From Planctomycetaceae bacterium (GTDB taxonomy: Bacteria > Planctomycetota > Planctomycetia > Pirellulales > Thermoguttaceae): a stretch of DNA of 35,307 nucleotides. The notes beneath the pieces are model-generated. The model was given only the letters and a program-made list of their open reading frames with translations, had not been told where the DNA came from and made no database searches. Shown here piece after piece: positions 1-35,307 of the stretch. The position numbers and the translations under genes are program-made. The DNA is taken from contig JAJFUI010000033.1 of the NCBI GenBank assembly GCA_021372555.1, forward strand, positions 1 to 35,307, in the 5' to 3' direction. Positions within the stretch are counted from its first letter, which is position 1. Each line of letters opens with the position of its first letter.

Positions 1-1293
1 GCGCGTCGGTCGTTTACAACCGCCGAGCACATCGCGAAAAGTCGTGGCCGGATCGTCGCGACCGAATCCGTCCTCGGTCAAAATGGCCACATCCGCTCCG
101 CGCTCAACGGCGCGGCCCAACGCAGCCCGTGTCGTTGAATCTCGTGCCCCGCGTGCGCTGAATACGCAGATCAATCGCTCGGCGGTCACGTCGCGCAACG
201 TCTTCATCGTGCGACGCAGCGTCCCCGGTGTCCTCGCCAGATCCACGAAGACGCCAAACGGCTGCCCGCATTCGATCCGTTCCAGCCGTCCTGGCACGTG
301 TCCGGCAGATTCCAGCCCGCGGACCACCGTCGTCAACTCAATCTCGCACGCCAAGCCCACGGCCGCGGCAGTCAAACAATCGTAAATTTGTTGCCGACCG
401 ATCATCGGCGTCCGCACCGGCACCGACTGACTTCCGGCCGTGAGCAAAAACGTTTGCTCGCTCACGCACTCGTCCAGCGGCGTGGCCATGATCTCCGCCG
501 GCGAGTCGATCCCGACCGTCAGCACCGGGCACGCCAGCCGTCGCAGGTCCTCCGCCGAACCCACGTCGTCTGCGTTCAGCACCGCAAATCCGTCATGTTT
601 CAGTTGGCCGAGCGGCCCCCGGCTGCCTTGCTTCCCGGTCGTTCGCTCAACGCCCGAGTGACAGGCGTCCTTGAGCCTCGTCGCACAGACGGCATCGAAC
701 TCGACGCCCGCCAGACGCGACTCCTCGATTGCACGCTTCGACACTTCCATCACCGCGTGCGAACACCCGTTGCGCACCGTCCGCCCCAAGATCGCGGCAA
801 GTTGCTCCGGCGGCGGTGTGGCGGCATTGCCTTTTTCCAAGGCGCGTCCATCGAGGTAGCCCAGCGTGCCGACAATACCGATCTGGTTTCCCGCGGCGCT
901 GAGCACGCCCGCAATCAAGCAACTCAGCGTGGTCTTGTCGCCGAGCCCCATCACGCCGATCGTCTTCAACTGGCGGCTTGGATTGCCTGCCAACGTCTGG
1001 CAGACCCTGGCGTAGCTCTCCCGAACGTTTGACACCAGGCACACCGGAACCGGGGCGTCGGGCACCGCCCGATCGCTCAACACAGCCGCGCAGCCGCGCA
1101 CCAACGCGTCCGGAATGAAATCATAGCCGTCGCGACGCCGGCCCTTCAATGCGACGAACAGCTCCCCAGGCTGCACTCGCCGGGAGTCGCACGCGCAGCC
1201 GCCAACGGTCACGTCGCCGGAGCCTTGAATCTTCGCTTCCGGCAACAAACCGCGCAGGCCCACCAGATGTCCCAGACTGGGACAGACTTGCAT
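1..1293 (-). CDS. MurE-like Mur ligase homologue with eroded active site (partial, C-terminus beyond window)
   Basis: The reverse-strand frame is open from about 1308 to the window edge and has the MurE order: an N-terminal UDP-substrate domain (DSRRV, PGELFVALKG, DGYDFI), a central ATPase domain and a C-terminal domain (TPGTLRRTMKTLR, then RLICVF). MurE adds the third amino acid to UDP-MurNAc-dipeptide in peptidoglycan synthesis. Most catalytic motifs are altered: the P-loop GTNGKT reads GLGDKT, MEVSSHAL reads MEVSKRAI, the NLTRDHLDYHG region reads RLKDACHSG, DYAHTPDA reads DLARTPGT and DNPR is not recognisable. The fold is kept without a stop, so this is probably a maintained paralogue with another role, or a ligase using unusual residues, not a fresh pseudogene. 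ATG 1293 has GGAGG 8 nt upstream; ATGs at 1299 and 1308 are alternatives. It is divergent from the DedA gene. Confidence 0.72.
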   Translation of the reverse strand, partial: MQVCPSLGHLVGLRGLLPEAKIQGSGDVTVGGCACDSRRVQPGELFVALKGRRRDGYDFIPDALVRGCAAVLSDRAVPDAPVPVCLVSNVRESYARVCQTLAGNPSRQLKTIGVMGLGDKTTLSCLIAGVLSAAGNQIGIVGTLGYLDGRALEKGNAATPPPEQLAAILGRTVRNGCSHAVMEVSKRAIEESRLAGVEFDAVCATRLKDACHSGVERTTGKQGSRGPLGQLKHDGFAVLNADDVGSAEDLRRLACPVLTVGIDSPAEIMATPLDECVSEQTFLLTAGSQSVPVRTPMIGRQQIYDCLTAAAVGLACEIELTTVVRGLESAGHVPGRLERIECGQPFGVFVDLARTPGTLRRTMKTLRDVTAERLICVFSARGARDSTTRAALGRAVERGADVAILTEDGFGRDDPATTFRDVLGGCKRPTR

Positions 1294-1479
1294 ACCCATG
1301 GCCTCCATGCCTCGGGAGCGGGTCTCGCCTCTTCAATTCGCGTCCGTCCTCGGTGCGCCCGCCAACTCGCCGCGGCCTGTTGCCGCGCCCACCTTGGCCG
1401 AGAACGGTTGTCTTCTCAGCCGCGGATTGTCCGAAATTCGTCCGGCGTGTCAAGGGAGAAATTGCCGAACCCACCGCTG

Positions 1480-1508
1480 TTGTCGCTGTCCTCCCCCTCC
1501 GTTAAAAT
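1480..1508 (+). promoter_or_regulatory. Candidate sigma-70-type promoter of the DedA gene
   Basis: TTGTCG (1480-1485) and TAAAAT (1503-1508) are separated by exactly 17 nt. The -10 hexamer covers the first bases of an in-frame ATG at 1507. If the promoter is used, transcription starts near 1515, so ATG 1507 cannot be the start on this mRNA and ATG 1552 is preferred. Read by eye only. Confidence 0.45.
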
Positions 1509-1551
1509 GACCCTTTGGCTATCACGAGTTCCCTCTTTTGCCCAATCGGAA

Positions 1552-2166
1552 ATGGCCACCCTGTTGCAGCCGGGCTCCTACCTGGCGATTACCATCGTTT
1601 TGATCCTCACAGGCGCGGGCCTGCCTCTCCCCGAAGAAGTCCCGATCATCGCCGCCGGTGTGTTGGCCGCCAACAATACGCTCGACCCGTTGCTTGCGCT
1701 AGCTAGCTGCCTCGTGGGGGCCCTCGTCGGCGATGCCATTATGTACTGGGTCGGCTACCACTTCGGACGCGGCCTTTTGCGTGACCGCAGTTGGTGGTCC
1801 CGCCTCATTACACCCGAGCGCGAAGAACGCGTCGAAAAGATGTTCCGCGAACACGGCCTGAAGGTCTTCTTCGTCGCCCGATTCCTCGTGGTCATCCGAT
1901 CGCCGCTCTATCTGACGGCTGGCATCCTCCAGGTCTCCTTCCGCAAGTTCGTGCTAATTGACCTGATTTGTGCCACCGTCGTCGTTACCACCTTCTTTGG
2001 CCTTACCTACTTCTTGGGCAAGAATTACGCCGAGTTGTTCAAGACCGCGGAGGTCTGGTTGACCGTGGCCGTCGTCATCGGCCTCGCCGTCGCCGCCTTC
2101 GCTTTCTGGCGTTGCCATCGTCGCAGACTCGCCGCCCGAAAGGCCGAGGAAGGCGGTAAGCTATGA
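1552..2166 (+). CDS. DedA/SNARE-associated family membrane protein
   Basis: A 204-residue integral membrane protein of the DedA (VTT) family, thought to act in lipid carrier or phospholipid flipping and envelope homeostasis. Visible features are an N-terminal hydrophobic segment ending in GLPLPEEVPI (the family's PxPE-type motif), a second segment with GDAIMYWVGYHFGR, the motif FFVARFLVVIRSPLYLTAG (matching the family's F-x-x-R-[FY]-x-P-x-x-R-x-x-x-x-x-x-AG region), and two more C-terminal spans before a basic tail. The frame is open upstream to 1225, but that part overlaps the divergent Mur gene and has no family character. ATG 1507 lies inside the predicted -10 box, so ATG 1552 was chosen. 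The stop overlaps the next start by 4 nt (ATGA), indicating translational coupling. Confidence 0.85.
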   Translation: MATLLQPGSYLAITIVLILTGAGLPLPEEVPIIAAGVLAANNTLDPLLALASCLVGALVGDAIMYWVGYHFGRGLLRDRSWWSRLITPEREERVEKMFREHGLKVFFVARFLVVIRSPLYLTAGILQVSFRKFVLIDLICATVVVTTFFGLTYFLGKNYAELFKTAEVWLTVAVVIGLAVAAFAFWRCHRRRLAARKAEEGGKL

Positions 2167-3239
2167 ACACCGATCGTTGTAGTCCTCGCAATCCGCGCGA
2201 GGCCGCCCGTCGTCCCGCCCTTTGCTTCTCGCGCCGTTCCCTGCGACTGATCGTCGCCGCGACCCTGATTCTCTGCTTCGCGAACGTCGCCGACGCTCAA
2301 CACACGCTGCTGTCCGGCATGCTGACCGCTGGCCGCCTTTCGCCCAACGGCCGGTGGCTCTGGTTCAGCATCGTCAATGGCCGCGTTGTCCTCCGCTGGA
2401 CGCAGTTGGCCACCGTCTCGCAAACCACTCAGGGTCTGGCCAAACAGGAGTCGTTCCGGTTCGCCGCCGAAAACAACCAGCCCCGACTCCATTACGAGCG
2501 ATCGACGCACAAGGACACCCTCAAGGTCGACGTCGTCGGCGCAGGCGATGATCTTCACATCAGTCGCACGCCGCAAAAATCGAAGGAGCCCGCACTGGAC
2601 TTCCGCCAAGTCCCCGGCCAGCCCGTCGTTCTGACCGTCGGAGTCGGCAAGGACCAAAAAATCGTTCGCGCCGCCGACCTCTGGGCCCTGCTTATCGAAA
2701 CGCCGCCGGAGTTCGCCAAGGAACTGCTCCCACTTCTCGACATGCTTCGGCCCGGCGTTAAGCTCGCCGACGCCGTGTCAGAAGTCGAGACCAGCTTGCT
2801 CGAAATCCGAACCGGGCACGCCGTCGCCGATCAATCCGCCTGGGCGGCCCTCGTTCGACAACTCGGCGACGATAGCTTCTCGCGACGCGAGGCCGCTGAC
2901 CGCGAATTGCGGTCGCGCGACCCCGCGACGGTGGCCTACCTCCGTCGTCTCGACCTCTCGAAGTTGGATGCCGAACAGCGATTTCGCATTCGCCGAATTC
3001 TCGAGGCCGCGACTGCCCAAAGCGACGACGATTCGCCGGAACAGGCCGCTGCCTCGCTGGCCGGCGTCCCCGCCGTCTGGCTTGCCTTGCTGGCCCGCCC
3101 GGACATCGCCACTCGCAAGGCTGCCGCACGCCAACTCGCATCGCTGCTTGGCGGCCCCATCGAAGTCGATCCCGTCGCCGACCCCGCCACTCAAAAACAA
3201 CAACGCGAGCACCTTCGCCAGCGGATCGAGACAAAGTAG
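2163..3239 (+). CDS. Secreted HEAT-repeat-like planctomycete protein
   Basis: A 358-residue protein of unknown function. A long arginine-rich N-region precedes a hydrophobic stretch (about residues 24-40, LRLIVAATLILCFA) ending in a VADAQ cleavage-like site, so export is likely. Residues about 40-160 look beta-rich. Residues about 215-350 are helical with a pattern typical of planctomycete HEAT-type proteins: a 'LVRQLGDDSFSRREAADREL' stretch followed by 'LSKLDAEQRFRIRRIL', then a second helical block. No catalytic motif is visible. It overlaps the DedA gene by 4 nt, so the two are probably translated together. A scaffold or binding role in the periplasm is a guess. Confidence 0.7.
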   Translation: MNTDRCSPRNPREAARRPALCFSRRSLRLIVAATLILCFANVADAQHTLLSGMLTAGRLSPNGRWLWFSIVNGRVVLRWTQLATVSQTTQGLAKQESFRFAAENNQPRLHYERSTHKDTLKVDVVGAGDDLHISRTPQKSKEPALDFRQVPGQPVVLTVGVGKDQKIVRAADLWALLIETPPEFAKELLPLLDMLRPGVKLADAVSEVETSLLEIRTGHAVADQSAWAALVRQLGDDSFSRREAADRELRSRDPATVAYLRRLDLSKLDAEQRFRIRRILEAATAQSDDDSPEQAAASLAGVPAVWLALLARPDIATRKAAARQLASLLGGPIEVDPVADPATQKQQREHLRQRIETK

Positions 3240-3346
3240 ATCGTCCTTGTGACGCATCGGGCTCCCATGGGCATCCTTCGCCCCGCCCATACGCCGTCGA
3301 CCTCCATTCGCCTCACCCAAACGCCCTGCCTACCCGAGGCGCCACC

Positions 3347-4789
3347 ATGGCCGGATCACCCGTGTCGAACGATGCCCTTCCAACGCACTGGGACGTGGCG
3401 ATCGTCGGCGCCGGACCGGCCGGCCTCATGGCCGCGGCTCGATCCGCTCAGCGCGGTCGCCGCACCATCCTACTCGACAAAAACGGCGAGCCCGGCGTAA
3501 AGATCCTCATCTCCGGCGGCGCCCGCTGCAATCTCACCCACGCCACCGACGCCCGCGGCATCGTGGCCGCGTTCGGTCCCCCAGGCCGCTTCCTCCATTC
3601 CGCCTTGGCTGCCCTGGGACCGCAGCAGGTCGTCGATCTCTTCGAGGCCGAGGGCGTTCCCACCAAGATCGAACTCGGCGGGAAAGTGTTCCCCGTCAGC
3701 GACCGCGCCGCCGATGTCCGCAACGCTCTTCTGCGCCGCGTCGAACGAGCCGGCTGCACGCTAGCCCTCGGCGAACCGATCGTCGAAATCACCGTTTCGT
3801 CCGATCGTCCGAGCGGCGAGCAAGAGCGCTGCCATGACGATGGCGGGCACGCCCCCAACTTTCGCCTCGTTACGTCCGCTGGCGCCCTCGAAACGGAAAA
3901 GCTTGTTCTCGCCACCGGCGGCCAGTCCTATCCGGCCTGCGGCACCACTGGCGACGGCTACCGCTTCGCCGCCTCGCTGGGCCATCGCATCGTCCCGCCG
4001 CACCCTGCCCTTGTGCCCGTCACCAGTCACGCCCCTTGGGTCCTCGCCCTCCAAGGTATTACGTTGCCGGACGTCCTCGTCCGTGTCGTTGCTCGACCGG
4101 AAGAAAATGTTGGGGCGGCAGTTGAACCGCCGCTCCCGTCGTCGAGAGCCAATGTTGGGGCGGCAGTTGAACTGCCGACCCCATCGCCGAGTTCCAAGGG
4201 TCAGCAGTGCAACTGCAAACCCAACAGCGGTTCGTCACTTGCCACCAGCCGCGGCGCGCTCCTCTTCGCCCACTTTGGCGTCACCGGGCCGGCCGTGCTG
4301 GACGTCAGCCACGCGGTCAGCGCCGCCGCGGAACCCAATTCGCTCGTCTTGCGGTGCGATCTGCTGCCCGATGTCAAGGAAGACGAACTGGAAGCTCGGC
4401 TGGCCGACGCTGCCGCCGCCGACGGCAAACGCCGCGCCGCTGCGCTCCTGCAGCCCTGGCTTCCCCGCCGCGTGGCCGAGACCCTGTTGGAATTGATCGG
4501 CGCGCCCGTGGACCGCACTGCCGCGGAGTTCTCCAAAGCGGAACGTCGCCGCTTAGCGCGAATCGTCAAACAACTTGACATTCCCGCCAGCGGCACGATG
4601 GGCTTCCGCAAGGCCGAAGTCACTGCCGGCGGCGTCTGCCTCGATGAGGTCGATTCCCGCACGATGCAAAGCCGGCTTGTGCCCAATCTGTATTTCGCCG
4701 GCGAACTCTTGGACCTCCACGGCCCCGTCGGCGGTTACAATTTCCAAGCTGCCTTCAGCACCGGCTTCCTCGCCGGCGACAGCGTGTAG
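3347..4789 (+). CDS. HI0933/BaiN-type NAD(P)/FAD-dependent oxidoreductase with in-frame repeat insertion
   Basis: A 480-residue flavoprotein. The Rossmann FAD motif AIVGAGPAGLMAA lies near residue 15, followed by KILISGGARCNLTH, a family hallmark; LVLATGGQSYPACGTTGDGY and the C-terminal GELLDLHGPVGGYNFQAA FAD contact complete the HI0933 (YhiN/BaiN) signature. Characterised relatives reduce unsaturated substrates such as bile-acid intermediates; the substrate here is unknown. Residues about 250-300 are an unusual Pro/Ser-rich insertion containing two copies of NVGAAVE, encoded by a palindromic repeat (see the repeat at 4106). It replaces the short loop that normally precedes the GALLFAHFGVTGPAVL motif. 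GAGG sits 7 nt before ATG 3347. The gene is convergent with the next one. Confidence 0.88.
   Translation: MAGSPVSNDALPTHWDVAIVGAGPAGLMAAARSAQRGRRTILLDKNGEPGVKILISGGARCNLTHATDARGIVAAFGPPGRFLHSALAALGPQQVVDLFEAEGVPTKIELGGKVFPVSDRAADVRNALLRRVERAGCTLALGEPIVEITVSSDRPSGEQERCHDDGGHAPNFRLVTSAGALETEKLVLATGGQSYPACGTTGDGYRFAASLGHRIVPPHPALVPVTSHAPWVLALQGITLPDVLVRVVARPEENVGAAVEPPLPSSRANVGAAVELPTPSPSSKGQQCNCKPNSGSSLATSRGALLFAHFGVTGPAVLDVSHAVSAAAEPNSLVLRCDLLPDVKEDELEARLADAAAADGKRRAAALLQPWLPRRVAETLLELIGAPVDRTAAEFSKAERRRLARIVKQLDIPASGTMGFRKAEVTAGGVCLDEVDSRTMQSRLVPNLYFAGELLDLHGPVGGYNFQAAFSTGFLAGDSV
4106..4183 (+). repeat. Two in-frame copies of a palindromic repeat inside the flavoprotein gene
   Basis: The 22-nt unit AATGTTGGGGCGGCAGTTGAAC occurs at 4106-4127 and 4151-4172, exactly 45 nt (15 codons) apart. 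The second copy folds as GGGG-CGGCAGTT-G-AACTGCCG-A-CCCC (4157-4182), nearly perfect; the first forms the same stem with a central mismatch. Both are read in frame and translate to NVGAAVE. The pattern resembles palindromic elements inserted into coding sequence, as known for Rickettsia RPEs. Whether copies occur elsewhere in the genome cannot be seen here. Confidence 0.8.
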
Positions 4790-4829
4790 TCGGGGCTGCT
4801 CGCCGGTTTTCCGCGAAGCTCGGCTCGGG

Positions 4830-6236
4830 TCATGCTCCCCGGAACGGCCAACCCACTCGTAGCCAGAGCAGAAATAACCAGGCGGCGATGATCGGAGCGC
4901 TGCAAAGCACGATCGTTGTTAGCGACGACCAAAGCACCACGAATAGTCCAGGCCTAAGCCGGGATTGGTGGGTCAGACACGGGTGCGAAGTCTTCCGCCA
5001 ACCAGAAAACATGCCCTGCACCGAAAGCAGGATTAGCGCAAACGACAGAAAGCCCGCGGGCGTTTCGGCAACGCACCACACGGTTGCCCTCCAGGGATGT
5101 GAACAGTACCATGTTCCAACCAGCCTGCGGACGCCGTAAACGCACTCTGCCAGCGCAACCGCTCCCAAGAACAATATTAGGAGAAGACGCTCGTGGTGAT
5201 ACCGCGTCTCGTCGCCGCGCCACGATGCAACGTCAGCAGCGTGTCCGGTCGTTGGGCACTCCGACCAACGGCGCGCAGCGGGCGTTGCCAGCAGCAACGT
5301 GAGCACAGCGGCCGCAACGAACAAAGGCGGCGACGGCATCGGAATATTCGCCGCCATAATCGGACTGAAACCGGGGACCTCCACCAGCGCAACCCTGCCG
5401 GCTAAGAGCACGGTGGCCGCCAAGCTCGTCATGGAGAGTGTCGCCACGCACACTCGTTGCCATCCCGCCGCGTGCCACCGGTGCGCAAGCAGCCGGACCA
5501 GAAAGCAGCTCATCGCTACCGAAATTACGCCCGCCGTTGCAACGCAAAAGAACCGCATTTCCCGGATGGGACTGGCAGCATCCAAGACCCCCGCCGAATA
5601 GTCCAGCGGCCACGCCATTTGGATGCCCGTGACGACTATGTGCCCGAACGCTGGAACGATCATTTGGTCTAGCAGGAGGATCGTGAAAAGCACTGCCACG
5701 GCGATGCCGCCGAGCAGATCGACGGCCCACGACCACTTGCGCGGCCGGCGCCGTTGGGCCAGACGAGGTGAACTGGCCGCCGCCGTCAAGATCGAAATGA
5801 GCAGCGTTGCATCACATATCTGCCACGACGTAATGACACCTGTTTGCTCCCGTTCGCCCAGACTGAGAAAACCTAGCTCTACGAGCAATTGGAACAGAAA
5901 GTAGATGCCAATCAGACAGCAAATCGCGATTCGCCAAGCGACCGCAAATCGCCAAGCCCAACGCTCCTCGGACGTTGCGTCGTTGGCGCGACGAAACGTT
6001 TGCCAAACGTCCCTCGCTTGTGATGCTAGGCCAAGCACGATCCAAAACGAGATGGCCGCCAGAACGCCAACATACCAATCGTGGCGATCGAGCGCCCACC
6101 ACGCGGAGCGGTCAACCTTGTTCGCCGCCACCAATTGCGCAGCGTGCTCCATTTTCCAAAAGGAAAGTCCGATCGCAACGCTCAGCGTGAAGAGGAGCAG
6201 GCCGCGGAGCGAAAACTGCCAGCGAGAGCTGTTCAT
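4830..6236 (-). CDS. Multi-span membrane protein, function unknown
   Basis: A 468-residue protein with about ten to eleven hydrophobic segments and short polar loops. It opens with MNSSRWQFSLRGLLLFTLSV; a short basic stretch followed by FSLRxLL is very common at the N-terminus of planctomycete membrane proteins of unknown function. No transporter or enzyme motif is recognisable. The frame is open upstream to 6341, but those 35 residues are polar and unlike a membrane protein start, so ATG 6236 is preferred; AGAAG about 8 nt upstream may be a weak ribosome site. It is convergent with the flavoprotein gene (40 nt between stops) and divergent from the dehydrogenase gene. Confidence 0.72.
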   Translation of the reverse strand: MNSSRWQFSLRGLLLFTLSVAIGLSFWKMEHAAQLVAANKVDRSAWWALDRHDWYVGVLAAISFWIVLGLASQARDVWQTFRRANDATSEERWAWRFAVAWRIAICCLIGIYFLFQLLVELGFLSLGEREQTGVITSWQICDATLLISILTAAASSPRLAQRRRPRKWSWAVDLLGGIAVAVLFTILLLDQMIVPAFGHIVVTGIQMAWPLDYSAGVLDAASPIREMRFFCVATAGVISVAMSCFLVRLLAHRWHAAGWQRVCVATLSMTSLAATVLLAGRVALVEVPGFSPIMAANIPMPSPPLFVAAAVLTLLLATPAARRWSECPTTGHAADVASWRGDETRYHHERLLLILFLGAVALAECVYGVRRLVGTWYCSHPWRATVWCVAETPAGFLSFALILLSVQGMFSGWRKTSHPCLTHQSRLRPGLFVVLWSSLTTIVLCSAPIIAAWLFLLWLRVGWPFRGA

Positions 6237-6520
6237 TGCCGTCTTCTCGAAATAGTCTCTGACTCGTCTCCATCCCGCCGCCGTGAGGGGCACGCGTTCT
6301 GAACGGAACGCGGTCCAGCCGGTGCCTCCATCGCTTGCCACACTAACAAGTGGGGTGCCAATCGTCTAGCCGGGCTGGCGATCCGGGTGCCAACGCCGCG
6401 GCCCAAATTGCCCCGCCAAAGAGTGGCCGACGGACCAGCTGGTGGCGGTTAGCCGCGATCGCTTACAACCGGATGCGGCACTTCCCCCCCGGTTTGCCCG
6501 TAAAACCTGGGTAATTGCCA
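6237..6520. other. Divergent intergenic region upstream of the dehydrogenase promoter
   Basis: About 330 nt separate the two divergent starts. The dehydrogenase reading frame is open from a GTG at 6442, but that part has no family similarity and contains the predicted promoter, so I treat it as non-coding. Apart from that promoter (6521-6549) and two short similar runs (GGGTGCCAA near 6353 and 6388), I see no clear gene, terminator or operator. Confidence 0.4.
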
Positions 6521-6549
6521 GTGACAACCCGCTCTACGGCGTTTACAAT
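6521..6549 (+). promoter_or_regulatory. Candidate promoter of the E1/KAS III operon
   Basis: GTGACA (6521-6526) and TACAAT (6544-6549) have a 17-nt spacer and both match sigma-70 consensus well (5/6 each). Predicted transcription start is near 6556, about 12 nt before ATG 6568. This argues against the upstream GTG at 6442 as translation start. Confidence 0.5.
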
Positions 6550-6567
6550 CGCGACCAGTTTGAGCCA

Positions 6568-8754
6568 ATGTCATTGTCTGGCAAGCCACTTGCGCCCCTG
6601 ACACGAAAGGCCCCGTACTTGGCTTCGCAAAAGGACACTCAACCTGCTGGCAAGGCTGCCGGCCGCCACGGTCGCGCGGGCGAACATCCATCCGCCCACG
6701 TCGTGGCCACCGACGTGCCCAGCCCACCGGGCGTCTCCACTCGTAGCGACCACGTCGCTCGCGCCACGCCACAGATTGTCCGCTTTCCCGGCCGGCTCTC
6801 CCAGTCCGAGTTCCTCACGGCGGCCTATCCGCTGATGTTCCTCAGCCGTCGGATGGACGAACGCCTGCTCGAGCTGTTCAAAAAGGGCTACGTCAAAGGA
6901 ACCGTCACCGATGGTTGCGGCAACGAGGCCACCGCCGTCGGAATGACGCTGCCGCTCCGATCGGGCCGAGACGTCGTCTCGATCATGCACCGCGACGTGG
7001 CCGGCCACCTGCTGCTCGGCGCAACGCCGCACCAGATATTCTGCCAGTTCATGGCCAATGCCGAGAGCCCGACGCATGCTCGCGAAGGCAATGCCCACCA
7101 CGGCGACGCCGCGCGGCGACGTTTCCCGATGCTCAGCCATCTTGGCAAGATGCCGAGCCTCGTCGTTGGCGCCACCTGGGCCGCGCGCCGCCAGGGCGAA
7201 GACATCTTCGGCCTCTGCGCCTTCGGGGATGGCGCCAGCAGCACCGGCGAGATCCACGAGTCACTGAATCTCGCCTCGGTGCAAAAGGTTCCCGTGCTGT
7301 TTGTTATCGAGAACAACCACTACTCGTTCTCCACCCCGACCAGCCTCCAGTACCGTTGCCGCCACCTGTCGGACCGTGCCCATGGCTACGGCATCAAAGG
7401 ACAGACAATCAACGGCGCCGATCCGTGGGAGGTCTACTCGACCGTCTGTGACGCGCTCGAGTTGATGCAAGCCACCAGTCTTCCTTACTTGCTCGAATGC
7501 ATGACGCTGCGGCTGCACGGTCATGCCGCCTACGATCGCGGCGAGTACGTGCCGGCCGACGCGATGCGCGAGTGGCAAGCCGCTGACCCGTTGCCGGCCA
7601 CGCGTCGGCAACTGATGGACGTATGCGGCATGTCCGACGCCGCCGTTGCGGCCATCGAACGTGCCGTCGACGAAGAGGTCCGCTCCGCGCTCAACCAGGC
7701 GATGGCCGTCAGCCGGCCCGATCCGCTTAAGAACCGCATGGCCGTGTTCGCCGACTTGTCGCCCACCACGGCCGCGCCCTATCACACGCCGGCCGTGAAG
7801 AACGGCGAAGCGGTCGGCCGGGCGCTCGATTACCTGTTGGAACACAACCCGCAGGCGTTCCTGTTCGGTCTCGACATCGGCGCCTACGGCTCGGCCTTCA
7901 AAACCTGCAAAGGCCTGTTCGAGCGGCACGGGGCCGAACGCGTCCTAGATATGCCGATCTGCGAATCGGCCCAGGTCGGCTTCGCCCTGGGGGCGTCCCA
8001 GACCGGCGGACTGCCGATCATGGAGTTCCAATTCGCCGATTTTTCGACCGAGGTCGCTACGCAGTTGGGCCAGAATGCCAGCACATGGTATTTCCGTGCC
8101 GGCCAGCCCGCGCCGTTGCTCGTCCGTCTGCCGTGCGGCGGCGGCCTGACGATGGGTGCGTTCCACTCCGGCGAGTACGAGGGCCTCTGGTCCCGCTTCC
8201 CCGGCCTCAAGTTGCTCTATCCCGCCACCGCCCAGGAAACGTTCGAAGCCCTGGTCGCTGGCTTCTACGATCCGAATCCCTGCATCGTCTTCGAGCACAA
8301 GCTCCTCTATTGGAGCAAGAGCGGAGAGATCGACTTCGACGGCAATCTGGAATCGATCTGGCGGCCGCGTCGCTATATCGAAGGCAACGAAGTGACCGTC
8401 GTCGCGTTTGGCGCGATGGTCCACGAGTGTCTGGCCGTTGCCGCTCGCAGCCCGCGATCCATCGAGGTCTGGAACCCGTTCGTGCTGCAGCCGCTCGACA
8501 TCGGGCCAATCCTCGAGTCCGTGAGCAAAACCGGCCGCCTGCTCGTCGTGCAAGAGTGTGGCGCGACGCAGGGCCTCGGAGATCAAATCATTTCGGTTGT
8601 TTGCCGCGAGGCGTTCGGTGCGCTCAAGTGCCCGCCGAAGCTCGTGGCCGCGCCCGATCTGCCGATTCCCTTCGCGCCAGAGTTGGAGTCATACTGTCGG
8701 CCCAACGGTCCGCGGATCGAGGCCGCTGTCGATCAAATGGTCCGGGAGGGCTGA
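6568..8754 (+). CDS. Fused alpha/beta E1 component of a 2-oxoacid dehydrogenase (thiamine diphosphate dependent)
   Basis: A 728-residue single chain. After a low-complexity leader of about 80 residues comes the E1-alpha domain, with the thiamine diphosphate/Mg motif GDGASSTGEIHESLNLA...VIENN at about 220-250 and the preceding HRDVAGHLL region. From about residue 400 comes the E1-beta domain (GEAVGRALDYLLEHNP, DMPICESAQVGFALG, MEFQFADF, LVRLPCGGG, then the transketolase C-terminal domain VTVVAFGAMVHECL). E1 decarboxylates a 2-oxoacid and transfers the acyl group to a lipoyl arm. The closest general type is the branched-chain/pyruvate E1; the substrate cannot be told. No E2 acyltransferase or E3 lies nearby; the next gene starts directly after this stop and carries a lipoyl domain on a ketosynthase. 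Confidence 0.9.
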   Translation: MSLSGKPLAPLTRKAPYLASQKDTQPAGKAAGRHGRAGEHPSAHVVATDVPSPPGVSTRSDHVARATPQIVRFPGRLSQSEFLTAAYPLMFLSRRMDERLLELFKKGYVKGTVTDGCGNEATAVGMTLPLRSGRDVVSIMHRDVAGHLLLGATPHQIFCQFMANAESPTHAREGNAHHGDAARRRFPMLSHLGKMPSLVVGATWAARRQGEDIFGLCAFGDGASSTGEIHESLNLASVQKVPVLFVIENNHYSFSTPTSLQYRCRHLSDRAHGYGIKGQTINGADPWEVYSTVCDALELMQATSLPYLLECMTLRLHGHAAYDRGEYVPADAMREWQAADPLPATRRQLMDVCGMSDAAVAAIERAVDEEVRSALNQAMAVSRPDPLKNRMAVFADLSPTTAAPYHTPAVKNGEAVGRALDYLLEHNPQAFLFGLDIGAYGSAFKTCKGLFERHGAERVLDMPICESAQVGFALGASQTGGLPIMEFQFADFSTEVATQLGQNASTWYFRAGQPAPLLVRLPCGGGLTMGAFHSGEYEGLWSRFPGLKLLYPATAQETFEALVAGFYDPNPCIVFEHKLLYWSKSGEIDFDGNLESIWRPRRYIEGNEVTVVAFGAMVHECLAVAARSPRSIEVWNPFVLQPLDIGPILESVSKTGRLLVVQECGATQGLGDQIISVVCREAFGALKCPPKLVAAPDLPIPFAPELESYCRPNGPRIEAAVDQMVREG

Positions 8755-10083
8755 GTGGACGCTACGTCGTTTAAAATGCCGCTGTATTTGCCGGCGCAAG
8801 GCGCCTCGGAAATCGAAGCCACCATCATCGAGTGGCACGTCGCCGAGGGCGACCGCTTTACCAAAGGGCAATCGCTCGTCCAAATCGACAGCGCCAAGTC
8901 GGTCTACGATTTTGAGGCCCCCTGCGATGGATTGGTGATTCGACGCTTGCATCTCGAAGGGGAAACACTCCCATTGGCTGAACCAATCGTGGAAATCGAA
9001 ACGGAAGACCCGGCCATGCGCGACTGGATCCCACCCGCCGCGGCCGCCGAGCATTCGGGCGCCTGCATCGAATCGGCTCCCGCTGTCTTGCCCGCCAGTC
9101 GCATGGGCACGGCCGTTGGCTTTCTAGGCTTCGGCGGCTATCTGCCCGAACGAGTCGTGACCAATGAGGAATTGGTCGCCGAGTTTCCGGAAATCACCGC
9201 CGAGTACATTTACCAAGTCACCGGAATCCGCCAGCGTCGCTGGGCCGCGGACGATGAAAAGCCTTCCGCGATGGCCTACCAGGCCGCGCTCGAAGCAATC
9301 CGCAAGGCCTCCGTCGCCGCCAAGGACATTGACGCCCTGGTCGTGGCCACCACCACCCCCGACTTTGCGATGCCCTCGACGGCCGCCATCCTCCAAGATC
9401 GGCTCAACCTGCAAACCATTCCCGGCTTCGATCTCAACGCCGCCTGCTCCGGCTGGCTATACGCAGTGTCCGCGGCCAAGGGACTGATCCTGTCCGGCAT
9501 CGCTCGCAATGTCCTAACGGTCGGCGTTGATATGCAATCCCGCCTGCTCGACAAGTCGGACCGCAGCGCTTACTTCCTCTTCGGCGACGGCGCTGGCGCG
9601 GCCATCGTCTCGGCACTGCCGGAAGGCGCCCCAGGCCATCGCATTCACCAGGTGGTGCTTGGTTCCGACACCCGCGGCCTTCACATGGCACGTCGCTGCG
9701 AGCCCGGCTACGCGATACGCAATGGCCAAGCCGGCATCGACCCGTGGATTCGCATCGATGGCCCCGCGCTGTTCCGCTGCGCCACCGAGAGCTTCACGAA
9801 CATCATCGGCCAGGCGATCAGTCGCAGCGGCTGGACCATCGAGCAGACCCGTTGGATCATCCCGCATCAGGCGAACGGCCGCATTTTGAAAGCCGCCGCC
9901 AAACGGAGCGGTGTCGGCTTCGACCGTTTCTATCTCAACGTCGATCACGTCGGCAACACATCGAGTGCCAGCATTCCCATCGCCATCTGCGAAATGGAAG
10001 ACGGCCTGCAATCCGGTGACAAACTGGTCCTCTGCTCCGTCGGCGCCGGAATGACCACCGCCGCCATCTCGGTCGAATGGTAA
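8755..10083 (+). CDS. Lipoyl-domain/KAS III fusion (beta-ketoacyl synthase III)
   Basis: A 442-residue fusion. Residues 1-80 form a biotinyl/lipoyl domain (FKMPLYLPAQG, EWHVAEGD, then QIDSAKSVYDFEAP) with the attachment lysine at K48. A linker rich in Ala and Pro follows. Residues about 117-442 are a complete KAS III (FabH-like) domain: Cys231 in DLNAACSGW, His371 in IPHQAN and Asn401 in GNTSSAS form the usual Cys-His-Asn triad, and FGDGAGAAI is present. KAS III condenses an acyl thioester with malonyl-ACP. GTG 8755 directly abuts the TGA of the E1 gene, with GGGAGG 5 nt upstream; this start is needed to include the FKMP opening of the lipoyl fold. The pairing suggests acyl transfer from E1 to the lipoyl arm and then to the ketosynthase cysteine. 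Confidence 0.92.
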   Translation: MDATSFKMPLYLPAQGASEIEATIIEWHVAEGDRFTKGQSLVQIDSAKSVYDFEAPCDGLVIRRLHLEGETLPLAEPIVEIETEDPAMRDWIPPAAAAEHSGACIESAPAVLPASRMGTAVGFLGFGGYLPERVVTNEELVAEFPEITAEYIYQVTGIRQRRWAADDEKPSAMAYQAALEAIRKASVAAKDIDALVVATTTPDFAMPSTAAILQDRLNLQTIPGFDLNAACSGWLYAVSAAKGLILSGIARNVLTVGVDMQSRLLDKSDRSAYFLFGDGAGAAIVSALPEGAPGHRIHQVVLGSDTRGLHMARRCEPGYAIRNGQAGIDPWIRIDGPALFRCATESFTNIIGQAISRSGWTIEQTRWIIPHQANGRILKAAAKRSGVGFDRFYLNVDHVGNTSSASIPIAICEMEDGLQSGDKLVLCSVGAGMTTAAISVEW

Positions 10084-10085
10084 CC

Positions 10086-11324
10086 ATGTTTGCCAGCCAC
10101 GGTCTCCGCATTCTCGTCTGTGCGCTGGCCGTGCTGAACTCCGGGCCGGCGAACGCCGCTTGGAAGTCGCACACCGTCCGGCAGCTCAACGGAACAACCG
10201 GTCGCGAGGTGGCGCAACCGGCGAAGCTGCAAATCATCTCCGAACCATGGAACCGCGTGGTCGCCGTCCCGTACGTCGTGTACATGCCCGAGCGAGACCG
10301 CTTGCTCATGCTCGTAGCGTGCGATTATCCCCATCGACCCATGCTGATAGGGAGCGATGACCGCGGGGCGACCTGGACCGAACCGAAGCCGCTAAAGGAA
10401 AAAACCGGCCGAGCCGGCCAGGGCGTGTTCACCGGCCTCGCCTACCTCGGCCATGGCGAACTAACAGCCGCCGCCGGCGATGGTGGCCACGGCCGCTGGT
10501 TCAGCCGCGACTACGGCGCCACTTGGGAAACGCGGTCGCTCGACCCATTGCCAAACGGCAAGCCGTGGCTCGTTTGGGACCCGCCCTTGGTCGAGCGCGA
10601 TGACACCGGTGTTCTGAACCGTCTCGTGGAAACCGGCTACGCCATGAACTTCCGCGCCTATGAAGCGGCCGCCGGCGAATCTTATCAGCAAGGCCATATT
10701 CGCTTCAGCACCGATCGCGGTCGCACGTGGACCGCCGGCGCCGCAGTCCCGCAATGGAAGGGCGCCGGTGAAATTGCCCTGCTCCGTGCCGCCAATGGCG
10801 ACCTGGTGGCTGCCTGCCGCACCGACATCTCGCCCAAGTGGAAAGGCAAAACCTTGGACCACTACGAGGGCCTTGGTGTTTCTATCTCGAACGATCGCGG
10901 CCGCACCTGGTCGAAGATCAACATGCTCTACGAGTACGGCCGCCACCATCCTTCCATGGTCTTGATGCCCAACCGCGACATTGTCATGACCTATGTCGTC
11001 CGCAAGGGCTATGCCGACACCGCCGATGGCTTCCCGCGATTTGGCATCGAGGCGCTCATCAGCCGCGACAACGGTCGCACCTGGGACCTGGACCACCGTT
11101 ACATCCTGCATTCCTGGAACGGCAATCGAAAAGCCCTCGACCCGAAGGCGGATGAAAATAAGCCAGGCCCTCAACCGTGGTGGGCCGGCTGCCAATGCGC
11201 GTCGACCGTCCTCTTACCCGATGGCCTCCTGCTGACCGCGTTCGGCACCGGCTACCGATCGCAGCCCGACGCCAACAACCTGCCAAAGCCCCGCGACGTC
11301 GGCCTCATAAGCTGGCGTCCCTGA
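10086..11324 (+). CDS. Secreted sialidase-like (Asp-box/BNR) protein
   Basis: A 412-residue protein with a signal peptide (about residues 1-21, ending GPANAA). Five Asp-box motifs (S-x-D-x-G-x-T-W) are visible: SDDRGATW, SRDYGATW, STDRGRTW, SNDRGRTW and SRDNGRTW, spread along a six-bladed propeller as in family GH33-like sialidases. The FRIP motif typical of true sialidases is not seen, though scattered arginines (for example in AACRTDI) might form the carboxylate-binding triad, so the substrate is open. ATG 10086 lies 2 nt after the KAS III stop; ATG 10077, overlapping that stop, is an alternative. Tight spacing implies cotranscription with the E1/KAS III genes, an odd partner for a secreted glycan-binding or cleaving protein. 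Confidence 0.8.
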   Translation: MFASHGLRILVCALAVLNSGPANAAWKSHTVRQLNGTTGREVAQPAKLQIISEPWNRVVAVPYVVYMPERDRLLMLVACDYPHRPMLIGSDDRGATWTEPKPLKEKTGRAGQGVFTGLAYLGHGELTAAAGDGGHGRWFSRDYGATWETRSLDPLPNGKPWLVWDPPLVERDDTGVLNRLVETGYAMNFRAYEAAAGESYQQGHIRFSTDRGRTWTAGAAVPQWKGAGEIALLRAANGDLVAACRTDISPKWKGKTLDHYEGLGVSISNDRGRTWSKINMLYEYGRHHPSMVLMPNRDIVMTYVVRKGYADTADGFPRFGIEALISRDNGRTWDLDHRYILHSWNGNRKALDPKADENKPGPQPWWAGCQCASTVLLPDGLLLTAFGTGYRSQPDANNLPKPRDVGLISWRP

Positions 11325-11442
11325 GTCCCCCCTCGCGGGCCGAAAATCTTGCGTTTTCCGCCTTCCCTGGTCAAGATAGAAAGATTGCGGCGGTGCTTCC
11401 GGCCGTCGCTCGTCTTGACTCACACCAGCCAATGAGGAAGCG

Positions 11443-13011
11443 ATGAGCCGCTGTCTGCATTTCTCTACCCTGATTGTCTTGGCGTTGACCGCGGGCATGC
11501 TGTGCGCCGCCGAACCTGCCGCCAAGAAAAAGGCCAGCGCCACCGCCGACAAAAAGGCACAACCCGCTGCCGACAAGAAGGCGGACGAAAAGAAACCTGA
11601 GTCCGCCGCGAAGAAGGCAGAGACGCCCGAAACCCCGCCGCCGGCCACCGTCACCCTCAAGCGGAAGCCTCTGCGGATCTCGTTCGAACTCGAAGGCGTC
11701 TTCGAGGCCGAGTCCGCCCACGAGGTCACCGTGCGCCCCGAAGAATGGAACTCGCTCACCGTCGAAACCGCTGTTGCACACGGAGCGACAGTCCGCAAGG
11801 GCGACGTCCTCATCAAGCTTGAGACCGACAAACTCGACCAGGCGATCGCCGATCTTCGTGCTGATCTCAAGATCACCGAGGTTGCCGCCCGCCAGGTCGA
11901 AGAGCAACTCAAGGCGATGGAACACTCCGTCCCCATCGAATTAAAGGCGAGCCGCAGGGCTGCCCGCATCGCCGAGGAGGATGAACGATTCTTCTTCGCC
12001 GTTGCCAAGCCGTTCGAGTTGAAAGCCGCCGCCTTCCAGATCAAGAGCGCCAAGCAGGCGCTCGAGTACGAACAAGAAGAACTTCGGCAGTTGGAAAAAA
12101 TGTACAAGGCCGACGACATCACCGAGGAAACCGAGGAGATTGTGCTTCGCCGAGCCCGCGACACCGTCGATCGGGCGAAGTTCTCGTTGGAAGTCACGCA
12201 ACTGATGGCCGATCACGCCGTGAAGTACGGCCTGCCTCGCCGCGAAGACGAAGTCAAGGAAGTGGCCAAGCGAACGGCCCTCGAAGCGGCAAAACGCGAG
12301 GTCGAGCTCCCCCTGGCCGAGCGCCGATTGCGATTCGAAGCCGAAAAACTCCGCATGCAGCGCGCCGAAGCGGAAAAGAGGCTTCACCGGCTGCTGGCCG
12401 ATCGGGCCGAAATGACCGTCACCGCGCCCGCCGATGGAATTGTCTATTACGGCAAGCTCTCGCGCGGAAAGCCTGCCGACGCTTCCGCCATGGCCGACAC
12501 GCTCCGTCCGCACGGCGGCATTCCAGCCAACCAGGTCGTGATGACGGTGGTCGAGCCTCGACCCATGGCGATCCGCGCCACGGTGCCCGAAAACCAGTTG
12601 CACGACCTTCGTCCAGGTCTTTCGGCAACGGCAATTCCCACCGGTTACCCCGACGAGGAACTCTCTGCCGCCGTCGATACCGTGAGCGATATCCCCATGT
12701 CGCCCGGCAATTTCGACGGACGCCTCACCGTCGAGTTGACCAAGCGGACGAAGCTGCTTCGGCCTGGCATGACCTGCAAAATCAAGTTGACTCCCTATCG
12801 AAAGGCCGATGCCCTGTGCGTCCCGCCGACGGCCCTTATCACCGATGAGCTGGACGAGCACAAGCAGTCCGTGCAGGTGCTGGAGAAAGACGGCAAGATC
12901 GCCGACCGCCCGGTCACCGTCGGGCGCAAAACCGACAAGCAGGTCGAGATTCTCAAGGGCCTTGCAGAAGGCGACAAGGTCGTCATCGAGCCCAAGAAGG
13001 ACGAGAAGTAG
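11443..13011 (+). CDS. HlyD-type periplasmic adaptor (membrane fusion protein)
   Basis: A 522-residue protein. A signal peptide (about 1-22, ending MLCAAEP) is followed by an Ala/Lys-rich low-complexity linker to about residue 60. The lipoyl half-motif (VRPEEWNSL...GATVRKGDVLIKLETDKL) at about 90-130 leads into a long coiled-coil hairpin (about 130-325) and then back to the second lipoyl half (ADGIVYYGKL) and beta-barrel regions (VRATVPENQLHDLRPGL-like, TAIPTGYPDEEL). Adaptors of this type bridge an inner-membrane ABC or RND pump to an outer-membrane channel. No permease or ATPase partner is adjacent, so it may be an orphan adaptor. ATG 11443 follows GAGGA with a short 4-nt spacer. Confidence 0.8.
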   Translation: MSRCLHFSTLIVLALTAGMLCAAEPAAKKKASATADKKAQPAADKKADEKKPESAAKKAETPETPPPATVTLKRKPLRISFELEGVFEAESAHEVTVRPEEWNSLTVETAVAHGATVRKGDVLIKLETDKLDQAIADLRADLKITEVAARQVEEQLKAMEHSVPIELKASRRAARIAEEDERFFFAVAKPFELKAAAFQIKSAKQALEYEQEELRQLEKMYKADDITEETEEIVLRRARDTVDRAKFSLEVTQLMADHAVKYGLPRREDEVKEVAKRTALEAAKREVELPLAERRLRFEAEKLRMQRAEAEKRLHRLLADRAEMTVTAPADGIVYYGKLSRGKPADASAMADTLRPHGGIPANQVVMTVVEPRPMAIRATVPENQLHDLRPGLSATAIPTGYPDEELSAAVDTVSDIPMSPGNFDGRLTVELTKRTKLLRPGMTCKIKLTPYRKADALCVPPTALITDELDEHKQSVQVLEKDGKIADRPVTVGRKTDKQVEILKGLAEGDKVVIEPKKDEK

Positions 13012-13025
13012 CCACGCCCGTAAAC

Positions 13026-13039
13026 GCGCTGGCCAGCGC
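13026..13039. repeat. Perfect 14-bp palindrome between two genes
   Basis: GCGCTGGCCAGCGC is fully self-complementary, 14 nt after the adaptor stop. The surrounding run (GTAAACGC then CCAGCGC) resembles a run at 5135-5156 inside the membrane-protein gene. There is no T-tract, so it is not a classical terminator; it may be a remnant of a dispersed repeat. Confidence 0.4.
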
Positions 13040-13061
13040 TACAACCCCGGGAACCGGTCCG

Positions 13062-14258
13062 ATGCGATCTCGATGTGCTTGGGCGATAATCGTGCTCGTT
13101 CTCGCGCTGCCAGTCTGGGCGGACGAGTCGCCGCAGCGTCCACCCGCAGCGGCCGAAATGGGACCAAAGCCCAAGCCCATCGTGCCGCCGAAGGCCGAAG
13201 ATGTCCATCGCGCCATGGATCGCGGCATCGAGTTTCTCTTGAAGCATCAGCATCGCGATGGCTCCTGGGGATCGGCCAACAGCAGCCGCCCCAACGAAAT
13301 CTACGCCCCTGTGCCGGGCTCCTTTCAGGGTTTCAAAGCCGCCGTCACGGCCATGTGCATCATGGCGCTCACGGAAACCGGCGGAGATCGAACCGAGGTC
13401 ACCGCCGCGATCGACCGCGCCGAGACCTGGCTCTTCGAGCATCTGCCGAAGGTGCGTCGCGCCACGCCTGACGCATTTTATAACGTGTGGACTCACGCCT
13501 ACAGCGTCCAGACGTTGGTGCGGATGCTGGGCCGCAAGACCAACGACGCGGATCGCCGCCAAAAGATTCTCGCGCTGATCGCCCAGCAGATCGACATGCT
13601 TGGTCGCTACGAGATGGTCGACGGCGGCTGGGCCTACTACGACTTCAACGCCCATACCCAGAAGCCCAGTGGATCGACGATCAGCTTCGTCACGGCCGCG
13701 GTGCTCGTCGCCTTGCACGAGGCCCGCGACGCAGGCATCGAGGTCCCCCAGCGGCTTGTCGACCGGGGCATGGCCTCGATCCGCCGCCAGCGCAACCCCG
13801 ACTTCTCGTATCTTTACGGCTCGCACCACACCTATCACCCGGCAAACCCCATCGATCGCCCCGGCGGCAGCCTGGGCCGTTCCCAAGCCTGCAACGTCGC
13901 GATGCGCCTCTGGGGTGACAAGCTCGTGACCGACGACGTGCTCCGCACTTGGCTCGATCGGCTTTTTGCCCGGAACGTCTGGCTCGACATCGGTCGCAAG
14001 CGGCCCATCCCGCACGAATCGTGGTTCGCCGTGGCCGGCTATTTCTACTACTTCGGCCACTACTACGCCTCGCTCTGCATCCAACAATTGCCCGAGGCCG
14101 ATCGTCCTCGGTTTCAGGATTATCTCGCCCACACGCTGCTTCGCGTCCAGGAGAAAGACGGCTCGTGGTGGGATTTCCCTCTTTACGACTATCACCAGGC
14201 CTACGGCACCGCGTTCGCCCTGATGTCGCTCAAGCGAACGCTGAGGGATGGTCGTTAA
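13062..14258 (+). CDS. Secreted prenyltransferase/squalene-cyclase-repeat protein
   Basis: A 398-residue protein with a signal peptide (about 1-21, LVLALPVWADE) and a proline-rich linker. From residue 45 on it is alpha-toroid-like, with several QW-type repeats: QHRDGSWG, YEMVDGGWAYYDF and VQEKDGSWWDFPLYDYHQAYGT. These repeats occur in squalene-hopene cyclases and prenyltransferases, but the catalytic DxDD motif is absent and the protein is exported, so a cyclase function is unlikely. Secreted proteins of this kind are common in planctomycetes with no known role. It lies 50 nt after the adaptor gene and may share its transcript. No clear Shine-Dalgarno precedes ATG 13062. Confidence 0.75.
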   Translation: MRSRCAWAIIVLVLALPVWADESPQRPPAAAEMGPKPKPIVPPKAEDVHRAMDRGIEFLLKHQHRDGSWGSANSSRPNEIYAPVPGSFQGFKAAVTAMCIMALTETGGDRTEVTAAIDRAETWLFEHLPKVRRATPDAFYNVWTHAYSVQTLVRMLGRKTNDADRRQKILALIAQQIDMLGRYEMVDGGWAYYDFNAHTQKPSGSTISFVTAAVLVALHEARDAGIEVPQRLVDRGMASIRRQRNPDFSYLYGSHHTYHPANPIDRPGGSLGRSQACNVAMRLWGDKLVTDDVLRTWLDRLFARNVWLDIGRKRPIPHESWFAVAGYFYYFGHYYASLCIQQLPEADRPRFQDYLAHTLLRVQEKDGSWWDFPLYDYHQAYGTAFALMSLKRTLRDGR

Positions 14259-14415
14259 TCCGATTTCTTCCGAACCTGCCGATTGCCCGCGTTTATCAAT
14301 TGCTGTCGCCAAGGCGCCGATGCACTAGCCATAAGCGCGAGAATGTGTCACACTTCGTGCTTGTCGACTCTCCGCAAATCCCGCCGCGTCATAACCCGCC
14401 GAAGGGAGGAAAACC

Positions 14416-17064
14416 GTGAATCGCTTCGCATATCGTGCGTCCTTGCTGATCACCGTCATTGGCTTGCTTGTGGCCGTTCAACCCGCCCACGCCGGCCAAA
14501 AGCCGCTCCCCTACACCAACGTCCGTCGGCTCGCCGATCAGGTCACTGTGGCCAAGCTTTCTAACGGCCTGACCATCATCGTGCAAGAAAACCACGCGGC
14601 GCCGGTCGCCACCGTCCGATGCTTCGTCAAAAACACAGGCAGCGCCTTCGAAGGAAAAAACCTCGGGGCGGGCGTGAGCCACGTTCTCGAACACGTCGTG
14701 TCCGGCGGAACCACGACCCATCGTGACGAAAAAGAAATTCAGCGGATCATCAATCAATTCGGCGGGGCCACCAATGCGTTCACCTCGACCGATATGACGG
14801 TTTTCTACATCGATTGTCCCGCCAAGAACGCAACGACCGCCATCGAACTCGTAGCCGACGCCATGCAGCACGTCGCCTTCAAGCCGGCCGAGTTTGAACG
14901 CGAGCTGAAAGTGGTCCGCCGCGAACTGGCCGACAACGAGGTCAATCGCGGTCGCGCCTTGGCAAAGCTCGTGCAGGATACGGTTTACACGACGCACCCC
15001 GCCCGATACCCGGTGATCGGCTATCTCGACATCCTGAACCGAACGACCAATCAGACCATCATCGACTTTTACCACAGCCGCTACGTGCCGGAGAACCAAG
15101 TGTTCGTCGTCGTTGGCGATGTGGATGCAAAACAAGTGCTCGATCAGGTGGCCAAGCAGTTCGCCGGGACGCCGCGTGGCCAGGAAACGTATGTGCCGTT
15201 TGAGAAAGAGCCCGAGCAGCTCTCGCCGCGCGAGTCGGTCCGCGAAATGGACGGCGCAACGTATGACTTGGCACTGGTTTGGCCAACCGTCAAACTTTCG
15301 AACCCCGACCTCTACGCTCTCGATGTGGCCGCCTACATCCTGGGCGAGGGCGAAAGCTCGCGGCTGGTCGAACGGCTTCGCAACCAACAACGGCTCGTCA
15401 TGTACGTCGGCGCTATGAGCGACACGCCCCACTATGTCAACGGCATGTTCGGCGTAATGGCCGTTTGCCCGCCGGAGACCTGGCAGAAGGCTTCCGACGC
15501 CGCGCTGACGGAGGTCTATCGGCTTCGCGACGAACTCGTGGGACCGGCCGAATTGGCAAAGGCCAAAAAGCAAAAGGCCGCCGAACTGGTTCTTGGCCGC
15601 CAGACGGTCCAACAGGCGGCCGACGGCCTCGGCCGCAATTACATCGGCACTGCGGACCCCTTGTTCGACAAGACCTACGTCGAGGGAATCCAGAAAGTGA
15701 CCGCCGAGCAGGTGCGCGACGTCGCCCGCCGTTACTTCGTTCCCGAACGGCTCAATCGCATCATCATCACACCGCCCGGCGGGACTCCAAAACCGGCGGC
15801 GACCGCCCAAAACGAGTCGGAAGGAAAAATCCGTCTGGTGCGTCTCCCCAACGGGTTGCGCGTCTTGCTCAAGCGAGATTCCCGTTTGCCGCTGGTCAAC
15901 ATGCAGGCGTTCGTCCTCGGCGGATCGCTGGCCGACGATGAGAAGACCGCTGGCCGCGCCTCCCTCGTCGCGGCCATGCTCGACCGTGGCGCCAAAAATC
16001 ACTCGGCCGAACAGATTGCCGATTACTTCGATTCCATCGGCGCCCAGATGAGCATGGGCGCCGGCCGCTTCACCGTCTTCGGCAGCCTAACGACCCTGCG
16101 CAGCGACTTCCCGGCCGCAGCCGCCCTGTTCGCGGAGTGCTTCACCCGGCCCGCCTTCCCCGAAAGCGAATTCGCCAAGATCCAGCAGCTCGGCCTGCGC
16201 GCCGTTGCCGCGCGTGCCAACTCGCCGCAGGAGGTAGTCAACGAGTTCTTCTGCGATAGCCTGCCGGCCGATTCCCCATATCACGTCATCCAAGGCGGCA
16301 AGCCCGCGACCCTCAAGGCGCTCACCGCCGATGACCTCCGCGCGTACCACGCCCGATACTTCGTGCCAAACAACATGGTCGTGGCCGTCTTTGGCGACAT
16401 CGATCCGGAGAAGGCGTTAGCCCTCGTCGAGAAACAATTCGGCGGACTCAGAGCGAACCCCAATTTCCAGCCTCCCGCGTTCAACCGCCCGAACACCATC
16501 GAAAAGACCATCGTCCGCCACAAGACGATCGGCCAGGACACCGGCATCATCCGCTTCGGTTACCCAACCGCAAGCATCTTCGACAAGAAAGACTATGCCG
16601 CGATGACGCTGCTCGATGCCATCATCTCGGGCTACAACAGCCCCAGCGGTTGGCTCTTCGAGGAACTCCGCGGCGCAGGCCTTGTCTACGCCGTCGACGC
16701 TGCACAGATGACCGGGCCCGTGCCGGGCTATTTCATCGTTGTCGCCCAGACCCAACCGAGCAAAATCGATGAGGTCGTCTCTCGCATCGAGAAGAACATC
16801 GACCGAGCGAAAGCCGGCAAAATCACCAAAGACGAGTTTCACACTGCCGCGCAGATGGTCGTAGCCCTGCACGCGCAGGAGGATACCACCATGGCCGAGC
16901 AGGCCCGCCAGGCGGCCGTAGACGAGCTATATGGGCTTGGTTACGATTACAGAAAGACCTTTGACGCCCGAATTCAGGCTGTCAGCCTCGACGACGTCGT
17001 GGCCGCGGCCCGCAAATATCTCGGCAACCATGTCCTGGTGACCGGGTCCCCGGCGAAGAATTAG
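14416..17064 (+). CDS. M16 family zinc protease, two-domain (pitrilysin/PqqL-like), exported
   Basis: An 882-residue protein with a signal peptide (about 1-26, ending VQPAHA). The first M16 half carries the inverted zinc motif HVLEH (HxxEH) near residue 94 and a downstream glutamate in RRELADNEVNRGR that fits the third ligand. The second half starts near residue 470 (IRLVRLPNGLRVLLKRDSRLPLV) and lacks HxxEH at the matching place (SLVAAMLDRGAK), so it is the inactive clamp half. Together they form a closed-chamber peptidase for oligopeptides, likely in the periplasm. GTG 14416 is preceded by AGGGAGG at 6 nt spacing, a strong ribosome site. In 14259-14415 upstream I see no other gene. Confidence 0.9.
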   Translation: MNRFAYRASLLITVIGLLVAVQPAHAGQKPLPYTNVRRLADQVTVAKLSNGLTIIVQENHAAPVATVRCFVKNTGSAFEGKNLGAGVSHVLEHVVSGGTTTHRDEKEIQRIINQFGGATNAFTSTDMTVFYIDCPAKNATTAIELVADAMQHVAFKPAEFERELKVVRRELADNEVNRGRALAKLVQDTVYTTHPARYPVIGYLDILNRTTNQTIIDFYHSRYVPENQVFVVVGDVDAKQVLDQVAKQFAGTPRGQETYVPFEKEPEQLSPRESVREMDGATYDLALVWPTVKLSNPDLYALDVAAYILGEGESSRLVERLRNQQRLVMYVGAMSDTPHYVNGMFGVMAVCPPETWQKASDAALTEVYRLRDELVGPAELAKAKKQKAAELVLGRQTVQQAADGLGRNYIGTADPLFDKTYVEGIQKVTAEQVRDVARRYFVPERLNRIIITPPGGTPKPAATAQNESEGKIRLVRLPNGLRVLLKRDSRLPLVNMQAFVLGGSLADDEKTAGRASLVAAMLDRGAKNHSAEQIADYFDSIGAQMSMGAGRFTVFGSLTTLRSDFPAAAALFAECFTRPAFPESEFAKIQQLGLRAVAARANSPQEVVNEFFCDSLPADSPYHVIQGGKPATLKALTADDLRAYHARYFVPNNMVVAVFGDIDPEKALALVEKQFGGLRANPNFQPPAFNRPNTIEKTIVRHKTIGQDTGIIRFGYPTASIFDKKDYAAMTLLDAIISGYNSPSGWLFEELRGAGLVYAVDAAQMTGPVPGYFIVVAQTQPSKIDEVVSRIEKNIDRAKAGKITKDEFHTAAQMVVALHAQEDTTMAEQARQAAVDELYGLGYDYRKTFDARIQAVSLDDVVAAARKYLGNHVLVTGSPAKN

Positions 17065-17068
17065 CCAA

Positions 17069-17149
17069 GGCGTCCACTGGCAGCCGCCCCAGGGTCCCTG
17101 GGGCGGTCACTGCGGAGCCATCCACGCCACGCGCGTGGCGCTGGACGCC
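17069..17149. repeat. 81-bp nested palindromic element
   Basis: Terminal inverted repeats GGCGTCCA (17069-17076) and TGGACGCC (17142-17149) enclose two perfect palindromes: CCGCCCCAGGG-T-CCCTGGGGCGG at 17084-17106 and CGCCACGCGCGTGGCG at 17125-17140. The element fills most of the gap after the M16 gene. It could be a small miniature or REP-like element or an RNA structure; there is no T-tract for an intrinsic terminator. A GTG inside it at 17135 opens the downstream frame but is an unlikely start for that reason. Confidence 0.6.
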
Positions 17150-17206
17150 GCCGGGCAATGTGTGGGGCATGAAATAGTATCGAAAGATCGAGGATCGCAG
17201 CTAGGC

Positions 17207-19156
17207 ATGTTGCCCCGAATCATCGGCGAACACCCGCTGGCAAAAGACCCAAACGGGAGACTAATCTCCCGTATCGCCACGGTGTTCCCCTACGCGAACG
17301 TGATCGTCACAACGCCGGGCATCCATGCCACCCAGCGAGTCGTCTACATCGACGCCCTCAGCCGCCATCGCGTTGAGCACGGCCTCGAACCGGTCGGGCG
17401 AGAAGAAGAAGCCGCCGAGTGGCAAAACTCCGTCGACCTCATCGTCGACGACGACGCCATCTTGATTCGTCCCGATCCGGACAACATGCCTCTGTGCTTT
17501 CGGGCGGACGAACTGCTGCAGCAGTTGGTGCCCAAACATCGCGTCAAGTTCCTTCTCGTCCGCGACGAGCGGGTCCGCGCGGCCATCAAAGAACGTGGCG
17601 AGTGTTGGCGCATCAGCGCTTTGCCCAAAACGGCCGAAGAGATGCGGCAAATGATCGCGGCCTCTCGTATCGGCATTCGCGGCAACGAGTTGTACTACTA
17701 CAGCCGGACCACCGGCACCCGATTTCTGACCTACGAGTCGTTCGCCCAGCTTGCGACGCTCGACGACTCCGACCTGCGTCAACACCTCGCGGAAGTCCGC
17801 GAGTTCTCCGCCGGCGTCAATCGCCAAGGCAACCCCGACGTGGCCTTTTTTATGGCCGGCGGCGCCTTTTCCAAGGCCGATCTCGCCCCACACGACTTCG
17901 CAGCGCTCGACCCGCCGACCCTCAGAACCGTCTTCGAAACGCTGCGTGCCAAGTTCGAGGATGCGGTCCCGCCCGAGTTCCGCCGCGACTGCGTCGATCA
18001 TCTGGATTGGCGAAATCGGATGTACGCCACCCTGATCGGCGAGGACGAAACAACGCTTTCCGAGGAATCGCTTCTCGGACTCAGTTCCGAATACTTTATG
18101 CAAATCGAGTGGCTTCCCGGCGGCCGAATCGAGCAGGGCGAACTGATCTTCGACCCCGTATTCGAACTGGCCGAGGAAACCGGGGACGAGCACCTGCGCC
18201 GATTGTGCGACGAGAAATGCCGAGGATTCATCTTCAATTTCGTTCGCGAGTTCGGTGACCTCGAATACGTGAACATCGGTCGCGTCATCGAGTCGCTGTC
18301 GCAACGGGTGAAGTCGTCCGGCCGCCGCGACGTCTACATCACCCAAGTCAAGCAGCGGGGCATCTGCGACGAAATCGTCAAAATTGTCCGCATGCAAAAA
18401 TGGGGCATCCGCGAACATCTCGACGCCGGTAAAAAGCTCCTTGACGCCATCATCCAGTCCGAAGAGTACACCGAATACACGCTCGACCGCCGCCTCGGCT
18501 GCCGCCAGCTCGGCATGAACCTGCCGCCCCGCGTCACTGCTAAACGCATTAGCGAGCGGTATCTGGGCCCACGCCGTGACATGTGTGGCGCGCTCATCTG
18601 GTCGCCCTACTTCGAACGCGACTTCGTTCGTGGCATGGCCACCGACAAGATCCCCCCGCAAAAACTCGCCGACACGGCCTTCGCCTCCCGCTTTGCTCGG
18701 CTCCTCGGCCAGGCCGCCGCGCCAAACATCATCGTCGGACGCTGCAATGACGAGGGCCAGGTTGTCTTTGACGATGGCGACGAGGTCGTCGTGACAAACG
18801 CCAACGGCCTGCCGGTCGACATGGTTGTCGTCGATCAGATGGGCACCTTCGCCGACTACCGATCCGAACTCGACAACTTCGCGGCGGAATACGCCGGAGT
18901 TGTCAACCGCCGATTGCCGCTGCTGACCGATGCCGAGGATTTTGCCGCACTGTACATCGAGGCCTTTGTTACCCGGCTTGCCAAAATTCAGCTCGAGTAC
19001 CGAAAGCGAAAGCGGGCCTTCGATACCCTCTTCAAACATCGGCCTCGCGACGTCGCCGGCAGCTTCGCCTACCGCTGGGAGTGCGTCCTCGACCGTCTGC
19101 TCCGCGTCGTTCCTCAGAATCTCGGCGGCCTCATCCGAAGCCACATCAACGTATAA
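17207..19156 (+). CDS. Large cytosolic protein of unknown function
   Basis: A 649-residue protein that I do not recognise. It has no signal peptide and no membrane span. The N-terminal 130 residues mix beta and helix with an acidic patch (VDDDAILIRPDPDNMPLCFRADELL). The middle is helical (DLEYVNIGRVIESLSQRVKSSG). A C-terminal block, about residues 510-580, reads NIIVGRC...GQVVFDDGDEVVVTNANGLPVDMVVVDQMGTFADY, resembling a beta-rich nucleotide- or ligand-binding core. Codon and residue composition are ordinary for a real gene, and an equally long frame on the opposite strand is its shadow. ATG 17207 was preferred to GTG 17135, which lies in a palindrome. It is followed by a kinase gene after 167 nt. 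Confidence 0.6.
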   Translation: MLPRIIGEHPLAKDPNGRLISRIATVFPYANVIVTTPGIHATQRVVYIDALSRHRVEHGLEPVGREEEAAEWQNSVDLIVDDDAILIRPDPDNMPLCFRADELLQQLVPKHRVKFLLVRDERVRAAIKERGECWRISALPKTAEEMRQMIAASRIGIRGNELYYYSRTTGTRFLTYESFAQLATLDDSDLRQHLAEVREFSAGVNRQGNPDVAFFMAGGAFSKADLAPHDFAALDPPTLRTVFETLRAKFEDAVPPEFRRDCVDHLDWRNRMYATLIGEDETTLSEESLLGLSSEYFMQIEWLPGGRIEQGELIFDPVFELAEETGDEHLRRLCDEKCRGFIFNFVREFGDLEYVNIGRVIESLSQRVKSSGRRDVYITQVKQRGICDEIVKIVRMQKWGIREHLDAGKKLLDAIIQSEEYTEYTLDRRLGCRQLGMNLPPRVTAKRISERYLGPRRDMCGALIWSPYFERDFVRGMATDKIPPQKLADTAFASRFARLLGQAAAPNIIVGRCNDEGQVVFDDGDEVVVTNANGLPVDMVVVDQMGTFADYRSELDNFAAEYAGVVNRRLPLLTDAEDFAALYIEAFVTRLAKIQLEYRKRKRAFDTLFKHRPRDVAGSFAYRWECVLDRLLRVVPQNLGGLIRSHINV

Positions 19157-19265
19157 AGCCCTCTTTGCGCCTCGCGCCCCGCCACTCCGCTGGCGACTGC
19201 TAGCGATTTTTGGTAACTGTCGGTGGAAAAAGACACAAGCAGCGGGAATTTTCGACCGATGCTAA

Positions 19266-19297
19266 TTGACTGAAGACCGTCGGGCGTCTTCTATACC
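19266..19297 (+). promoter_or_regulatory. Candidate long-spacer promoter with dyad filling the spacer
   Basis: TTGACT (19266-19271) and TATACC (19292-19297) are 20 nt apart, and the 20-nt spacer begins with GAAGAC and ends with GTCTTC, a perfect 6-bp inverted repeat with an 8-nt centre. Long spacers filled by a dyad are typical of MerR-family operator-promoters. No MerR-type gene is visible nearby. The dyad could instead be an RNA hairpin for the upstream gene. Confidence 0.35.
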
Positions 19298-19323
19298 TTA
19301 ACCAGTTCTCCGGGGAGCCGGCC

Positions 19324-20448
19324 GTGGGGCAAGCGGCGCTCTTCCATCGACGTATCGATGGCTCGTTGAGCCGTCCACACTCGTCGGGCCAACCGCCCGC
19401 CGAGCTGCGACTCCTCACCGAAGTCCTTGATACCCTTCAGGATCCGGTGGCGGTTACCGAACCGCCCACCGAGGGCTCCCCTCCGCGGTTGCTCTACGCG
19501 AACCAGGCCTTCTTGCGCCTTTGCCCGAACGATGTTCGGCCTGATCGCGCTACCATCGCCAACGACGTCCTGGCCGAAAGCCTCGCCGAGAGCCATCGCC
19601 ACCAGGGCGTCTACACCGCCGATGTCGTGTGCCCCACCGCGAACACCATGCGCGCGGTGCTGCGGTTGCGAAGCGAGCCAGTGTGTGACGAAACCGGTCG
19701 CATCATCCGCCGCATTGCGGTCTTCCATGATGCAACCACCGAGCGCAACCTCGAAGAGGCATTGCGCCGCAACGAGCGGCTCGCATCCATCGGCCTCCTC
19801 GGCGCGGCAATCGCCCACGAAATCAACAACCCCGCCGGTTCCGCCCTCCTTGCCGCCGAGACGGGCTTGCGCCTCTTGGATACGCCCGGGGCCAGCGACC
19901 GGTTGCGCGTGTGCTTCAAAAACATCGTCGCATCGATGGACCGCTGCGGCAAAATCGTGCGCACTCTGCTCCGTTACTCCCGGCAAGAGCCGACCGAACG
20001 GCAGGCCTGCAGGCTCAACGACGTCGTCGAGCAGGCCGTGGAGCTGGCACGCCCCTACGCCGAATCTCGCTGCGCCCAGCTCCATCTAACGCTTGATCCC
20101 AACCTGCCGTTGGCCCCAATGAACCCGCTCGAAATCGAGCTGGTCCTGATCAACCTCATTCGTAACGCTGCCGAGGCGGGCGGCCGCGAGGGAGTCAAAA
20201 TCTCCATCCATACGACTTTCACCGACCAGCACGTCAAGGCTGCCATCACCGATGACGGTTGCGGCATGAATGAGGAACAACTTGCCCACGTGTTCGAGTT
20301 TCTTTACACCACGCGCCGCCAAGTCGGCGGCTCGGGAATCGGCCTGGGGATCGCCCAGGGTATCGTCCAGGCGCACGCCGGCCGAATACAAGTCCACAGC
20401 CGCCCTGACAATGGAACCACCGTCATCGTCGAGTTGCCCATAACCTAG
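19324..20448 (+). CDS. PAS-domain sensor histidine kinase
   Basis: A 374-residue soluble kinase with no membrane span. A PAS-like domain spans about residues 30-140 (LTEVLDTLQDPVAVTE, LLYANQAFLRL, then RIAVFHDATTERNLEEAL). The HisKA motif AHEINNP with the phospho-acceptor His near residue 165 follows. The HATPase domain has the N-box LINLIRNAAEA, G1 DDGCGM, an F-box VFEFLYTTR and G2 GGSGIGLGIA. It is of the NtrB/FixL-like class and should phosphorylate the adjacent regulator; the sensed signal is unknown but must be cytosolic. GTG 19324 has GGGGAG 6 nt upstream. The regulator gene follows 34 nt after the stop. Confidence 0.9.
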   Translation: MGQAALFHRRIDGSLSRPHSSGQPPAELRLLTEVLDTLQDPVAVTEPPTEGSPPRLLYANQAFLRLCPNDVRPDRATIANDVLAESLAESHRHQGVYTADVVCPTANTMRAVLRLRSEPVCDETGRIIRRIAVFHDATTERNLEEALRRNERLASIGLLGAAIAHEINNPAGSALLAAETGLRLLDTPGASDRLRVCFKNIVASMDRCGKIVRTLLRYSRQEPTERQACRLNDVVEQAVELARPYAESRCAQLHLTLDPNLPLAPMNPLEIELVLINLIRNAAEAGGREGVKISIHTTFTDQHVKAAITDDGCGMNEEQLAHVFEFLYTTRRQVGGSGIGLGIAQGIVQAHAGRIQVHSRPDNGTTVIVELPIT

Positions 20449-20482
20449 GACCCGCAGTCGAAGCACCAAGGAAAACGACCCA

Positions 20483-21100
20483 ATGGTTTCTGCAACGCCA
20501 ATCGTCTACGTCGTGGACGACGATCCTCAACTCTGCGAGTCGCTTAGCCTGATGCTTCGCAGCGTCGGTATTGAGCCGCGAACTTTCCACTCGGCCGAAG
20601 CGTTCTTGGATGGCTGCCGCGACGTGCCCGGCGTGCCAAGATGCCTGGTGCTCGACGTCCGCATGCCCGGCCTCAGCGGCCTCGGCCTCCAGCAAACCCT
20701 CGCCGCGCAGGGCCGAAACATGCCGATCATTATGGTCTCCGGCTGCGCCGATATTCCTATGGCCGTGCAGGCGATGAGCCAGGGCGCCGTGGACTTCTTG
20801 GAAAAGCCCTTCAGCCGCGGCGCATTGCTCAGTCGCGTTCAGGATGCCATCGACCGCGACGCCCGCAACCAACGCCAATCCACCCGGCGATCCGAAGTCG
20901 CCGATCGCATCGACACGCTCTCCTCGCGCCAGCGCGAGGTGCTGAACCTGTTGGTCGCCGGCAAACACTCGAAGCAGATTGCCAGCGAGCTGTCCATCGG
21001 CGAAAAGACGGTCGCCAAACATCGGGCCGGCGTGCTCCAAAAGATGCGCGTCGACAGCGTCGTCGAACTTGTCCGGCTGATGGTCGAAGCCGGCGCCTGA
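20483..21100 (+). CDS. FixJ/NarL-type response regulator
   Basis: A 205-residue regulator. The receiver domain (about 5-120) has the acidic pair in VVDDDPQ, the phospho-acceptor Asp58 in LDVRMPGLSG, the conserved Ser in MVSG and the Lys in LEKPFS near residue 108. A LuxR-type helix-turn-helix (about 138-200) is shown by LSSRQREVLNLLVAGKHSKQIASELSIGEKTVAKHRAGVLQKM, typical of FixJ. It is almost certainly the partner of the kinase just upstream and activates transcription when phosphorylated. AAGGA lies 10 nt before ATG 20483. Target genes are unknown; the neighbouring redox protein gene is one possibility. Confidence 0.93.
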   Translation: MVSATPIVYVVDDDPQLCESLSLMLRSVGIEPRTFHSAEAFLDGCRDVPGVPRCLVLDVRMPGLSGLGLQQTLAAQGRNMPIIMVSGCADIPMAVQAMSQGAVDFLEKPFSRGALLSRVQDAIDRDARNQRQSTRRSEVADRIDTLSSRQREVLNLLVAGKHSKQIASELSIGEKTVAKHRAGVLQKMRVDSVVELVRLMVEAGA

Positions 21101-21149
21101 CCTTTCGTGTCAATCTGCCGTGGGGCATCGGCCGCGCAATCCCTGTCGC

Positions 21150-21178
21150 TTGCCGCGCGCGGAACGAACCCGTATCAT
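21150..21178 (+). promoter_or_regulatory. Candidate promoter giving a leaderless mRNA
   Basis: TTGCCG (21150-21155) and TATCAT (21173-21178) have a 17-nt spacer. Transcription should start near 21185, at or next to ATG 21186, which has no Shine-Dalgarno. The downstream gene may therefore be translated from a leaderless transcript. Confidence 0.45.
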
Positions 21179-21185
21179 TAGCCCC

Positions 21186-22424
21186 ATGGATGCACACACC
21201 CCTCGCCGAGTGATCGAAGTCAATCAGCGGGTTGTCGGACCTGTGCCCCCGCGTGGCAACACCGTTCGGGCACGCCGACTAAGCGACTATCCCCACGTGC
21301 CCGCCGCCTTCCGCGACGTCGCCCAGCGGCTTTCTAGCCCGCTGCGGATGGGACCACCCATCTGCGACGAGCTAATGGCCCTGGTGCAACACCTGTTCAC
21401 CGAGGAAGAGGCTGGCGTCGTTCGGCATCTCCGCTTGTACGGAGGCCGCCGAGCCTCCGACCTCGCCCGCGCCGAACACCGTCCGCTCGATCAGGTCGCC
21501 CCAATCCTACACCGGTTGGCCGAGGAGAAGCGGATCATCGCGGCCGGCGGCCCCCAGGACGATCGAAAGTATCGGCTGCTCCCGATCGTCCCGGGCATCT
21601 TCGAAATGTGTCTGATTAGCCACACGCCCGAGTCTCTTACCGATTGGCATCGCCGTTTCATCGAGCTCTTCGAAGCGCTTTATGCGACCGGCTATTCCCT
21701 GGACTACAGCGCTGGCGCCACCCCGTTTGTGCGCTACCTGCCGGTGGAAAAGGCGATCGAGGCCCACCCGATGGCCCTCCCTTCCGACAAACTCGAACTG
21801 GTGCTCGACCGGTACGACGCGTTCGGGGTCGGCCAGTGCCAGTGCCGGATGGCCATGCAAGCCATTGGCCAAGGCTGCGGCAAGCCGTTGGGAAACTGCA
21901 CCATCATGGGCGAGTGGGCCGAACGCGGCATCGAAGAAGGCATGCTCCGACGAGTGACCAAGAAACAGGCCCTCGAGATCAAACGCGAAGCCGAGTCGCA
22001 CGGACTGGTCAATTGGATGATGAACGTCGAATCGCCGCGGGGGCAATCGTCGTGCTCCTGTTGCGGTTGCTGTTGCCACGCGCTCCGCGGCGTCAACGAG
22101 TTCAACGCCCCTGGCTTCATCGCCCCGCCTCACTTCCTGCCTCGCCTCGAAAAAGAAAAATGCGTGTCCTGCGGCCGTTGCGCCACCAATTGCCCGATGG
22201 GCGCCATCGTCGTCGATACCGAGAAAAAGACTTTCCGCCACCTCGTCGAGCGCTGCATCGGTTGCGGTTTGTGCGTGTTGGCGTGCGACCGCCAACGGGC
22301 GCTCCGCATGGAGCCTGTGCCCGAGCACCGTCTTCCCTATCGAAGTTGGTTTTCGCTGATCGCCCACACCACACCCACGACGTTGCTAACCTCGTGGAAG
22401 GTTTGGCGCAAACGGCGTTCGTAG
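21186..22424 (+). CDS. Winged-helix/2x[4Fe-4S] ferredoxin fusion protein
   Basis: A 412-residue cytosolic protein. Residues about 45-140 look like a winged-helix domain (MALVQHLFTEEEAGVVRHL, ASDLARAEHRPLDQVAPILHRLAEEKRI). A middle domain has an unusual cysteine set, CQCRMAMQAIGQGCGKPLGNC near residue 220 and SCSCCGCCCHAL near residue 290. The C-terminal part carries two [4Fe-4S] ferredoxin motifs: CVSCGRCATNCPMGA and CIGCGLCVLACDRQRAL; the second has Asp where Pro usually follows the fourth Cys. It could be a redox carrier or an Fe-S-sensing regulator. ATG 21186 was chosen because a promoter lies just upstream and the extension to 21120 has no family features. Confidence 0.8.
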   Translation: MDAHTPRRVIEVNQRVVGPVPPRGNTVRARRLSDYPHVPAAFRDVAQRLSSPLRMGPPICDELMALVQHLFTEEEAGVVRHLRLYGGRRASDLARAEHRPLDQVAPILHRLAEEKRIIAAGGPQDDRKYRLLPIVPGIFEMCLISHTPESLTDWHRRFIELFEALYATGYSLDYSAGATPFVRYLPVEKAIEAHPMALPSDKLELVLDRYDAFGVGQCQCRMAMQAIGQGCGKPLGNCTIMGEWAERGIEEGMLRRVTKKQALEIKREAESHGLVNWMMNVESPRGQSSCSCCGCCCHALRGVNEFNAPGFIAPPHFLPRLEKEKCVSCGRCATNCPMGAIVVDTEKKTFRHLVERCIGCGLCVLACDRQRALRMEPVPEHRLPYRSWFSLIAHTTPTTLLTSWKVWRKRRS

Positions 22425-22425
22425 T

Positions 22426-22440
22426 GCCGGCTTAGCCGGC
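22426..22440. repeat. Short palindrome after the ferredoxin stop
   Basis: GCCGGCT-T-AGCCGGC directly follows the TAG stop. A 7-bp stem with a minimal loop and no T-run makes intrinsic termination uncertain. Compact GGC-rich palindromes also lie at 4106, 13026 and 25815, so it may belong to a dispersed family. Confidence 0.45.
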
Positions 22441-22534
22441 TCTGCTGGCAAGAACGCCGCCCGGAGTCGGAAACGCCCAGGGGCTGGCAGCCTATCGGAT
22501 CCATTTGGTATCATACGCGAGAAGGAGCAATCGA

Positions 22535-24082
22535 ATGGCAACCAACGCGAATCGACGACAGTTTCTCAAGGAGATGGCGGTGGCAGGCCTCGCAACCCAA
22601 ACCGGACTGTGGACCGCAAACGCCCTGGCGGCCGAGCCGGCCGGCGCGACGAAGAAACGCGTCTTCGTGGCCCAGTTCATGCACGAAACGAACACTTTCC
22701 ATCCCCTGCGAACGACGCGATTCGAATATCGACCGCCGCTCGCCGGATGGAAGACGCCCGGGCTCAAAGTCTGGGAAGGAACCGAACTGACCATGGTGCC
22801 CGGCGTCGGGGCTACGCCGGACGGCGGCGGGCTGATTGAAGAGCAGCCGTGCCGCGAAGCAATCGCCCGCATCGTCAAGTCCCTCCGCGAGAAGCTCCCG
22901 GTCGACGGCGTGTTTCTCCACCTCCACGGCGCGATGTTCGCCGATGGCGTCGGACCCGGCGAGACCGTGTTGACCGAGCAAATCCGTCGCGTCGTCGGGC
23001 CAAAGGTGCCCATCGCCTGCACCTTCGACCTGCACGGCAATATCTCGCCGCGACTGGCCGACGTCGGCGACATCCTTGTCGGATTCAAGACGGCTCCGCA
23101 CATCGACCGGCAGGAAACGGCCGAGCACGCCGGGCGGCTCCTGCTCGAAACGCTGCGCGGCAACTGCAAGCCGGTCTCGTACATCGTGCCCATCCCAATG
23201 CTCTTCCCCGGCGAGATGGCCATGACTACCGGCGAGCCGCTCCGTTCGCTCGTTGACCAGGCCCGCAAGCTGGAACGCGACGGACTGCCCGGCCACGATG
23301 CCAAGATTCTTGCGGCCACGATCTTCGTCTCCTGCTACGTGACCGATTCGCCCAACACCCACATGACGGCAATGGTCACTGCGGACGGATCACGCGAAAC
23401 CGCCCGCGCGGCGGCCATCCACCTCGCTCGGCTCGTCTGGGACGCCCGAAAACAATTCCATTACGGCTGCGAAACCGCCAGCCTTGAAGAAGGCGTGGCC
23501 CGGGCGCTGGCAGCCAAGGAATCCACCGTCTTTCTGACTGACAGCGGCGACAACGTCACGGCCAGCGCCCCCGGCGACCTGCCCATCGTGCTTCGCCATC
23601 TGGTCGAGCGCGGGGTGAAAAACGCCTTAGTGGCCAATCTCTACGACGAAGCCGCGACACGCCGCTGCTTCGAGGCCGGCCAGGGTAGCCGCCTCCGGCT
23701 CTCCATCGGCGCGACCGTCGAAAAACGCCACGGACCTCCGCTCGAAGCAGAAGTCGAAGTTGTGCGGCTGGTCAATGGCTCTCCCCGCATGGCGGTCGTC
23801 CGCATCGGAGGCGTCGAGGCCGTGCTGCAGGAATCGTCGGCCGAAATCGTCGATCCGGCCCAGTTCAAGCCGCTCGGCATCGATCCGCTCAGCCGCAAGA
23901 TTGTCGTCGTGAAGGAAGGTTACCTCTATCCGAAGCTCACCGAGATCGCCCCGCGGCACATCATGCTTTTGACGCCCGGCGCGTCCGACCTGCGGATCGA
24001 GAAACTCGACTATGTCCGCCGTCCGAAGCCGATGTTCCCCTTCGAGCCGGACATGACATTCGACCCGGAAAAGAGTGCATAG
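22535..24082 (+). CDS. M81 family metallopeptidase (MlrC-like), Tat-exported
   Basis: A 515-residue protein. The N-terminus has a twin-arginine motif (RRQFLK) and a hydrophobic stretch ending ANALAAEP, so it is probably exported folded by Tat. The M81/MlrC family is shown by FVAQFMHETNTF, VDGVFLHLHGAM, CTFDLHGN, FKTAPHIDRQET and the second-domain TDSGDNVTASAPGD. MlrC was described as cleaving linear microcystin fragments; homologues occur widely in bacteria with no cyanobacterial toxin, so the natural substrate here is unknown. The conserved D and H residues suggest zinc binding. AAGGAG lies 7 nt before ATG 22535, a clear ribosome site, and TATCAT at 22509-22514 may be a -10 box. The gene converges on pstB. 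Confidence 0.9.
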   Translation: MATNANRRQFLKEMAVAGLATQTGLWTANALAAEPAGATKKRVFVAQFMHETNTFHPLRTTRFEYRPPLAGWKTPGLKVWEGTELTMVPGVGATPDGGGLIEEQPCREAIARIVKSLREKLPVDGVFLHLHGAMFADGVGPGETVLTEQIRRVVGPKVPIACTFDLHGNISPRLADVGDILVGFKTAPHIDRQETAEHAGRLLLETLRGNCKPVSYIVPIPMLFPGEMAMTTGEPLRSLVDQARKLERDGLPGHDAKILAATIFVSCYVTDSPNTHMTAMVTADGSRETARAAAIHLARLVWDARKQFHYGCETASLEEGVARALAAKESTVFLTDSGDNVTASAPGDLPIVLRHLVERGVKNALVANLYDEAATRRCFEAGQGSRLRLSIGATVEKRHGPPLEAEVEVVRLVNGSPRMAVVRIGGVEAVLQESSAEIVDPAQFKPLGIDPLSRKIVVVKEGYLYPKLTEIAPRHIMLLTPGASDLRIEKLDYVRRPKPMFPFEPDMTFDPEKSA

Positions 24083-24150
24083 CGCGCCGGGATGAGCATT
24101 GTGGTCCAAGCGCGCAGCGAAGTGTCCGGATGCAACCACCGGCGCCATGT

Positions 24151-24939
24151 CTACCCGTAGTGCCCGCTGACGTACATCGCCGTCTCCGCTTGCTGCGGCC
24201 GCAAGAACACATCCAGCGTCGACCCGTGCTCGATGATTCGGCCCAACAGCATGAAGATGCACTCGTGGCTCGCCCGTCGGGCTTGCGCCATGTTGTGCGT
24301 GACCATAAGAATCGTGTAATCCCGGCAGAGAGTGTCCAGCAATTCCTCAATCCGCTCCGTGCCTTCCGCATCAAGTGCCGAGCACGGTTCGTCCATCAGG
24401 ATCACCTGCGGCTTCAGCGGCAACAGCCGTGCGATGCAAAGCTTCTGTTGCTGCTCCAAGGTTAGGTCCGTGCCGCGATGCCGCAACCGATCCTTCACCT
24501 CGTCCCACAACTGCACATTCCGCAGCGCGGCCTCGACCATCTCGTCCCGCTGCCTGCGGTTGAACGCTCTTCGCGGCGTGTGAGCGCGAACGCCGAAAAG
24601 AATGTTCTCGTAGATCGATATCGGTAGCGGGTTCGGCCGCTGAAAAACCATGCCTATCGATTTGCGGAGCGTGCTCAGCGACACGTCCCGATCGTAAATG
24701 TTCTTGCCGAGGATCGTGATCTCGCCAGTCGTCGTGACGTTGCCATAACGTTCGTTGATTCGGTTAAAACAGCGGAGCAGCGTTGTCTTCCCGCAACCCG
24801 ACGGGCCGATCAACGCCGTGATGATCCCAGGTTTAACCCTAATCGTCACATCCCTGAGCGCCTGAAAATCACCGTACCACAGATTCAGGCCTGTCGCCTG
24901 CACCGTGTACACCGCAGATGACGTGTTTGCAGCGTCCAT
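24151..24939 (-). CDS. pstB: Phosphate ABC transporter ATPase PstB, with degenerate signature motif
   Basis: A 262-residue ABC ATPase, last gene of the pst operon. Walker A is GPSGCGKTT (45-53), Q-loop Gln100, Walker B ILMDE (Glu184 intact), D-loop SALD and H-loop His215 in VTHNM, all canonical. The signature LSGGQ reads LTLEQ (159-163), a strong departure in the C-loop that contacts ATP across the dimer. Overall similarity, including the WYGDFQAL opening and DEVKDRL, is to PstB. The second PstB-like gene just upstream has an intact LSGGQ but lost Q- and H-loop residues, so the two probably work as an asymmetric heterodimer (see findings). ATG 24939 was preferred to GTG 24954; neither has a strong ribosome site. 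Confidence 0.9.
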   Translation of the reverse strand: MDAANTSSAVYTVQATGLNLWYGDFQALRDVTIRVKPGIITALIGPSGCGKTTLLRCFNRINERYGNVTTTGEITILGKNIYDRDVSLSTLRKSIGMVFQRPNPLPISIYENILFGVRAHTPRRAFNRRQRDEMVEAALRNVQLWDEVKDRLRHRGTDLTLEQQQKLCIARLLPLKPQVILMDEPCSALDAEGTERIEELLDTLCRDYTILMVTHNMAQARRASHECIFMLLGRIIEHGSTLDVFLRPQQAETAMYVSGHYG

Positions 24940-25032
24940 ATAGTTGCTTATCACGCGGGACTCATCACGCTCCAGGCGACGGCGATCTTTCTTGCATGCG
25001 AGCGATTCACGCGGAGCATAATGAGTCCATGG

Positions 25033-25785
25033 CTACCCGAATTCCCCGTTCACGTACCGTTCCGTCAACCGGTTCGCCGGCTTCGTGAAAATCGTCTCGG
25101 TCTCGTCCACTTCGATCAACTGCGAGGCGCTGACAAAGGCGGTGTAATCCGCCAAACGGCGCGCCTGCTGCACCAAATTCGTGACCAACACAATCGTCAT
25201 TTGCCTCTTGAGCTCTCGCAAAATATCCTCGATCCGCATCGTGGTCACCGGGTCGATGGCGATAGAGAACTCGTCGAGGCACAGAATCTCCGGCCGCAGC
25301 GACAGTGCCCGGGCCAAGGTGAGCCGCTGCTGCTGACCGCCCGACAGCTTCGTGCCAAGCAGGTTCAGCCGGTCTTTCACCTCGTCCCAAAGCATCGCCT
25401 CGCGAAGGCACCTTTCCACGATCTCGTCCAACTGCCTTCGGTCCCGCGTCCCCGCGCGACGCGGCGCATACGCCACATTCTCGTAAACCGACAGCGGCAA
25501 ACCCACTGGCAGTGGAAACACCATGCCGACGCGCCGCCGCAACTGATACACGTCCCGCATGTGACGAACGTCCTCGTCCTCAATCAGCACCCGGCCGGCC
25601 ACCTTGGCCGTCGGTACAAAATCGATCGTGCGATTGATGCAGCGCAACAGCGTCGTCTTCCCCGAGTTGACCGGGCCAATGACCGCAAAGATCTGCTTCG
25701 GCGGAATGGCCAGCGAAACGCCCCGCAAGGCCGTCTTCGGGCCGTAGGTTACCGTCACATTCTCGAAGCGAACGTGTGCCGTCAT
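25033..25785 (-). CDS. pstB: Second PstB-like ATPase, Q-loop and H-loop degenerate
   Basis: A 250-residue ABC ATPase. Walker A is GPVNSGKTT (37-45), the signature LSGGQQQR (147 on) is perfect and the catalytic pair D171-E172 is kept. The Q-loop Gln is Pro91 (MVFPLP), the H-loop His is Asn203 (VTNLV), and the D-loop reads IAID instead of SALD. Its own ATP site should therefore be poor while its signature can serve the partner subunit. The length and DEVKDRL region place it near PstB. It lies 79 nt after pstA, with a small palindrome in the gap, and 93 nt before the other pstB. In a simple duplication both copies would normally keep all motifs; the complementary losses argue for specialisation. 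Confidence 0.85.
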   Translation of the reverse strand: MTAHVRFENVTVTYGPKTALRGVSLAIPPKQIFAVIGPVNSGKTTLLRCINRTIDFVPTAKVAGRVLIEDEDVRHMRDVYQLRRRVGMVFPLPVGLPLSVYENVAYAPRRAGTRDRRQLDEIVERCLREAMLWDEVKDRLNLLGTKLSGGQQQRLTLARALSLRPEILCLDEFSIAIDPVTTMRIEDILRELKRQMTIVLVTNLVQQARRLADYTAFVSASQLIEVDETETIFTKPANRLTERYVNGEFG

Positions 25786-25814
25786 TGTCGAGTAAGTCGT
25801 GAACTGTCTGCAGC

Positions 25815-25831
25815 ACAGGCATCCCGCCTGT
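25815..25831. repeat. Palindrome between pstA and pstB
   Basis: ACAGGC (25815-25820) and GCCTGT (25826-25831) enclose ATCCC. It sits in the 79-nt gap inside the operon. It could form an RNA hairpin tuning ATPase against permease levels or be a dispersed-repeat remnant; there is no T-run. Confidence 0.45.
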
Positions 25832-25864
25832 CAGCCGCGTGCAGGCAAGATGTTTGCATTACAA

Positions 25865-26869
25865 TTACCATTTCTTTCGCGATCGCAGATAGCCGCGCAG
25901 CCCGATCGACACGCTGTTCACCGCCAGCGTCAAGCCGATGAGCACCACCGCGGTGCCATATTGAATTGGCTCCGAGACGCCCACGACTTGCGTCGCCAAG
26001 GTGTAAAGGTGCATCGATAGGGCCATGCAGCCTTCATTCAAGCTGTAAGGGAAGAACGACGCCAACCCATGCTCCTTCAGTCCTCCCTTGAAGAACACGG
26101 CGCCCGTGAACAAGATCGGCGCGGTCTCCCCTGCCGCCCGCGTGACCTCGAAAATGACGCCGGTCAAGATGCCGCCAATCGAGTTGGGCAGCACGATCGT
26201 CCGAATCGTCTGCCACCGCGTGGCGCCCATGTTCCAGCACGCCTCGCGGAACGCCATCGGCACTGAGTTCAACGCCTCCCGCGTACTCGTAATGATCACA
26301 GGCAACGACATCACCGCCAGCGTGCACGACGCCGCCAGCACCGATTCGCCCATGCCGGCGAACAGGACAAATGCCCCCACGCCGAACAGTCCGTGGACGA
26401 TGCTCGGCACCCCGGCCAGGTTCGTTACGCCCAACGCCACGACCCGGGTGCGCCAGTTGTTCCCGGCGTACTCGTTCAGATAGACGCCCCCAAGAATGCC
26501 GATCGGCGCCGCAATTGCCAACGAGATGACGACCAGGAAGAAGGTGCCCACCAACGGAGCCCAGATGCCGCCGGCCGTCATTCGGTTTGCCGGGTTTTCG
26601 AGGATAAACGAGAGCCCCAGCACCGGCCACGCCTTCACGACCAGGTAAACGAGTATCGCCAGAACCGGGGCAATCAGCACGAACGTGAACAGTGCCAGCA
26701 CCACGCGCGCTATCGCTTCTTTGGCGTTCTTGCGCCTCTCCAGCGGTGACGCCGCGAAAGGATTGCGTGTTCCCGCCAAACCGACCTCGCCCAAACCGCC
26801 TGCGGCTGTGGTCGCCGGCAAATCGTGTCGCTCCGGCGTCTCGCTGGCCGCGATTGTGCTTTGTGGCAC
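25865..26869 (-). CDS. pstA: Phosphate ABC transporter permease PstA
   Basis: A 334-residue permease with six predicted membrane spans. The BPD-type permease coupling region is visible as ALNSVPMAFREACWNMGATRWQTI with the EAA-like loop, and FEVTRAAGETAPILFTGA is a PstA hallmark. It forms the phosphate channel with PstC. The frame is open upstream past the pstC stop (26997), with possible GTG starts at 26974 and 26869. The stretch between is lower in GC and lacks family features, so GTG 26869 was taken; the true start is uncertain. The polar N-terminal 40 residues before the first span are longer than usual for PstA. Confidence 0.85.
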   Translation of the reverse strand: MPQSTIAASETPERHDLPATTAAGGLGEVGLAGTRNPFAASPLERRKNAKEAIARVVLALFTFVLIAPVLAILVYLVVKAWPVLGLSFILENPANRMTAGGIWAPLVGTFFLVVISLAIAAPIGILGGVYLNEYAGNNWRTRVVALGVTNLAGVPSIVHGLFGVGAFVLFAGMGESVLAASCTLAVMSLPVIITSTREALNSVPMAFREACWNMGATRWQTIRTIVLPNSIGGILTGVIFEVTRAAGETAPILFTGAVFFKGGLKEHGLASFFPYSLNEGCMALSMHLYTLATQVVGVSEPIQYGTAVVLIGLTLAVNSVSIGLRGYLRSRKKW

Positions 26870-26996
26870 CGTGGGAACCGTGGCTCGACGGCACTCGCTA
26901 TTGACCTTTACGTGGCCAATGAACCAAGGCCGACCAACGGAAGGCCGAAAAACAGACCAAGCAGGTTGACTCACCGGCTCAACATCCAAACAAACA

Positions 26997-27968
26997 TCAA
27001 TAATTCCGTGCACTGCGAATTCCTTTGACCACCAGGTCGGCAACCACGTTAACGGCAAACGTCAGCGCGAACAGTTCCAGCCCGATGGTGAACAGCACCC
27101 AATAGTGCATTTCCCCCGCAGGGGACTCGCCCAGCTCCGACGCAATCGTGGCTGTCAACGTGCGGACCGGGTCCAGCAGACTGTGAGGAATCTTCACTGC
27201 ATGGCCGGTGCACATGAGCACGGCCATCGTCTCGCCGATCGCTCGCCCGACGCCCAGCAGCACCGCCGCCAGGAGTCCGTTCTTGGCCGCCGGAAACAGC
27301 ACGCGATACACAATCTCCCAGCGGCTAGCGCCCAGCGACACAGCGGCCTCGCGGTACGCATCGGGCACTGCCCTGAGCGCGTCTTCGCTCATCGAGACAA
27401 TAATCGGAACGCTCATCAGCCCCAGTATCAAGCCGCCGTTGAGCAGATTGACCCCGACCGGCGCTCCCGTGAAGCGAATCACCAGCGGCGCCACAACCAT
27501 GTAGCCCACGAATCCCCACACGACCGATGGGATCGCCGCCGAAAGCTCGACCAGCACCTTGAGCGTCTCCTTCACCTTCCCGTGGCAGAACTCGGAGATG
27601 AACACGGCCGCCCCAAGTCCCAGCGGGGCCGCCAACGCCATCGCCAAGCCGGTCACGGAAAGCGTGCCAACCAAAAGGGCAAGCGTGCCATAGTGCGGCT
27701 TTACCACCGAATCCGGCTGCCACTCGGTGCTGAAAAAGAACTCCCGCCAGTCCAGCGTCCCGAAGGCGTTGGCCGCAATCAGCAAAATGAAGCCGAAGAT
27801 CGAAAAGACGAAGAGGATCGCGCTCCAACCGCAGAGTCGAATGACAGACTCAATCGCCCACTCCGTACGGCCGATCACCAGTCTACGAAGGTTCGTCCCG
27901 ATCTCCGAAGCCACCCGCGCAAGGCGTTGCGCGGCTCGCCACGGTCGGGTCTGGGAAGCGGCTTTCAT
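26997..27968 (-). CDS. pstC: Phosphate ABC transporter permease PstC
   Basis: A 323-residue permease. After a basic N-terminal stretch of about 45 residues come six spans; the coupling loop ALRAVPDAYREAAVSLGASRWEIVYRV and the GVGRAIGETMAVLMCTGHA segment are typical of PstC. With PstA it makes the transmembrane path for phosphate. ATG 27968 was preferred to GTG 27974 because GGAGGG lies at 9 nt from the ATG and only 3 nt from the GTG. The pstS stop is about 20 nt upstream, so the two are coupled. The C-terminal end abuts the pstA frame. Confidence 0.92.
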   Translation of the reverse strand: MKAASQTRPWRAAQRLARVASEIGTNLRRLVIGRTEWAIESVIRLCGWSAILFVFSIFGFILLIAANAFGTLDWREFFFSTEWQPDSVVKPHYGTLALLVGTLSVTGLAMALAAPLGLGAAVFISEFCHGKVKETLKVLVELSAAIPSVVWGFVGYMVVAPLVIRFTGAPVGVNLLNGGLILGLMSVPIIVSMSEDALRAVPDAYREAAVSLGASRWEIVYRVLFPAAKNGLLAAVLLGVGRAIGETMAVLMCTGHAVKIPHSLLDPVRTLTATIASELGESPAGEMHYWVLFTIGLELFALTFAVNVVADLVVKGIRSARNY

Positions 27969-27990
27969 GCTCACTCGCCCTCCAATCGCT

Positions 27991-28911
27991 CTACTGCCGC
28001 TCGGTCAACGGCACGTACCCAAGCTCCAGCAGGACTCTTTGCCCCGCCGCCGAATGAATCCAATCCAGGTACTCCTTCACAATGCCCGTGGGCTCCCCAA
28101 CGACATAAATCTGCAGAGGCCGCGTGATCGGATACGAGCCGTTGCGGGCGTTCTTCACCGTCGGCTCGACCGCCGGGCCGCCTCGATGTTTCGAGACCTT
28201 CAGCGTTTTCACCTCGGAAGTCTTGTACCCCATCCCGCTATAACCGATGGCCGATGGCGTCCTGCTCACCATCGCCACCACGTCTTTCGAGCCGTTCTGG
28301 TCGATCGAGCCGAGCTTGTAGTCGCGAGTCTTTCCCACGACCACCTCGCGGAAATACGCATAGGTGCCCGAACTGCTCTGCCGGCTGACTCGCGTAATCT
28401 CTTTCTCCGCGAACTTCGGATCCTTGACGCCAAGGTCAGACCACTTGGTGATCTTGCCATCTTGCCCATAGATCTCCGCTAGCTCGTCAATCGAAATCGA
28501 GTCCAACGGGTTGTCCTTGGGCACGTAAATCGCCAGCGCGTCGTACCCGACGATCAGTTCCTGGGGCTCGGCGCCTTGCTTCGCCTTCGTCCTCTTGATT
28601 TCGCCCTCCGTCATCTTCCGGCTCGAGTTGGCCATGTCGCACTTGCCGTCGATCAGGCTGGCAATGCCGACGCCGGAGCCGCCGCCACGGATGTCGATGT
28701 TGACACCCGGATGCTTCTTCATGTACTCTTCCGCCCAGGCCTGTGCCACGTTGACCATCGTGTCAGACCCGGTAACGCGAATCGTCTTCTCCTCGGCGGA
28801 CTTCGGTTGCCCCGTCCCCGCATGCTTGTCGCTTGGACCTCTGCCACAGCCGATGCAAACAGTCGCCAATATCAACAGCGCCAGAGAGAGATGGTTTTTC
28901 GCGAGACGCAT
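27991..28911 (-). CDS. pstS: Phosphate-binding lipoprotein PstS
   Basis: A 306-residue periplasmic binding protein. The N-terminus is a lipoprotein-like signal (LALLILATVCIGC), with likely lipidation at the Cys before GRG. The phosphate-binding motifs TVRVTGSDTM-like (IRVTGSDTMVNVAQAW), IRGGGSGVGI, SSRKM and SRQSSSGTYAYF match PstS. It delivers phosphate to PstCA. ATG 28911 has GGAG about 8 nt upstream; the frame continues to 28983, but that part lies across the promoter. As first gene of the operon it is preceded by a sigma-70-like promoter and Pho-box-like repeats, so expression is likely raised under phosphate limitation. Confidence 0.93.
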   Translation of the reverse strand: MRLAKNHLSLALLILATVCIGCGRGPSDKHAGTGQPKSAEEKTIRVTGSDTMVNVAQAWAEEYMKKHPGVNIDIRGGGSGVGIASLIDGKCDMANSSRKMTEGEIKRTKAKQGAEPQELIVGYDALAIYVPKDNPLDSISIDELAEIYGQDGKITKWSDLGVKDPKFAEKEITRVSRQSSSGTYAYFREVVVGKTRDYKLGSIDQNGSKDVVAMVSRTPSAIGYSGMGYKTSEVKTLKVSKHRGGPAVEPTVKNARNGSYPITRPLQIYVVGEPTGIVKEYLDWIHSAAGQRVLLELGYVPLTERQ

Positions 28912-28954
28912 TCGTGGGCTCCTTTTCTCACTGCCAGAGTGATAACCTATCGCC

Positions 28955-28983
28955 GTGATAGCAAACCGGCTCCCTACCGTCAA
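28955..28983 (-). promoter_or_regulatory. Candidate promoter of the pst operon
   Basis: On the minus strand TTGACG (28983-28978) and TATCAC (28960-28955) are 17 nt apart. Transcription would start near 28948, leaving a leader of about 37 nt that includes GGAG before pstS. It lies just downstream of the CTAAC-type repeats. Confidence 0.5.
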
Positions 28984-28998
28984 CGACTTCGCGTCCCC

Positions 28999-29036
28999 CT
29001 AACAAGTGCTAAAGCGTTTTCTAACGACGACCTAAC
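28999..29036 (-). promoter_or_regulatory. Pho-box-like direct repeats upstream of pstS
   Basis: Read on the plus strand, CTAAC starts at 28999, 29021 and 29032, with a weaker CTAAA at 29009; spacings are 10, 12 and 11 nt, about one helical turn each. On the minus strand this is GTTAG repeated. PhoB/PhoP-type regulators bind short direct repeats at 11-bp spacing upstream of pstS in many bacteria. The array ends 16 nt upstream of the pst -35 box and lies about 140 nt from the divergent glgC start. Confidence 0.5.
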
Positions 29037-29114
29037 AATTGTAAGCATCGATGGAAGAGTCTTGTCTCGGCGCAGCCCGCCAGCACGTCGAACAACCAGC
29101 GATGGGTGGGGTGA

Positions 29115-29143
29115 TTCCCTTCCCGCGTTCACTCAGGTAAACT
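29115..29143 (+). promoter_or_regulatory. Weak candidate promoter of glgC
   Basis: TTCCCT (29115-29120) and TAAACT (29138-29143) have a 17-nt spacer. The -35 match is poor, which would fit activator dependence. Transcription start would be near 29150. Confidence 0.25.
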
Positions 29144-29177
29144 GGCAACTAAGCGTTCTGACACGAGGGTCCTCGGG

Positions 29178-30482
29178 ATGAAAAACGTTCTCACGCTCGT
29201 GCTCGGCGGCGGCCAAGGCACTCGCCTCTATCCGCTCACCAAATACCGCTCCAAGCCAGCGGTTCCGGTCGCAGGCAAGTACCGGCTCATCGACATCCCG
29301 CTGTCCAACTGCATCAACAGTGGGCTAAACCGCTGCTACGTCCTGACGCAGTTCAACTCGGTCAGCCTGCACCGCCACATCCGCTCCACCTACACCTTCG
29401 ACCCCTTCGACGGCGGCTTTGTCGAGGTGCTGGCCGCCCAGCAGACGCTCGACAACGCAACTTGGTATCAGGGCACGGCCGACGCCGTCCGACAAAACCT
29501 CCGCTACATCGAGCAGCCCGGCATCGAATACGTCTTGATTCTCTCCGGCGACCAGCTTTACCGGATGAACTATCAAGACATGATTGTCTCGCACCTGCAC
29601 GCCGCCGCCGACGTCACCATCGGCGCCGTGCCGATGCTCAGCCGTGATGCCTCCGGCTCCGGCATCATGCGGCTCGATGACAGCGGCCGTGTCGTCGGAT
29701 TCCTCGAAAAGCCGAAGACCGAGGCGGAACTCAGGCACGTTCGCACGGACCCGGCTTGGATCGACGCCCACGGCATCGAGAGCCGCGGCCGGGATTGTCT
29801 CGCCAGCATGGGCATCTACCTGTTCAACCGCGATACGTTAATCGACGTCCTGCGGAAGACCGATTACCGCGACTTCGGCAAGGAGGTCTTTCCCGCGTCG
29901 ATTCGCGCCAGGCACGTGCAGGTCCACCTCTTTGACGGCTACTGGGAAGACATCGGAACCATCAAGTCGTTCTACGAGGCAAACTTGGCGTTGGCGCTGC
30001 CAAACGCGCCCTTCGACCTGGCATCCGTCGAAGCCCCCATTTATTCGCATGCCCGGTTCCTGCCCCCGGCCCGAATCGATGGCGCAACCATCCGTGGCAG
30101 CCTCGTCGCCGATGGTTCCATCATTGAAGCCGGCGCCACGATCGAGAACAGCATCATCGGTCTTCGTTGCCACATTGGTCGCAACGTCTGCATTCGCAAT
30201 TCAGTCGTGATGGGCAACGACCTTTACGACACGCCCGAGGAATTGGCCGCCCACGCAGCCAAGGGCGAGCCGCCGCTCGGTATCGCCGAGGGCTCCCATG
30301 TCGAGGGCGCCATCATCGACAAAAATTGCCGCATCGGCCGTAACGCCCGCGTCTTGAACCAGCAGGGCCTCGAAAACACCGACGAAACCCCCTGCGGCAT
30401 GATCCGCGATGGCATCGTCGTCATGCCCAAGAACACGATTGTGCCCCACGACTGGGCAATGCGGGGCTTCAAACGTTCATGA
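29178..30482 (+). CDS. glgC: Glucose-1-phosphate adenylyltransferase (ADP-glucose pyrophosphorylase)
   Basis: A 434-residue enzyme making ADP-glucose and pyrophosphate from ATP and glucose-1-phosphate, the committed step of glycogen synthesis. The N-terminal nucleotidyltransferase has GGGQGTRLYPLT, KYRSKPAVPVAGKYRLIDIPLSNCINSG, WYQGTADAVRQN and LSGDQLYRMNY; GFLEKPK and the YWEDIGTI substrate region follow. The C-terminal left-handed beta-helix has imperfect hexapeptides (ATIRGSLVADGSIIEAGATIENSIIG, IDKNCRIGRNARV). Length fits the plant/cyanobacterial-like subgroup. ATG 29178 has GAGGG at 8 nt spacing. It is divergent from pstS, so the two share an upstream region containing Pho-box-like repeats. 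Confidence 0.96.
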   Translation: MKNVLTLVLGGGQGTRLYPLTKYRSKPAVPVAGKYRLIDIPLSNCINSGLNRCYVLTQFNSVSLHRHIRSTYTFDPFDGGFVEVLAAQQTLDNATWYQGTADAVRQNLRYIEQPGIEYVLILSGDQLYRMNYQDMIVSHLHAAADVTIGAVPMLSRDASGSGIMRLDDSGRVVGFLEKPKTEAELRHVRTDPAWIDAHGIESRGRDCLASMGIYLFNRDTLIDVLRKTDYRDFGKEVFPASIRARHVQVHLFDGYWEDIGTIKSFYEANLALALPNAPFDLASVEAPIYSHARFLPPARIDGATIRGSLVADGSIIEAGATIENSIIGLRCHIGRNVCIRNSVVMGNDLYDTPEELAAHAAKGEPPLGIAEGSHVEGAIIDKNCRIGRNARVLNQQGLENTDETPCGMIRDGIVVMPKNTIVPHDWAMRGFKRS

Positions 30483-30483
30483 A

Positions 30484-30498
30484 CCGCCGCGCCGGCGG
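30484..30498. terminator. Possible hairpin terminator between convergent glgC and acyltransferase genes
   Basis: CCGCCG-CGC-CGGCGG starts 1 nt after the glgC stop. A strong GC stem without a T-run; termination may need a factor. It lies in the 68-nt gap between convergent genes. Confidence 0.3.
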
Positions 30499-30550
30499 CC
30501 CAGGGCAAAAGCTGCGTCGTTTAGCCTCCGCTCATTGACGCCGCTGCTGC

Positions 30551-31213
30551 TTAAACGTCGAGCCGCCCCGCCACCCGCGGCCAATAGTCCGACCTTCCGG
30601 CCAACTCCGCAATAGCGCGCAGGTAGCGGATTGTCACTTCCTCCAGAACCGCGCGATTCGCCGCGCGGTGGAAGTAAGCCGAAAGCTCGATCGGCTGCCC
30701 AATGTCCAGTCGCACCCGCGCCGGTATCAGAAGGCACCCGAGCGTCGTCCCGTCGTACGGCGCGCCGTCGATGTAGCACGGCACAATCGGGCATCGAGCT
30801 CGCATCGCCATTAGTGCTGCCCCCAGTCGGGCCGGCAGCATCAGATCCGCGGTGGTGTTGATCCGCCCTTCCGGAAGGATCCCCACCAACTCACCGCGAG
30901 CAACGAGTCGGATCGCCGCCCGAGTGGCCGCCGCGTCGATGCCCCCGCGACGGACCGGAATTACTTCCAGATATTGAAGCAGCGGACGGAAGGGCGGATA
31001 CTCGTAGTACTCCTTCGCGACCATCCAATGAATCACCCGCCGAACCGCCAACGCCACGATGGCCGGATCCAGCGGACAGCGGTGGTTGCAGACGATGATC
31101 CCGCCCTGGTCGTCCGCCAGCGGGAACCGCCCGCGAACCTTCGCCCGCCACAGAGTTCGCACCATCGTGTAGTTCAGTGCGAACAACAGCGATTGCATCG
31201 GCGAGAGGGACAT
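30551..31213 (-). CDS. PlsC-type lysophospholipid acyltransferase
   Basis: A 220-residue membrane-associated acyltransferase. The HX4D catalytic motif is NHRCPLD (His44, Asp49), followed by the glycerol-phosphate-binding EGR at 115-117 (LPEGRIN) and a further IVPCYIDGAP block, the normal order of motifs I, III and IV. The family acylates lysophosphatidate or related lipids at sn-2. An N-terminal hydrophobic helix (SLLFALNYTMVRTLW) could anchor it. ATG 31213 has GGGAG 8 nt upstream; the frame is open to 31273 but without family character. It converges on glgC and is divergent from the phosphoesterase gene. Confidence 0.88.
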   Translation of the reverse strand: MSLSPMQSLLFALNYTMVRTLWRAKVRGRFPLADDQGGIIVCNHRCPLDPAIVALAVRRVIHWMVAKEYYEYPPFRPLLQYLEVIPVRRGGIDAAATRAAIRLVARGELVGILPEGRINTTADLMLPARLGAALMAMRARCPIVPCYIDGAPYDGTTLGCLLIPARVRLDIGQPIELSAYFHRAANRAVLEEVTIRYLRAIAELAGRSDYWPRVAGRLDV

Positions 31214-31394
31214 GCCACTAACTCCCGCACAACTTACGCCCGAACCACCGTAATCTCCACAGCCGTTGTGCAAATCGAAAGAAATGTTCTAATTCCGGCC
31301 GATAACATGATTGGCCCCGCCAATCAGTTTAGCCCGGTGCGAACAACGCCGCGAGAGCCCTCGGGCCCAAACCGAACATCCCAGGACGCGTCTG

Positions 31395-31880
31395 ATGAAG
31401 ATCGGTGTGCTCAGCGATACCCACGGCGAGGTGGGCGCCACGCGACAGGCATTGGAAATCCTCGACCGGCTACACGTCGACTTGACGATTCACTGCGGCG
31501 ACGTCGGAATCGAAGTCATTCCCTTGTTCCACGGCCGGCCCGCCCATTTCGTCCACGGCAACATGGACGAGCCCGTGCTGCTCCGCGAGGCCATCACAGA
31601 GCCCCAACACGTTCTGCACGATGAACTCGGCTCTCTGGAAGTGGAAGGCCGGCGCATCGCTTTTTTGCACGGCAACGACGTCCAACTGCTGCACCACACC
31701 ATCCACTCCGGCCACTGGGATCTCGTGTGCCACGGCCACACGCACACCTTCGCCAGCAGCCGGCATCGTCAGACGGTTGTGCTCAACCCCGGCGCTCTGT
31801 CCAGAACGAACTGGCCGTCGGTGGCCGTCGTCGATCTGCCTTCGCTCGAAGTTAAGGGAATTCCGCTAGAAGAGATTTAA
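31395..31880 (+). CDS. MJ0936/YfcE-type metallophosphoesterase
   Basis: A 161-residue calcineurin-like phosphoesterase. Metal-binding motifs run in the usual order: SDTHG (residues 7-11), HCGDVG, GNMDE, FLHGN and GHTHT. Relatives hydrolyse phosphodiesters in vitro; the physiological substrate is unknown. ATG 31395 has AGGA 8 nt upstream; the longer frame from 31311 lacks family character. A possible promoter, TTGTGC (31266-31271) and TAATTC (31290-31295) with an 18-nt spacer, lies upstream. The gene is convergent with rimI, 48 nt between stops. Confidence 0.92.
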   Translation: MKIGVLSDTHGEVGATRQALEILDRLHVDLTIHCGDVGIEVIPLFHGRPAHFVHGNMDEPVLLREAITEPQHVLHDELGSLEVEGRRIAFLHGNDVQLLHHTIHSGHWDLVCHGHTHTFASSRHRQTVVLNPGALSRTNWPSVAVVDLPSLEVKGIPLEEI

Positions 31881-31928
31881 GAGCGGCCGCGCGCGGACAT
31901 CCCCGGCGCGGCGTCGCCTCCCCACTTC

Positions 31929-32447
31929 TCACCCGGCCATTCGTGTGATGCGCCGCGCCGCTTGGACCGGCTGTCGCTCAGGATGCCATCGGTATTGCAT
32001 CATGTAAGCGTCCTCCGGCGTGTCCGCGTAGTAGCAACGCAACACCGACACAGCCCTGAATCCGTTTTCACGGAAGAACAGTTGCGCCGCCAGATTCGTC
32101 TCGCGCACTTCGAGCACGATGCGGCTCCGCCGCTGTGACGATAGCTTCGCGCTCAACTTGGCGATCATCTGGGTGCCCACGCCGCGTCGCCTTGCATCCT
32201 CGGCCACCGCGAAATTGAGCACGTGGATTCGGCTCTTGTGCAGTTCATAAATCATGAACCCCACAACACGATCCTCGTGCTCGGCGACCATGCCGATGCA
32301 GTTCCGCTGACGCAGACAGCGGATGAAATCGTCCTGCGACCAGGGAAATTCAAAGCTTTGGCCTTCAATGGCCAGGACTTCGGGCATATCCCGGCGGATC
32401 AGCCAGCGGATATGAACCCGAACCTCTTGCTGTTGTTCGACTTGCAC
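31929..32447 (-). CDS. rimI: Ribosomal-protein-alanine N-acetyltransferase RimI-like (GNAT)
   Basis: A 172-residue GNAT acetyltransferase. The RimI pattern is clear: IRWLIRRDMPEVLAIEGQSFEFPWSQDDF at the N-terminus, a VVGFMIYEL strand, the acetyl-CoA loop ARRRGVGTQMI, LEVRETNLAAQLFFRENGF and the C-terminal YYADTPEDAYMMQY. RimI acetylates the N-terminal alanine of ribosomal protein S18; broader substrates are possible. GTG 32447 has AAGGAGG at 5 nt spacing, the strongest ribosome site in the window; the frame continues to 32606 but without family similarity. The C-terminal tail after WHPE is short and basic. Confidence 0.93.
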   Translation of the reverse strand: MQVEQQQEVRVHIRWLIRRDMPEVLAIEGQSFEFPWSQDDFIRCLRQRNCIGMVAEHEDRVVGFMIYELHKSRIHVLNFAVAEDARRRGVGTQMIAKLSAKLSSQRRSRIVLEVRETNLAAQLFFRENGFRAVSVLRCYYADTPEDAYMMQYRWHPERQPVQAARRITRMAG

Positions 32448-32511
32448 GTCGGCCTCCTTCCTTGTCGGCCAATTGCCTCGACCCGCCAAGTGGTTCTCCA
32501 GCGGGGTCCAT

Positions 32512-32540
32512 ACATTAGCACAAGTCGCAGAAATCACCAA
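32512..32540 (-). promoter_or_regulatory. Candidate promoter of rimI
   Basis: On the minus strand TTGGTG (32540-32535) and TAATGT (32517-32512) are 17 nt apart, giving a leader of about 60 nt before GTG 32447. It lies in the 168-nt gap after the large membrane protein gene. Confidence 0.4.
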
Positions 32541-32615
32541 TAGGATTCCTGCCAGTTTCAAGCGTTGCCCCGACCACCGAACGCTGCATGCCCAGCGACC
32601 TCGCATTGCAAGCGA

Positions 32616-35307
32616 TTAAGCCCGCAATCCTGGCCTGAGCCGCGCGCGCAGCCCGCCCACCATCGCGCCGACGATGCACGCCATTGCGATCATTAGTCCC
32701 AATGCGCTCGGCGAAAGCCACAACCACCAAACCAAGCCCAGCGCAACGCCGGCAGCGTATGGGCGGCGACGAATCGCGGTCAGCCATCCCCGTCGATCGA
32801 CAATCACCGCTGCCAAAATACAAAGCAATGTCGCTGCCGCGGCAACCACGCGAGGAAAAAACGGATCGCGATCCGACGGACGCCCGCTGAGCGATGGCTG
32901 ATTCGCTCCCGATACGATAGCCGCATCGCCACTATTTCTTTTGCCTGCCGCCGCCATGGTTGTCGCGGCGCGTGATCGTTGCGGCTTCACGGTGACTGCC
33001 ATTGGCGCCGGCCCCACGCCGTCCCATCCCACAGTCGCAACAGGCCGCCCCAATGCGGATTCCGCGGCTGCCTTGTCCGGCATGCGCCAGGCGCTGTCGC
33101 CCTTCGCCGATTCCACGTTCACCAGCATGCCGGGATGCTCAAAAAACCGCATGGCTGCAGAAAGGACCTCGCACTTCTGAAGACGCATCGCTGGAATCGT
33201 CCACTTGTCGGCATTGCCACAGCGGAGCGGCATCCGTCCCCGAATCGTCAGCTTCTGGACGCCGGACGCCGGTCCGCTGAGGAAAACGGTAATGCCGTCG
33301 TCGTCCTGCGCCCAGCGGAGCGCCCGCTCAATGTCCCCTTCAAGCACCGACACTCGTTCGACCTTCAGTTCGCGCGGCGCGGTCAACCGATGCTCAAAGA
33401 CGTAACCGGCCGCAACCGAAATGCGCCCGTCGAATACCACATCCACATTCTCTGTATCAAATCCGAAGTTCACCGCCTGGTCCACCGTGCAGTGCGCCTC
33501 GTGGGGACGCGTGGAAAGCGTCCATCGGATCGGTCCGGCGGGAATGCTATAAGCTGCCAGAGGACGGACCGATTCCGTCCCCTCCCACGCCGTGAGGAAG
33601 TCGCCGACCCGCACCTTCGCCAAATCTTCGCAGTGCCTTTCTCGGTGGTCTAACGCCGCGTCGACGCTTACGGCCATCCACCGCTTCGAAAGTTGCGCGT
33701 CGATCAGGTCGATGAGCGGCAGAGAAGCATTGCCCACGCCCGACGCGCCGCTCATCAGGAACGTGGCTTCCAGCGTCGTTTCGCCCGCAATCGGGTGCGG
33801 CCAACAAAAACTGATCAGCCGTCTCTGGCTGGTTTCCTCGTCGACCTTCACGGTTGGCCGTTGCTGGCCGGAAAGCGGCAGCAGTCGCAATCTCGGATCC
33901 ACGGCAAGTTGAACCCGATCGACATCGCCCCCCGCTGCATGGAGCTTGAACTTCGCCGCAATCGCCACGGAGCCTGGATGCACTCTCAACCACAGCATCT
34001 GATCCGCACGAACCGTCGCCTGTCCCCTGCTGACCGATGATGCCGATTTCGTCCAGCGAACAGCGAGCCGATCCGTCTGCCCAAGGTCCGCCGTCACCAC
34101 GTGCACCGGCGACGACTGACCGAAAAACGAGTCTCGCCCACCCGTAGGCGTCGCCGTGCGGAAACCTCCGATTGCCCCAGGGATGTCCAGCATCGGCGCA
34201 TCGCTCGGCAGTCTCATCTCCAACCGGGCGCTTGGCGCCTTCGGCGCCGGCAACTCGAAACCGCCGGACGCGCCGCTCTCGCAAATCGTTGGCCACAACG
34301 AAACCTGTAGCCGGTGCCGGCCGGGCTCCGCCACGATGATTGATATTCCCGATGGTCTGCCTGAAACCGTCTTGCCGCTGTCCCACCGCATCCCCTCTCG
34401 GCTTTCCGCCTCAACAGGCTGCCCGTCCACCAACAGGCCTCCAGACCGAACGGCCGCCGCGTCGAGCGGCAATTGCACGCGCGCACCGGCGTCGAACACT
34501 CGCAGATCGTACTCCGCCTGAAGTGAGCCCAGCGAGTAACGGCCCGACGAGCGTTCACGCACCAGTTCTCCTTTATAGTTGGCCCCGACAATGATCCACT
34601 CTGGCGGCCGTTGAGCAGCCGCGGCACGGCGGTGCAATTCCAGATAGAGCGGCTCGGGCACATACAGCTTGTCCCCCGCCGGCCTGCGCTGCGCGTCGAT
34701 GGGAACCAGCACAGCAAGTTCGCCTTCGCCCTTGCCGCGATCATCGTCGCCCACCTCCGGGGCCAACGATCGTGCCGCTCCCGCGAGCGCCGACGGCTCA
34801 TTCGAGACTGCCGATGGCGTTTCACCCCTCGCCGCTGTCTTGCTTGACGGTGCGCCATCCCGGGCCTCGCCACACACCGGCAACAGCCACAATGCCGCCA
34901 GCACCAGCAATCCCGTGGGCCAAGCCATCGATACCGTACTGTCAGAATTCTTGCCCGACCACGATCGCCTGTCGTCTTCGTTTGCCCGGCCACTCGCAGA
35001 TTTCGCCGCGCTTTTCGCAGCGACGATTCGAATCCATCGCCACAGTAGGCAGAAGATCGTCCCCAGCACGCCCCCCGTTGCCAACGGAGCCCAGACGGCC
35101 GGCAGCAGTATCGCCAATGCCGCAAACACGCCCAGCATTGAAACGATGATCGCCAGACGACGCCCCACGAGCCAGCATCCGATCGCCGCAGTGACTAGCA
35201 GTATCGTGTTGCTTAACAATTGAACGCTTGCTCGATGCACCAGCCGAATCGTCGCAGGCGTCTGGCTGGCGAACTCCAAGTGCCATGCCCTCGCCAAATC
35301 ACCCTTG
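32616..35307 (-). CDS. Very large membrane-anchored beta-rich protein (partial, N-terminus beyond window)
   Basis: The frame is open from the right edge (35307) to the stop at 32616, about 896 residues with no start needed inside; the sequence at the edge (HLEFASQTPATIRLVHRA) looks like the inside of a domain, so the gene probably continues. Two to three membrane spans come first (SNTILLVTAAIGCWLV, MLGVFAALAILLPAVWA), then a Ser/Ala-rich linker and another hydrophobic stretch (MAWPTGLLVLAALWLLPVCGEARDG) that resembles a signal peptide. A long beta-rich region of about 600 residues follows, and two or three C-terminal spans close the protein. No enzyme motif is recognised. The internal signal-like segment could mark a second gene starting near 34927 or an in-frame fusion of two. 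It lies upstream of rimI. Confidence 0.65.
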   Translation of the reverse strand, partial: KGDLARAWHLEFASQTPATIRLVHRASVQLLSNTILLVTAAIGCWLVGRRLAIIVSMLGVFAALAILLPAVWAPLATGGVLGTIFCLLWRWIRIVAAKSAAKSASGRANEDDRRSWSGKNSDSTVSMAWPTGLLVLAALWLLPVCGEARDGAPSSKTAARGETPSAVSNEPSALAGAARSLAPEVGDDDRGKGEGELAVLVPIDAQRRPAGDKLYVPEPLYLELHRRAAAAQRPPEWIIVGANYKGELVRERSSGRYSLGSLQAEYDLRVFDAGARVQLPLDAAAVRSGGLLVDGQPVEAESREGMRWDSGKTVSGRPSGISIIVAEPGRHRLQVSLWPTICESGASGGFELPAPKAPSARLEMRLPSDAPMLDIPGAIGGFRTATPTGGRDSFFGQSSPVHVVTADLGQTDRLAVRWTKSASSVSRGQATVRADQMLWLRVHPGSVAIAAKFKLHAAGGDVDRVQLAVDPRLRLLPLSGQQRPTVKVDEETSQRRLISFCWPHPIAGETTLEATFLMSGASGVGNASLPLIDLIDAQLSKRWMAVSVDAALDHRERHCEDLAKVRVGDFLTAWEGTESVRPLAAYSIPAGPIRWTLSTRPHEAHCTVDQAVNFGFDTENVDVVFDGRISVAAGYVFEHRLTAPRELKVERVSVLEGDIERALRWAQDDDGITVFLSGPASGVQKLTIRGRMPLRCGNADKWTIPAMRLQKCEVLSAAMRFFEHPGMLVNVESAKGDSAWRMPDKAAAESALGRPVATVGWDGVGPAPMAVTVKPQRSRAATTMAAAGKRNSGDAAIVSGANQPSLSGRPSDRDPFFPRVVAAAATLLCILAAVIVDRRGWLTAIRRRPYAAGVALGLVWWLWLSPSALGLMIAMACIVGAMVGGLRARLRPGLRA

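Follow-up and report, generated by a model that had tools for sequence, protein, structure and literature searches.

We propose that two adjacent genes of a planctomycete, one for a fused E1 alpha-beta protein and one for a lipoyl domain-KAS III fusion protein (LK), encode a 2-oxoacid dehydrogenase which lacks E2 and forms a carbon-carbon bond, not acyl-CoA, in its last step. In this reading, which we consider likely, acyl groups would pass from E1 to the lipoyl arm and on to KAS III, probably as branched-chain primers. No biochemistry supports it so far, and lipoylation, direct transfer, the substrate and the use of E3 are inferred. The stretch of DNA analysed here (hereafter the window, 35,307 nucleotides) is a 35-kb contig from a 4.05-Mb draft genome which is 93.7% complete.

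The putative reaction would begin with the fused ThDP-dependent E1, which would decarboxylate a 2-oxoacid and reductively acylate the lipoyl group at K48. The arm, now acyl-dihydrolipoyl, would then swing to the adjoining KAS III and hand the acyl group to C231. Condensation of acyl-C231 with malonyl-ACP is predicted to give a beta-ketoacyl-ACP, entering fatty acid (or polyketide) synthesis. E2 and free acyl-CoA would be bypassed, and a shared E3 of the genome may re-oxidise the lipoyl arm. The likeliest substrates would be branched-chain 2-oxoacids, leading to iso/anteiso primers. Each of these events is inferred, from the lipoylation of K48 and the reductive acylation by E1 to the transfer from dihydrolipoyl to C231, the malonyl-ACP condensation, the choice of substrate and the recruitment of E3.

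The coordinates of both genes are compiled in Table 1. The original prediction described E1 alpha and beta as a single chain and the next gene as a lipoyl domain (K48) joined to a KAS III with Cys231, His371 and Asn401, and both descriptions held. Within one reading frame of E1, Pfam detects E1_dh (3.5e-54), Transket_pyr (3.5e-27) and Transketolase_C (6e-23). A motif alignment showed the ThDP motif, the alpha His loop, the beta Glu and the beta His to be all conserved; the protein thus has what defines a 2-oxoacid dehydrogenase, namely a ThDP-dependent E1 with its catalytic residues. LK matches Biotin_lipoyl (6.8e-9, residues 12-81), ACP_syn_III (3.3e-23) and ACP_syn_III_C (2.1e-25). It fulfils the definition of KAS III/FabH (thiolase fold and Cys-His-Asn triad) as well as that of a lipoyl domain with an acceptor lysine, lipoylation itself being inferred. 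K48, C231, H371 and N401 are invariant in the alignment of LK orthologues (15 of 15). In the predicted structure of LK, lipoyl and KAS III domains are separated by a linker of low confidence (mean pLDDT 79.7), and the best fold matches in the PDB are FabH structures. Pfam reported neither PSBD (PF02817) nor the E2 acyltransferase domain PF00198 in the window LK, and no ACP domain in the window E1 or LK.

Adjacent TGA and GTG codons with a good ribosome-binding site had also been predicted, and this arrangement is confirmed: the stop codon of E1 (8752-8754) abuts the start codon of LK (8755). The gene pair is real, and the only uncertainty attached to it is the exact start codon of E1. The longest reading frame begins at 6442. 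However, orthologues are about 704-734 residues long, which favours a start near 6568-6628, so that ATG 6568, the start given in the original prediction, is possible and likelier than GTG 6442.

Table 1. Positions of the fused E1 gene, the LK gene and their features within the window
Feature	Position	Strand	Details
Fused E1 alpha-beta 2-oxoacid dehydrogenase	6442..8754	+	ORF of 770 aa from farthest GTG 6442; 728 aa from ATG 6568
E1 alpha domain	6835..7719	+	PF00676, residues 132-426; ThDP motif GDG...NN; His loop RLHGHAAYD
E1 beta domain	7801..8718	+	PF02779/PF02780 (Transket_pyr, Transketolase_C); conserved Glu in PICES; FHS motif
Ribosome-binding site GGGAGG	8744..8749	+	Read from sequence, just ahead of the TGA/GTG junction
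LK, lipoyl domain-KAS III fusion protein	8755..10083	+	442 aa
Lipoyl domain of LK	8788..8997	+	PF00364; K48 codon 8896-8898, in DSAKS turn
Short linker of LK, probably flexible	9013..9108	+	pLDDT <50 at residues 96-117
KAS III domain of LK	9112..10080	+	C231 9445-9447; H371 9865-9867; N401 9955-9957
Y151 and V155 of LK	9205-9207; 9217-9219	+	Stand where FabH has Trp32 and Arg36

A first objection is that the lipoyl domain might be vestigial or carry biotin, the KAS III working alone on another acyl donor. Although direct evidence on the modification is lacking, we regard this as very unlikely. The NCBIfam matches listed for the N-terminus of LK are E2 lipoyl domains, with no biotin carrier among them, and K48 is invariant. 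The identity of this domain as a biotin carrier, which the original prediction had named as an outcome that would refute it, was dismissed on these grounds, the modification remaining an inference. Furthermore, LipA and a LipB-like gene are present in the window genome outside the window, and a PSBD occurs in the Opitutales relatives scanned.

The gene pair cannot be attributed to chance, since all relatives whose flanking sequence is long enough have it. Of 24 other genomes in this family, 14 contain LK (52-74% identity), and a fifteenth (G011) only its beginning, cut by the contig end inside the lipoyl domain. The fused E1 lies immediately upstream in all 15 of these relatives, i.e. in 16 loci with the window; in G018 the E1 reading frame is broken. 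A scan of GTDB genomes extended the relatives to Pirellulales MAGs, Fibrobacterota and Opitutales (Verrucomicrobiota). LK proteins of Chitinispirillum and Chitinivibrionales (Fibrobacterota) share 53-56% identity with the window protein, and a fused E1 is found directly upstream in the Fibrobacterota loci L098 and L101, where the contig reaches. The lipoyl-linked KAS III of Opitutales are more distant (34-40% identity to the window) and include that of an isolate, Pelagicoccus sp. SDUM812002. The original prediction had asked whether this architecture always neighbours a fused E1. It does in relatives with enough flank outside Opitutales (the 16 loci and the two Fibrobacterota), whereas the Opitutales form is mostly unlinked; the outcome which would have refuted the idea, a pair not conserved together, was examined and not met. 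In a sample of 392 genomes of the phylum searched at 1e-75, matches came from the window's own family only. Close orthologues are thus family-restricted within this sample, and the cut-off would miss more divergent fusions such as that of G029 described below.

No third neighbour of the pair is shared by more than five of the 16 loci. As no other neighbour is widely conserved, the pair looks self-contained; an E2 encoded beside it was likewise not found as a conserved neighbour in these loci. The neighbour group seen in five of the 16 corresponds to overlapping antisense reading frames. These surroundings bear on a second alternative, in which the pair would supply the starter of a secondary metabolite and not of membrane lipid. 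In favour of such a role, Photorhabdus BkdABC supplies the pathways to stilbene, photopyrone and iso-fatty acids (PMC3838401, PMC4578411). However, the pair has no other widely conserved neighbour and, unlike the members of a biosynthetic cluster, the corresponding Opitutales genes are usually unlinked. We therefore consider this role unlikely.

The same domains also occur in other layouts. A single chain of 1207 residues unites all four domains (E1 alpha, E1 beta, lipoyl, KAS III) in G029, a member of a different family within the order. All its domains score above the Pfam cut-offs, the lysine is present in EATKSV and the KAS III triad is kept. Since G029 is placed outside the clades of the pair in both trees, on long branches, its chain may be an independent fusion. 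In Opitutales, the protein is a lipoyl-PSBD-KAS III (LPK), with PF02817 above the cut-off in five of six proteins scanned and slightly below it in the sixth; in some members lipoyl-PSBD and KAS III are encoded by adjacent, unfused genes. The domain order of LPK is that of E2 (lipoyl, PSBD, catalytic domain), but a KAS III occupies the catalytic position.

A partner for LPK is found elsewhere in these genomes. Five of the six LPK-bearing Opitutales genomes contain a third, orphan fused alpha-beta E1 without E2; the remaining one (G431) has a third E1 too, less closely checked. The orphan E1s are 41-45% identical to the window E1, and the PDH E1s of the same genomes 25-33%. In the E1 beta tree, the orphan E1s group with the LK-paired E1s in one clade (SH-aLRT 99), which excludes the E1s that serve an E2; the orphan E1 of Opitutales is sister to that of the window. 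Of 141 genomes of the class examined with a combined query, 13 yielded the orphan E1 and nine LPK; each of the nine LPK genomes also has the E1. LPK and E1 are mostly unlinked, far off on the chromosome or on different contigs. No LPK match was obtained in four of the 13 orphan-E1 genomes; as the query scored just four candidates per genome, such absences are weak and misses possible. Some matches to the query ran from E1 beta into lipoyl-PSBD (~35% with stops). They probably reflect read-through of ordinary E1-E2 operons and were not accepted as fusions.

Further evidence comes from the active site region of KAS III. In FabH, Thr28, Trp32 and Arg151 hold the adenine of CoA and Arg36 holds the phosphopantetheine (PMC4606726). 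Trp32 and Arg36 are lost in 35 of 35 lipoyl-linked KAS III, comprising 22 LK and 13 Opitutales copies, the latter including free-standing KAS III beside a lipoyl-PSBD gene. All 22 LK have Tyr at the Trp32 site and Val at the Arg36 site; in the 13 Opitutales copies Trp32 is replaced by Glu, Arg36 by Leu, Val or Ile and Arg151 by His or Phe. Ordinary FabH controls in the same scan kept Trp32 (60/60), Arg or His at 36 (60/60) and Arg or Lys at 151 (60/60). Two short motifs surrounding Cys112 and His244 served to pick these controls, which are thus canonical by selection but not at positions 32, 36 and 151. A separate set of planctomycete KAS III with Arg249 has Arg, Lys or His at position 36 in 32 of 32 cases. 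Arg151 is kept in 14 of the 22 LK and not in LPK, so that some residual CoA contact in certain LK remains conceivable.

In FabH, Arg249 and Lys256/257 are the ACP-docking residues. The lipoyl-linked KAS III keep them (Arg249, Lys256, Lys/Arg257) together with the triad and Asn247. The features expected for ACP docking are hence fulfilled, whereas those for acyl-CoA are not, Trp32 and Arg36 being lost and Arg151 variable. The proposed route requires ACP-dependent catalysis without canonical CoA binding, and the retained and lost residues match this requirement, an inference from sequence alone. The loss would also fit any other donor than CoA, for example acyl-ACP.

A further rival explanation holds that a conventional E2 from elsewhere, or a move from lipoyl to CoA, makes acyl-CoA which the KAS III then uses, the fusion merely co-localising the enzymes. 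In its favour, Gram-positive branched-chain priming runs from Bkd via acyl-CoA to FabH (PMC6461809), and the window genome contains one PDH-like E2, adjoining an E3 on contig C248. The same genome also has a PDH-like E1 alpha. Against it stands, first, the absence of Trp32 and Arg36 in every copy. Second, no E2 catalytic domain was detected in the pair-bearing genomes G014, G010 and Chitinispirillum G433, which are drafts, so that a missing E2 is no proof of absence. Third, the six LPK-bearing Opitutales genomes contain 12 E2 catalytic domains in total, of PDH and OGDH types only, and 11 of these have a PDH or SucA-type E1 at a distance of 2-3 kb. In G432, the twelfth and the PDH E1 of this genome both stand at contig ends, on which the assignment of this E2 to PDH rests. 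Taken together, we judge the acyl-CoA route unlikely. The direct transfer from lipoyl arm to ketosynthase without E2 or acyl-CoA, the core of the original prediction, is supported, with lipoylation, transfer and substrate inferred; beyond the window, the single chain of G029, LPK with its co-inherited orphan E1, the pair genomes without detected E2 and the loss of CoA residues all speak for it. Points against it include the unlinked LPK and orphan E1 in most Opitutales, the lack of a PSBD in the window LK, the one E2 in the window genome and the ordinary FabH which several LK genomes retain. The original prediction also noted that an E3 would be needed from elsewhere. Such a gene exists in the genome, next to the PDH-type E2 on C248; there is no evidence that it serves the E1/LK pair, and its use by the pair is inferred.

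Branched-chain 2-oxoacids are the favoured substrates because E1 alpha is nearer to BCKDH, because position 87 of KAS III is Met or Val, and because Opitutales contain iso/anteiso fatty acids without a spare E2; pyruvate is not excluded. The window E1 alpha matches human BCKDH at 1e-34 vs PDH at 7e-20. Met/Val at position 87 is common to the lipoyl-linked KAS III, where many FabH have Phe. Iso-C14:0, iso-C15:0 and anteiso-C15:0 are described in Opitutales (PMC10288369, PMC5303756, PMC13274419), in species other than the six genomes analysed, and in these six no E2 is left over for a branched-chain complex. With pyruvate and the same lipoyl loading, the product would be acetoacetyl-ACP, an acetyl-CoA-free start of straight chains; this less likely possibility differs from the main reading in substrate only. 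It is supported by the E1 beta, whose closest matches are proteins named PDH, and by the KAS III homologues inspected in G000, G002 and G014, none of which was seen to be a FabH with Trp32, Arg36 and Arg249. Besides E1 alpha and position 87, ordinary FabH speaks against it, as each of the sampled genomes (six from Opitutales, two from Fibrobacterota) has one in addition.

How does the pair relate to known systems? With PDH and BCKDH complexes it shares a ThDP E1, a lipoyl domain with a conserved lysine and, in the Opitutales form, a PSBD, but their E2 acyltransferase (PF00198) is absent and a KAS III takes its position. With FabH, including branched-chain FabH, it shares the fold, the Cys-His-Asn triad and the ACP-docking residues; LK differs by lacking Trp32 and Arg36 and by having an N-terminal lipoyl domain and a partner E1. 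The nearest functional analogue is Photorhabdus BkdABC, which couples 2-oxoacid decarboxylation to condensation, as proposed for the pair; this rests on function only, as the sequences were not compared. The bkd-ketosynthase parallel mentioned in the original prediction is upheld to this extent. However, the acyl carrier of BkdB is described as an ACP domain which needs a phosphopantetheinyl transferase, whereas LK has a lipoyl domain joined to its KAS III; the window pair does not meet the definition of a BkdABC-type system, an ACP domain as acyl carrier. Actinobacterial OdhA, an E1-E2 two-in-one protein, provides a precedent for rearranged domains of 2-oxoacid dehydrogenases (PMC10415282), but it has retained succinyl transfer and therefore yields acyl-CoA.

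In the part of the open-access literature that was searched, nothing relevant on a lipoyl-ketosynthase fusion came up, which is no proof of absence. On this basis, a 2-oxoacid dehydrogenase complex in which a KAS III replaces the E2 activity, a replacement which is inferred, appears new. To our knowledge, no characterised ketosynthase has a lipoyl arm as acyl donor. A bolder reading, towards which we lean by a narrow margin, is that of an undescribed branch of 2-oxoacid dehydrogenases in three phyla and at least two domain layouts. In this branch, KAS III would replace the transacylase, acyl-dihydrolipoyl would be the direct donor for the carbon-carbon bond and branched-chain synthesis would start without acyl-CoA. 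If true, the lipoyl arm passes its acyl group to a ketosynthase rather than to coenzyme A, which may answer where iso/anteiso fatty acids originate in Opitutales without a branched-chain E2, and would offer a ready CoA-independent module for engineering branched products.

Plasmids were also searched by tblastn. The lipoyl-KAS III part of G029 returned KAS III-type matches only, none of which covered the lipoyl part. With E1 as query, split as well as fused E1s were recovered, and two annotated ones have a normal E2 downstream.

Besides the lipoyl–KAS III fusion, the window's genome, G000, encodes four KAS III-like proteins (contigs C208, C333, C217 and C193). All four are missing the FabH ACP-docking residue Arg249, and the fusion is therefore the sole KAS III of the ACP type detected in the draft assembly. 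In G010, which also carries the gene pair, a canonical FabH lies ~1.3 kb downstream of the fusion, an arrangement seen in that genome only.

On G000 contig C333, a small lipoyl-like domain protein adjoins LipA, with a LipB-like gene close by. Its modification turn (VMAGPATVD) is devoid of lysine and thus, as inferred from sequence alone, this protein probably cannot carry lipoate.

Features and their coordinates
Feature	Location	Strand	Remark
Canonical FabH	L022:11831-12931 (G010)		Trp32 and Arg36 kept
Lipoyl-like domain protein, 94 aa	L043:6126-6410 (G000:C333)	-	
434-aa protein	window 21120-22424	+	RnfB/PorD-type 2[4Fe-4S] ferredoxin domains matched in its C-terminal part
Break of E1 reading frame, within E1 beta	L035 (G018:C356), around 3800-4230		
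Single-chain E1–lipoyl–KAS III gene	L021:6967-10590 (G029)	-	
Apparent transposase fragments	L021:5507-6879 (G029)		judged by eye

The E1 frame break in G018, another same-family relative, could reflect a frameshift or an assembly error. In G029, from another family of the order, the apparent transposase fragments adjoin the single-chain gene and suggest that it may have been acquired or be mobile.
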